Notes under the pieces: model-generated
The model's input: only the letters and a program-made list of their open reading frames with translations
What the model was told of the DNA's origin: nothing
The model's database searches: none
Shown: one piece after another, positions 1 through 34,401 of the stretch
Layout of the letters: every line of letters starts with the position of its first letter
Numbering within the stretch: the stretch's first letter is position 1
Position numbers and translations under genes: made by a program
Virus record (IMG/VR): IMGVR_UViG_3300021425_000096
Coordinates: 1 to 34,401 of that record
Source of the DNA: a virus
Direction: 5' to 3' (one strand)
Length of the DNA stretch: 34,401 bases

Positions 1-288
1 ATTATTAACAGGTGCCTCAGTTCTTTCACTGATACGGTACTGTATGCCAATGAAATGAACAAGAACCCGCATCTACCAAAGAAGATGCAATATGATTTTT
101 TTATAAATAGTGTCAAACCTAGGAAGCGTTTCTCTCCCTGGGCTCGTAAAGATTCTATTGATTATCTTGAAGTAGTCAAAGAGTATTATGGTTATAATGA
201 CGATAAAGCTCTCCAAGCACTTAGGGTTCTCACCAAGGATCAACTAGATCATATTACAAAGGCATTGAATAAAGGTGGAAAAAGATGA
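1..288 (+). CDS. 62: Clamp-loader small subunit gp62 (3' part)
   Basis: The frame is open from the first base, so the start lies upstream of the window; 95 codons are visible. The segment with YDFFINSVKPRKRFSPW is typical of the C-terminal half of the T4-like clamp-loader subunit gp62, which acts with gp44 to load the gp45 sliding clamp for the polymerase. Its stop overlaps the ATG of regA (ATGA), the same gp62-regA coupling as in T4. An internal ATG at 55 exists but is not needed, since the reading frame and family similarity continue upstream of it. The identification comes from motif memory plus gene order. Confidence 0.85.
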   Translation: MINRCLSSFTDTVLYANEMNKNPHLPKKMQYDFFINSVKPRKRFSPWARKDSIDYLEVVKEYYGYNDDKALQALRVLTKDQLDHITKALNKGGKR

Positions 289-710
289 GTGGTGAAACTG
301 AGATCCAGTGGAAACAAACTGATATGGTAGAAGTGGTTCTTGGAGAACCAGATGACTTCCTTAAAGTTAGAGAAACGCTAACTCGTATTGGCGTGGCATC
401 TCGCAAAGAAAAGAAGATTTATCAGTCATGCCACATTCTACATAAGCAAGGTAAATATTATATCGTTCATTTTAAAGAGTTGTTTGCTCTTGACGGTAAG
501 AACACTAACCTGTCATTGAATGATGTACAGCGTCGCAATCGCATCATTCAATTACTATCTGACTGGGGACTAATCACTGTGGTTAGTGCTGAGAAGATTG
601 CTGATCTTGCTCCTCTAAATCAAATCAAAGTTCTTTCATTCAAGGAAAAGAATGATTGGACTCTTGAGAGTAAGTATAATATTGGTCGTAAGAAGACAGT
701 TGCAGAATAA
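285..710 (+). CDS. regA: RegA translational repressor
   Basis: 141 aa. In T4, RegA binds the start regions of many early mRNAs and blocks ribosome loading, and it is itself autoregulated. The body (HILHKQGKYYIVHFKELFAL, then NDVQRRNRIIQLLSDWGL) matches the RegA fold and is slightly longer than the 122-aa T4 protein. The ATG overlaps the gp62 stop and is preceded by GGTGGAAAAAG, a usable Shine-Dalgarno. The position directly after gp62 is the canonical T4 arrangement. The C-terminal lysine-rich tail looks poorly conserved. Confidence 0.92.
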   Translation: MSGETEIQWKQTDMVEVVLGEPDDFLKVRETLTRIGVASRKEKKIYQSCHILHKQGKYYIVHFKELFALDGKNTNLSLNDVQRRNRIIQLLSDWGLITVVSAEKIADLAPLNQIKVLSFKEKNDWTLESKYNIGRKKTVAE

Positions 711-739
711 ACCGTAAGTTTTAATACGGTTTTCCCTTA
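710..739 (+). terminator. Possible terminator after regA
   Basis: AACCGTA (710-716) and TACGGTT (725-731) form a 7-bp stem with an 8-nt loop, followed by TTCCCTTA. The T-run is short, so termination may be weak. It sits directly at the regA stop codon. Confidence 0.4.
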
Positions 740-746
740 TTAAAGT

Positions 747-765
747 TTTAACGTAAAACGTTAAA
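747..765. repeat. Palindrome TTTAACGT-AAA-ACGTTAAA upstream of hsp20
   Basis: A perfect 8-bp inverted repeat with a 3-nt centre. It overlaps the 5' part of the late-promoter-like octamer at 760-767 and shares bases with the longer hairpin arm at 761-769. It could be an operator or an RNA hairpin that competes with the longer fold. Confidence 0.6.
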
Positions 766-767
766 TA
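760..767 (+). promoter_or_regulatory. Late promoter-like octamer (GTTAAATA)
   Basis: Matches the cyanophage form of the T4 late promoter (NATAAATA) at 7 of 8 positions. If transcription starts about 6 nt downstream (near 773), an ATG at 776 would be almost leaderless, whereas the ATG at 818 gets a normal leader. The octamer lies inside the 5' arm of the hairpin that pairs with the hsp20 ribosome-binding site. Confidence 0.5.
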
Positions 768-815
768 AGAATGTGATGCCTAACGGGTCACATGCAAACG
801 TCGCTTATTTAAGGA
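761..815 (+). promoter_or_regulatory. Long hairpin hiding the hsp20 ribosome-binding site
   Basis: TTAAATAAG (761-769) is perfectly complementary to CTTATTTAA (804-812). The latter overlaps the Shine-Dalgarno AAGGA (811-815) of the ATG at 818. Inside it a second stem pairs ATGTGA (771-776) with TCACAT (788-793). RNA started upstream would fold and occlude translation; RNA started at about 773 would lack the outer 5' arm. Pairing is read directly from the sequence; the regulatory role is inferred. Confidence 0.55.
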
Positions 816-817
816 CA

Positions 818-1222
818 ATGACTAATATCACATGGGAACACTATACCCCTTACTCGATTGGATTCGATGAAACATTCAGCAGACTTGAAGCTCTTGCAGG
901 CGGTGGATCAAATTACCCACCTTACAATGTGGTCGCTGGAAACGATGGCAGAACCTTACTTGAGGTCGCTCTGGCTGGATTTGCAAGCGAAGATATTGAA
1001 GTCGAGACTGAACGAAATGTTCTAACGGTTTCTGCTCGCAAAGCACCGCCAGATAAAGAAAGGAAATATTCCCACAAGGGAATTTCCTACAGGACATTCT
1101 CACGCAACTGGCAGATGGCAGATGATGTAGAAGTTGAAGATGTGAAATTTGTAGATGGGTTATTGACAATTACATTGATGAAGCATCTACCAGAGAAACA
1201 GAAGCGTAAAAAATGGTTCTAA
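818..1222 (+). CDS. hsp20: Small heat-shock protein Hsp20
   Basis: 134 aa with an alpha-crystallin domain: YPPYNVVAGNDGRTLLEVAL near the domain start, then the strands ending in FVDGLLTITLMKHLPE. Small heat-shock proteins hold unfolding proteins in ATP-independent complexes, and hsp20 is a signature gene of T4-like cyanophages. Upstream in-frame starts exist (GTG 773, ATG 776), adding PNGSHANVAYLRT. I chose ATG 818 because it has AAGGA just upstream and suits the late-promoter position, although that spacing is short (2 nt). The gene is isolated between regulatory elements rather than embedded in an overlapping operon, and ends with a strong terminator. Confidence 0.9.
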   Translation: MTNITWEHYTPYSIGFDETFSRLEALAGGGSNYPPYNVVAGNDGRTLLEVALAGFASEDIEVETERNVLTVSARKAPPDKERKYSHKGISYRTFSRNWQMADDVEVEDVKFVDGLLTITLMKHLPEKQKRKKWF

Positions 1223-1231
1223 ATAGAATCG

Positions 1232-1257
1232 AAGGGGACTTGACGGTCCCCTTTTTT
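1232..1257 (+). terminator. Rho-independent terminator after hsp20
   Basis: AAGGGGAC (1232-1239) pairs with GTCCCCTT (1246-1253) around a 6-nt loop, and a run of six T (1252-1257) follows. This is the clearest intrinsic terminator in the window. Its loop contains TTGACG, the -35 of the next promoter. Confidence 0.88.
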
Positions 1258-1268
1258 GGTGTTACACT
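1240..1268 (+). promoter_or_regulatory. Sigma-70-like promoter for the 1290-8348 operon
   Basis: TTGACG (1240-1245), a 17-nt spacer, and TACACT (1263-1268): 5 of 6 matches at -35 and 4 of 6 at -10. Predicted start near 1275, some 15 nt before the ATG at 1290. The -35 occupies the loop of the preceding terminator. Confidence 0.5.
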
Positions 1269-1289
1269 AGTATCAAACTCATTATAACT

Positions 1290-1643
1290 ATGTCTGTATC
1301 AGTAGTCACTCTAAAGACTGGTGATCGCGTCATTACAGAGTTAAAAGAAATCTTCGATGAAGAGGGTGAAGACCGTAAAGGTATTTGCCTTCTCATGGAA
1401 GATCCATATATTCTGAATCTTGATAGCGGCACACCTCAATACTTAACTGAAGCACATGGTATGGAATACCAAGTTCGCTTTAGTAAATGGAATCCTTATA
1501 CACCAGACTGGCAATTTAAGATTCCATATGATTGTGTTATGACAATCAGCAATCCAGAACCAGGATTGCAAAATGCTTACGAACAAAAAATCATTGAAAA
1601 AAAGGAACTAGAAAATGACGGAACCACAGCAACTGAAAACTAA
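1290..1643 (+). CDS. Conserved small protein, paralog 1 of 3
   Basis: 117 aa, function unknown. The pattern V-x-L-K-T-G-D-x-V-I, then PYIL, then a terminal D-x-V-M-T-I-S-N-P is shared with the next two genes, so the three look like diverged tandem copies of one small domain. The alternating hydrophobic strands and conserved TG turn suggest a small beta-barrel (Sm/SH3-like), but that is inference. The C-terminal 25 residues (lysine- and glutamate-rich) overlap the next gene by 29 nt. First gene of the operon that leads into the DNA polymerase. Confidence 0.8.
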   Translation: MSVSVVTLKTGDRVITELKEIFDEEGEDRKGICLLMEDPYILNLDSGTPQYLTEAHGMEYQVRFSKWNPYTPDWQFKIPYDCVMTISNPEPGLQNAYEQKIIEKKELENDGTTATEN

Positions 1644-2004
1644 TCACAATATTCGCATCGTAACTCTTACCACTGGTCAGAGTGTCCTATGCGTTTTTGG
1701 TGAAGTTCGTGACGAAGATAAGGTGGTTGGGTATAAACTGGTATATCCATACACACTTTCCCTGGGTGATCCCAATGATGATGGAACTGTTCCTATTCAA
1801 TACACTAGATTCTGTGTCTTCTCTCCTGTAGAAGAACATAGAATTTCTGGAGATCATATTATTAGTGTTGTTTATCCAGAAAATTCTATTGTTGATAACT
1901 TTGTAAAACGTCTAGTTGAGATCGGAATTACCGAAGATCAAATTTTCTTCCCAGAGGAGGGTAGTAATGGAGATAACAGCGAACCTGCTGAAGCTGCAGA
2001 ATGA
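1615..2004 (+). CDS. Conserved small protein, paralog 2 of 3
   Basis: 129 aa, unknown function. Aligns by eye with the preceding gene: IRIVTLTTGQSVLC against VSVVTLKTGDRVIT, then YPYTLSLGDP, PIQYTRFCVFSP, and a terminal ISVVYPENSI equivalent to MTISNPEPGL. The ATG at 1615 follows AAAAAAGGAACTAG, giving a good AGGAA at suitable distance. The acidic tail (EEGSNGDNSEPAEAAE) overlaps the start of the third copy. There are no membrane segments or catalytic motifs, so a binding or scaffold role is more likely than an enzyme. Confidence 0.8.
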   Translation: MTEPQQLKTNHNIRIVTLTTGQSVLCVFGEVRDEDKVVGYKLVYPYTLSLGDPNDDGTVPIQYTRFCVFSPVEEHRISGDHIISVVYPENSIVDNFVKRLVEIGITEDQIFFPEEGSNGDNSEPAEAAE

Positions 2005-2224
2005 TTGGATTATTGCTCAAGTAGAACCAGTTGAAGGGGACACTTTGCCAGGCGACCCAGACGTGTGGATGGTAGAACCATACGTGTTAGACTGTGAAGG
2101 TCAGATCAGTCCATGGGCACCTCATGCTGCTGAGCGTGAATTTAATGTCAGGTCTTCGGACCTGACTGTTGTGACTAATCCAAGCAAATCTTTGCTTGCT
2201 CGTTATCTTGAATGTCTTGAATGA
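1967..2224 (+). CDS. Conserved small protein, paralog 3 of 3
   Basis: 85 aa, unknown. The ATG at 1967 is set by a strong GAGGAGG (1954-1960) six bases upstream; an upstream TTG extension to 1916 is unlikely. It keeps the family layout in a shorter form: DWIIAQVEPVEGD, VEPYVLDCEG, then SSDLTVVTNPSKSLLARYLE, matching the D-x-V-x-T-I-x-N-P-x-x-x-L ending of copy 1. Overlaps copy 2 by 38 nt and the polymerase start by 4 nt (ATGA), so it is probably translationally coupled to gp43. Confidence 0.78.
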   Translation: MEITANLLKLQNDWIIAQVEPVEGDTLPGDPDVWMVEPYVLDCEGQISPWAPHAAEREFNVRSSDLTVVTNPSKSLLARYLECLE

Positions 2225-4713
2225 AGTTTTACACTAGTGTTGAGCAAGCAGGCAATCGTCTGCTTGTACGTGGTTATGAGAATGGCAATCGCTACAGCGT
2301 GAGGGTTCCTTTCAACCCGACGCTGTATTTGCCTACAAAGAACTATTCAGAGTGGCGCACCCTTGAAGGTGATTGTGTAGAACCTCATAAGTTTGGTTCT
2401 ATCACAGAAGCACGAGACTTTGTAAAGCAATACAAAGAAGTTGATGACTTTGAGATCTATGGTAACTCTCGGTTTCTGTATCAGTACATCGCTGAGCAGC
2501 ACCCAGAGGAAGAACTGAAGTTTGATAGCAGCAAGATTCGTGTCTTTACTATTGACATCGAGACTGCTGCTGAGAATGGGTTTCCTGACATCGAGACAGC
2601 AGACCAAGAGATCCTTGCCATCTCCATCAAAGACTCCTTCACGGGGCGTATAACGGTCTTTGGTGCGCGTCCTTTCAACAACCAGGACAGCATGGTGGAT
2701 TACATGCATTTCCGTTCTGAGGAGAGCATGTTGGGTGCCTTTATTGATTACTGGCAGAACAACTATCCTGATGTGGTCACAGGTTGGAACTGCCAACTAT
2801 TCGATATGCCATACATCCACAACCGCGTTGATCGTGTGTTGGGCGAGAAGTTTGTAAAACTTCTGTCGCCTTGGAAACTTGTGTCGCAGCGTGAGATCTT
2901 TATTAAAGGTCGCAAGAACTTCTCTATTGATATGCTTGGCATCTCTACGCTAGACTACCTTGAGTTGTATAAGAAATTCACCTATACAAACCAAGAGTCC
3001 TACCGTCTGGATCACATCTGCTCTGTCGAACTGGGTGAGAAGAAACTCGATCACTCTGAGTTTGACACTTTCAAGGAGTTCTATGAGAACGACTGGCAGA
3101 AGTTTATTGAGTACAACATCCATGACGTTCGCCTGGTTGATAAACTAGACGACAAGATGAAGTTGATTGAACTTGCTTTCACCATGGCATATGACGCCAA
3201 AGTGAATTATGAAGATGTATTCTCTCAGGTTCGTATGTGGGACAACTACATCTATGTTGAACTGCTAAAGCGCAAGGTTGCTATTCCTCCTAAAAAGGAA
3301 AGTGCAACTAAGACTGAGAAGTATGCTGGTGCATATGTGAAAGAACCTATTCCTGGGTTCTATGATTGGGTTGTGAGTTTCGACTTGAACTCCCTGTACC
3401 CACACTTGATCATGCAATACAATATCTCACCAGAGACTCTGATGGATACCAGACATCCAGCAGCAAATGTAGATCTAATGCTTCAGAAGCAAATTGAGGT
3501 TGATGGTGAGTATGCTGTGTGTCCTAACGGCGCACAGTATCGTAAAGACGTTCATGGTTTTCTTCCTCAGATGATGAAGAAGATGTATGACGGTCGTGTG
3601 ATCTTCAAGAAGAAGATGCTTGCTGCTAAGAAAGAGTATGAGAAGACGCCCACTGTGGAACTCATGAAAGAGATTGCCCGCTGTAATAACATTCAGATGG
3701 CACGTAAGATCTCTCTCAACTCTGCCTATGGTGCTATCGGCAACGAACATTTCCGATACTATCGTCTTGCTAATGCTGAAGCAATTACTTTGTCTGGTCA
3801 GCTCTCGATCCGTTGGATTGAGAACAAGATGAACGGATATCTAAATACCCTGTTACAAACGGAGGAAGTCGATTATGTTATCGCATCCGATACCGACAGT
3901 ATCTATCTTAACCTTGGACCTCTTGTTACTAAATTTTTTAGTAATAAGTCTGGCGACAAAGCAGCAATTGTGGGGATACTTGACAAGATCTGTCAAGAGA
4001 AGCTGGAACCATTCATCGAATCCTCTTATCAGGAACTTGCGAATTACGTTTCGGCATATGAACAAAAAATGAGTATGAAGCGTGAGAACATCGCTGACCG
4101 TGGTATCTGGACTGCAAAGAAGCGTTACATTCTCAACGTATGGGACAGCGAGGGTGTTAGATATAAAGAACCAAAGATGAAGATTATGGGTCTGGAGACT
4201 GCCCGTTCATCTACTCCAGCATATTTTCGGGATAAATTGTATGCAGCATTTAAGATTATTATCGGCAAGTCAAATGATGAGCTTATCGATTTCATCAATG
4301 ACGTGCGAGCAGAAACGAGACTGCGACCTTATGAGGAAGTTGCTTTCCCACGAGGAGTTAACAACCTTGCTAAGTACCGTCATCCAACAGAGATCTACCA
4401 GAAAGGCACCCCTATCCATGTGCGAGGTGCTCTGCTCTACAACCACTATGTCAAAAAGTACAAAGTAGAAAACAAGCATCCTCTTATTCAAGAGGGTGAG
4501 AAGATCAAGTTCATGTATCTCAAGACACCCAATCCCATTCTGGAGAACTGTATCAGTTTCTTCGGTGAGTTGCCCAAGGAGTTTGGTCTTGAGAAGTATG
4601 TAGATTATCAAACACAGTTTGAGAAATCATTTCTCGAACCGTTGAAAAACGTGCTACAATGTATTGGTTGGACCCACGAGAAGACCATTACAATTTCGAG
4701 TTTCTTTTCATGA
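2221..4713 (+). CDS. 43: DNA polymerase gp43 (family B)
   Basis: 830 aa replicative polymerase with 3'-5' proofreading. Exonuclease motifs: FTIDIET (D112, E114), TGWNCQLFDMPYI (D195), YNIHDVRLVDKL (D302). Polymerase motifs: A SFDLNSLYP (D388), B KISLNSAYG (K496-N500), C ASDTDS (D557, D559), followed by KKRYILNVWD. All catalytic residues are present. It is somewhat shorter than T4 gp43 (898 aa). The C-terminal TISSFFS is a plausible clamp-binding tail. The start overlaps the preceding stop by 4 nt; the same coupling occurs at its 3' end. No intein or intron insertion is seen, although polymerase genes often host them. Confidence 0.98.
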   Translation: MKFYTSVEQAGNRLLVRGYENGNRYSVRVPFNPTLYLPTKNYSEWRTLEGDCVEPHKFGSITEARDFVKQYKEVDDFEIYGNSRFLYQYIAEQHPEEELKFDSSKIRVFTIDIETAAENGFPDIETADQEILAISIKDSFTGRITVFGARPFNNQDSMVDYMHFRSEESMLGAFIDYWQNNYPDVVTGWNCQLFDMPYIHNRVDRVLGEKFVKLLSPWKLVSQREIFIKGRKNFSIDMLGISTLDYLELYKKFTYTNQESYRLDHICSVELGEKKLDHSEFDTFKEFYENDWQKFIEYNIHDVRLVDKLDDKMKLIELAFTMAYDAKVNYEDVFSQVRMWDNYIYVELLKRKVAIPPKKESATKTEKYAGAYVKEPIPGFYDWVVSFDLNSLYPHLIMQYNISPETLMDTRHPAANVDLMLQKQIEVDGEYAVCPNGAQYRKDVHGFLPQMMKKMYDGRVIFKKKMLAAKKEYEKTPTVELMKEIARCNNIQMARKISLNSAYGAIGNEHFRYYRLANAEAITLSGQLSIRWIENKMNGYLNTLLQTEEVDYVIASDTDSIYLNLGPLVTKFFSNKSGDKAAIVGILDKICQEKLEPFIESSYQELANYVSAYEQKMSMKRENIADRGIWTAKKRYILNVWDSEGVRYKEPKMKIMGLETARSSTPAYFRDKLYAAFKIIIGKSNDELIDFINDVRAETRLRPYEEVAFPRGVNNLAKYRHPTEIYQKGTPIHVRGALLYNHYVKKYKVENKHPLIQEGEKIKFMYLKTPNPILENCISFFGELPKEFGLEKYVDYQTQFEKSFLEPLKNVLQCIGWTHEKTITISSFFS

Positions 4714-4886
4714 GTAAGAAAATCTTTGTAGTAACATGGACTAACCATGTAGTCGGTCAAGTAGGACCAGAGGACATCAAGTGCTTTGAGGACTACAACA
4801 CTGCTGTTGCATTTGCTAAACTAATGGGCAGCAGATATAATTATGTAAATTTCTATGAGGAACGAGTAGATCAATGGGATTCTTAG
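4710..4886 (+). CDS. Small conserved hypothetical protein
   Basis: 58 aa, unknown function. Starts at ATG 4710 overlapping the gp43 stop (ATGA), rather than at an upstream in-frame ATG at 4659 that would overlap the polymerase by 55 nt. The sequence begins [18 protein letters not shown] and continues with an alpha-beta pattern including [16 protein letters not shown]. It has no membrane segment or known motif. It overlaps uvsX by 13 nt, so it is probably co-translated with the replication genes on each side. Confidence 0.7.
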
Positions 4887-5890
4887 ACACCGTAATTAAA
4901 GAAAGTGGAAACGAGTTTGCTGGTTTGGTTAGCGAAGGAATTGCTGCTGGCGACATTACTGATTATGTCGATACTGGCAGTTATATCTTTAACGCCCTTG
5001 TTAGTGGTTCGTTGTTTGGAGGTCTTCCTTCCAATAAGGTTACTGCCTTGGCAGGAGAATCAAGCACGGGCAAGACTTTCTTTGCTCTTTCTGTCGTTCG
5101 TAATTTCCTTGACGCTAATCCTACAGGTGGCGTCATTTATTTTGAGACTGAATCCGCCATTTCCAGAGACATGATTGAGTCTCGTGGTATCGACTCTAAG
5201 CGTATGATCATCATGCCTGTCGCTACTATTGAGGAGTTCAGGACACAAGCATGTAGGATCCTTGACAAGTATCTCAAGGAACCCAAAGAGGAGCGTGTGC
5301 CTATGATGTTTGTGCTAGACTCTCTTGGTATGCTCTCAACTACCAAGGAGATGGAGGACGTTGCTAACGACAAGCAGGTTCGTGACATGACCAAATCTCA
5401 GTTGATCAAGGGTGCCTTTCGTGTTTTGACGTTGAAACTCGGACAAGCACAAGTGCCTATGATTGTCACCAACCATACATATGATGTGATTGGTTCCTAT
5501 GTCCCTACAAAGGAGATGGGAGGTGGCACTGGTCTGAAGTATGCTGCTTCTACTATCATTTACCTTAGCAAGTCTAAGGAGCGTGATAGCAAGAAAGAAG
5601 TAGTTGGCAACATTATCAAATGCGAGGCGAAGAAGTCTCGTCTAACTATTGAGGGTTCTAAAGTTGCAACACGTCTATTTTTTGACGAGCGAGGTCTTGA
5701 CAAATACTACGGCTTACTGGAATTGGGTATCGAGCACGGAGTCTTCGGGAAGAACGGTAATCGGGTTCTTATTGGGGAATCTTCCGTTTATCCTTCTGCT
5801 GTACTTTCTGATCCCGAAAAATACTTCACCCCCGAAGTAATGGAAAAACTCGAAGAAGCAGCACGAAAAGAATTCTCCTATGGCAACTGA
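4874..5890 (+). CDS. uvsX: UvsX RecA-like recombinase
   Basis: 338 aa strand-exchange ATPase, the T4 counterpart of RecA, which forms filaments on single-stranded DNA for recombination-dependent replication and repair. Walker A GESSTGKT lies at residues 61-68, the catalytic glutamate in VIYFETE (E91), and Walker B in MMFVLDS (D149). A loop with [14 protein letters not shown] follows. The length is close to that of T4 UvsX (about 390 aa) but shorter. The start overlaps the preceding small gene, and the end overlaps gp41 by 11 nt. I saw no uvsY mediator gene in this window. Confidence 0.96.
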
Positions 5891-7268
5891 GCGCATTGAA
5901 CAAACTATCTTGCGTAACCTCCTTTTCACTGAGGAGTATTACCGCAAGGTAGTTCCCTTTCTAAAAGCAGATTATTTCCAAGAATATCATGAGAAAATTG
6001 TCTTTGAGGAGATTGCTGATTTCGCTTCTAAGTATGACAAGATTCCTACTAAAGAAGTGCTTACGATTAACCTCCAAAATCGTAATGATCTTACTGACGA
6101 CACGTACAAAGATTCGGTACAGACAGTATCCGACCTCTCAGACGAGTGGGTCGATTACGAATGGCTCCTTGACGCCACAGAAAAGTGGTGCCAAGACCGA
6201 GCAATCTACCTTGCCCTCATGCGGTCTATCAAGATCGCAGATGGAGGCGATAAGAAAATATCAAAGGATGCGATCCCAGGTATCTTACAAGAAGCCCTGG
6301 CAGTATCGTTCGACGAACACATAGGACATGATTACATTGAACAAGCAGAAGACCGTTATGATTTCTACCACAGAGTCGAAGAGAAAGTTCCCTTTGATCT
6401 CGAAAAGTTTAACTTCATTACCAAAGGTGGTCTCTCTAACAAGACTCTCAATGTCGCTCTTGCTGGTACAGGCGTCGGCAAATCTCTATTCATGTGCCAT
6501 TGCGCTGCTGCCGCGCTCACTCAGAACTACAACGTTCTCTACATTACATGTGAAATGGCAGAGGAAAAAATTGCTGAGCGAATTGACGCAAACCTTCTGA
6601 ATGTCAATGTCAAAGATATTGCAGAACTACCTGAAGTTCTCTTCACTAGCAAGGTTCAGGAGATCGCTAGGAAGACTCAGGGCAAACTTATTATCAAAGA
6701 ATACCCTACAGCGTCCGCTCACGCAGGACACTTCAAGGCACTCCTGAGCGATCTTTCTCTAAAGAAAGATTTTAAACCTGATATTATTTTTATCGACTAC
6801 TTAAACATCTGTGCTAGTGCGAGGTATAAAGGTGCGATTGTCAATTCTTATACGTATGTCAAAGCGATTGCTGAGGAGCTTCGGGGTCTTGCTGTGGAAT
6901 GTAATGTACCTATTGTCTCAGCTACTCAAACTACTCGCTCTGGTTACGGTAATAGTGACCCTGACCTTACCGATACTAGCGAGTCTTTTGGTCTTCCTGC
7001 CACTGCTGATTTTATGTTCGCTCTCATCAGCACTGATGAGCTTGAACAACAGGGTCGCCTCATGGTCAAACAACTTAAGAACAGGTACTCAGACCTTGTT
7101 ACCTCACGAAAATTCATGGTGGGAATTGACAGATCCAAAATGAAGCTGTATGATGTTGCGGACGATGCTTCCGCTATCAGCATCGACACAGAGGACGCAG
7201 GAGAACAACTCTCCCAGTTCGCTGAATCACAAAACCGTTTATCTAAATTTGCTGAGTGGAATGTATGA
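5880..7268 (+). CDS. 41: Replicative helicase gp41 (DnaB family)
   Basis: 462 aa hexameric 5'-3' helicase that works with the gp61 primase at the fork. An N-terminal helical domain (about 1-165) is followed by a RecA-type core: Walker A AGTGVGKS (195-202), the conserved glutamate in YITCEMAEE (E225), and Walker [11 protein letters not shown] (301-310), with [10 protein letters not shown] as the later sensor segment. The length matches T4 gp41 (475 aa). Overlaps uvsX by 11 nt and couples to the next gene through ATGA. A near-consensus sigma-70 promoter is embedded in its 3' end. Confidence 0.96.
7126..7154 (+). promoter_or_regulatory. Near-consensus sigma-70 promoter inside the 3' end of gp41
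   Basis: TTGACA (7126-7131), a 17-nt spacer, TATGAT (7149-7154): 11 of 12 consensus bases. Predicted start near 7161, about 100 nt before the MazG-like gene. It would let the downstream metabolic genes be expressed separately from the replication genes. Confidence 0.5.
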
Positions 7269-7666
7269 TTAATTTTAATAAGTATGAAGAGTTTGTTGCA
7301 GAAGTTACTTCTGACTGTTCAACGAACTTTGTTGATTTCGCTGATCGTATTGGCGAGTTGGATCGTCAGGGTGCCAATATTGAGCGTCTCCTTACTGCTG
7401 GCGTTGGGATTAATGCTGAAGGTGGTGAGTTCCTTGAGATCATTAAGAAGATGGTCTTCCAAGGTAAGCCTTGGAACGACGATAATCGAGAACATCTTAT
7501 TATTGAGTTGGGTGATGTCATGTGGTATGTGGCACAAGCTACTCAATCGCTAGGTGTATCGATGGAAGAAGTGCTTGACACTAATATCCGCAAATTGTCT
7601 AAGCGTTATCCTGAAGGAACCTTTGACTCTTACTATTCTGAAAACCGTAAAGCAGGTGACCGATGA
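7265..7666 (+). CDS. mazG: MazG-like nucleotide pyrophosphohydrolase
   Basis: 133 aa all-alpha NTP pyrophosphohydrolase type. The metal-binding pattern ExxE...ExxD is visible: EGGE (52-55) and ELGD (81-84). Such enzymes hydrolyse nucleoside triphosphates to monophosphates; in cyanophages MazG has been proposed to affect nucleotide turnover or (p)ppGpp, but its substrate cannot be read here. ATG 7265 overlaps the gp41 stop (ATGA); an upstream GTG at 7256 is less likely. Followed by an ATGA-coupled small gene. Confidence 0.85.
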   Translation: MINFNKYEEFVAEVTSDCSTNFVDFADRIGELDRQGANIERLLTAGVGINAEGGEFLEIIKKMVFQGKPWNDDNREHLIIELGDVMWYVAQATQSLGVSMEEVLDTNIRKLSKRYPEGTFDSYYSENRKAGDR

Positions 7667-7869
7667 AAACTCTTACACTAGAAGACTATCAGAAAGCAGG
7701 TGAAGAGTTTTGGCCTAAGTATTGGTACGTTGCCAAAGAACTTGGGGAGGATGCTAAACCAGAGCAAGTCCTCAAGGTCATGGAAGCAATTGGAGGAGTT
7801 GCACTCAAACTTGCACTCACGGACAAACTACCACCATTTGGATTTAATAAAAAGAAAGATGATGACTAA
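7663..7869 (+). CDS. Small hypothetical protein
   Basis: 68 aa, unknown. Starts MKTLTLEDYQKAGEEFWPKY and ends in a lysine/aspartate-rich tail (NKKKDDD). Mostly helical in appearance, without membrane segments, cysteines or catalytic motifs. ATG overlaps the upstream stop by 4 nt and its end overlaps the thioredoxin-like gene, so it is part of a tightly coupled run. It could be a partner of one of its neighbours; nothing in the sequence decides this. Confidence 0.72.
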   Translation: MKTLTLEDYQKAGEEFWPKYWYVAKELGEDAKPEQVLKVMEAIGGVALKLALTDKLPPFGFNKKKDDD

Positions 7870-8155
7870 ATTTATTTTATTCACCAAGGACTCTTGCGGT
7901 CCTTGTGGTCTTGTTAAAAGATACTTCAATGCTCTTAAAGATGACCGTACTAAACTCATTGAGGAAGTTCAACTTGAAGATGTAAGTGATGTACCTATCC
8001 CAGAAGAGAACCTTGCTCTTGCTAAAAAGTATGGTGTGACTGCTACTCCTGTTCTGATTATTGCTGATGAGAAAGGAGAACACTTAGAAACCTATGTTGG
8101 TGGTGTTCCTATCACTCAGAACATTCGTAAACTCTGGACCAAATACGGTGTATAG
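7862..8155 (+). CDS. Thioredoxin/glutaredoxin-like protein
   Basis: 97 aa. N-terminal FILFTKDSCGPCGLVKRYF carries the redox CxxC (C12-G-P-C15), and the later TATPVLIIADEKGEHLET provides the cis-proline strand of the thioredoxin fold. The CGPC sequence is the thioredoxin type. A likely role is reduction of the phage ribonucleotide reductase, whose subunits are encoded at 15829-19312, as with T4 NrdC; this is inference. Two adjacent ATGs (7859 and 7862) are equally possible, and both overlap the preceding stop. Confidence 0.88.
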   Translation: MTKFILFTKDSCGPCGLVKRYFNALKDDRTKLIEEVQLEDVSDVPIPEENLALAKKYGVTATPVLIIADEKGEHLETYVGGVPITQNIRKLWTKYGV

Positions 8156-8348
8156 TTTCTGGATCCACCTAGTAGCATTCTTTCAAGTGGTTGTAATGAA
8201 TTGCATTCAACCAGCTAACTGGAAGTATTGCTATCGGGTGGATCAGTGGTTAATCCCAGATCTCGTAGAAGGATATGAGATCTGGTCTGGAAAAAAGCAT
8301 CCTTACCAAAATGAAAAAGAATATCTTAAGGACCTCTCATCTAAATAA
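8148..8348 (+). CDS. Small hypothetical protein with hydrophobic N-terminus
   Basis: 66 aa if it starts at GTG 8148, which overlaps the thioredoxin-like stop; an internal ATG at 8196 would remove the hydrophobic stretch FWIHLVAFFQVVVM. That stretch is compatible with a membrane anchor or signal segment. The remainder (CYRVDQWLIPDLVEGYEIW, then KKHPYQNEKEYLKDL) is soluble-looking. Unknown function. Its 3' end forms the 5' arm of the terminator-like hairpin at 8332-8367, so the gene ends exactly where early transcription probably stops. Confidence 0.6.
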   Translation: MYSFWIHLVAFFQVVVMNCIQPANWKYCYRVDQWLIPDLVEGYEIWSGKKHPYQNEKEYLKDLSSK

Positions 8349-8367
8349 TTAGACGGGAGGTTTTTTT
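8332..8367 (+). terminator. Terminator hairpin containing a late promoter and the next Shine-Dalgarno
   Basis: ACCTCTCATCTA (8332-8343) pairs with TAGACGGGAGGT (8350-8361) with one wobble and one mismatch, around a 6-nt loop, and is followed by seven T (8361-8367). The 3' arm contains GGGAGG, which is also the Shine-Dalgarno for ATG 8369 at 8-nt spacing. Confidence 0.7.
8340..8347 (+). promoter_or_regulatory. Late promoter-like octamer (TCTAAATA)
   Basis: Same TCTAAATA/ACTAAATA form that precedes the late fibre genes. It sits in the 5' arm and loop of the hairpin, so RNA started about 6 nt downstream (near 8353) would lack the 5' arm and leave the Shine-Dalgarno free. Confidence 0.6.
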
Positions 8368-8368
8368 C

Positions 8369-9391
8369 ATGGCAGCACTAAGTACAACTCTAACGAGAGG
8401 TAGAGGACCTGCTTTTAATAAGTATGTGAGGGATAATCCCTCGTGGGCAGATCTAGTTTTAAAGGTAGAGGAAAAGATCACTGCTACTTTTTTTAAAGAG
8501 AGTAAGAAATCTACGCATGGTGTGCTGCCAGCGAGAACGGAAATAAAGTTGCTTTCTAATCAAGAGAGTTTGATAGGAAAACTTCGTGTTGCTCATGTGC
8601 AAGTAGGAACAAAGAAAGGATATATTGCACTCAAAGAAATTAGAAAACCAACTACCAATGTAATGGATGCTGAAGAAGCAGCAATCCGAGATTTGGAAAG
8701 ACTTATTGATGATATGGTAGCGGAGGTTGGAGCATTTAAAGTGTGTACGCCTGTTGGAAACTGGGAAAACATTAACGGTGTGGCAAATGTATCTGGTAAA
8801 GCAAGAGTTGCTGGTAGTGCTAGAGATTATAAAGCAGACTTCGCTCTAACCTCTAATGGTGTTCCTAAAATCTTTATCTCACACAAAAAAGTAGGTGGTC
8901 CTGAAGCATATCAGCAATATGGTGGGGTCACACAGGTAGCAGGAACTCCCACTAACAGAAATCTGATCTACATGAATAGTGAAGTACAGTCATTTTTGTC
9001 TGAAGCAGGTAGATATATTCAGAATGACAGATTGACTAGACCTGTATATAGATTTGTGGAGAGTGATGAGTTGATTAATCAATCTGTATATGGTCCTGAC
9101 TATGGTGGTGCTTTTGGTAATGATAACGTTCAATGTATTGGTCAGGGTAATCCTATTTTTACACCAAAGAGAGATGAAGAAGCATGTTTCTCTCTTGATT
9201 TCTCATCTCACGTCTCTTGGAATGGTGATCTTACATTCTTTAAGACCAGCAGATACCGAGCAGCATTTGCTGCCACTTACAGAGCTGGTCGTGGTTGGAC
9301 CATGCCAGACGGAACACGCTACAATGGTGCCAGAGCAGGCATCTATCCCATCGCTTTGGTTCAAAATAGAAGTGGAGCACTGGAAATCTGA
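8369..9391 (+). CDS. Conserved hypothetical protein, possible PD-(D/E)XK-like nuclease
   Basis: 340 aa, not confidently recognised. A central segment reads ARDYKADFALTSNGVPKIFI and continues SHKK; the spacing of D157 to K173 behind hydrophobic strands resembles a PD-(D/E)XK nuclease core in which the middle acidic residue is replaced, as in some families. E179 and a glutamine-rich YQQYGGVTQ follow. The N-terminal 120 residues are alpha-beta with many lysines. Strong GGGAGG Shine-Dalgarno, and the gene is linked by a 1-nt stop/start overlap (TGATG) to the ligase-like gene, suggesting a shared process. It could equally be a structural or regulatory protein. Confidence 0.7.
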   Translation: MAALSTTLTRGRGPAFNKYVRDNPSWADLVLKVEEKITATFFKESKKSTHGVLPARTEIKLLSNQESLIGKLRVAHVQVGTKKGYIALKEIRKPTTNVMDAEEAAIRDLERLIDDMVAEVGAFKVCTPVGNWENINGVANVSGKARVAGSARDYKADFALTSNGVPKIFISHKKVGGPEAYQQYGGVTQVAGTPTNRNLIYMNSEVQSFLSEAGRYIQNDRLTRPVYRFVESDELINQSVYGPDYGGAFGNDNVQCIGQGNPIFTPKRDEEACFSLDFSSHVSWNGDLTFFKTSRYRAAFAATYRAGRGWTMPDGTRYNGARAGIYPIALVQNRSGALEI

Positions 9392-10584
9392 TGGCAAACG
9401 TAACACAACTCAAGCACCTGGAACACCTGGAAGATGAGATGCTAAACTACGGCATTGAGGGGTGTATGGCAGCGGTCTCTTTTCTAAAAGAATTGAGGAA
9501 GATGCTTGGTCATCAGGAGAGCACTGGATTTATGCAAACCAAATGGGATGGTGCTCCATCTATTATTTGTGGCACACATCCAGAGACTGGTTTGTTTTTT
9601 GTTGGAACTAAATCTGTTTTTAACAAGACTGAACCTAAAGTTTGCTATAGCGAAGAAACTGTGGATGCTTGGTATGAAGGAGATCTAGCAGAAAAACTAA
9701 AATATTCTCTCAAGTATTTTAGTGAGTTGAATATTCAGGGGGTGGTACAGGGAGATTTACTATTCACAACTGATCTTAAAAAGGAAAAGGTTAATGGAGA
9801 AGAACTCTATACATTTCGACCAAACACTATTACTTATGGCATCCCTGTTAACCACGATATTGGTAAAAAGGCTGGCAGAGCAAAGATCGGAGTAGTATTT
9901 CATACTCATTATACTGGCGATGAACTTTCTACAATGCAAGCTCGTGCTGGTGCTAAAGTAAAAGGATCTAATGATGCTTTAGTAGTACAGAATGATACTC
10001 CCATGGATCGTGTTGGATTTTCTCGCACAGAAATGAGTAAGTTTGACAGATATATTTCCAAGATTGAACGCATGTGTCAGATCTGTGGTGACTTTCTCGA
10101 TGAACTAGTCGCTGTCAGTGGAACAACAGGAGACGCTAAGTTTCATATTTCTAGTTACCTAAAGCAGTTCTTCAATAATGAGATCAAGAATGCTAGAAGC
10201 ATTGCTAACGTTGATGAGAGCTTGTATGATCTAGCAAACTTCTATCATGATAAGATGAGTAAGGAACTTGCTAAGATCAAGACACCTGCAAACCTAGTCA
10301 AGAAGCGCAACCTCGTTTATGAGAGTGAAAACTATCTTGTAAATAATGTTTATAAGTTTAAGGCGATGCTTGCCTTGTATAAGGAACTACAAGCAGTGAA
10401 GCAAATGGTTATAGATAAACTAGACCACCTTGAAGAGTTCAGAACTTTCGTTCAGACGGAGAAAGGATATAAGGTCACAACTCCAGAAGGATATGTTCTT
10501 CACAAGGATGGCAGCATGATTAAGTTTGTCAATCGCTTGGAGTTTGCTTACAATAACTTCACCTTACAGAAGCAATGGCGTTAG
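9391..10584 (+). CDS. Ligase-like covalent nucleotidyltransferase homologue
   Basis: 397 aa. Sequence signatures of the ligase/capping superfamily occur in order: motif I TKWDGAP with candidate adenylated lysine K51; motif III-like VQGDLLF (119-125); motif IIIa-like KIGVVFHTHYTG (165-176); motif IV-like PEGYVLH (E366-G367); motif V-like MIKFV (K378). A lysine-rich helical block of about 160 residues separates IIIa from IV. This suggests an RNA or DNA end-joining or nucleotidyl-transfer activity, but the substrate is unknown and motif V is not the usual KxK. Coupled to its neighbours: 1-nt overlap upstream, 10-nt overlap with the NMNAT-like gene downstream. Not T4 gp30 by appearance. Confidence 0.72.
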   Translation: MANVTQLKHLEHLEDEMLNYGIEGCMAAVSFLKELRKMLGHQESTGFMQTKWDGAPSIICGTHPETGLFFVGTKSVFNKTEPKVCYSEETVDAWYEGDLAEKLKYSLKYFSELNIQGVVQGDLLFTTDLKKEKVNGEELYTFRPNTITYGIPVNHDIGKKAGRAKIGVVFHTHYTGDELSTMQARAGAKVKGSNDALVVQNDTPMDRVGFSRTEMSKFDRYISKIERMCQICGDFLDELVAVSGTTGDAKFHISSYLKQFFNNEIKNARSIANVDESLYDLANFYHDKMSKELAKIKTPANLVKKRNLVYESENYLVNNVYKFKAMLALYKELQAVKQMVIDKLDHLEEFRTFVQTEKGYKVTTPEGYVLHKDGSMIKFVNRLEFAYNNFTLQKQWR

Positions 10585-11144
10585 AGTTAAACTGCAAGAC
10601 TTGTTACTTTACATTTGGTAGGTTTCAACCTCCCACCATAGGACACAAAGAGAACTTTGATGGTGTGAAACGCGCTGCTGGCAATTGTGATTATCGCATT
10701 TATATTTCTCAGACTGTAGACAAGAAAGGTAGCAATCCTCTTCCACCTGATCGTAAGAAATATTATATGGATAAGATGTTCCCAGAACATCGTGGTAAAA
10801 TATTCTCAGGTCCAAAACAACCTGTTGAAATCCTACAAGATCTTATGATGGCAGGATATGATGAGGTTGTCTTTTTGGTAGGTTCTGACAGGGTTTCTGC
10901 CATGCAGTTCCTCCATAAATACAATGGTAAAGATTTCTCATTCAGAAAAATTGATATTCAATCTTCTGGAAGCAGAGACGCTGATGGTGATACCTTCGCT
11001 ATTTCTGGCACGAAGATGAGACGCGCAGCATTTGCTGGTGACTTCAAGTTGTTCCGTCAAGGTATCCCTAAAGCACTGAATGATAAAGATTGCCGTGCTC
11101 TCATGGATGAGATTGCTTCGGCACTACCCAAGAATTTTAAATGA
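10575..11144 (+). CDS. NMN adenylyltransferase-like / cytidylyltransferase-like protein
   Basis: 189 aa nucleotidyltransferase of the HIGH superfamily. TFGRFQPPTIGHKENF (13-28) contains the GRFQPPTxGH nucleotide-binding motif, and ISGTKMRRAAFAGD near the C-terminus is the second, substrate-phosphate-binding motif. NadM/NadR-type members make NAD+ from NMN and ATP; related enzymes use other nucleotides, so the exact reaction is not fixed by sequence. No Nudix or kinase domain is attached. It overlaps the ligase-like gene by 10 nt, which is suggestive because some ligases consume NAD+. The ATGA at its end couples it to the next gene. Confidence 0.85.
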   Translation: MALELNCKTCYFTFGRFQPPTIGHKENFDGVKRAAGNCDYRIYISQTVDKKGSNPLPPDRKKYYMDKMFPEHRGKIFSGPKQPVEILQDLMMAGYDEVVFLVGSDRVSAMQFLHKYNGKDFSFRKIDIQSSGSRDADGDTFAISGTKMRRAAFAGDFKLFRQGIPKALNDKDCRALMDEIASALPKNFK

Positions 11145-11395
11145 AAGATTTCAAGAAACTACGTGAGGAAGCACTGCGTCAGCAACAAAGACAGCAGGAA
11201 GTTTTCAAGGAAGGTGATGCCGTCATGTCTTCACGCACAGGAGACAAGGGACATATCCACAGGGTCGGTGGAAACTATGCCATCGTAATTTCTGAGGAAG
11301 GACAGATGTTCCGTGAGTGGATAAAAAATATTAGATCTATAAATAATACGAGAAGAACCTCCTTATTAAACGATGAAGTATCAGAAGCCAGTTAA
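11141..11395 (+). CDS. Small protein with capsid-targeting-like N-terminus
   Basis: 84 aa. Begins MKDFKKLREEALRQQQRQQE, close in form to the T4 internal-protein capsid-targeting peptide (MKTYQEFIAEA), including an LxE site (L7-R8-E9) of the kind cut by the gp21 prohead protease. The middle (FKEGDAVMSSRTGDKGHIHR, then GGNYAIVISEEGQMFREW) looks like a small beta-barrel (KOW/SH3-like). ATGA overlap with the NMNAT-like gene. The last codons carry a perfect late promoter for the next gene. Function unknown; internal head protein is an inference. Confidence 0.75.
   Translation: MKDFKKLREEALRQQQRQQEVFKEGDAVMSSRTGDKGHIHRVGGNYAIVISEEGQMFREWIKNIRSINNTRRTSLLNDEVSEAS
11338..11345 (+). promoter_or_regulatory. 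Late promoter TATAAATA
   Basis: Exact T4 late consensus, 28 nt upstream of ATG 11373 and within the end of the preceding gene. Confidence 0.75.
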
Positions 11396-11987
11396 TAACG
11401 TCAATAGTAACGATGAGTTTTCGTCGGGGTTGATGGAAGCTTATGGTCAGTGGATGGGAGGTAACTGCTTCCAGAACACTGATCCCGTAGAATTAAATCT
11501 ACACGAAGCACCATTTGATGGCATGGATCCTCAGTCTCACGGTGCTGAGATTGAAGACACTACTAAGCGTAAGAAAGAAGCAAAGAAAGGTGCTTACGTT
11601 GGACAAGAAAGTGCTCCTAAGAATGAGGAATCAGAGGTTCTTGAGCGCGAAGAGTATGAGATTGACGGTGAGACCTATGTAATCGAGAAGGCAAAGGGTC
11701 TTGATGGTAAGGCTTGCTGGAAAGGATACAAACTTGCTGGCACCAAGAAGAAGGGCGGTAAGACTGTTGATAACTGTGTAAAAGCAGGTGACGAATTAAC
11801 TCATGATGGTGATGAACTATCAGAGAAAAAACTAGATCCAGTTGATCACAAGGAACTTAAGGGAAAGCATTCTGAGCGTAAGGATAAGGACATTGATAAT
11901 GATGGAGATGTAGATAAGTCTGACAAGTATCTCCACATGCGTCGTAAGAAAGTCAGCAAGATCATTGCGATGAAGGGAAAGAAATGA
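11373..11987 (+). CDS. Probable head-associated protein with EF-hand-like loop
   Basis: 204 aa, very hydrophilic and rich in K, E and D. An LMEA site (L20-M21-E22) near the N-terminus matches the prohead-protease LxE rule. The middle contains KACWKGYKLAGTKKKGGKTV ending in DNCVK, a cysteine/lysine-rich motif I recognise from other phage proteins without known function. The C-terminal DIDNDGDVDKSDKYLHMRRK resembles a calcium-binding EF-hand/dockerin-like loop. Preceded by an exact late promoter, overlapping the upstream gene by 23 nt and the downstream gene by 4 nt. A virion or prohead-core role fits the context but is not proven. Confidence 0.78.
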   Translation: MKYQKPVNNVNSNDEFSSGLMEAYGQWMGGNCFQNTDPVELNLHEAPFDGMDPQSHGAEIEDTTKRKKEAKKGAYVGQESAPKNEESEVLEREEYEIDGETYVIEKAKGLDGKACWKGYKLAGTKKKGGKTVDNCVKAGDELTHDGDELSEKKLDPVDHKELKGKHSERKDKDIDNDGDVDKSDKYLHMRRKKVSKIIAMKGKK

Positions 11988-12370
11988 AGTCATTTAAAGA
12001 ACTCCGTGAGGAGTGTGGGTGCAAAGATAAGGAACGTAAAGCAAAGAAGAAAAAGTCTGCAGTAGAAGTCATGCCTACCATTAATGATGGTAAGAAGGGC
12101 ATGGTTACAAAACCTACTAATGAAAATGTTGTCTTTGCTGGTAACTATCAAGGTCCATTGTATGCTCCTCACCCAGATCTCATCAATGAGAAGGCAGTCT
12201 CTAAAAAGCAACAAAAATTCATGGGTATGGTCAGAGCTGCTCAGAAAGGTGAGGGAGCGTCGTCGCCTGAGGTTGCCAAAGTTGCTTCCAGCATGAAGAA
12301 GAAAGATGTGAAAGACTTCGCATCTACTAAGCATAAAGGACTACCAGAAAAAAAGAAGGAGAAGAAATAA
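11984..12370 (+). CDS. DUF3008-like protein with capsid-targeting-like N-terminus
   Basis: 128 aa, strongly basic. The N-terminus MKSFKELREECG parallels that of the gene at 11141 (MKDFKKLREE) and keeps the LRE site at residues 7-9. The C-terminal block KKQQKFMGMVRAAQKGEGAS through DFASTKHKGLPEKK looks like the widespread phage/bacterial domain I recall as DUF3008, of unknown function. The lysine content would suit DNA binding inside the head. ATGA overlap with the preceding gene suggests co-translation. Confidence 0.78.
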   Translation: MKSFKELREECGCKDKERKAKKKKSAVEVMPTINDGKKGMVTKPTNENVVFAGNYQGPLYAPHPDLINEKAVSKKQQKFMGMVRAAQKGEGASSPEVAKVASSMKKKDVKDFASTKHKGLPEKKKEKK

Positions 12371-12373
12371 ATA
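12366..12373 (+). promoter_or_regulatory. Late promoter-like octamer (AATAAATA)
   Basis: Fits NATAAATA exactly and lies 24 nt upstream of ATG 12397, overlapping the stop of the preceding gene. Confidence 0.6.
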
Positions 12374-12396
12374 GAAGAGCTCATTGCACTAAGATC

Positions 12397-12600
12397 ATGT
12401 TAGCTTTTCTACTCCCACTCGCATCTAAAATTATCTCTGACGCTGTTGCCAAAATTCCCGATAATGAGGAACTTGGTGAGAAGCTAGTAGAGATCTGCCT
12501 AGTTATTCTTGGCAAGGCAGTCAAACTAACTAAGACTGATATGGATGATAAACTCCTGGCAGTTGTCGAACAGGCAATCCAGAAGCGCGAAGAAGCCTGA
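12397..12600 (+). CDS. Small helical protein with hydrophobic N-terminus
   Basis: 67 aa, unknown. N-terminal MLAFLLPLASKIISDAVAKI is hydrophobic to amphipathic; the rest (ELGEKLVEICLVILGKAVKL, then an EEA-terminated helix) also looks helical. It may be membrane-associated, but no clear transmembrane pair typical of a holin is present. Preceded by a late-type octamer at 12366 and followed by another at 12604, so it appears to be a separately promoted late gene among virion genes. Confidence 0.7.
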   Translation: MLAFLLPLASKIISDAVAKIPDNEELGEKLVEICLVILGKAVKLTKTDMDDKLLAVVEQAIQKREEA

Positions 12601-12603
12601 GAA

Positions 12604-12611
12604 TATAAATA
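12604..12611 (+). promoter_or_regulatory. Late promoter TATAAATA
   Basis: Exact consensus 40 nt before ATG 12652. It falls in the 5' arm of an AT-rich imperfect hairpin (12605-12633) that ends 3 nt before the CTGGAG Shine-Dalgarno. Confidence 0.75.
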
Positions 12612-12651
12612 AATTTTAGGAAAATTAGTTTATCAACTGGAGTACGTATCC

Positions 12652-13377
12652 ATGTCCTTGTATAGTCGTGCTGAAACGCAAGCACAATCAATCAAAGTTC
12701 TAAACACAACTGAGAAGGCTTCCGTTAAGAAGTACGAATCTGACGGTACGCTCGTAGCACATGACGGTAACACCAATGCTACTGCTGGTGCTGAAGGTAA
12801 TGCTGCTATTCAAGCAAGAGCAGTTTTTATCGATGACACAGAAGCAACCCTCGCTGAGAATACTGAGCGTGGTCTAAATTCTCCTGGTTGGTGGCAATAT
12901 ACCACATACACAGATGCCGATGGCAATACTCGTCATAAGGCAGTTCAACTAGTATCAATGAAAGATGCTCCTGTCAATACTGCTGACTCTGACGATGATG
13001 TTGCTGCTGACGTTGCTGGCGTAATTGCTGTAACGGTACAACCTGTTAATGTAACTGGTGCAGCAGATCCTTACACTGCATCCCCTGCATTCTTTGTTAA
13101 TGCTACCGCAACTGGTGATGCTTCTGGTGCAACTGTCGAAGTTCAGTGGCAGCGTCAAACTGCAACTGGAACTCGCTGGACCAATGTTACAACTTCCCTT
13201 GATGGTGGTGTTTATTCCGTCAATACTGCAACTTCTGGTGGAGCAAGAGTTGGTAATCTAGTTATCACTGGTGCTGCTAAAGCAGATCTTGATGGTTATA
13301 AGTACCGTGCTAAGATCACTAACACCACTGGTTTTGAAGAAGTTATTTCTGACGCAGCAACACTAACTTTCGCATAA
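12652..13377 (+). CDS. Virion structural protein with Ig-like domain
   Basis: 241 aa. The first ~110 residues (MSLYSRAETQAQSIKVLN..., ending PGWWQYTTYTDADGN) form a compact domain I recognise from T4-like cyanophage virion proteins. Residues about 128-241 are a threonine/alanine-rich beta domain with the Ig-fold pattern VEVQWQRQ...W...LDGYKYRAKITN. Ig-like domains decorate phage heads and tails and can bind surfaces weakly (compare T4 Hoc). Starts after CTGGAG and an exact late promoter. Head decoration is the likeliest role; the specific assignment is uncertain. Confidence 0.8.
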   Translation: MSLYSRAETQAQSIKVLNTTEKASVKKYESDGTLVAHDGNTNATAGAEGNAAIQARAVFIDDTEATLAENTERGLNSPGWWQYTTYTDADGNTRHKAVQLVSMKDAPVNTADSDDDVAADVAGVIAVTVQPVNVTGAADPYTASPAFFVNATATGDASGATVEVQWQRQTATGTRWTNVTTSLDGGVYSVNTATSGGARVGNLVITGAAKADLDGYKYRAKITNTTGFEEVISDAATLTFA

Positions 13378-13382
13378 TCTGA

Positions 13383-13739
13383 ATGAACTTCAATGAATTG
13401 ACGCCAGACAACTGGCTCTTCTTCGCTATTCAAAACTACAATAACCCGTCGTCCGTTACTTATTCGGACTTTGAGGAAGACTTAAAGAGATTTAAGTATA
13501 TCAAAAGACTGCTTAAGAGATACGAGACGACGGGTGAATTGAAAACACATCTTATTCTAAATCATGTGATTGTATTGTATAATGTTTTTGGTGAAGCAGC
13601 AACTCCGCTGCTTTTTTATAAGACAGAAGCAACGTATTGGTCTCAAATAAAGGCATTTATGTTGTTTCTAAATAGATTACCACCTTCACTTACCGAGGAT
13701 GCTGACGAGGAATGTCTAAAGAGTCTGAATCTAATTTAA
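13383..13739 (+). CDS. Conserved phage protein of unknown function
   Basis: 118 aa, begins MNFNELTPDNWLFFAIQNYN. The segment DFEEDLKRFKYIKRLLKRYE and then LNHVIVLYNVFGEAATPLLF belongs to a family widespread in myoviruses (I recall it as DUF7207, without known role). Helical; no membrane span long enough to be certain, although the second half is hydrophobic. Five bases separate it from the preceding virion gene. A late octamer lies inside its 3' end, and it overlaps the next gene by 28 nt. Confidence 0.8.
   Translation: MNFNELTPDNWLFFAIQNYNNPSSVTYSDFEEDLKRFKYIKRLLKRYETTGELKTHLILNHVIVLYNVFGEAATPLLFYKTEATYWSQIKAFMLFLNRLPPSLTEDADEECLKSLNLI
13667..13674 (+). promoter_or_regulatory. Late promoter-like octamer (TCTAAATA)
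   Basis: Lies inside the 13383 gene, 37 nt before ATG 13712. Same form as the octamer at 8340. It could be chance within coding sequence. Confidence 0.4.
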
Positions 13740-14419
13740 ATGAAATGGTTGCTGGTGACGGATCAAGTCTTCAGTTGCCACCTGCTTTTGTATTTGTAAA
13801 TCCTAGACAGCATCGTAAGTACAAGAAAAATAATGATAAAGTTGATGGGCGTACCAAGGGTGCCCGCTCTCTCTTTGACCGTATCCAAAAAAGAAAAATG
13901 AAAGAACAAGTAGAAACTCAAATTGATGAGGCAATTGTGTCTGACACAGAGAGGGCACAGAAAGTCATTCAGCAAGGCAAAAAACTCAATCGCCAAAAAG
14001 ATCTTCAGAAGAAGAGAAAAGAAGCGAAAGAAAAAATGATGCGAAAGTCTAGTGAAATGGACACGCTCATGAAAGCACGTATGTCTGACTTTAAAAAGAA
14101 AGCAAAGGACCAAGAGAAAAAGGTCCAACAAAAAAATTCTTATGAACCACAAGGTGAAATTATGACTGAAAATCAAGATGTAATCCAAGTTGCTCTCGAC
14201 GTTGCTACTTCTGAATTAAATCCACAGGGTGAAGGTTCCTTTGCTAAGGTACAGTTCTCTGATGGTTCTACACAAAACCTAGATAACTTCTCTGCTAAGC
14301 GTATCGCTGCTTGCTATGCCCAGTTGGATGATACTCACAAGCAGCAGTTCCAGTACATGCTGAACAAAGACGCATCTTCTTATCAGTCTGCACTCGATTT
14401 CGCAGTAAGGAATGTCTAA
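13712..14419 (+). CDS. Lysine-rich coiled-coil protein, possible head/prohead component
   Basis: 235 aa, unknown function. Residues about 55-145 are highly charged (K/R/E) and helical, with many heptad-like repeats, so a coiled coil is likely. The C-terminal ~75 residues, from MTENQDVIQVALDVATSELN onward, form a separate compact domain ending QSALDFAVRNV, with an internal ATG at 14162 that might make it alone. LNE at residues 9-11 is another candidate prohead-protease site. ATG 13712 directly follows GACGAGGA, a close spacing; ATG 13745 is the alternative. Confidence 0.72.
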   Translation: MSKESESNLNEMVAGDGSSLQLPPAFVFVNPRQHRKYKKNNDKVDGRTKGARSLFDRIQKRKMKEQVETQIDEAIVSDTERAQKVIQQGKKLNRQKDLQKKRKEAKEKMMRKSSEMDTLMKARMSDFKKKAKDQEKKVQQKNSYEPQGEIMTENQDVIQVALDVATSELNPQGEGSFAKVQFSDGSTQNLDNFSAKRIAACYAQLDDTHKQQFQYMLNKDASSYQSALDFAVRNV

Positions 14420-14421
14420 TC

Positions 14422-14856
14422 ATGGCATTTGGTCTTGGTAAATTAGCAGTTTTAGAAAGCAAACTGAGCATTTATGAAGATCTCTCCAAAGAGATGCTTG
14501 ACAAATTAGAAAAAGCAGTCGGGACTATCTCGGATAATAGCAACAAAATTGCTATTATCTTGGAGCGCCACGAAAACAGATTAGATGAAAGCGAGAGGGC
14601 AGATAAATTGATTATCGGTATGTTGGAAGAGATGAAAGTAAGGCATGAAAAGGATAACGAAACTATCCACAACAGAGTGTCTGTTCTCCAAAAGAAAGTA
14701 GAAGTTAATGCTAAGTTCGTGATCGGTGCTGGTGCTGTTCTTGCTACCCTTGTGGCAGTGTTACAAGTGGTTCCACCTATCGTCAAAGTCTTGACACCTC
14801 AGTCTGCTGCTGTTAGTATGACTGAAATGGTTATGACCCCTAGTGAGTTTTCTTGA
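14422..14856 (+). CDS. Coiled-coil membrane protein
   Basis: 144 aa. Residues about 8-95 look like a long amphipathic helix or coiled coil (LESKLSIYEDLSKEMLDKLE..., RVSVLQKKVEVN). They are followed by one hydrophobic segment, FVIGAGAVLATLVAVLQVVP (about 99-118), and a short polar tail. This topology occurs in phage lysis accessory and superinfection-type proteins and in unnamed cyanophage families, so no function is assigned. AGGA upstream of ATG 14422. Overlaps the gp61 start by 14 nt; a weak promoter lies in its 3' end. Confidence 0.75.
   Translation: MAFGLGKLAVLESKLSIYEDLSKEMLDKLEKAVGTISDNSNKIAIILERHENRLDESERADKLIIGMLEEMKVRHEKDNETIHNRVSVLQKKVEVNAKFVIGAGAVLATLVAVLQVVPPIVKVLTPQSAAVSMTEMVMTPSEFS
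14791..14819 (+). promoter_or_regulatory. Possible sigma-70 promoter before gp61
   Basis: TTGACA (14791-14796), 17-nt spacer, TAGTAT (14814-14819; 4 of 6). Located inside the preceding gene, 24 nt before the gp61 GTG. The -10 is weak. Confidence 0.3.
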
Positions 14857-15832
14857 CGTAAAGTATATCCAACTAGTATCCTCTCGCCTAGTTCTCTTCA
14901 GTCGTAAGAAGGCAGACCTGTATAACTTCAGGTGTCCTTACTGTGGCGATAGTCAGAAGAGAAAGAACAAGGCGAGGGGATATCTTTTTAAGATCAAGAA
15001 TGACTTTGTGTTCAAGTGCCACAACTGCGGCATGGGAAGAACACTTGCAAACTTCTTAAAGGATCAAGATACATTCCTTCATGACCAATATGTTATGGAG
15101 AAGTTTAAGGATGGAAAGACAGGCAAAGGCACAACCGTTCCAAATCCTAAGTTTGAGTTTAAGACTCCAAAATTTGTCAAGAAAGATACAGACCTTGAGA
15201 AGATTTCTTCGCTAAATATTTCTCACCCAGCGAGAGAATATCTTGAGAACCGAGGCATCAAAGATCTAGATTACTTCTACTATTGTCCTAAGTTTAAGGC
15301 TTGGACTAATTCCCAAAAGAAGATGTTTGACAACCTCAAGCAAGATAGTCCCAGAATTATTATTCCATTCCGAGACAAAGAAGGTAACCTCTTTGGATAC
15401 CAAGGCAGATCACTTGCCCCTAAGGCAAAACTAAGATACATCACGATCATGCTGGACGAGGAACAACCCAAGATCTTCGGACTGGATAGAGTAAAAGAAA
15501 ACAAACCTGTTTATATTGTAGAGGGACCATTTGATGCGACCTTCCTTGAAAACTCTGTTGCTATGGCTGGGTCCGACGCTGATGTTCGGACGTTTGGTTG
15601 GAGCAATTATATTTGGGTATTTGATAATGAACCACGCAACAGAGAGATTGTCGCCCGAATCTCCAAAGTCATTGACCGAGGAGATAAGGTAGTCATTTGG
15701 CCTAGAAAAATACAACAAAAGGATATTAACGATATGGTCCTTGCTGGACACGATGTACAAACTCTGGTAGAATCTAATGTCTATCAAGGTTTAGAAGCAA
15801 CCCTTAAATTTAACGACTGGAAGAAAGTATGA
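14843..15832 (+). CDS. 61: DNA primase gp61
   Basis: 329 aa, synthesises the RNA primers for lagging-strand synthesis with gp41. N-terminal zinc-binding domain: FRCPYCGDSQKRKNKARGYL with C31 and C34, then KCHNCGMG with C59 and C62. The catalytic TOPRIM-like region contains VYIVEGPFDATFL and then IWVFDNEPRN. The length agrees with T4 gp61 (342 aa). The start is GTG 14843, overlapping the upstream stop; no ATG is available before the zinc domain. It is separated from gp41 by about 7.5 kb of other genes here, and joins nrdA by ATGA. Confidence 0.93.
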   Translation: MSFLDVKYIQLVSSRLVLFSRKKADLYNFRCPYCGDSQKRKNKARGYLFKIKNDFVFKCHNCGMGRTLANFLKDQDTFLHDQYVMEKFKDGKTGKGTTVPNPKFEFKTPKFVKKDTDLEKISSLNISHPAREYLENRGIKDLDYFYYCPKFKAWTNSQKKMFDNLKQDSPRIIIPFRDKEGNLFGYQGRSLAPKAKLRYITIMLDEEQPKIFGLDRVKENKPVYIVEGPFDATFLENSVAMAGSDADVRTFGWSNYIWVFDNEPRNREIVARISKVIDRGDKVVIWPRKIQQKDINDMVLAGHDVQTLVESNVYQGLEATLKFNDWKKV

Positions 15833-18147
15833 CAAACGGGCACGGTATCAAAGTAAAGAAGCGTAGCGGCGCTGTAGAGGCGCTGAACCTCGATAAGATC
15901 CATAAGATGGTTGAGGAGGCTTGCGAGGGTCTAGGGAGCGGCGTGAGCGCCTCTCAGGTCGAAATGAACTCTGGTCTGCAGTTCTTCGATGGCATCGAGA
16001 CGAAGGACATTCAGGAGATTTTGGTGCGTTCTGCTAGTGATCTGATCAGTCTAGAAACTCCTAACTATCAGTTTGTCGCTGCTCGCCTGCTTCTCTTCGC
16101 AGTTCGTAAGCAAGTCTTTGGAGCAGGATGGGTCAATGGTCATCCATCTGTAGTGGATCATGCTTATAAGTGTGTGTCGAATGGTGTATATGATGGTGAG
16201 ATCTTGCGTAAATATAATGCAGAAGAGTGGGCAAAGATTGATAGTTGGATTGATCATGATCGTGACATGCTATTCACTTATGCAGGTTTACGTCAGGTCG
16301 TTGATAAGTACCTCGTGCAGGATAGATCCAGTGGCGAACTATATGAGACGCCACAATATATGTACATGATGATCGCGGTTACTCTTTTCCAAAACTACCC
16401 TACAGAAACACGTTTAGAGTATGTCAAACGATACTACAACGCAATCAGCAAGCACAAAATCAACATTCCCACACCTATCATGGCGGGAGTGCGAACTCCA
16501 CTTCGACAATTTGCTAGCTGTGTTCTTGTTGATGTTGATGACACCCTCGATTCTATCTTTAGCTCTGATATGGCTATTGGCAGATACGTTGCACAAAGGG
16601 CGGGCATCGGTATCAACGCAGGCAGAATCCGTGGCATCAACGCTAAAATCAGAGGCGGAGAAGTTCAGCACACAGGCGTTATCCCTTTCCTCAAAAAGTT
16701 TGAAGCAACTGTCAGATGCTGCACTCAAAATGGCATCAGAGGTGGATCAGCGACTGTCCATTTCCCAATCTGGCACCAAGAAATAGAAGACATTCTTGTT
16801 CTCAAGAACAACAAAGGAACAGAGGACAACCGCGTTCGCAAACTAGACTATTCAATTCAGACCAGCAAAATCTTCTATGAACGTTTCATCAACAACGAAG
16901 ACATCACCCTCTTCAGTCCGCACGACGTTCCTGGTTTGTATGATGCTTTTGGCACTCCTGGATTTGATGAGTTATATCGCTCTTATGAATCTAATCCAGA
17001 CATTCCAAAGCGATCTATCGGTGGTCAAGAGTTGGTTCTGGCACTCCTAAAGGAGAGAGCAGAGACTGGTCGAATCTATATCATGAACATCGACCACTGT
17101 AATGAGCACTCGTCATTTACTGACAAGGTAAATATGAGTAACCTCTGTCAGGAGATCACACTTCCAACTGATCCTCTTCAGCATATTGATGGTGATGGTG
17201 AGATTGCTCTGTGTATTCTCTCTGCTATCAATGTTGGTAAGATTAACAAACTGGATGATCTAGAGAACCTTTGTGATCTAGCAGTTCGTGGTCTTGAAGA
17301 GTTGATTGATTATCAGGACTATCCTGTTCGTGCTGCTGAAGTTAGCACATTGAACCGCCGTTCTCTTGGCATTGGTTATATCGGTCTAGCACACTACCTC
17401 GCCAAGCACGGAGAACACTACGATGACCCAGCAGCATGGAAACTCGTCCACGACTTGTCTGAATCTTTCCAGTTCTATCTACTCAAGTCAAGCAACACAG
17501 TCGCCAAGGAGAAAGGCAAGTGTGGTTATTTCGATCGAACGAAGTATGCAGACGGTATTCTCCCAATCGACACTTACAAACGTGACATCGATGAATTCTG
17601 TGGAGAAGAACTGAACCATGATTGGGAAAGTCTTAGAGAATCTATCAGAACCCACGGTCTTAGGCACTCAACACTGTCCGCACAAATGCCTTCAGAGAGC
17701 AGTTCCGTTGTGTCAAATGCCACAAACGGAATCGAGCCTCCTAGAGCATACATGTCCGTTAAAAAGTCAAAGAAGGGACCACTCAAGCAAATCGTTCCTC
17801 AGTATGGTAGTCTCAAGAATAACTACACTCTTCTCTGGGACATGAAGGACAACGATGGTTACATCAAAGTTGTCGCTGCGATGCAAAAGTTCTTTGACCA
17901 GGCGATCTCTGGCAACTGGAGTTATAATCCAGAGAATTATGACAACGCTGAGGTGCCAGTTTCTATTATGGCAGGTGACTTCCTAAAGACATACAAGTAT
18001 GGTTGGAAGACTTCTTATTATCAGAACACTTACGACCAGAAAGGAGAAGAACTTGAGCTGACTGCAGAGAAAAAAGAATCAATAGAAGATTTACTTAACC
18101 AAATTCTAGAAACAGAGGAAGAAGATTGTGACAGTTGCAAAATTTAG
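15829..18147 (+). CDS. nrdA: Ribonucleotide reductase class Ia, large subunit NrdA
   Basis: 772 aa, reduces ribonucleoside diphosphates to deoxy forms. An N-terminal ATP-cone-like region begins IKVKKRSGAVEALNLDKIH. Catalytic residues are all present: C231 (FASCVLVD) and C462 (ALCILSAINVG) as the disulfide pair; N438, C440 (thiyl radical) and E442 in SNLCQE; Y730-Y731 in KTSYYQNT for radical transfer; and a C-terminal CDSCKI tail (C767, C770) for re-reduction by thioredoxin. Numbering is almost that of the E. coli enzyme. Coupled to gp61 by ATGA; nrdB follows directly. Confidence 0.97.
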   Translation: MTNGHGIKVKKRSGAVEALNLDKIHKMVEEACEGLGSGVSASQVEMNSGLQFFDGIETKDIQEILVRSASDLISLETPNYQFVAARLLLFAVRKQVFGAGWVNGHPSVVDHAYKCVSNGVYDGEILRKYNAEEWAKIDSWIDHDRDMLFTYAGLRQVVDKYLVQDRSSGELYETPQYMYMMIAVTLFQNYPTETRLEYVKRYYNAISKHKINIPTPIMAGVRTPLRQFASCVLVDVDDTLDSIFSSDMAIGRYVAQRAGIGINAGRIRGINAKIRGGEVQHTGVIPFLKKFEATVRCCTQNGIRGGSATVHFPIWHQEIEDILVLKNNKGTEDNRVRKLDYSIQTSKIFYERFINNEDITLFSPHDVPGLYDAFGTPGFDELYRSYESNPDIPKRSIGGQELVLALLKERAETGRIYIMNIDHCNEHSSFTDKVNMSNLCQEITLPTDPLQHIDGDGEIALCILSAINVGKINKLDDLENLCDLAVRGLEELIDYQDYPVRAAEVSTLNRRSLGIGYIGLAHYLAKHGEHYDDPAAWKLVHDLSESFQFYLLKSSNTVAKEKGKCGYFDRTKYADGILPIDTYKRDIDEFCGEELNHDWESLRESIRTHGLRHSTLSAQMPSESSSVVSNATNGIEPPRAYMSVKKSKKGPLKQIVPQYGSLKNNYTLLWDMKDNDGYIKVVAAMQKFFDQAISGNWSYNPENYDNAEVPVSIMAGDFLKTYKYGWKTSYYQNTYDQKGEELELTAEKKESIEDLLNQILETEEEDCDSCKI

Positions 18148-18181
18148 AACGAGCGAACCAATGCGTAGTAAAGTAGAAGGG

Positions 18182-19312
18182 ATGACGGTGTTTAACACCA
18201 CCCAACTAGACAGTACAAAACAAAAGATGTTCTTTGGACCCCCTCTTGGGGTCCAACGCTATGACAAATTTAAGTATCCTGTGTTTGATAAACTGACACA
18301 GCAACAACTTGGTTATTTCTGGCGTCCAGAAGAAGTATCATTGCAGAAGGATCGTGCCGACTATCAAACACTTAATGCAGCACAAAAGCACATCTTCACT
18401 AGTAACCTTAAGTACCAAATCCTCTTGGATTCTGTACAAGGGCGTGGTCCTGGGATGGCTTTTATGCCTTACTGTTCATTACCTGAACTAGAAGGTGCCA
18501 TGAACATTTGGCAGACTATGGAGATGGTTCATAGTCGCTCCTATACCCACATCATCAAGAACGTGTATGCTGATCCCTCTGATGTCTTTGACAAGATCCT
18601 AGACGACGAAAAGATCCTTTCACGAGCAAAGTCTGTTACTCATGCTTATGATGACTTCCTACGTGCAGCACAAGAGTGGGGTGCTGGTAGAATGTGGGAA
18701 CACCAACTTGATGGCGTACCTCTAGCACAAGAAGAACTCCATGAACTCAAAAGAAAATTATATCGAGCGGTCGCTAATGTCTATATCCTTGAGGGAATTA
18801 GATTTTACGTCTCGTTTGCTTGCTCTTTCGCATTCGGGGAACTTAAACTTCTGGAAGGAAGTGCTAAAATTATCGGACTCATCGCAAGAGATGAATCCCA
18901 ACACATGACAATCACTCAAAACATTATGAATAAGTGGCGTGATGGTGATGATCCTGACATGGTTGAAATTGCAAAGGAGGAGCAAGATAATGTTTATGAA
19001 ATGTTCAAGCAATGTGTCGAAGAAGAAAAACTTTGGGCAGAATATTTGTTTAAGGATGGTTCTATTATTGGTCTTAACGACAAACTACTGGCAAAGTATG
19101 TTGAATGGACTGCCAATAGACGTTTGAAGTCTATTGGACTAAAAGCAATCTTTGATACTCCTGTCAGTAATAATCCTCTGCCTTGGACAGAGCACTGGTT
19201 GTCTTCTAAGGGTATGCAAGTAGCACCACAGGAGACAGAAGTAGAATCTTACCTTATCGGGAGCATTAAACAAGATGTTAAAAAGGATACGTTCGCTGGT
19301 TTCCAGCTATGA
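18182..19312 (+). CDS. nrdB: Ribonucleotide reductase class Ia, small subunit NrdB
   Basis: 376 aa, carries the di-iron centre and tyrosyl radical. Ligands are visible: D83, E114, H117, E204, E238, H241; the radical tyrosine is Y121 (in MEMVHSRSYTHII). I chose ATG 18182, which gives exactly the E. coli NrdB length; in-frame GTG 18128 and ATG 18161 would add up to 18 residues, and the GTG overlaps nrdA. The Shine-Dalgarno for 18182 is poor (GAAGGG directly abuts the ATG), so the longer form cannot be excluded. A 7-bp hairpin lies within the early codons. Confidence 0.94.
   Translation: MTVFNTTQLDSTKQKMFFGPPLGVQRYDKFKYPVFDKLTQQQLGYFWRPEEVSLQKDRADYQTLNAAQKHIFTSNLKYQILLDSVQGRGPGMAFMPYCSLPELEGAMNIWQTMEMVHSRSYTHIIKNVYADPSDVFDKILDDEKILSRAKSVTHAYDDFLRAAQEWGAGRMWEHQLDGVPLAQEELHELKRKLYRAVANVYILEGIRFYVSFACSFAFGELKLLEGSAKIIGLIARDESQHMTITQNIMNKWRDGDDPDMVEIAKEEQDNVYEMFKQCVEEEKLWAEYLFKDGSIIGLNDKLLAKYVEWTANRRLKSIGLKAIFDTPVSNNPLPWTEHWLSSKGMQVAPQETEVESYLIGSIKQDVKKDTFAGFQL
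18236..18254 (+). repeat. Hairpin inside the start of nrdB
   Basis: GGACCCC (18236-18242) and GGGGTCC (18248-18254) form a perfect 7-bp stem with a 5-nt loop, within codons for GPPLGV. No T-run follows, so it is not a terminator. It may be a by-product of the encoded peptide. Confidence 0.5.
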
Positions 19313-19470
19313 CAAAAAATTCTTTGCCTGGTTGGAAGGTGAGAGCTCTTCAAGATCCAAATCTTCCAGAGAAACAAGTACAAGTCCTGCTTCACGGTCC
19401 AAAGTGTCTGACCGACGCATGGTTCCTCCAAGCAATGAAAATCAAATACCAGATCCGTGGGACTGACTAA
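19309..19470 (+). CDS. Very small protein (53 aa) coupled to nrdB
   Basis: ATG 19309 overlaps the nrdB stop (ATGA) and reads 53 codons to TAA at 19470. It begins MTKNSLPGWKVRALQDPNLP and includes HGPKCLTDAWFLQAMKIKYQ. No family is recognised. The ATGA coupling and the absence of any other use for this 160-nt stretch between nrdB and the next gene support it as a real gene. The stop codon lies within the late-type octamer at 19466. Confidence 0.62.
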   Translation: MTKNSLPGWKVRALQDPNLPEKQVQVLLHGPKCLTDAWFLQAMKIKYQIRGTD

Positions 19471-19473
19471 ATA
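19466..19473 (+). promoter_or_regulatory. Late promoter-like octamer (ACTAAATA)
   Basis: Same octamer as before the fibre genes at 30258 and 32894. Followed by GGAGG at 19477-19481 and the GIY-YIG gene. Confidence 0.55.
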
Positions 19474-19496
19474 ATTGGAGGTTATGTTATGATGAT

Positions 19497-19928
19497 GTGG
19501 AAGAAAGTTACCCAAACCCTTGGAAGTATATGGGCACCGTGTTTGATGGGAGCCTTATTGGGGACAACTGGGGTTTTGTTTATAAAATTACCAATCAGTC
19601 CAACGGTCGATCGTACATTGGGCGAAAGTATTTTTGGCAAAAAAGAAAACCCAAAGGCGCTAAAAGGCGAGTTACAAGTGAAAGTGATTGGAAGCGGTAT
19701 TACGGATCGTGTCCAGAACTCAAAGACGACATCAAACTCTTTGGAAAGGAATGTTTCTCCAGAGAAATCCTGTCATTGCACAGGACACCAGGAAGGGTCA
19801 ATTACGAAGAGACCCGACAACTTTTTCTTAACGACGTTTTGACAGAGGCACTTGACAATGGAACGCCTGCGTACTATAATTCGAACATCCTCGGACGTTA
19901 TTACAGGAAAGACTATTTTGATTGCTAA
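19497..19928 (+). CDS. GIY-YIG family nuclease (Seg-like)
   Basis: 143 aa. GFVYKITNQSNGRSYIGRKY is the GIY-YIG core (variant FVY...YIG), followed by a lysine-rich segment, SDWKRYYGS, LFGKECFSREIL and the glutamate in NYEETRQLF; the layout resembles T4 Seg-type free-standing homing endonucleases. These cut DNA and promote their own spread, or act on rival phage DNA. The only standard start upstream of the domain is GTG 19497, about 15 nt after GGAGG, which is distant; ATG 19530 would be the next. The C-terminus overlaps the lysozyme-like gene. Confidence 0.82.
   Translation: MEESYPNPWKYMGTVFDGSLIGDNWGFVYKITNQSNGRSYIGRKYFWQKRKPKGAKRRVTSESDWKRYYGSCPELKDDIKLFGKECFSREILSLHRTPGRVNYEETRQLFLNDVLTEALDNGTPAYYNSNILGRYYRKDYFDC
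19852..19880 (+). promoter_or_regulatory. Perfect sigma-70 promoter in the lysozyme 5' end
   Basis: TTGACA (19852-19857), 17-nt spacer, TATAAT (19875-19880): all 12 consensus bases. Transcription would start near 19887, downstream of the first possible lysozyme ATG at 19858. Confidence 0.75.
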
Positions 19929-20505
19929 CATTTTGATTGCCTCTGCTGCTCTTGCTGTGGGACTTACTGGTCCTCAGATTCCTAATGCAACGGAGGCACC
20001 TGAGATGCCTGAGATCCAACCACTTCCCGTAATCCCATACGAAGCATCATGGAAGTGTGAGGATTGCTCCCCTGAAGAACAGTATGTCCTCGAACAACTC
20101 CAAGAACACACCAAGATCTCAGATCGTAATGCTCTTGCAACGATCATGGGTAACATTAAACAGGAAAGCAAGTTCATTCCCAACATATGCGAGGGAGGGG
20201 CTAGAGTTTCTTACCGCAATTGCACTCGCGGGGGTTATGGTCTTATTCAATGGACCTCAATAAATCGTTATAATAATCTAGGAAAGTTCTGTAAGAACTA
20301 TGGATGTGACCCAAGCAGTCTGGAAGGTCAAACTCGTTACATGATTAACGAATCTGTATTCCAACGCTACCTCCCTATGTTTGAGGGTCCTGGGCAAACT
20401 GTTAGTCAGTACATGGTTCCTGCTTATTATTGGTTGGGGTGGGGTATCAAAGGTAATCGTGAGTTGTATGCATATGACTACACTAAAAAATTGCAGTGGG
20501 GATGA
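19858..20505 (+). CDS. Membrane-anchored lysozyme-like protein
   Basis: 215 aa from ATG 19858. A single hydrophobic segment (TILIANILIASAALAVGLTG, about 18-37) is followed by a proline-rich linker and a domain with RNALATIMGNIKQESKFIPN, GGYGLIQWTS and YMINES. That layout, with the glutamate in IKQESKF as candidate catalytic residue, resembles the phage tail lysozyme family (Phage_lysozyme2). It would cut peptidoglycan; the anchor suggests signal-arrest or envelope localisation. Start uncertain: TTG 19918 has AGGA at 9-nt spacing and lies after the promoter, and ATG 20005 has GGAGG (19992-19996) and would remove the membrane segment. Confidence 0.8.
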   Translation: MERLRTIIRTSSDVITGKTILIANILIASAALAVGLTGPQIPNATEAPEMPEIQPLPVIPYEASWKCEDCSPEEQYVLEQLQEHTKISDRNALATIMGNIKQESKFIPNICEGGARVSYRNCTRGGYGLIQWTSINRYNNLGKFCKNYGCDPSSLEGQTRYMINESVFQRYLPMFEGPGQTVSQYMVPAYYWLGWGIKGNRELYAYDYTKKLQWG

Positions 20506-21038
20506 ATTATATTTTTAGTCATAATTTCTATGTACAATTCAAGGCACCAAATTCAGAACAGTTAATTGCTAAGTTAAATACTGAGACAAACATAGACAAT
20601 TCTTCCTTTAACTGGGGAGATAAGTGTGAAGTTGATAGAGTTCCTCTACAGCATGAAGATTACATGAATCTATTGCAACCAAGTGTAGATGAATTATCTA
20701 AGAGAATTGGAAAACCTTTCGGTTTTATAGTAGGCGATCCTTGGTTGAATATATACAGTCAAGGTGGTTACCAAGAACTGCATGATCATTGGGATGAAGA
20801 CATCGCTTGTGTATTTTTCTTTGATGATGGAAACAATTTTTACTTTAGAGATAGACACAATACAGAAATCTCATTTCCAATGAGACAGTTACTAGATTGC
20901 AGCGAGTATTGGACACCAGAAGTTAGTGCTGGAGACATCATTTTCTTCCCTGCTCATATGCTACATGGTGTTAGTAAAAACACTAGCACGAAACTTAGAA
21001 AAACTTTGTCGTGTAATTTTAAGTTGCTTGACAAATAA
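20502..21038 (+). CDS. 2OG-Fe(II) oxygenase
   Basis: 178 aa. LHDHWDED contains the HxD iron ligands (probably H96 and D98), and the C-terminal SAGDIIFFPAHMLHGVSKNT provides H155, with R166 as the likely 2-oxoglutarate anchor. These dioxygenases hydroxylate proteins, nucleic acids or small molecules; several occur in marine T4-like phages without known targets. ATG 20502 overlaps the lysozyme stop (ATGA). Its 3' end carries the -35 of the tRNA promoter. Confidence 0.85.
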   Translation: MNYIFSHNFYVQFKAPNSEQLIAKLNTETNIDNSSFNWGDKCEVDRVPLQHEDYMNLLQPSVDELSKRIGKPFGFIVGDPWLNIYSQGGYQELHDHWDEDIACVFFFDDGNNFYFRDRHNTEISFPMRQLLDCSEYWTPEVSAGDIIFFPAHMLHGVSKNTSTKLRKTLSCNFKLLDK

Positions 21039-21056
21039 CTAAACACCCCATATAAT
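21028..21056 (+). promoter_or_regulatory. Perfect sigma-70 promoter for tRNA cluster
   Basis: TTGACA (21028-21033), 17-nt spacer, TATAAT (21051-21056). Predicted start near 21063, 8 nt before tRNA-Arg. The -10 lies in the loop of a CCCCA/TGGGG palindrome (21046-21062). Confidence 0.85.
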
Positions 21057-21070
21057 GTGGGGATATTCAT

Positions 21071-21144
21071 GACTCAATAGCTCAGCTGGACAGAGCAACT
21101 GCCTTCTAAGCAGTCGGTCGTAGGTTCGAATCCTACTTGAGTCG
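21071..21144 (+). tRNA. tRNA-Arg (UCU)
   Basis: Acceptor GACTCAA pairs with TTGAGTC. The D-arm has AGCTCAGCTGG, the anticodon stem is ACTGC/GCAGT with loop CTTCTAA (anticodon TCT), and the T-arm has GGTTCGAATCC. Reads AGA/AGG. CCA is not encoded directly after the discriminator G. Confidence 0.96.
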
Positions 21145-21147
21145 CCA

Positions 21148-21230
21148 GTCGGTATGGCGGAATTGGTAGACGCGCTGGGTTTAGGTTCCAGTGTCCTTGC
21201 GACGTGGAGGTTCAAGTCCTCTTACCGACA
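21148..21230 (+). tRNA. tRNA-Leu (UAG)
   Basis: Acceptor GTCGGTA pairs with TACCGAC. Anticodon stem CTGGG/TCCAG (one wobble) with loop TTTAGGT gives anticodon TAG. A variable arm follows and the T-arm is GGTTCAAGTCC. 83 nt, class II as expected for leucine. It begins 3 nt after tRNA-Arg. Confidence 0.95.
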
Positions 21231-21232
21231 TT

Positions 21233-21304
21233 GCCCGAATAGCGCAGCGGTAGCGCACCTCCTTTACACGGAGATGGTCGGGGGTTCGAATCCCTCTTCG
21301 GGCA
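21233..21304 (+). tRNA. tRNA-Val (UAC)
   Basis: Acceptor GCCCGAA pairs with TTCGGGC. D-stem GCGC/GCGC; anticodon stem CCTCC/GGAGA (mostly paired) with loop TTTACAC (anticodon TAC); T-arm GGTTCGAATCC. It begins 2 nt after tRNA-Leu. Confidence 0.95.
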
Positions 21305-21332
21305 TTCTCACTAAGAGGTTAAATGCTAAAAA

Positions 21333-21581
21333 ATGCTAACAGCAAGATGCAAAGTTTGTCGCAGAGAACTGACAAGCACTAGCAAAGTTCAGTTCTGTGG
21401 TTGTCCTAATCAGATGAGGGTTGTAGATGACATTGTTGGAGCAGTTGATTTAGGGGAGGTCGTTCTAGTCAATCATGAAAAGAATATTAAATATAACGGG
21501 ATTCTAACAGAAAGTGACCTAAAATACCAGGAAGACCGACGCAAACGAAAGGTCCGACGACTTGAATTTGAGGAACGCTAA
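21333..21581 (+). CDS. Small cysteine-containing protein, probable zinc ribbon
   Basis: 82 aa. N-terminal CKVCRRELTSTSKVQFCGC has CxxC and CxC spaced as a small zinc-binding knuckle, followed by beta-rich DDIVGAVDLGEVVLVN and a charged C-terminal helix with DRRKRKVRRLEFEER. I recall similar short proteins in T4-like cyanophages, but no function. ATG 21333 has AAGAGG upstream at a long spacing. It lies between tRNA genes and is joined to the next gene by a TAATG overlap. Confidence 0.75.
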   Translation: MLTARCKVCRRELTSTSKVQFCGCPNQMRVVDDIVGAVDLGEVVLVNHEKNIKYNGILTESDLKYQEDRRKRKVRRLEFEER

Positions 21582-21787
21582 TGATCAATCTGGACGCCCG
21601 CTACCATTCTTACCTTCACACTAAAAAATGTTTTAATATTCATGGTCAGTGTGAAAATGTAATTGGGTATGGATGGACAGATGATGGTCTTACGATCGAT
21701 GGATATTATGTCTTGACAAAGAACTATAAACTGTACTATAATCTCGAAGAACAGTTTGTCCGCATGGAAGAATGGCAGAGTGGTTGA
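21581..21787 (+). CDS. Small hypothetical protein overlapping tRNA-Ser
   Basis: 68 aa, begins MINLDARYHSYLHTKKCFNI and is rich in aromatic residues (YYVLTKNYKLYYNLEE). GAGGA precedes the ATG, and the stop codon of the previous gene overlaps it by one base. The last 22 nt lie within tRNA-Ser, so the mRNA and tRNA precursor compete for those bases. A perfect sigma-70 promoter for tRNA-Ser is embedded in this reading frame. Function unknown. Confidence 0.68.
   Translation: MINLDARYHSYLHTKKCFNIHGQCENVIGYGWTDDGLTIDGYYVLTKNYKLYYNLEEQFVRMEEWQSG
21713..21742 (+). promoter_or_regulatory. Perfect sigma-70 promoter for tRNA-Ser/Pro
   Basis: TTGACA (21713-21718), 18-nt spacer, TATAAT (21737-21742). Predicted start near 21749, about 17 nt before tRNA-Ser. 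Confidence 0.8.
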
Positions 21788-21851
21788 TTGCACCAGTCTT
21801 GAAAACTGGAGAGGTTCGTAGCCTCCGCGAGTTCGAATCTCGCTTCTTCCT
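21766..21851 (+). tRNA. tRNA-Ser (UGA)
   Basis: Acceptor GGAAGAA pairs with TTCTTCC. Anticodon stem CCAGT/ACTGG with loop CTTGAAA gives TGA. A long variable arm follows, and the T-arm is GAGTTCGAATCTC. The discriminator would be T, unusual for serine, and CCA follows at 21852-21854, directly before tRNA-Pro. The 5' end overlaps the preceding reading frame. Confidence 0.95.
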
Positions 21852-21854
21852 CCA

Positions 21855-21928
21855 CGGGGTGTAGCGCAGTTTGGTAGCGCGGTTGCTTTGGGAGCAATAG
21901 GTCGCAGGTTCGAATCCTGTCACCCCGA
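21855..21928 (+). tRNA. tRNA-Pro (UGG)
   Basis: Acceptor CGGGGTG pairs with CACCCCG. D-stem GCGC/GCGC; anticodon stem GTTGC/GCAAT (one wobble) with loop TTTGGGA (anticodon TGG); T-arm GGTTCGAATCC. It abuts the tRNA-Ser 3' CCA with no spacer. Confidence 0.96.
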
Positions 21929-21944
21929 CTTGCAATAATTAATT

Positions 21945-22478
21945 ATGGAAAATCAAATTCAGATCTACGACAACGTAATCAGTTTAGAAGAAAATAATAT
22001 TATCTACAATCAATTATTGTACAAAGGCAACTATCATTACGGCGAAGTGGATGATGATGATCATCCACCAACAGGAATGGTTTGTTCTTTAGACAACGAT
22101 ACAACAAATAAGTTTGTTAGTATAGCAAAAGAAAAAAATAGTTTTACTAAAGAACTTTCTGTCAATAGAGTTTATGCAAATCTTTTTTCTCCTAAAGAAA
22201 ACCCATACTTTCATCAAGATGAAAGTGTTATAACTGCACTATTCTACGTCAATCCTCCAACATCCTATGATGAAGGAGGTGAAACTCAGTTTATAGTTGA
22301 TGACAATGTTTTTGGATTACTTCCAAAACCTTGCAGATTAGTGCTATTTGATGGTAAAATACCACATAGGGCAACAAGTTTTAGAACAATTCCTAGAATC
22401 ACAGTTGCCATTAAGTTCAATTGTCCCGAAGAAAACATCGCTAACGGACCATCTGGAAATGTTCTCCTAAACAAATAA
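21945..22478 (+). CDS. 2OG-Fe(II) oxygenase, prolyl-hydroxylase-like
   Basis: 177 aa. PYFHQDESVITALFYVNPP holds the HxD ligands (H90, D92); GGETQFIV follows; RLVLFDGKIPHRATSFRTIP supplies H141, and RITVAIKF supplies R151 for 2-oxoglutarate. This is the prolyl-4-hydroxylase-type double-stranded beta-helix. It is distinct from the oxygenase at 20502, whose flanking sequence differs. Target unknown; modification of a virion or host protein is possible. It is 16 nt after tRNA-Pro, so its mRNA may arise from processing of a tRNA-containing transcript. Confidence 0.87.
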   Translation: MENQIQIYDNVISLEENNIIYNQLLYKGNYHYGEVDDDDHPPTGMVCSLDNDTTNKFVSIAKEKNSFTKELSVNRVYANLFSPKENPYFHQDESVITALFYVNPPTSYDEGGETQFIVDDNVFGLLPKPCRLVLFDGKIPHRATSFRTIPRITVAIKFNCPEENIANGPSGNVLLNK

Positions 22479-22480
22479 TC

Positions 22481-23128
22481 ATGCAAATTTTTCTAGACAC
22501 TGCTAACTACCATGAGATCGCTGAGCGTTATGCGACTGGTCTTGTCTCTGGTATCACGACCAATCCTACACTAGTTCGTAAGTCTGGTGTAAATTACTTT
22601 GATTTCATTAGCACTCTCTCAAGAGATTTTGCTTTCGAGAGTATCTCTGCAGAGGTTGATGGAAAAACTGCTGATGAGATGCTGGATAATGCCAAACAGT
22701 ATATTGCTATTGGCAGTGAAGTTACCATCAAACTCCCCCTCACTAAAGAGGGTCTTATCGCATGTAAGATCCTCTCTGATGAGGGAGTAAAAACAAATGT
22801 CACACTCTGTTTCTCTGCCTCTCAGGCAGTGATGACCGCTTTGGCAGGTGCCACATACATCTCTCCTTTTGTGGGACGTATGAATGACAACTCTTTTAGT
22901 GGTGTCGAACTTGTACGTGCTATTGGTGGTCTATATAGTGCCAAGCGAGTGGAGACTAAGGTTCTTGCCGCTAGTCTTCGTGATGTACATCACGTCTCTC
23001 GCTGTCTCTTGTATGGCGCAGATGTAGTTACACTACCTACTGCAGTATTTGACAAGATGTACAATCATGTCCTGACTGATGCAGGACTTGCAATTTTCGA
23101 GAAAGATTTTAAAGAGATTAATGGTTGA
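22481..23128 (+). CDS. talC: TalC transaldolase
   Basis: 215 aa, short (TalC/fructose-6-phosphate-aldolase-like) transaldolase. IFLDTANYHEI (D6), SGITTNPTLVRKSG (N28) and EVTIKLPLT with the Schiff-base lysine K84 are present, as is TNVTLCFSASQA. In cyanophages TalC moves carbon through the pentose phosphate pathway, which favours NADPH and ribose for nucleotide synthesis, fitting the nrdAB genes here. Only 2 nt separate it from the upstream oxygenase stop, and it overlaps the antitoxin-like gene by 8 nt. Confidence 0.95.
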   Translation: MQIFLDTANYHEIAERYATGLVSGITTNPTLVRKSGVNYFDFISTLSRDFAFESISAEVDGKTADEMLDNAKQYIAIGSEVTIKLPLTKEGLIACKILSDEGVKTNVTLCFSASQAVMTALAGATYISPFVGRMNDNSFSGVELVRAIGGLYSAKRVETKVLAASLRDVHHVSRCLLYGADVVTLPTAVFDKMYNHVLTDAGLAIFEKDFKEING

Positions 23129-23327
23129 AGTTCCGTTTGCTGAGTTTGAAAAAGACTTCGATGCATACATGGATCGCATCGAAGCAGGTGAATCATTCTT
23201 GATTCGCCAACCAGATGGCAGGGCAGTGGTTGCTGTCCCTGCTGGTGAGTATGAAGCAGCAGCAACTGCTGTTGCTGAGGTTGATGAGTTGTCTCAAATG
23301 TATTCAGATCATGAAGAAGGTTCTTAA
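23121..23327 (+). CDS. Phd/YefM-like antitoxin homologue
   Basis: 68 aa. VPFAEFEKDFDAYMDRIEAG then ESFLIRQPDGRAVVAVPAGEY follows the Phd/YefM pattern: N-terminal DNA-binding and dimerisation half, then the strand pair ending in a PxxEY turn. Such proteins neutralise Doc or YoeB/RelE-type toxins and repress their own operons. No toxin of those families is visible next to it. ATG 23121 overlaps talC by 8 nt; an upstream TTG start is unlikely. It is followed by an overlapping membrane protein. Confidence 0.78.
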   Translation: MVEVPFAEFEKDFDAYMDRIEAGESFLIRQPDGRAVVAVPAGEYEAAATAVAEVDELSQMYSDHEEGS

Positions 23328-23655
23328 TTTACTTGCTAAGATACCAGAGAGGCATTATTGGCCTATCTTTGTTATCTTGTCTCTCTACTTCATCGTCCCG
23401 ATGAGTGAGATTACAGTAACATTAGGTGCTATTCTCTACTTCAAGTTCGAGAATAAAGTTAGACCAGTTATTGGAAGACTAACAAACAGACTGCCTGACT
23501 GGTTAAAGTATGGTGGTAGTATTCTTTTCTTCCTAGTGATGATTGATGATACTATCTTCTACTTTGCTCTGATTGCCATGGCATTCTGGTGCTCACGCCA
23601 GTTGCCAAAGCACAGAGACCATGCTACAATTGACAAGTCAGCAACAGACCTATGA
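23311..23655 (+). CDS. Small integral membrane protein
   Basis: 114 aa. Starting at ATG 23311, two hydrophobic regions are clear: HYWPIFVILSLYFIVPMSEI continuing to about residue 45 (may be one or two spans), and SILFFLVMIDDTIFYFALIA continuing to about 92, separated by a basic amphipathic stretch (KFENKVRPVIGRLTNRLPDW). It overlaps the antitoxin-like gene by 17 nt and the next gene by 4 nt. Holin-like, toxin-like or metabolic membrane roles are all conceivable; nothing decides among them. Confidence 0.72.
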   Translation: MKKVLNLLAKIPERHYWPIFVILSLYFIVPMSEITVTLGAILYFKFENKVRPVIGRLTNRLPDWLKYGGSILFFLVMIDDTIFYFALIAMAFWCSRQLPKHRDHATIDKSATDL

Positions 23656-23888
23656 AACCCACCGTCATTTTCGATCAAGGACCGTACCGCTTCGTGCAGT
23701 GTGGCACCCTAGAAACCAACGGTATGCCAGATTATCGCATCCAAAAGTTTCACGAATGGAAAAAGCGATACTTTGACATGTACCTGCTTGACAACCAAAT
23801 GCAACTAGACACTTGCCTTGAGGATCCAGAATATACCAAGTGGTTAGATCCTGATCCTGAGGTCGGTGCCTATCGTAAATACAACTGA
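23652..23888 (+). CDS. Small hypothetical protein
   Basis: 78 aa, unknown. MKPTVIFDQGPYRFVQCGTL begins a beta-rich half, followed by KFHEWKKRYFDMYLLDNQMQ and an acidic, aromatic end (WLDPDPEVGAYRKYN). ATG overlaps the membrane-protein stop by 4 nt, indicating translational coupling. No metal-binding pattern or membrane segment. Confidence 0.7.
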   Translation: MKPTVIFDQGPYRFVQCGTLETNGMPDYRIQKFHEWKKRYFDMYLLDNQMQLDTCLEDPEYTKWLDPDPEVGAYRKYN

Positions 23889-23895
23889 GGTTACT

Positions 23896-24252
23896 ATGAG
23901 CGTCAAATCACAAGTCCAAGCTGCTGAAGAAGCACTCCGTCAGGCATTGATCAACGCTCTTGCTGAGGGCGATGAAGATCATTTGTCTGAATTATTCACT
24001 GAGTATCAACACATCAGTGATCTGAACAAAAAAGTTCAGGACAAAATTACTTTTGATCCTAACTTTAGTTTCACGTTGTCATCTGAATATCTAGATAGTG
24101 GTATTACTATTGGCAATAGTAAAATTGGTGGTGATCTAGATTCTATGGATGATATTGTATTCGCTGCACAACCAGTGCCTATGCCTGGTGCTTTTGGTGA
24201 AGATGTCATCTCATTTGATGACTACAAGAGTCAGGAGCATCGCCCTGACTAG
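23896..24252 (+). CDS. Hypothetical acidic protein
   Basis: 118 aa. ATG 23896 has CTGAGG six nt upstream, so the 10-codon upstream extension is not needed. The N-terminal half is a predicted long helix (VQAAEEALRQALINALAEGD ... LNKKVQDKI); the C-terminal half is glycine- and aspartate-rich and contains PVPMPGAFGEDVISFDDY. Unknown function. It is the last protein gene before the hairpin array. Confidence 0.7.
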   Translation: MSVKSQVQAAEEALRQALINALAEGDEDHLSELFTEYQHISDLNKKVQDKITFDPNFSFTLSSEYLDSGITIGNSKIGGDLDSMDDIVFAAQPVPMPGAFGEDVISFDDYKSQEHRPD

Positions 24253-24270
24253 TCTCGGTATGACTATAAA

Positions 24271-24492
24271 CTAGCCCTGGTCGGGATGGGTTTCACGACC
24301 CCTCGGGTTTCCAGTTTTTCCATAAAAACTGGTGGTGCGGATGGGACTCTCTCCCGCCTGGTTTCTTGCTTCCAGTCAAAGAGCAAGTGGTGGATCCAAA
24401 TGACCCCTTCCGTGTGGCTGATTTCCTGTTTTGCAGTTAAACTAAAACAGGTGGCGTGCATGTGTCCATGGGGATTGACCTCCCCATTTTCT
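24271..24492. ncRNA. Array of hairpins, candidate structured RNA
   Basis: A roughly 220-nt stretch with no convincing protein gene and visibly more G+C than its neighbours. Perfect or near-perfect stems: CCAGTTTTT/AAAAACTGG (24311-24332), CTTGCT/AGCAAG (24365-24387), CCTGTTTT/AAAACAGG (24425-24451), and ATGGGG/CCCCAT (24468-24487), plus shorter GGG/CCC stems at 24288-24300 and 24343-24355. The three T-rich or TTGCT stems are each preceded by TTTC and followed by GTGG, so the array reads as repeats of one module with covarying stems. It ends 5 nt before tRNA-Gly. Strand and function cannot be decided. Confidence 0.65.
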
Positions 24493-24564
24493 GCGGGTGT
24501 AGTTCAGCGGTAGAACGCTATCCTTCCAAGTTAGATGTCGTCGGTTCGATTCCGATCGCCCGCT
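24493..24564 (+). tRNA. tRNA-Gly (UCC)
   Basis: Acceptor GCGGGTG pairs with CGCCCGC (one G-T). D-stem GTTC/GAAC; anticodon loop CTTCCAA gives TCC; the anticodon stem CTATC/GTTAG has one mismatch; T-arm CGGTTCGATTCCG. Separated from the other five tRNAs by 2.5 kb. I saw no sigma-70 promoter of its own. Confidence 0.94.
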
Positions 24565-24572
24565 TACCATTT

Positions 24573-24580
24573 TATAAATA
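24573..24580 (+). promoter_or_regulatory. Late promoter TATAAATA
   Basis: Exact T4 late consensus, 36 nt before ATG 24617. Predicted start near 24586. Confidence 0.8.
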
Positions 24581-24616
24581 CTTCTAGCTCAGAGAACTGT
24601 CTTCAGGACTAGAAGT
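24580..24616 (+). promoter_or_regulatory. Hairpin abutting the fibre-gene start codon
   Basis: ACTTCTAG (24580-24587) pairs perfectly with CTAGAAGT (24609-24616), the latter directly before ATG 24617; the Shine-Dalgarno CAGGA (24604-24608) sits in the loop. RNA started at about 24586 lacks most of the 5' arm, so only read-through RNA would fold. Confidence 0.55.
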
Positions 24617-27598
24617 ATGTCAAAGATTCTTGCGAACCAAATCGCTAATTATGGAGACGATTCTCCAATTGAAATTAAAGAAGGATTGAATATTCCTGTT
24701 GGCAAACCACTACAGGCAGCAGGAAATACTGGATCTTCTGGTCAAGTTCTCGCATCAACTGGTTCTTCTGTTGAGTGGATTACTCCTTTCAGTGGTAGTT
24801 ATAGTGATCTAACAAATCAACCAACGATCCCACCAGCACAGGTAAATTCTGATTGGAATGCTGTTGGAACTGTCGCTGAAATCCTTAACAAACCAGTTAT
24901 TCCAGCACAATCGAGCGTAACTCTTACTGCTCCTGGCAATTCTACTCTCACATATAATAGTGTGAATGGCGTATTCACATTCACACCACCAGATCTCTCT
25001 GCTTATTTAACATCATACTCGGAAACTGACCCTATTTTCCTAGCATCACCTGCCTATCAAATTACCAATCAAAATAGAACTGATTGGAGTGCAGCATATT
25101 CTTGGGGCAACCATGCTAATGCTGGGTATCTCACATCATACACAGAAACTGACCCTATATTCTCTGCTTCTGTTGCTGCTGGCATTTCTGCTCAGCAAGT
25201 AACCAACTGGAATAATGCTTATGGTTGGGGCAATCATGCTTCTCAAGGATACCTTACATCATATACAGAAACTGATCCTATTTTCCAAGCATCAGCAGCT
25301 GCTGGTGTAACCACTCAGTTAGTATCTAACTGGAACACAGCATACACTTGGGGTGATCATGGACAAGCAGGATATTTAACAGATCTTTCAGCATCATCTA
25401 TTACTGGACTAAGTGATGTTGCTGTTTCTGGTGCTACATCTGGACAAATTCTTGAATATAATGGCGCTAACTGGGTAAATGTTACTCCAGCTTACTTAAC
25501 TACTTACACAGAAACTGACACTCTTGCTACTGTAACTGCTAGAGGTGCATCAACTAGCACAGAATGTACATTCTTGAACTTGATTGTTAGTGGAAACTTA
25601 ACTGTTCTTGGTACAACCACTACTAATAATGTTGCGACCCTGAATGTCACTAACAATGAGGTTGTTCTTAATGATGGGCAAGCATCTGGTGCATTGGATG
25701 CAATTATCAAGGTTGATAGAGGATCAGATCCTGATTCATCTTTGCGTTGGAATGAAGTTGCTGACATCTGGCAATTCACTAATGATGGAACTAATTACTA
25801 TCCCCTACCAACAGCATTATCTGACCTCACAAATGATGCTGGTTATCTAACAACGGTTGGTGGAATTGATAGTTTTACTGATGTTAGTATTAGTAACCCT
25901 GTTAATGATGAAGTTCTGAAATACAATGGCAGTCAGTGGGTCAATTCTCCCACTACTCTAACTGCTAAAGCTGCTATCTCAGATGCTGCTCCAACAAATC
26001 CATCACCAGGAGACATGTGGTGGAAGTCTGATGAAGGCACCATGAAGATATGGTACGATGATGGCAATTCATCGCAGTGGGTTGATGCTTCACCTGTTGG
26101 AGATCCATTTGAGAACGTATATGCTAGCGTAGCATTCTTCCCTGGAGCAAATGTCAATGAGGGTGGTTTCGCATACTCTCAGGCGACTGGTGCGATGTAC
26201 TATTCCAACGCTGTAAGTTGGACCAGTCAGAGACTTGTTACTACAAACAACTCAAACACTTCAGACTTCGCTACACTCCTTGCTAACACTCAGCTAACAT
26301 ATTCTATCAGTGCTATTGATGACATTGGAGGAAATAATAGTAAGAAAACTATTAGACTGTCTGATTCTCAGGGTGTTACTAGTGATGTAACACTTGTAGC
26401 AGGAACTGGACTATCAATTCTAAAGTCTAATGATGAAATCCAATTCACTAACGAGGTAACTGATACTACATATAGCATTTCTTCACAACCTGGAGCTGGT
26501 TCTAATGCTACATTTAGACTGACTGATAGCGAAGGTGTCCTAGATGAGATTACATTTGCTGGTGCTGATGGTCTGACTGTAGAGAACACAGACGCTAACA
26601 CAATTACATTCAGAGCACCTGATATTTCTGCTCAATTTTACACTGACGAGAGAGCACAGGATGCTGTCGCTACGATGTTTGCTAATGGCACACATACAAA
26701 CATCTCATTTGTATATGATGATAATAACAATGCCATCAGTGCTACAGCACTTGGCGGTGGAGGTGGTGGTGGTGGAACCACTTATGATCTACTAGGATCA
26801 AACACCACCAGCAACAATGCTATTATTACTCTTCGTGATGCTCTCGGAAATGATGATAATATTGAGGTTACTGGTAGTGGTGGTACAACAGTAACATGGG
26901 ATGGTGTTAATAGTAGAATTACTCTTGGTAGTACAGCACCAGTAAATGCTGACTGGAATGCTACATCTGGACTGGCAGAAATTCTTAACAAACCAACTAT
27001 TCCACCAGCATATACTCTTCCTATTGCTTCGCCTACTGTTCTTGGTGGATTCAAGGTTGGTGCTAACCTTAGTATAGATGCTAATGGTGTCCTTGATGCT
27101 AACCCTGGATCATATACACTACCAATAGCAGATGCTACTACCCTTGGTGGTATCAAAGTTGGTTCTGGTCTTTCTATTGATGGTAACGGTGTTCTAACTG
27201 CCACTGGTGGTTCTACTGTTCCATCAATTCAAGATCTCTCTGGAACTACAGTATCAATAGGTGCTGATGTGACCACAGATCTAAATATTACAGGTTACAA
27301 AGCCTATTCGTTATTCAAGATTACCACTGATGCAGAAGCATGGGTTAGAATTTATGTAGATGATGCGTCAAGAGATGCTGATGCTACGAGAAGTGAGGGA
27401 GAAGACCCTACCCCAGGTAGCGGTGTTATTTCTGAAGTGAGAACATCTGGAGCACAATCGGTCTTAATCTCTCCTGGTATCATGGGATTCAATAACGATA
27501 ATCCAAGAACAGATATCATTTATATGTCAGTCACTAATAGAAGTGGCGCAGCAACCACAATCACAGTCACTCTAACAGCACTACAGATAGGAGAATAA
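24617..27598 (+). CDS. Tail-fibre-like virion protein with 41-residue repeats
   Basis: 993 aa. The N-terminus (MSKILANQIANYGDDSPIEI) is typical of phage fibre/structural proteins. Three tandem 41-residue repeats begin at residue 130, each YLTSYxETDPIF...NW...AYxWGxH...G. A module PSPGDMWWKSDEGTMKIWYD...QWVDASP follows near 457, then TYSISSQPGAGSN-type repeats, an eight-glycine hinge near residue 713, and paired YTLPIA...LGG(F/I)KVG...L repeats close to the C-terminus. Likely a trimeric fibre or adhesin contacting the host surface. Several modules are shared with the gene at 32894. Which fibre it is (long or short) cannot be told. Confidence 0.85.
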   Translation: MSKILANQIANYGDDSPIEIKEGLNIPVGKPLQAAGNTGSSGQVLASTGSSVEWITPFSGSYSDLTNQPTIPPAQVNSDWNAVGTVAEILNKPVIPAQSSVTLTAPGNSTLTYNSVNGVFTFTPPDLSAYLTSYSETDPIFLASPAYQITNQNRTDWSAAYSWGNHANAGYLTSYTETDPIFSASVAAGISAQQVTNWNNAYGWGNHASQGYLTSYTETDPIFQASAAAGVTTQLVSNWNTAYTWGDHGQAGYLTDLSASSITGLSDVAVSGATSGQILEYNGANWVNVTPAYLTTYTETDTLATVTARGASTSTECTFLNLIVSGNLTVLGTTTTNNVATLNVTNNEVVLNDGQASGALDAIIKVDRGSDPDSSLRWNEVADIWQFTNDGTNYYPLPTALSDLTNDAGYLTTVGGIDSFTDVSISNPVNDEVLKYNGSQWVNSPTTLTAKAAISDAAPTNPSPGDMWWKSDEGTMKIWYDDGNSSQWVDASPVGDPFENVYASVAFFPGANVNEGGFAYSQATGAMYYSNAVSWTSQRLVTTNNSNTSDFATLLANTQLTYSISAIDDIGGNNSKKTIRLSDSQGVTSDVTLVAGTGLSILKSNDEIQFTNEVTDTTYSISSQPGAGSNATFRLTDSEGVLDEITFAGADGLTVENTDANTITFRAPDISAQFYTDERAQDAVATMFANGTHTNISFVYDDNNNAISATALGGGGGGGGTTYDLLGSNTTSNNAIITLRDALGNDDNIEVTGSGGTTVTWDGVNSRITLGSTAPVNADWNATSGLAEILNKPTIPPAYTLPIASPTVLGGFKVGANLSIDANGVLDANPGSYTLPIADATTLGGIKVGSGLSIDGNGVLTATGGSTVPSIQDLSGTTVSIGADVTTDLNITGYKAYSLFKITTDAEAWVRIYVDDASRDADATRSEGEDPTPGSGVISEVRTSGAQSVLISPGIMGFNNDNPRTDIIYMSVTNRSGAATTITVTLTALQIGE
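25004..25372 (+). repeat. Three tandem 123-nt repeats in the fibre gene
   Basis: Units 25004-25126, 25127-25249 and 25250-25372 each encode 41 residues with the fixed frame YLTSY-ETDP-NW-AY-WG-H-G. Related single units occur in the gene at 32894 (from about 32999 and 33239). Diverged at DNA level, so they are old. Confidence 0.85.
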
Positions 27599-27603
27599 TA
27601 AAC

Positions 27604-29937
27604 ATGGCAATTCTAAAGTCAGTCGTTGATGTTAATAACGGCAACACTGGTTGGACTTATTCTGATGTAATGGATGCATTGGAAACTGTCTTTGCTAACC
27701 TAGGATTTCATGGTGGTAGTGCTTCATCTGGTGTCCCACAAGGTTCTTACAGTCCTAACGCTTCTATTGGGTATCATGAATCATGGAGAGCTTGTGGTGG
27801 AGGAGCAGTTTATAGAACTGCTAGAACAGATTCTTATGTTGCTATTTCTCAGGGCACATCTGCTTATAGGATGTTGAAAGTCTATAGTGGAGAATCTGGC
27901 GCATATTCTTTTTATGATGATAGTAATACTGGTGATCTTCAAAGTTCGATTAAATTAACTGAGCATGGACTCACTACTGGACAAGCAATTCATTGGGCAA
28001 AGGGTGGAACAATTGAAGACTATAATGTCAATGGTTTAACATTAGATACAATTTATTATGCTATTGTTGTCTCGGATGATTTTATTAGACTAGCAGCAAA
28101 CGCTACAGATGCTGCTAACAATACATACATCACATTATCTAATGGTGGATGGAGTTCAGGTAAAGCTGCTAAGTCTGCCTCTGTGTATAGCTTCACTGAT
28201 TTTGATGACCCACAATTTGATAACCGTACAATTGATATTCATGTTGGAGATACTCTGCAAATTTATTTGTCAGACCCTTCTAACACTGGTAACGGCAATT
28301 TTCATCTTTGTACAGACACTGATGACTATGATGCTACCAAACATGTTACTGCAATAAGCAGCTACGCATCTAATCCTACGGGAGTAGGATCTGATACTGG
28401 CACTATGCTCTGGGATACTTTTTCATATCGCCAAACATTTACTGATCCTGTTGATTTAGAATTATCTCATCCAACAGAGACTAGAGAATCAAAGAAATAC
28501 ATCTACGCTAATGACACCAACCCTGGAATGAAAGGTGTAATTAATTTACTTCCATTGGTTACAAACCGTGGCAGTGGTTATAGTCCTTTCTGGGATTATG
28601 AAGTTCCTGCTGATGGCGGTAGATCTGCTCTAAAACTTAGAGTGTATAGGTATCAGTCTAGTACTAGTTCTTATTATGGTAGATTAGCTGAGATTAAGAT
28701 CTTAAACAAAGGAACTGGATGGATTGATGATGCAGTCTTTACTATTCCTGGAGATCAGATTGGTGGAGCAACACCTACCAATGATGTAACATTTGGAGTT
28801 AGAGTAGATGAAACATCATCAAATGCTGGTAATGGAACACCTTGTATCAAGGTAACAAACTTGGGTGCTGGTTCTAACTTCTTCCAGAAAGCAGAAACAG
28901 GTGATTGGGCTGTTCTAAAGAATGTAAATGATGCTTCTAAAACATATGGAACTAGTTACTACTCGTTTGGACTTGATCAAGATACAAATTATAGATTAGT
29001 TTTTAATTCTGGAAGTGGATATAAATGGTTGAATAAAGTTGGCACGAAACAATCGTCTGAAGGCTCTAATATTGGTGAATTTTCAGGACAACTTGGTTTA
29101 GACCGCATGGAAAACTATGCTTATCCATTAAGAAAAAGCAATCTTACTACTTACTGGTCATCTACTTACATTCAGTTTTGTAGTAGCTCTACACCAACAG
29201 CATATCCTTTAGAGATCAGAGTGTATAGAGCACAGGCACCACAAGATACTAACTTTGCTATCATTCAGTTCTGTCAGACAATTAATAATGTCGTTCAACC
29301 TTATGGTGCTTTCACAATTTATAGGGGTGCTACATTTGGATCTAATGTTTGGGACTTAGATCATGTTTATAATGGATCGATGATGATCTATGATACTGAT
29401 ACGAGAACAATGGTCTTAACTCATACTAGTCCTGGTGCTAGGTATGGATACTCTACTGCTGATAGACAGACAAATGAGGAACCAGTTAGTCAGTACAGTG
29501 GTGCTAGAGAAGCTTTCTATGGTTACCTAAGAGATCCTGATACTCCAAACCAATATACTACCAGTCGTTATGTTTGTAACATTGAAACAGAATCAAATGC
29601 CAATCAAGACATGTATCTGTACTATAGAAACAATTTTTATGATCAGTACAATGGAAATTCTACAGCACCAGAAGCAAACTACTACAAACCATTCAAAGGT
29701 TTGCCAATTAATGAAAGAATGGTTCCATGTCCTTACTATCTACCCGATGATTTTGTGATGCTACAGGTATCAACAACTCCTGGTCTAACACAATTTAGAA
29801 CAGGTGATACTGTAACTATTGGTGAGACTGAGACCTACGAAATCATTCGTGCTTCATATCAAACACAACAGAATGGTCTTGATGGTGTAGATAATAATTC
29901 TACAATTGGTATGTTGTTCTTAGCAAGGATCTCCTGA
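27604..29937 (+). CDS. Virion structural/fibre protein, cassette copy 1
   Basis: 777 aa. N-terminus MAILKSVVDVNNGNTGWTYS, then SDVMDALETVFANLG; a body of repeated beta elements (NGLTLDTIYYAIVVSDDFIR, GTGWIDDAVFTIPGDQIGG, VTNLGAGSNFFQK), the segment RVYRAQAPQDTNFAIIQFCQ, and a C-terminus with CPYYLPDDFVMLQVSTTPG. Clearly paralogous along its whole length to the 778-aa protein at 30258. GGAG precedes the ATG. The stop overlaps the next small gene (TGATG). Likely part of the tail fibre or baseplate-attached host-recognition apparatus; exact location unknown. Confidence 0.8.
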   Translation: MAILKSVVDVNNGNTGWTYSDVMDALETVFANLGFHGGSASSGVPQGSYSPNASIGYHESWRACGGGAVYRTARTDSYVAISQGTSAYRMLKVYSGESGAYSFYDDSNTGDLQSSIKLTEHGLTTGQAIHWAKGGTIEDYNVNGLTLDTIYYAIVVSDDFIRLAANATDAANNTYITLSNGGWSSGKAAKSASVYSFTDFDDPQFDNRTIDIHVGDTLQIYLSDPSNTGNGNFHLCTDTDDYDATKHVTAISSYASNPTGVGSDTGTMLWDTFSYRQTFTDPVDLELSHPTETRESKKYIYANDTNPGMKGVINLLPLVTNRGSGYSPFWDYEVPADGGRSALKLRVYRYQSSTSSYYGRLAEIKILNKGTGWIDDAVFTIPGDQIGGATPTNDVTFGVRVDETSSNAGNGTPCIKVTNLGAGSNFFQKAETGDWAVLKNVNDASKTYGTSYYSFGLDQDTNYRLVFNSGSGYKWLNKVGTKQSSEGSNIGEFSGQLGLDRMENYAYPLRKSNLTTYWSSTYIQFCSSSTPTAYPLEIRVYRAQAPQDTNFAIIQFCQTINNVVQPYGAFTIYRGATFGSNVWDLDHVYNGSMMIYDTDTRTMVLTHTSPGARYGYSTADRQTNEEPVSQYSGAREAFYGYLRDPDTPNQYTTSRYVCNIETESNANQDMYLYYRNNFYDQYNGNSTAPEANYYKPFKGLPINERMVPCPYYLPDDFVMLQVSTTPGLTQFRTGDTVTIGETETYEIIRASYQTQQNGLDGVDNNSTIGMLFLARIS
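29215..29267 (+). repeat. 53-bp exact direct repeat, copy 1
   Basis: Identical to 31881-31933 in the paralogous gene; encodes the RVYRAQAPQDTNFAII segment. Much more conserved at DNA level than the surrounding sequence. Confidence 0.9.
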
Positions 29938-30224
29938 TGGCATTAATTACACTTTCGGAAGCACCTGATGCTCCTATTGATGGGTTTGATGAAACCAAGT
30001 TGCAACCAAACACTGCGACTGGTTTCATCTCAGCTGAGTTTTCTTCTATTGAAAGAGTAACTGGACCAGGAGAGGCACCTCAAAACTTCGACATCAATGA
30101 CTTAGATTTTTCTGGACCTATAAACAATCAACCATATCAGAAGCGTCGTCCTTCTCGTGGATTCTTAAGAGGTAGAAGACCATACTTTGGACTACTCTTC
30201 CCAAGAGGTTACTACAATAGATAA
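29937..30224 (+). CDS. Small virion-associated protein, cassette copy 1
   Basis: 95 aa. Begins MALITLSEAPDAPIDGFDET and ends GRRPYFGLLFPRGYYNR, an ending I recognise from small proteins in cyanophage fibre/structural regions. Start overlaps the stop of the 777-aa gene by one base, so the two proteins are probably made together. Paralog of the gene at 32594. It may be a fibre-associated chaperone or adaptor; that is inference. Confidence 0.78.
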   Translation: MALITLSEAPDAPIDGFDETKLQPNTATGFISAEFSSIERVTGPGEAPQNFDINDLDFSGPINNQPYQKRRPSRGFLRGRRPYFGLLFPRGYYNR

Positions 30225-30231
30225 CTAAATA
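30189..30231 (+). repeat. 43-bp exact direct repeat, copy 1 (gene end plus late promoter)
   Basis: Identical to 32825-32867. It covers the last codons of the small cassette gene, its stop, and the ACTAAATA octamer. Confidence 0.92.
30224..30231 (+). promoter_or_regulatory. Late promoter-like octamer (ACTAAATA)
   Basis: Lies 26 nt before ATG 30258 and forms the exact loop of a short AGATA/TATCT palindrome (30219-30236). Confidence 0.65.
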
Positions 30232-30257
30232 TATCTGAAAGGTAGTATCGTCTAGAA

Positions 30258-32594
30258 ATGGCAATTTTAAGATCAGTAGTGGATGTCAATAACGGCAACA
30301 CTGGATGGACAAAGGCAGATGTAATGGATGCATTGGAAACTGTCTTTGCTAACTTAGGAATGCATGGTGGTACTGCTAGAACTGGAGTTCCTCAATGGGT
30401 GGGATCGCCAACAGGCAGTCGTAGTTATAATACTGGTGGATTTGACACTGCTGCTAGAGATCCTGGACTTATTTCTTACAATACTCATTACATTGATGTA
30501 ATTAGTCAGGGGACTACTGCTTATAGAATGCTGAAAAAATATTATTTCATAAATTTCTATGGTCCCAATTCTGCTACTGATGAAATACTTTTTAATACTA
30601 GACATGAGTATCAGACTGGTGACCAAATTCATTGGGCTCCTGGAGAAACAGATGGTAATCTTAATATTAATGGTCTTTCTTTAGATACCGTTTATTATGT
30701 AATTCGAGTAAGTGATCAAGTTATTAAATTAGCGGCTAACGCTTCGGATGCTGCTAATGGTGTAGCAATTGATTTAACTCAGGGTCCATATACTGATAGT
30801 GCAGCAGTAACAAATATCCTATCATATTTTAGAGATATTGATGATGCACAATTTGATAATCGCACAATTAATATTGGAATAGGCGATGTTATTTACTTCA
30901 ATGTAAGTGATACTAGTGGTGGCACCTTTAATCTTTGTGGTGGAACTGATGACTATGATGCAAATAAACTCTTAAGTGATCCTGCTTGGAGAGATGTTGT
31001 TGGTTGGGCTGGTCTTGCTTCTTTACCAACTGGTAATAGTATCCCATCTGGAGCATGTACTTGGAACACATCTTATTGGTATCAAACAGAAGACGAAAAG
31101 AATCTCCCTGATGAACAAATTCCTTTAGCTCTCAGATCTAATACCGAAAAAATTCTTAGTAATTATGGACTAGTAAAATACATCTATGCTAGCAGCACAG
31201 AGTCTGCTATGAAAGGTGAGATTATAATTAATCCAGCACGACATACTAATAGTGGTGGAGTAGAACCATATTGGAAATATACTGTCCCCGCTAGTGGTGG
31301 TAGATCTGAATTAAAACTGAGAATTTACCGTGGTGTTGTGAATGGGAATGGTCACGTTGAACAAATTGTGATTAATAGTATAGGTAGTGGATGGGCAAAC
31401 GGAGAAGTATTTACAATTCCTGGTGATCAAATTGGTGGTTCTACCCCAGAGGATGATATTAGATTTGGAACCGCTACTCCAGAAACATTTAGTGGTGCGA
31501 ACGATGGAATATGTGAAGTGCATGTTACTAATCTTGGAGCTGGATCTAATTTTTATCAGAAGAGTGACTATGGACACTTTGGTGTTCTGAAAGTAGTCAA
31601 TGATGCTAATAAAAATTATGGCACATCCTACTATGGTTTTGGTACAGCAAACTATGCTGACTATGATTTGTATATCAACAGTGGTAATCACTGGGAGTGG
31701 ATGAATCGTTATGGACCTAAAACTACCGCTATCCAGGGCGGCACTGAGTATGGAAGATTTGGTGGTATTTTGGGATTGGATACAGGAGAAGCTAGAGATT
31801 ATATCAACAGATCTAGTGACGCACAATGGTCAAAAATTCGTATTGCTACTACAACAACACCAACTGCTTATCCAATGAGCATCAGAGTGTATAGAGCACA
31901 GGCACCACAAGATACTAACTTTGCTATCATTCAATTCTGTCAAACAATTAATGAAGTTATTATTCCTTACGGTACTTTTACCGTTCATAAAGGTGCTGGA
32001 TTTGGATCTAACCTATGGGATTTAGATGATGTATTCATCGGAACACTATCAACATATGAAGCTGGTGTTAGAACTGTTAATATAAATTATACAATCCCAG
32101 GATACTATAACTATGATGATATGCCAGGTGCTGAACCTGTAAATAATTTTACTAGAGCTAGAGAATCTAGTTATGGATTTGCTAGAGATCCTCTTTATAG
32201 TGCTCAATACACATCAAAGTATGCTTGTAATATTGATACAGATAATAATGAGAGTAGTGATAATCAAATCATGACTTACTATAGGAACAGCACCTATGAT
32301 AGAAATGGTGACTATGCTATGAGTGCTAATGCTGATTACTACAAACCAATTAAAGGTCTTCCTCTAGCACATAACATAGCTCCATGTCCTTATTATCTAC
32401 CTGATGATTTTGTTATGCTTCAGTTCTCTACCACACCAGGAGCAACTGTATTCAGACCAGGAGATACTGTAACAATTAGTCCTTCTGAAATATATGAAGT
32501 TATCTTGGCTGGATATCAAACCAGTCAGAATGGTCTTGACAATATTAATAATAATAGTTCTATTGGTATCCTGTTCCTCGCTCGTATAACCTGA
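30258..32594 (+). CDS. Virion structural/fibre protein, cassette copy 2
   Basis: 778 aa, paralog of the 777-aa protein: MAILRSVVDVNNGNTGWTKA, then DVMDALETVFANLG, NGLSLDTVYYVIRVSDQVIK, VTNLGAGSNFYQKSD, RVYRAQAPQDTNFAIIQFCQ, and CPYYLPDDFVMLQFSTTPG. The middle regions (for example residues 40-65 and 250-300) diverge, as expected for receptor-contacting parts. Driven by the ACTAAATA octamer at 30224. The stop overlaps the second small gene. Confidence 0.8.
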   Translation: MAILRSVVDVNNGNTGWTKADVMDALETVFANLGMHGGTARTGVPQWVGSPTGSRSYNTGGFDTAARDPGLISYNTHYIDVISQGTTAYRMLKKYYFINFYGPNSATDEILFNTRHEYQTGDQIHWAPGETDGNLNINGLSLDTVYYVIRVSDQVIKLAANASDAANGVAIDLTQGPYTDSAAVTNILSYFRDIDDAQFDNRTINIGIGDVIYFNVSDTSGGTFNLCGGTDDYDANKLLSDPAWRDVVGWAGLASLPTGNSIPSGACTWNTSYWYQTEDEKNLPDEQIPLALRSNTEKILSNYGLVKYIYASSTESAMKGEIIINPARHTNSGGVEPYWKYTVPASGGRSELKLRIYRGVVNGNGHVEQIVINSIGSGWANGEVFTIPGDQIGGSTPEDDIRFGTATPETFSGANDGICEVHVTNLGAGSNFYQKSDYGHFGVLKVVNDANKNYGTSYYGFGTANYADYDLYINSGNHWEWMNRYGPKTTAIQGGTEYGRFGGILGLDTGEARDYINRSSDAQWSKIRIATTTTPTAYPMSIRVYRAQAPQDTNFAIIQFCQTINEVIIPYGTFTVHKGAGFGSNLWDLDDVFIGTLSTYEAGVRTVNINYTIPGYYNYDDMPGAEPVNNFTRARESSYGFARDPLYSAQYTSKYACNIDTDNNESSDNQIMTYYRNSTYDRNGDYAMSANADYYKPIKGLPLAHNIAPCPYYLPDDFVMLQFSTTPGATVFRPGDTVTISPSEIYEVILAGYQTSQNGLDNINNNSSIGILFLARIT
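31881..31933 (+). repeat. 53-bp exact direct repeat, copy 2
   Basis: Identical to 29215-29267. Confidence 0.9.
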
Positions 32595-32860
32595 TGGCAA
32601 ACATAACACTATCCGAAACTCCAGACACAGTGGTGTCTGGATATGATCAGACAAGATTTCTTGCTAACACTGCTACTGCTGTTGTCACTCCAGATTTTTC
32701 TAGTGTAGAAAGAAGCACTACCAATGTATCTACGCCATTTAATTATGATATTGCTGACTTTGAATCTGCTAGTAGTGATATGAGGGCGCGTCGTGGATTC
32801 CTTACAGGAAGAAGACCTCACTTCGGACTACTCTTCCCAAGAGGTTACTACAATAGATAA
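32594..32860 (+). CDS. Small virion-associated protein, cassette copy 2
   Basis: 88 aa, MANITLSETPDTVVSGYDQT at the start and GRRPHFGLLFPRGYYNR at the end, matching copy 1 (29937) at both ends with a divergent centre. Overlaps the 778-aa gene stop by one base. Its last codons belong to a 43-bp stretch identical to copy 1. Confidence 0.78.
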   Translation: MANITLSETPDTVVSGYDQTRFLANTATAVVTPDFSSVERSTTNVSTPFNYDIADFESASSDMRARRGFLTGRRPHFGLLFPRGYYNR

Positions 32861-32867
32861 CTAAATA
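32825..32867 (+). repeat. 43-bp exact direct repeat, copy 2
   Basis: Identical to 30189-30231; spans the gene end and the next late promoter. Confidence 0.92.
32860..32867 (+). promoter_or_regulatory. Late promoter-like octamer (ACTAAATA)
   Basis: Lies 26 nt before ATG 32894, at exactly the same spacing as the copy before 30258. Confidence 0.65.
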
Positions 32868-32893
32868 CATCAGAAGAGTAGTAGCGTCTAAAA

Positions 32894-34186
32894 ATGGCAT
32901 TAGATTTCCCTGCGTCGCCAAATATTAATGATACATATACGTTTGGCGGCGTAACTTGGACTTATGATGGAACAACCTGGAAGGTTCTGGGTAGATTTCA
33001 ATTCACCTCGTCGGAAACTGATCCTGTTTTCACGGCATCTCCTGCATTTAATATTGTTAATCAAAATATTACTAACTGGAACGATGCATACGGTTGGGGA
33101 GACCATGCTACTGCTGGTTATTTAAGTTCTCTTGGAAGTATTGGTGGTCACACTGATGTTACAATAGCAACTCTTCAGGACGCACAACTACTCAGATATA
33201 GTGTTGCTAATGCTAGGTGGGAGAACTGGAGTCCAAACTATCTCACTTCATATACTGAGACAGACCCTGTATTTACTGCCTCTCCTGCTGCTGGAATTAA
33301 TGCTACTAATATTGCTAACTGGAACACAGCATATAACTGGGGTAATCACAGCACTCAGGGTTATCTAACAGCAGAAGCAGACACTCTTGATACTGTTCTC
33401 AGTAGAGGAGCAACTACTACTCAAGACATTACAACTACTGGCAAAGTATATTTCTCTAATAATTTTGCTAATTCGGTTGATCTTCCTAGCGCGACTACCT
33501 ATCATGGCATGTTCGCACACGTTCATGCTGAAGGTCATGGATACTTCGCACATGCTGGTGCTTGGACGCAACTATTAGACACTGGTTCTTCTCTATCTGA
33601 ACTTGCTGACGTTGTTACTACTACTCCTAATACAAATGATGTATTAACTTGGAATGGTTCTAATTGGGCACCTGCTGCTACTGGTGCAGGTGGAGGCGGT
33701 GGTGCTAATGTAACTATCTCTGATACTGCACCTGGACTACCTAACGCTGGTGATCTATGGTGGGAGAGTGACACTGGTCGCCTCAAGATTAGATATCAAG
33801 ACGTTGATAGCGCACAATGGGTTGATGCTTCGCCACCACTAGAACAAATTCCCGATCCTAATATTCCTTTTGTTGTTGGATGTATTAATATGAATGGAAA
33901 CTCTCCAACATGGACTGGTCCTGCTGCATGGACAGTTACCAAGTCTGGTGGAGATGGAAGTGCTCTTGGTGGTGATGTTTTCTATACATTAACATTCCCA
34001 TTTACATACAATGCAAGAACTGATTATATCGTTCATGCTTCTTATGATGGTACTGATTGGATCCCTGCTAATGGAGCACAAATCGGTATTCAGAGAAACA
34101 CTAGCAGCGTTGTATTCTGTGTCCGAAGATGGAATGAAGATCCATTGAACCTTGGTGACATCATGGTTACTATTACCAACCTCTAA
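32894..34186 (+). CDS. Tail-fibre-like virion protein
   Basis: 430 aa. N-terminal MALDFPASPNINDTYTFGGV with W-x-Y-D-G-x-x-W is a short tip or attachment module; the partial gene at 34214 starts the same way. Two 41-residue ETDPVF...NW...AYxWGxH repeats (from about residues 36 and 116) match those of the 993-aa protein, as does the module NAGDLWWESDTGRLKIRYQD continuing to QWVDASP. A glycine hinge (AGGGGGAN) precedes a C-terminal beta domain ending IMVTITNL, where the receptor-binding tip would be expected. Probably a second, shorter fibre. Confidence 0.82.
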   Translation: MALDFPASPNINDTYTFGGVTWTYDGTTWKVLGRFQFTSSETDPVFTASPAFNIVNQNITNWNDAYGWGDHATAGYLSSLGSIGGHTDVTIATLQDAQLLRYSVANARWENWSPNYLTSYTETDPVFTASPAAGINATNIANWNTAYNWGNHSTQGYLTAEADTLDTVLSRGATTTQDITTTGKVYFSNNFANSVDLPSATTYHGMFAHVHAEGHGYFAHAGAWTQLLDTGSSLSELADVVTTTPNTNDVLTWNGSNWAPAATGAGGGGGANVTISDTAPGLPNAGDLWWESDTGRLKIRYQDVDSAQWVDASPPLEQIPDPNIPFVVGCINMNGNSPTWTGPAAWTVTKSGGDGSALGGDVFYTLTFPFTYNARTDYIVHASYDGTDWIPANGAQIGIQRNTSSVVFCVRRWNEDPLNLGDIMVTITNL

Positions 34187-34189
34187 ATA
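34182..34189 (+). promoter_or_regulatory. Late promoter-like octamer (TCTAAATA)
   Basis: Overlaps the stop of the 32894 gene and precedes ATG 34214 by 24 nt; GAAGGAG (34196-34202) serves as the Shine-Dalgarno. Confidence 0.6.
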
Positions 34190-34213
34190 ATAACTGAAGG
34201 AGCACTGTAAGAA

Positions 34214-34401
34214 ATGGCAATCAATTTTCCCGCAACTCAGGGGCAACCAATTGACGGAACATTCACATATGTAGTATCGGGTATTACATATTCGTGGAAT
34301 GGTGAGAGTTGGCGTGCAGCAGGTAGTGGCGCTACTGCGACTGATTTAACAGTGTTCAGTGTCACTAATAATGCTGCTTCTGGTGGTGGATCATTGGCAT
34401 A
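34214..34401 (+). CDS. Fibre-like virion protein (5' part)
   Basis: 62 full codons are visible and the frame is open at the window end. MAINFPATQGQPIDGTFTYV then TYSWNGESWRAAG parallels the N-terminus of the 430-aa protein (MALDFPASP...WTYDGTTWKVLG), so it is another fibre-like virion gene of the same series. The remainder is outside the window. Confidence 0.8.
   Translation, partial: MAINFPATQGQPIDGTFTYVVSGITYSWNGESWRAAGSGATATDLTVFSVTNNAASGGGSLA

Follow-up and report, generated by a model that had tools for sequence, protein, structure and literature searches.

ROSE-like RNA thermometers are defined by a U(U/C)GCU sequence that is imperfectly paired to the Shine-Dalgarno sequence (SD) with a predicted bulged G; they comprise two to four hairpins, the last of which holds the SD (PMC3669281, PMC11342760, PMC11182007). 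In the two-hairpin leader of Pseudomonas ibpA (RF02523, ROSE_3; Krajewski et al. 2013, PMC3669281), thermoregulation is conferred by hairpin II alone, while hairpin I stays folded. The ROSE elements of B. japonicum hspA and E. coli ibpA likewise carry the SD in the 3′-most hairpin with U(U/C)GCU and a bulged G, but comprise three to four hairpins in leaders longer than the phage leader described here. The Synechocystis hsp17 thermometer also precedes a small heat-shock protein (sHSP) gene and masks the SD within a short leader, but by a single hairpin; for Anabaena variabilis, PMC4166951 cites a ROSE-like element.

Among phages, thermometers have been described for lambda cIII, SP-beta blyA (fourU) and the sigma-70 gene of one gut Caudoviricetes phage (fourU) (PMC11182007); these are not ROSE-like and do not control a chaperone. 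By contrast, the leader described here precedes a core gene of marine T4-like phages and is conserved along with it. The core set of marine cyanomyoviruses numbers 25 genes, among them hsp20, for which capsid scaffolding has been suggested as a role (PMC3037559). Here, based on sequence comparison, we propose with a probability of roughly 0.77 that the hsp20 leader (~773-817) of a marine cyanophage is a two-hairpin ROSE-like thermometer behind a T4-type late promoter. A literature search that covered few subscription journals found no report of a thermometer before cyanophage hsp20; on the literature covered, this would be the first phage thermometer of the ROSE-like kind and also the one with the widest distribution. 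A heat-sensing leader would tie hsp20 to temperature stress during infection and make this tie directly testable.

The hsp20 locus and its probable late promoter

The window, namely the whole of IMG/VR record IMGVR_UViG_3300021425_000096 (34,401 bases, one strand), covers part of the genome of a T4-like marine cyanophage; at this locus it is 87% identical to its nearest named relatives, S-H9-1, S-RSM4 and S-WAM2. The gene order is gp62, named from the annotation in close relatives, then regA, then hsp20. The best NCBIfam model for the phage Hsp20 is IbpA (6.9e-25), with a score under the model cut-off. An earlier reading of the window from its letters alone, hereafter the sequence-only reading, had placed a long hairpin over the hsp20 promoter and SD, and its 5′ arm is included among the features below.

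285-710: regA, with a Pfam Translat_reg match
760-767, + strand: T4-type late promoter octamer GTTAAATA, at -13 to -6 by analogy with T4
761-769, + strand: 5′ arm of the outer stem of the sequence-only reading, overlapping the late promoter and unsupported as an RNA arm
773, + strand: predicted late transcription start (G773, plus or minus one or two bases), the sixth base after the octamer, as in T4
771-793, + strand: hairpin I, with bulged G778 and a tetraloop (pairs 771-793 to 777-787, 779-786 and 780-785)
800-816, + strand: hairpin II, the putative SD-masking ROSE-like hairpin, GUC[G803]CUU-AUUU-AAGGAC
801-805, + strand: anti-SD UCGCU, matching ROSE U(U/C)GCU, with bulged G803 (from the sequence and the published motif definition)
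811-815, + strand: Shine-Dalgarno AAGGA, predicted to be paired in hairpin II (from the sequence; conserved in leaders)
818-1222, + strand: hsp20, an IbpA-type sHSP (Pfam HSP20, 1.1e-15)
1231-1254, + strand: intrinsic-terminator-like hairpin 3′ of hsp20

In S-RSM4 and S-SM2, a further intrinsic-terminator-like hairpin lies between regA and the hsp20 promoter and leader. Therefore, with terminator-like hairpins after hsp20 and, in these two phages, after regA, hsp20 appears to form a unit on its own. S-WAM2 has an extra gene of 687 bases (L003, 804-1490) separating regA from hsp20, and retains the promoter region and the leader of hsp20. Elsewhere in the window, Rfam identifies the wcaG RNA (RF01761), a known candidate cis-regulatory RNA of cyanophages, at 24303-24401 (+) with 95 bits, and six tRNA genes at 21071-21928 and 24493-24564.

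A T4 late octamer occupies positions -13 to -6, and by this rule the predicted +1 of the window (octamer at 760-767), like that of most relatives, is the 5′ base of hairpin I. The TAANTA core is invariant and stands at a fixed distance from hairpin I in 30 relatives. Among the 153 distinct leaders without an extra hairpin before hairpin I (type A), the best octamer ends 8-10 nt upstream of the bulged G of hairpin I in 122, and it is exactly TATAAATA in 39; an octamer of the TATAAATA kind is conserved, with fixed spacing, ahead of the predicted RNA start. A late promoter motif reported for S-PM2 is NATAAATA (PMC2984593). The late octamer named by the sequence-only reading is accordingly present as a conserved and positioned element, and the conserved spacing supports a T4-type late promoter with a predicted start near 773.

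An additional hairpin before hairpin I occurs in S-CAM4, ACG-2014e, Sf-CH1b and S-PM2 and is absent from the window clade. This extra G+C-rich hairpin, situated between the late octamer and hairpin I in L004, L006-L009, S-PM2 (L093) and S-CAM1 (L094), and exemplified by GUGAGAG...CUCUUAC around GGGGCGG/CCGUCCC, looks like a whole RNA module inserted or deleted.

Pairing around the Shine-Dalgarno sequence

The sequence-only reading held that an outer stem masks the SD in a long RNA and that late RNA from ~773 escapes it, following T4 genes e and soc, in which the ribosome-binding site is masked in early RNA. Its letters are as claimed: TTAAATAAG (761-769) is complementary to CTTATTTAA (804-812) at every position (9/9), with the late promoter inside the 5′ arm, and AAGGA (811-815) lies ahead of ATG 818. 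In the window, the calculated energy of this stem also equals that of hairpin II (-5.4 vs -5.0 kcal/mol at 25 °C). However, compensatory changes were sought in 30 relatives aligned without gaps (29 distinct), and zero double-sided changes occurred among the 29 distinct close relatives. Pairing equalled that of shuffled controls (69.3% of cells vs 69.9%), the covariation score was 0.013 vs 0.015 shuffled, and the G-C pair of the stem was retained in 4/29 relatives. The 5′ arm varies (TATAACTA, TATAATTA, TTTAAATA), its forms in relatives being TTAAATAAG, TATAACTAT, TATAATTAT or TTAAATAAT-like, while the 3′ arm is nearly constant. Both arms owe their conservation to other functions, because the 5′ arm is the late promoter and the 3′ arm is part of the SD hairpin; as a masking arm upstream of the late start, the 5′ arm has no conservation of its own, and the e/soc logic does not carry over. 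By the pairing and covariation tests, we rejected the outer stem as a conserved RNA structure and regard the complementarity as a coincidence.

The minimum-free-energy structure of the 121-nt region lacks the outer stem, and the 121-nt fold itself is unremarkable (z -0.73, 42/200 shuffles equally good). At T4 e and soc, too, a late promoter stands near a structured ribosome-binding site, but here the masking hairpin would lie inside the late RNA. Since hairpin II (800-816) is wholly inside it, late transcripts would not escape masking, and the SD that was supposed to be freed in late RNA has a predicted accessibility of 0.002 at 25 °C in RNA from 772. In S-RSM4 and S-SM2, moreover, read-through RNA is not expected as the main form because a terminator-like hairpin precedes the promoter. 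With no covariation, an SD predicted to be paired in late RNA and terminator-like hairpins upstream of the promoter in relatives, masking by the outer stem is very improbable. In the predicted fold of read-through RNA, 735-745 (CCUUAUUAAAG) could also pair with 804-814 (CUUAUUUAAGG).

Masking of the SD is itself supported, but by hairpin II, which the sequence-only reading did not contain and which would pair the SD with UCGCU. In this hairpin G803 is bulged, UCGCU (801-805) faces AGGA (812-815), and compensatory changes keep the pairing; the pattern TYGCTTN{1,6}AAGGA has a single occurrence in the window. Hairpin II reads GUC[G]CUU-N-AAGGAC in the window clade, where the spacing from SD to ATG is short, and CUC[G]CUU-N-AAGGAG in most other leaders. 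Its arms occur in 12 combinations as counted, including CAC/GUG, CUA/UAG and CCU/AGG; CUA/UAG is found in S-CAM1, CCU/AGG in S-CREM2 and CAC[G]CUU/AAGGUG in the S-TIM5 group. In the S-TIM5 type (L098, L264-L266) hairpin II is kept (CCAC[G]CUU/AAGGUGG), and the upstream hairpin is different. Hairpin II is not of the fourU kind, its anti-SD being UCGCUU and the bases opposite AAGGA being U, U, C, C and U.

Hairpin I reads AUGUGAU[G]CC-UAAC-GGGUCACAU in the window. The inner stem ATGTGA (771-776)/TCACAT (788-793), which had been proposed as reinforcing the outer one, is real, but only as part of this bulged-G hairpin (771-793). Across leaders its stems include GGAU/GUCC, GGUU/GACC, UGAU/GUCA, AGAU/GUCU, GAAU/GUUC, GAUU/GAUC and GUAC/GUAC, and its loops are mostly UUCG, also UAAC, GAAA and GUAA, being UUCG or GNRA-like in most.

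From phage records and IMG/VR, 262 hsp20 leaders were collected, and these share the order late octamer, about 5 bases, hairpin I, linker, hairpin II and ATG. In 41 diverse leaders, 92.2% of the cells of both hairpins are paired, vs 78.0 +/- 1.1 in shuffled and 33-56 in slid controls; double-changed cells number 68 vs 21 +/- 3.4 shuffled, and the covariation score of 0.365 (0.134 shuffled) was reached by no shuffle. Double-sided changes fall on 6/8 pairs of hairpin I and on only 3/6 pairs of hairpin II, which has 95.9% of cells paired and an outer pair that is C-G in 25 and G-C in 13 leaders; this commonest change, C-G to G-C, may be a single event. In alignment A1 a few rows (S-PM2, L101, L145, L270) are misplaced, which lowers its counts, and alignment A3 was left out, hairpin II being misplaced in part of its rows. 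A pairing scan recovered the ROSE motif in 255/262 leaders; among its seven misses, four have a wrongly placed start and the rest are L267-L269, of which L267 and L269 were recovered by the covariance model R1 described below. De novo folding at 25 °C predicts two hairpins for the Pseudomonas control as well as for most lineages.

Kinship with ROSE_3 and range of the element

The phage leader shares with the ROSE class an anti-SD with a bulged G, two hairpins with the SD in the 3′-most one, and an sHSP gene downstream, which is the usual setting of the class. In the class, translation goes up with warming as the SD hairpin melts; for the phage leader such melting is predicted from energies. 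When the window leader was searched against all Rfam families, the single match was the thermoregulator ROSE_3 (RF02523; 20.6 bits, E 0.0092), seen only in this permissive search of the short leader and unlisted in a 701-base search at E up to 5; at gathering thresholds, Rfam gave no match at the window hsp20 leader. The alignment covers the full model (1-69) for the window, S-SM2 (24.9 bits), S-RIM44 (21.6 bits), phage C48C1 (26.8 bits) and the Methylophilales phage Melnitz-3 (34.1 bits, E 2.6e-4), and all of these scored below the RF02523 cut-off of 43 bits, that is, outside curated ROSE_3 membership. In the complete S-SM2, S-CREM1 and S-CAM1 genomes the top ROSE_3 match is the hsp20 leader; weak ROSE_3 matches inside the hsp20 coding region of some phages were set aside. 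The Pseudomonas control, the P. aeruginosa ibpA leader, scores 69.2 bits. This leader was taken from L375 (OQ572409.1, 4964-5853), an unverified record named 'Pseudomonas phage Y7', whose ibpA gene and full ROSE_3 leader are probably host DNA.

Reciprocally, R1, a covariance model built from phage leaders only, finds the P. aeruginosa ibpA ROSE leader (E 4e-4). In 18/19 phage records it gives one strong match per genome, always the hsp20 leader (E 3e-10 to 2e-22), with the next best match at E 0.019; some of the 19 records contributed rows to R1 and hence match partly by construction, but the within-genome specificity is independent of that. The S-TIM5 leader was missed by R1, although hairpin II is still present. 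R1 also matches phages of Methylophilales and Pelagibacter and the IMG/VR contigs L267, L269 and L270, the last itself a row of R1, so that the element is found in phages of Synechococcus, Pelagibacter and Methylophilales. By sequence comparison, the two hairpins with their bulged G's are kept by compensatory change, and the element is hsp20-specific and related to ROSE_3.

The resemblance to Pseudomonas ibpA extends from the two hairpins and the IbpA-type gene to the reciprocal model matches. The two leaders share a hairpin I core, GAUGCC...GGGUC with a bulged G, identical to that of ROSE_3 hairpin I, a hairpin II in which U(U/C)GCU faces the SD and a G is bulged, and flanking G-C pairs. They differ in that the phage leader has a T4-type late promoter, not a sigma-32 one, and is shorter in the window (~45 nt vs ~62 in P. 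putida), as is its hairpin II; the UUCG tetraloop is common in the phages, the phage scores lie under the Rfam cut-off, and the phage function is predicted.

In 201 Cyanobiaceae (host-family) genomes there was no strong R1 match, the best reaching 23 bits vs 38-73 for phage leaders, and a host origin of the element was rejected on this ground. The phage protein is closest to IbpA and is poorly matched by the Hsp20 of marine Synechococcus; with the IbpA-like phage protein as query, no bacterial relatives were found in the genome collection, and the leader DNA was not found in plasmids. The sequence-only reading had suggested possible temperature sensing by analogy with cyanobacterial hsp17. Such a role may well apply, but the link to hsp17 is not right, given the ROSE_3 resemblance, the IbpA-like protein and the host-family genomes without a strong match. 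The gene and the sensor may have been acquired jointly from a bacterial source resembling ibpA, a phage promoter taking the place of the sigma-32 one. More broadly, we lean towards the view that marine T4-like phages whose hosts are unrelated (Synechococcus, Pelagibacter, Methylophilales) have in common a viral ROSE thermometer, fused to the phage late promoter at just the point where the late RNA would begin, a portable heat sensor that would adjust the phage's own chaperone during virion assembly independently of host heat-shock regulation.

Proposed mechanism and competing explanations

Based on these findings, we propose that, late in infection, the phage would transcribe hsp20 from a +1 at the base of hairpin I, which could remain folded and help the 5′ end to fold and stay stable. 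While the temperature is normal, the SD would be hidden by hairpin II; upon warming, this weak hairpin could melt and allow the ribosome to bind, and Hsp20 would rise when heat threatens the folding or assembly of phage proteins. The calculated energies in the window are -11.2 kcal/mol for hairpin I and -5.0 for hairpin II at 25 °C, the latter weakening to -3.3 (37 °C) and -2.6 (42 °C). The predicted SD accessibility in late RNA increases from 0.002 at 25 °C to 0.034 at 42 °C, about 9-17 fold, but is still only 3-4% at 42 °C. A shift from 25 to 42 °C is rarely met by marine hosts, and we count this against the thermometer, together with the short SD-ATG spacing of the window clade, the ROSE_3 score under the cut-off and the few double-sided changes in hairpin II. 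Folding energy was set aside as evidence, as it is not discriminating: the 121-nt fold is ordinary, and 10/41 window genes have a lower predicted SD accessibility than hsp20. Energies thus leave hsp20 unremarkable among the window genes, and it is covariation, motif and homology that carry the case.

The same structure could serve a protein controller, either the IbpA-like Hsp20, which would bind its own leader and repress translation, or RegA, which would bind the SD region, with temperature acting only indirectly. An arginine that aligns with R93 of E. coli IbpA is invariant in 11 phage proteins, but is probably common among small heat-shock proteins. The regA gene lies just upstream of hsp20, but the element is kept in S-H35 and S-SM1, where regA is not adjacent to hsp20. 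E. coli IbpA represses itself via the ibpA 5′ UTR (PMC10474464) and the phage Hsp20 is closest to IbpA; in bacteria, however, such control coexists with the thermometer, and a protein controller does not exclude thermosensing, which alone accounts for the U(U/C)GCU stem with its bulged G. We therefore consider control by protein unlikely.

Still less probable is a fixed attenuator with a 5′ stabiliser, in which hairpin I protects the mRNA 5′ end and hairpin II damps translation at all temperatures. It would suit the position of hairpin I at the predicted 5′ end and its very stable UUCG or GNRA-like loops, and it has a precedent, as a 5′-end hairpin stabilises mRNA in E. coli and the same has been proposed for hairpin I of Pseudomonas ibpA (PMC3669281). 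However, a stronger or weaker stem would do equally well for attenuation, which leaves the retention of the ROSE motif and the bulged G unexplained, and the ROSE-like thermometer remains our preferred reading.

Finally, the CTCGCTT block could be read as a PhoB-binding DNA site: a putative Pho box, ATTCAAACTCGCTTAAATA, was predicted bioinformatically for S-PM2d hsp20 in a study of phosphate starvation, but the same study reports that PhoB does not bind and that hsp20 has no phosphate response (PMC10976474). Since the block also lies 3′ of the predicted start and shows the covariation of an RNA stem, we give this reading almost no credence. In S-PM2 (L093) the string ATTCAAACTCGCTTAAATA corresponds to the linker, the anti-SD arm and the loop start of hairpin II, and its conservation would be explained because it is part of that hairpin.

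Follow-up and report, generated by a model that had tools for sequence, protein, structure and literature searches.

The locus lies in a virus record of 34,401 bases (the window hereafter, meaning the whole stretch of DNA that was analysed), a fragment from the Kyanoviridae, that is, of a virus of marine cyanobacteria whose relatives are T4-like cyanophages. A cluster of replication genes ends there in a short gene of phrog_703, whose last codons and TAA stop codon (8346-8348) make up the 5' arm and loop of a hairpin (Table 1). Positions 8331-8368 read GACCTCTC-A-TCTAA-ATAA-TTAGA-C-GGGAGGTT-TTTTTC and are followed by the ATG of the next gene at 8369. Folding of 8325-8375 yielded -17.1 kcal/mol, compared with -7.2 +/- 2.05 kcal/mol for shuffled sequences (z -4.83), and none of 200 shuffles was as good. 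The original prediction described a plain 12-bp stem followed by seven T residues. The T-tract was confirmed, but the stem consists of eight pairs, an A.C mismatch and five pairs, and the first two T's of the tract are able to pair with it. As had also been predicted, the 3' arm contains the GGGAGG Shine-Dalgarno sequence of the gene at 8369, and the T-tract separates this sequence from the ATG.

Table 1. Features of the hairpin locus and its gene neighbourhood in the window.
Feature	Position	Strand	Remarks
Upstream replication cluster	4874..8155	+	uvsX-like, gp41-like helicase, mazG, phrog_2171, thioredoxin
uvsX-like gene	start 4874	+	upstream replication cluster
gp41-like helicase	start 5880	+	upstream replication cluster
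mazG	start 7256	+	upstream replication cluster
phrog_2171	start 7663	+	upstream replication cluster
Thioredoxin	start 7862	+	upstream replication cluster
phrog_703 gene	8148..8348	+	67 codons, GTG start; function unassigned; last gene of replication cluster
Hairpin stem-loop (predicted terminator stem)	8331..8362	+	32 letters; fold and conservation (~50 distinct sequences)
Outer helix, 8 bp	8331-8338/8355-8362	+	
A.C mismatch	8339/8354	+	
Inner helix, 5 bp	8340-8344/8349-8353	+	
T4-type late promoter TCTAAATA	8340..8347	+	inner 5' arm and loop; overlaps stop codon of upstream gene
Loop ATAA	8345-8348	+	
Predicted late transcription start (+1)	8353	+	promoter start 8341 + 12, Aeh1 rule
GGGAGG Shine-Dalgarno of gene 8369	8355..8360	+	within hairpin 3' arm; 8 nt from ATG
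T7 tract	8361..8367	+	predicted terminator U-tract; spacer from Shine-Dalgarno to ATG
Controlled gene, phrog_13937/27473	8369..9391	+	340 aa; function unassigned; member of highly variable slot
DUF6267 gene	9391..10584	+	next after variable slot; synteny with relatives
Head-protein gene	12652		part of island opened by hairpin

The late promoter word lies in the inner part of the 5' arm (8331-8344) and in the loop, where it had been expected. The late promoter of phage Aeh1 is CTAAATA starting at -12 (PMC1524935), and the cyanophage late promoter was reported as NATAAATA (PMC2984593); the word found here is the same and lies at the same distance to gene starts. Applied to the CTAAATA here, the -12 rule of Aeh1 places the predicted late start at 8353, in agreement with the position initially proposed. 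The late RNA would start ACGGGAGGUUUUUUUCAUG, and of the element it would contain no more than the 3' arm, T-tract and ATG. The box of T4-type late promoters, (T/C)TAAATA, was found on the gene strand and near gene starts: all 16 copies of [CA]TAAATA in the window are on the + strand (none on the - strand), and 10 of them lie 20-75 nt ahead of a gene start, compared with 19 of 116 copies of decoy words composed of the same bases in other orders. The relative S-RSM4 has annotated genes g55, g45 and g33, which lie outside the window. No sigma-70 site was listed in a scan of the + strand from 7155 to 9295. Elsewhere on this strand, three perfect TTGACA-17/18-TATAAT promoters of sigma-70 type are clustered (19852, 21028 and 21713). 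Near-identical leaders (CTCTTCCCAAGAGGTTACTACAATAGATAACTAAATA...) at 30195-30260 and 32831-32896 precede two tail-type genes (30258 and 32894).

RNA folding was employed to predict the accessibility of the ribosome site. For the window alone, the unpaired probability of the Shine-Dalgarno sequence was 0.00 in the long RNA and 0.40 in the predicted late RNA, and the medians over 42 distinct loci were approximately 0.001 for read-through RNA and 0.45 for late RNA. The predicted 5' end of the late RNA is just 2 nt away from the start of the Shine-Dalgarno sequence, which is predicted to be only about half unpaired in this RNA. The arrangement resembles the mask of T4 gene e in two respects: the late promoter (8340-8347) shares positions with the 5' side of the hairpin, and the Shine-Dalgarno sequence is predicted to be paired in the long RNA and to have lost its 5' arm in the late RNA.

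The hairpin is present at the orthologous position of S-RSM4, S-WAM2, S-H9-1, Syn1, S-RIM44, ACG-2014j, ACG-2014h and many IMG/VR contigs, and it is kept across the Kyanoviridae in about 50 distinct sequences (52 distinct 32-nt versions were read directly). In the family of equal-length hairpins 97% of the cells pair. Aligned covariation within this close family was no better than in shuffles, which is attributed to the promoter and the Shine-Dalgarno sequence fixing both arms. This uninformative measure was replaced by an exchange of arms over distant lineages and by the analysis of a second locus. Among 12 diverged lineages, the mean folding energy was -15.6 kcal/mol for own arms and -12.2 kcal/mol for swapped arms (1 of 2000 permutations, which ignore kinship among the 12 lineages), and the own 3' arm was the single best partner in only four of them. 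Unrelated hairpins replace the element at the same place in S-PRM1, L075, L089 and the L520-L552 group. These are ordinary terminators again, with the predicted +1 at or beyond part of the 5' arm, and they lack a Shine-Dalgarno sequence in the stem while keeping the terminator and late promoter. In Syn9, Syn10 and L061 CTAAATA is kept and both the terminator and the mask are missing, so neither of the two is essential. The lineages L035, L066, L082 and L547 have no terminator at this locus, yet CTAAATA lies within a palindrome there (e.g. GGATTATCTAAATAGTTTGGATGATCC), for which codon conservation in the upstream gene is part of the explanation.

The search for embedded late promoters was extended to the terminators of 11 phages and the window, comprising 10 cyanophage records (window included), T4 and Aeh1. 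Raw counts of motifs within terminators were unconvincing until they were normalised for word frequency. In the cyanophage records, 12 of 667 late words (1.80%) lay inside terminators with the +1 in the 3' half, compared with 0-0.59% for 14 decoy words, and none of the 162 late words of T4 and Aeh1 did. All 12 cases collapse to two orthologous loci, the one described above and the leader of the neck-protein gene 13; P-SSM2 and Syn9 have no embedded late word at either. The gene 13 leader hairpin (AAATCCCTTCTTCCTAAATAGGTAAGAAGGGATTTTTT in S-RSM4, AAGTCCCTGCCTGATAAATACAGGTAGGGACTTTTT in Syn1) is unrelated to the first locus and has the same geometry, the stem being 35 nt long and the +1 at offset 25. 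Its covariation is strong, with four pairs and 26 double-changed cells, a number of cells reached by 0 of 500 shuffles. That the palindrome arose by chance over a frequent AT-rich word would suit the mild over-representation of CTAAATA in the window (10 copies against 6.0 expected), but this explanation is extremely improbable: the fold (z -4.8), the covariation at the second locus and the decoy comparison all speak against it, and the deep conservation contradicts it.

Most lineages have no well-placed Shine-Dalgarno sequence in the gene 13 stem (AGGGG is present in the L465-L469 group). This observation identifies the terminator with an embedded late promoter as the shared core, apparently general to the family, and Shine-Dalgarno masking as what appears to be a layer added in some lineages, the window's included, that carry GGAGG in the 3' arm. 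In the gene 13 leader of L334, the hairpin AATAATCCC...GGGATTATT around CTAAATA is kept and the T-tract is lost; the hairpin there may thus matter without termination. For the locus of the window it is conceivable, though somewhat doubtful, that only the terminator and the late promoter count and that the G-rich 3' arm beside the T-tract is a Shine-Dalgarno sequence by accident. Masking would then not contribute to regulation, as almost all early RNA would stop before the ATG. The gene 13 locus and the replacement hairpins, which have both signals and no GGAGG in the stem, are consistent with this explanation. Yet a full GGAGG is rare in the window (found ahead of two candidate gene starts out of 46, shortly after CTAAATA each time) and is nevertheless kept in the 3' arm throughout the window's lineage, 6-13 nt from the ATG, and the same masking geometry is functional in T4 gene e (PMC3014915).

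A stable G+C-rich hairpin followed by a T-tract, as found here, is the arrangement of an intrinsic terminator. The terminator score is positive and modest (+5.7 or +11.2, depending on the stem cut), in contrast to -55 for the hairpin of T4 gene e and -59 for that of the Aeh1 HNH gene. These values bear on the converse possibility that the hairpin is a mask of gene e type only, with the T-tract as a weak, non-terminating spacer and uniform read-through. Precedents for it are T4 genes e, soc and 49, I-TevI and Aeh1 mobE, which act by masking (PMC3014915, PMC2988022). It is nevertheless quite improbable in view of the opposite signs of the scores, of the T-tract retained in nearly all hairpin-bearing sequences read, and of the replacement hairpins, which are terminators without a Shine-Dalgarno sequence. 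Other combinations of terminators and late promoter words were also seen. At 1219-1254 of the window, CTAAATA precedes a terminator hairpin that begins with the predicted late +1, so a late RNA would start with a complete hairpin; S-RSM4, S-WAM2 and S-H9-1 have kept this geometry, and in ACG-2014h it is displaced by 1 nt. Ahead of the head-protein gene, the relatives L092, L222 and L256 have a terminator directly before TATAAATA, whereas the window retains TATAAATA without the terminator (12604-12652).

The gene that follows the hairpin varies widely among phages, while the hairpin, the upstream gene and the downstream DUF6267 gene are constant. The proteins encoded downstream at 209 loci form 10 clusters, six of which, unrelated to one another, are preceded by one identical 30-nt hairpin. 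As identical hairpins stand before up to six unrelated proteins, the element is probably also a gene-swap junction. The hairpin could even have been retained chiefly because it provides a homology junction at which genes are exchanged, as a late analogue of promoter-stem-loop cassettes, and regulation would come along because each swapped gene inherits the promoter. Besides the identical hairpins, blastn matches to relatives that end at the hairpin or ATG, and the re-formation of hairpins with different sequences in other lineages, argue for this explanation. It is unlikely nonetheless, as the fixed gene 13 carries such an element too and is not swapped, and exchange is thus not the general reason. 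The protein encoded at 8369 had no match in a Pfam search and no sequence relative in the PDB, and its AlphaFold model (pLDDT 33) was too poor for use. It shares with its cluster the pattern E...KAD...SHK...Q(Y/W)GG, which resembles PD-(D/E)XK nucleases without a family or structure match; its KAD...SHK...QYGG hints at such a nuclease as a lead only.

The hairpin had been placed at the border between replication genes and late genes, and this part of the original prediction did not hold: DNA primase (14843), nrdA (15829) and nrdB (18128) are encoded downstream of it, spanning 14843-19309. The hairpin therefore opens a small island of variable and structural genes (the variable gene, the DUF6267 gene and the head-protein gene) inside a replication region. 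The idea of terminator, late promoter and Shine-Dalgarno mask united in one hairpin is borne out by anatomy and conservation, except that masking does not belong to the shared core. The hairpin is most probably (a probability of about 0.7) an intrinsic terminator with an embedded late promoter, combined in the window's lineage with a mask of gene e type. From the hairpin, T-tract, promoter word, Shine-Dalgarno position, conservation and sister-locus covariation, we infer termination, a start at 8353, translational masking and their timing as follows. Early or middle RNA arriving from the uvsX-41-mazG-thioredoxin cluster would fold the hairpin and mostly terminate in the T-tract before the ATG at 8369, and any read-through RNA would have its GGGAGG locked in the stem and be translated poorly. 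A late sigma factor of gp55 type would start transcription at approximately 8353, past the 5' arm, so that the new RNA would escape both terminator and mask, being able neither to form the former nor to conceal the ribosome site. One stretch would thus switch incoming transcription off and late transcription on.

These predictions are exact to the base, with early RNA 3' ends expected at 8361-8368 and a late 5' end at 8353. T4-like cyanophages are without MotA/AsiA middle control (PMC2984593), and if the proposed mechanism is true, about 40 bp would separate replication-phase and late expression of neighbours on the same strand. We tentatively propose a class of late-promoter-in-terminator cassettes in the Kyanoviridae, of which the uvsX-side member may also be the late counterpart of the PeSL (promoter early stem-loop) and a fixed swap junction. 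In such a cassette the terminator would insulate the gene from replication-phase transcription and disarm itself late, with the +1 past the 5' arm, and genes swapped into the uvsX-side junction would gain early-off/late-on control at once. At this highly variable slot, the hairpin would tie regulation and gene exchange together.

The PeSL is reportedly a composite promoter-terminator element with an early promoter (Arbiol 2010, Comeau 2014). PeSL cassettes exist in T4-like phages and the neighbouring genes are swapped there (PMC4503421). The cyanophage hairpin likewise appears as a composite promoter-terminator element where neighbouring genes are swapped (up to six unrelated clusters are joined to it); unlike in the PeSL, whose early (sigma-70) promoter lies beside the stem-loop, the promoter is of late type and lies inside the stem. 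In T4 gene e, the early RNA is proven to hide the ribosome site and the late RNA, which is without the 5' arm, to be translated (PMC3014915); the same masking is described for I-TevI and Aeh1 mobE (PMC2988022). As a positive control, the scan recovered the gene e hairpin ACCTTCTATAAATACTTAGGAGGT, which was recognised from the lysozyme that the gene encodes; in T4 and Aeh1, such hairpins have the masking half and no T-tract after them. No description of a late promoter embedded in a terminator was found in the searchable literature, and this combination is provisionally regarded as new. T4 e, soc, 49, I-TevI and segB and Aeh1 mobE share with the cyanophage element a late promoter in the 5' portion of a hairpin by which the Shine-Dalgarno sequence is sequestered. 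The element differs from T4 gene e and the HNH gene of Aeh1, which have no T-tract after the stem, in adding a predicted intrinsic terminator and in occurring also without masking, before gene 13.

Follow-up and report, generated by a model that had tools for sequence, protein, structure and literature searches.

The window analysed here (34,401 nt, positions 1 to 34,401 of IMG/VR record IMGVR_UViG_3300021425_000096) has its best phage matches among Kyanoviridae/Synechococcus phages, and the genomes most similar to it in DNA are those of T4-like Synechococcus phages. A cluster of small genes (talC, Phd-like antitoxin, PHROG 1248, PHROG 481, and PHROG 604) is followed by an array of structured RNA units, a tRNA-Gly gene, and a tail-fibre ORF beginning at 24617. 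Between the tRNA and this ORF lies TATAAATA (24573–24580), which we take to be a T4-type late-promoter motif and which is kept in relatives; an inverted repeat (ACTTCTAG..CTAGAAGT, 24579–24616) sits right before the tail-fibre start codon and is also kept in relatives that have the late-promoter motif. Each unit of the array takes its name from the linker that follows it, the four linkers being a (TCGGG..), b (TGGAG../TGGATCC..), c (TGCGGATGGG..), and d (CGAGCC/CGTGCATG). The features of the locus are as follows.

22481–23128: talC (transaldolase)
23079–23327: Phd-like antitoxin
23215–23655: PHROG 1248
23652–23888, + strand: PHROG 481 gene (T4-GC 250), by PHROG assignment
23866–24252, + strand: PHROG 604 gene (ORF and PHROG assignment), stop codon TAG touching unit 1
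24251–24280, + strand: unit 1, form II pseudoknot (model R1 match at 24251–24286, 47.6 bits)
24251–24254/24262–24265, + strand: P1 stem of unit 1 (form II model)
G24257-C24277, G24258-C24276, U24259-A24273, C24256-G24274, + strand: loop–tail contacts of unit 1 (form II covariation)
24281–24304, + strand: linker a (TCGGGATGGG..CGACCCCTC), a GC hairpin (alignment A4; RNAalifold hairpin)
24303–24401, + strand: match to wcaG RNA (RF01761), comprising units 2 and 3 and the intervening linker c (E 4.2e-17)
24306–24335, + strand: unit 2, form I, ending GTGG, with covarying stem 24311–24319/24324–24332 (R2 match at 24306–24337, 18.7 bits)
24336–24358, + strand: linker c (TGCGGATGGG..CCCGCC), a GC hairpin and the wcaG invariant core (alignment A4)
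24358–24390, + strand: unit 3, form I pseudoknot, with stem 24365–24371/24381–24387 (R2, 62.2 bits)
24358–24361 with 24372–24375, + strand: pseudoknot pairing of unit 3, CUGG with CCAG
24391–24417, + strand: linker b (TGGATCCAAATGACCCC..), a linker kind placed elsewhere in other arrays (alignment A4)
24418–24454, + strand: unit 4, form I pseudoknot outside the Rfam model (R2, 23.4 bits, E 6e-5)
24418–24420 with 24434–24436, + strand: pairing of unit 4, CUG with CAG (relatives GTTG:CAAC, GATG:CATC, GCTG:CAG), with stem 24425–24432/24444–24451
24455–24467, + strand: linker d, CGTGCATGTGTCC, with invariant start (alignment)
24468–24490, + strand: P4, terminator-like hairpin ATGGGGA/TCCCCAT with a short T-run (alignment, folding)
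24493–24564, + strand: tRNA-Gly (TCC), a neighbour outside the RNA (ARAGORN, Rfam)

The original prediction described 24271–24492 as an array of hairpins in a shared TTTC-stem-GTGG frame, unlike its surroundings in base composition and devoid of a believable protein gene, and in these respects it was borne out. Exactly three such frames with a stem of at least 6 bp occur in the whole 34-kb window (mean of 0.11 in order-1 Markov copies), all inside 24271–24492, with stems at 24311–24319/24324–24332, 24365–24371/24381–24387, and 24425–24432/24444–24451; the array has a GC content of 51.8% compared with 41.3% for the window. Two overlapping ORFs of 65–75 aa in the array region are without support as genes, and a coding explanation was rejected because the gaps in an alignment of 12 sequences (1, 2, 3, and 4 nt) disrupt every frame; no reading frame is conserved across the array in that alignment. 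The predicted extent holds for the array but not for its start, which lies further upstream, on the stop codon of the preceding ORF (24250–24252), where unit 1 is a pseudoknot of the other form. Folding of both strands, which had been proposed as a check, gave a plus-strand energy not beyond that of shuffled sequences (z of −0.63; −2.09 for the minus strand). As the plus-strand fold is no stabler than shuffled sequence, energy by itself proves nothing and was rejected as sole evidence; the evidence is covariation.

In form I units (N4-UUUC-stem-loop-stem-GUGG), the N4 preceding UUUC pairs with the loop. For unit 3 most relatives pair CUGG with CCAG at this place; the remainder have CAGG:CCUG, CCAG:CUGG, CCUG:CAGG, or CUAG:CUAG. 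Across 35 distinct form I sequences 385 of 385 cells are paired, with 72 double changes compared with 16.6 in shuffles, and sliding the partners abolishes the pairing; columns 3–6/17–20 are 100% paired, with double changes at both variable pairs. These sequences were picked by the stem rather than by the pseudoknot, so that the pseudoknot pairs constitute an independent test. Form II has a 4-bp stem, a 7-nt loop, and an A-rich tail, with loop–tail covariation at 6–24, 8–26, and 9–23 of alignment A2; in 42 distinct relatives 98.5% of cells are paired (0 of 500 shuffles as good), the loop–tail pairs are individually 96–100% paired, and the 6–24 contact crosses the other loop–tail contacts, which makes the detailed form II topology provisional. 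In both forms loop bases pair outside their own stem and covary, as in H-type pseudoknots, and both share a conserved fold ending in TGG with strong compensatory change. In S-PM2 the unit preceding linker c is of form II, whereas in other arrays it is of form I, which indicates that the two forms are interchangeable. Covariation in homologues, sought as a check and found for stems and pseudoknots alike, upholds the earlier view of a repeated structured RNA module in which pairing and flanks are kept while stems vary.

The statement that the array resembles no RNA with a name was wrong. The segment 24303–24401 matches Rfam wcaG RNA (RF01761) over the full length of the model (1–98) at 95.1 bits, above the gathering threshold of 42 bits, with the invariant core GTGGTGCGGATGGG..CCCGCCTGGTTTC; a second wcaG match, on the third frame (unit 4), reaches 17.2 bits, below threshold. 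Occurrence agrees as well, since wcaG RNA is known from T4-like cyanophages and marine samples, the same phage group. The Rfam model covers two of the four units, and its structure line has three nested hairpins and no pseudoknots. Covariance models cannot hold pseudoknots, and the published wcaG drawing, as far as the available text of that paper goes, may already show them; for the stretch covered by Rfam, the form I pseudoknot may therefore already be known. Compared with Rfam wcaG, the window has an additional form II unit before, an additional form I unit after, and a 3′-end rather than a 5′-UTR context. The accessible portions of the wcaG literature mention neither a fourth unit nor a form II unit, and neither the rule of four linkers nor a 3′ context. 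wcaG is a known but unexplained RNA, and by sequence comparison the longer four-unit RNA around it contains wcaG as its half, namely the c-d half of the four-unit element.

Relatives were collected with three IMG/VR pattern scans (two for wcaG and one for the upstream unit) that gave at least 120 matches each. The loose wcaG pattern yielded some chance matches inside protein genes, which were removed by demanding both stems; 137 distinct wcaG loci were kept among the matches listed, and as IMG/VR contigs are redundant and related, the counts are not those of independent events. The strict core pattern had no match in a set of 84,980 bacterial and archaeal species, represented by one genome apiece, which suggests a phage-borne element, although an exact pattern would miss a diverged host copy.

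Exactly four units are present in 116 of the 145 arrays among the matches listed, and all 116 have a, b, c, and d once each. The arrays listed are ordered a-b-c-d, b-a-c-d, or a-c-b-d, linker b being mobile, and the window has a-c-b-d; four units were also found in S-CAM1 and DSL-LC03. The linker search was limited to labels a–d with c required and could detect repeats such as a-a-c-d, of which there were none among the 145 listed arrays. A genome-wide dispersed repeat was rejected, since all 13 of the 13 phage records tested have a single array.

In 65 of the 145 arrays among the matches listed, units are separated by small genes, and the lone unit 1 often ends ~17 nt before the ATG of the inserted gene. 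These insertions, together with the permuted unit order, would fit DNA-level recombination seams or cassette boundaries for swapping genes and tRNAs, with RNA structure incidental. We consider this very improbable, given that loop–tail pseudoknot covariation is a prediction of RNA function, and that there is one array per genome and no recombinase tied to it; the packaging or recombination site proposed earlier has no direct support, although genes are inserted between units. Many arrays, including L093 (2220–2552), have a gene for a membrane-like protein of 75–99 aa (MSKTDLLRWIGNILL..) between unit 1 and the rest, the last codons of which supply half of a unit's stem. In DSL-LC03 (L257, 2521), the annotated start of GDP-mannose 4,6-dehydratase falls inside the array, and this start codon was probably called too early.

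On the upstream side, 204 of 233 arrays among the matches listed start within −20 to +25 nt of the stop codon of an upstream ORF or the 3′ end of a tRNA, and 119 of 181 listed loci have a member of the PHROG 481 family within 700 nt upstream (median gap 2 nt); the array detection behind these counts missed form I units after GG, and the starts are mostly unit 1, which was detected. Phage synteny of this kind partly reflects shared descent. Sigma-70-like promoters upstream of the array are rarer than in the control (11 compared with 25 of 145, matches listed). The array might be a small phage RNA that acts in trans, or a decoy that captures multiple copies of an RNA-binding protein of the host or the phage, much as the original prediction had allowed: similar units are repeated, at one locus per genome, with a terminator at the end, and some arrays follow tRNA 3′ ends, which indicates that arrays are not tied to mRNAs. 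The scarcity of a promoter of its own, and four linkers that differ in a manner unlike a simple decoy array, make this reading possible but doubtful.

On the downstream side, where terminators, promoters, and ORFs are consensus calls, an intrinsic terminator occurs within 90 nt after the array in 107 of 145 listed loci and before it in none of the 145. A sigma-70-like promoter occurs within 100 nt after the array in 92 of 145 listed loci (control 25 of 145). In 86 of 101 terminator loci among the matches listed, a promoter matching at least 9 of 12 positions has its −35 element in the terminator hairpin and its −10 element after the T-run, compared with ~11 expected when the stretch beyond the T-run is shuffled. 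The distance from −10 to ATG is mostly 18–29 nt in the terminator loci, so that the predicted 5′ UTR of the next gene is short and wcaG lies outside it. The same overlap of terminator and promoter occurs at 24 other places in the fetched loci (e.g., L123 4487, L124 4984, and L138 1308), and a −35 element inside the loop of the preceding terminator seems to be a common separator of transcription units in these phages.

These data bear on the published interpretation, in which wcaG is filed as a cis-regulatory riboswitch candidate and placed in potential 5′ UTRs ahead of exopolysaccharide or high-light genes (Weinberg et al., 2010; PMC2864571, as far as its available text goes). Because the 5′-UTR definition is one of context and not of sequence or structure, membership of the array in the wcaG family stands. 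A metabolite riboswitch or other cis-regulator of the next gene would accord with the GDP-mannose dehydratase/epimerase-family gene that follows the array in 87 of 181 loci (matches listed, by the same array detection), with the likeness of an aptamer followed by a terminator to a transcription-attenuating riboswitch, with the lone unit 1 close before an ATG, and with the position of the RNA before a zinc-ribbon gene in large phages. This reading is weakened by the promoter of the next gene overlapping the terminator, by the array lying tight against the end of the upstream gene, and by the window itself, in which the context of an exopolysaccharide or high-light gene is replaced by tRNA-Gly and then a tail-fibre gene with its own late-promoter motif. 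Moreover, a transcriptional expression platform with anti-terminator pairing was rejected by arm-swap permutation: no such pairing was found, with own arms at −9.54 kcal/mol compared with −9.58 kcal/mol for swapped arms and 41 of 60 permutations doing as well or better. On balance, a riboswitch role appears unlikely.

Since a terminator closes the array in most relatives, the array is probably part of the preceding gene's transcript and not a switch controlling the following gene. Comparison among relatives demonstrates, at the level of sequence, the units, their pairing, the four-unit composition, the position, and the terminator and promoter motifs, and the predicted placement at the 3′ end of the upstream transcript is well supported by the sequences of most cyanophage loci. 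We therefore favor, with a probability of roughly 0.55, a single-copy RNA of T4-like cyanophages in which four tandem pseudoknot units joined by the distinct linkers a, b, c, and d would form the compact structured 3′ end of a conserved small-gene operon (talC, Phd-like antitoxin, PHROG 1248, and PHROG 481), normally closed by an intrinsic terminator, with the next gene starting from its own promoter overlapping that terminator. The array would be transcribed as the 3′ UTR of the talC operon, and we infer its biochemical function to be either that of a stabilizer that stays on the mRNA or that of a small RNA or RNA–protein particle released by processing. That the four linkers differ from one another and form a fixed set suggests a single assembled structure and not four independent roadblocks, although the genes between units in the listed arrays are awkward for a single compact fold. 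Also counting against the 3′-end reading are the close spacing of the lone unit 1 to the inserted gene, the frequent GDP-mannose dehydratase/epimerase-family gene after the array, certain terminator-less arrays that run into a leader with a ribosome-binding site, and the zinc-ribbon gene that follows the large-phage RNA without a T-run.

In the window, P4 is a predicted 7-bp hairpin (24468–24487, −10.5 kcal/mol) followed by only TTTT and then C; T6 follows P4 in L113, L152, L014, and L065, and T6 or more is found in relatives lacking tRNA-Gly. The T-run of this terminator-like hairpin appears to have decayed before tRNA-Gly, so that the tRNA would be made by read-through and cut away from the array RNA by RNase P. 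A processed leader of tRNA-Gly, as earlier suggested, does not hold as a general role and was rejected, because the same array exists where tRNA-Gly is absent (L113, L152, and L014). A tRNA lies within 450 nt downstream in only 13 of the 137 wcaG loci listed, and the impression from S-CREM1 that wcaG sits among stand-alone RNAs everywhere was rejected on this count. An analogy can also be drawn with processive antitermination by put-like RNAs, which modify RNA polymerase to pass an adjacent terminator: the array is a compact structured RNA placed right before a terminator in the 107 of 145 listed loci given above, and tRNA-Gly beyond the decayed terminator needs read-through. In most loci, however, the next gene has its own promoter, making read-through unnecessary, and the parallel with put RNAs is one of resemblance; we regard this role as improbable.

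A similar arrangement (form II-a-form I-b) is present in certain IMG/VR contigs, of which two are close to 300 kb in length, before a gene for a zinc-ribbon-like protein and PhoH, with no T-run between the RNA and the conserved zinc-ribbon gene. The search that identified them gave 15 matches, about half of which are chance matches in GC-rich coding DNA. Rfam wcaG was not found at threshold in these distant large-phage arrays; a sub-threshold wcaG match in L260 (19.3 bits) spans the a-b pair and so suggests a relationship between the pairs a-b and c-d. Four of the contigs encode a permuted tmRNA (RF04321) 1–4 kb upstream of the array on the same strand: L258 185–442 (+), L261 3170–3445 (−), L264 3460–3831 (−), and L265 6363–6619 (−). 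More tentatively, these may be two- to three-unit relatives, accompanied by permuted tmRNA, within a broader family of modular four-pseudoknot RNAs that have a fixed set of four linkers in changeable order and assemble, at the 3′ end of an early operon, into one particle. A further match lies on L254 (WJJK01000092.1), from a MAG labelled Candidatus Altiarchaeales; this contig resembles phage DNA in encoding PhoH, an HNH endonuclease, an ATP-dependent protease, and a Rad52-like protein, and judging from this gene content the label is probably a binning error.

Annotations of cyanophages have taken over wcaG as an RNA that regulates host metabolism or genes for exopolysaccharide (PMC9602691, PMC9964418, PMC10665884, PMC12197685). 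If the array is a 3′-terminal four-pseudoknot RNA of the upstream operon, these annotations point to the wrong gene, and the right experiment would be 3′-end mapping and protein pull-down instead of ligand screening. If the broader family is real, the Rfam entry, the riboswitch label, and the exopolysaccharide link give a partial and misleading view. The outcome is also an extended structure backed by covariance and open to test.

Four pseudoknots in one RNA are likewise a feature of tmRNA, and permuted tmRNA lies upstream of the distant arrays; ARAGORN and Rfam found neither a tRNA-like domain nor a tag reading frame in the window. The upstream pseudoknot domain of tobamovirus 3′ UTRs has H-type pseudoknots in succession, followed by a tRNA-like structure that ends the RNA at its 3′ side; these are RNA viruses of plants, and the likeness is one of layout alone, with a real tRNA following the array in part of the loci. 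The STAXI motif is a pseudoknot in two or three tandem copies (Weinberg et al., 2010; PMC2864571, available text); it shares tandem pseudoknots with the array and differs in its neighboring genes, a comparison made with the text description of STAXI alone. The manA RNA (RF01745), another cyanophage RNA filed as cis-regulatory, had no Rfam match in the window and is found beside wcaG among tRNA genes in S-CREM1. In that phage (L126, 3028–3926), a single cluster has tRNA genes interspersed in alternation with wcaG, manA, and abiF RNAs, and manA directly adjoins tRNA-Leu and tRNA-Asn.
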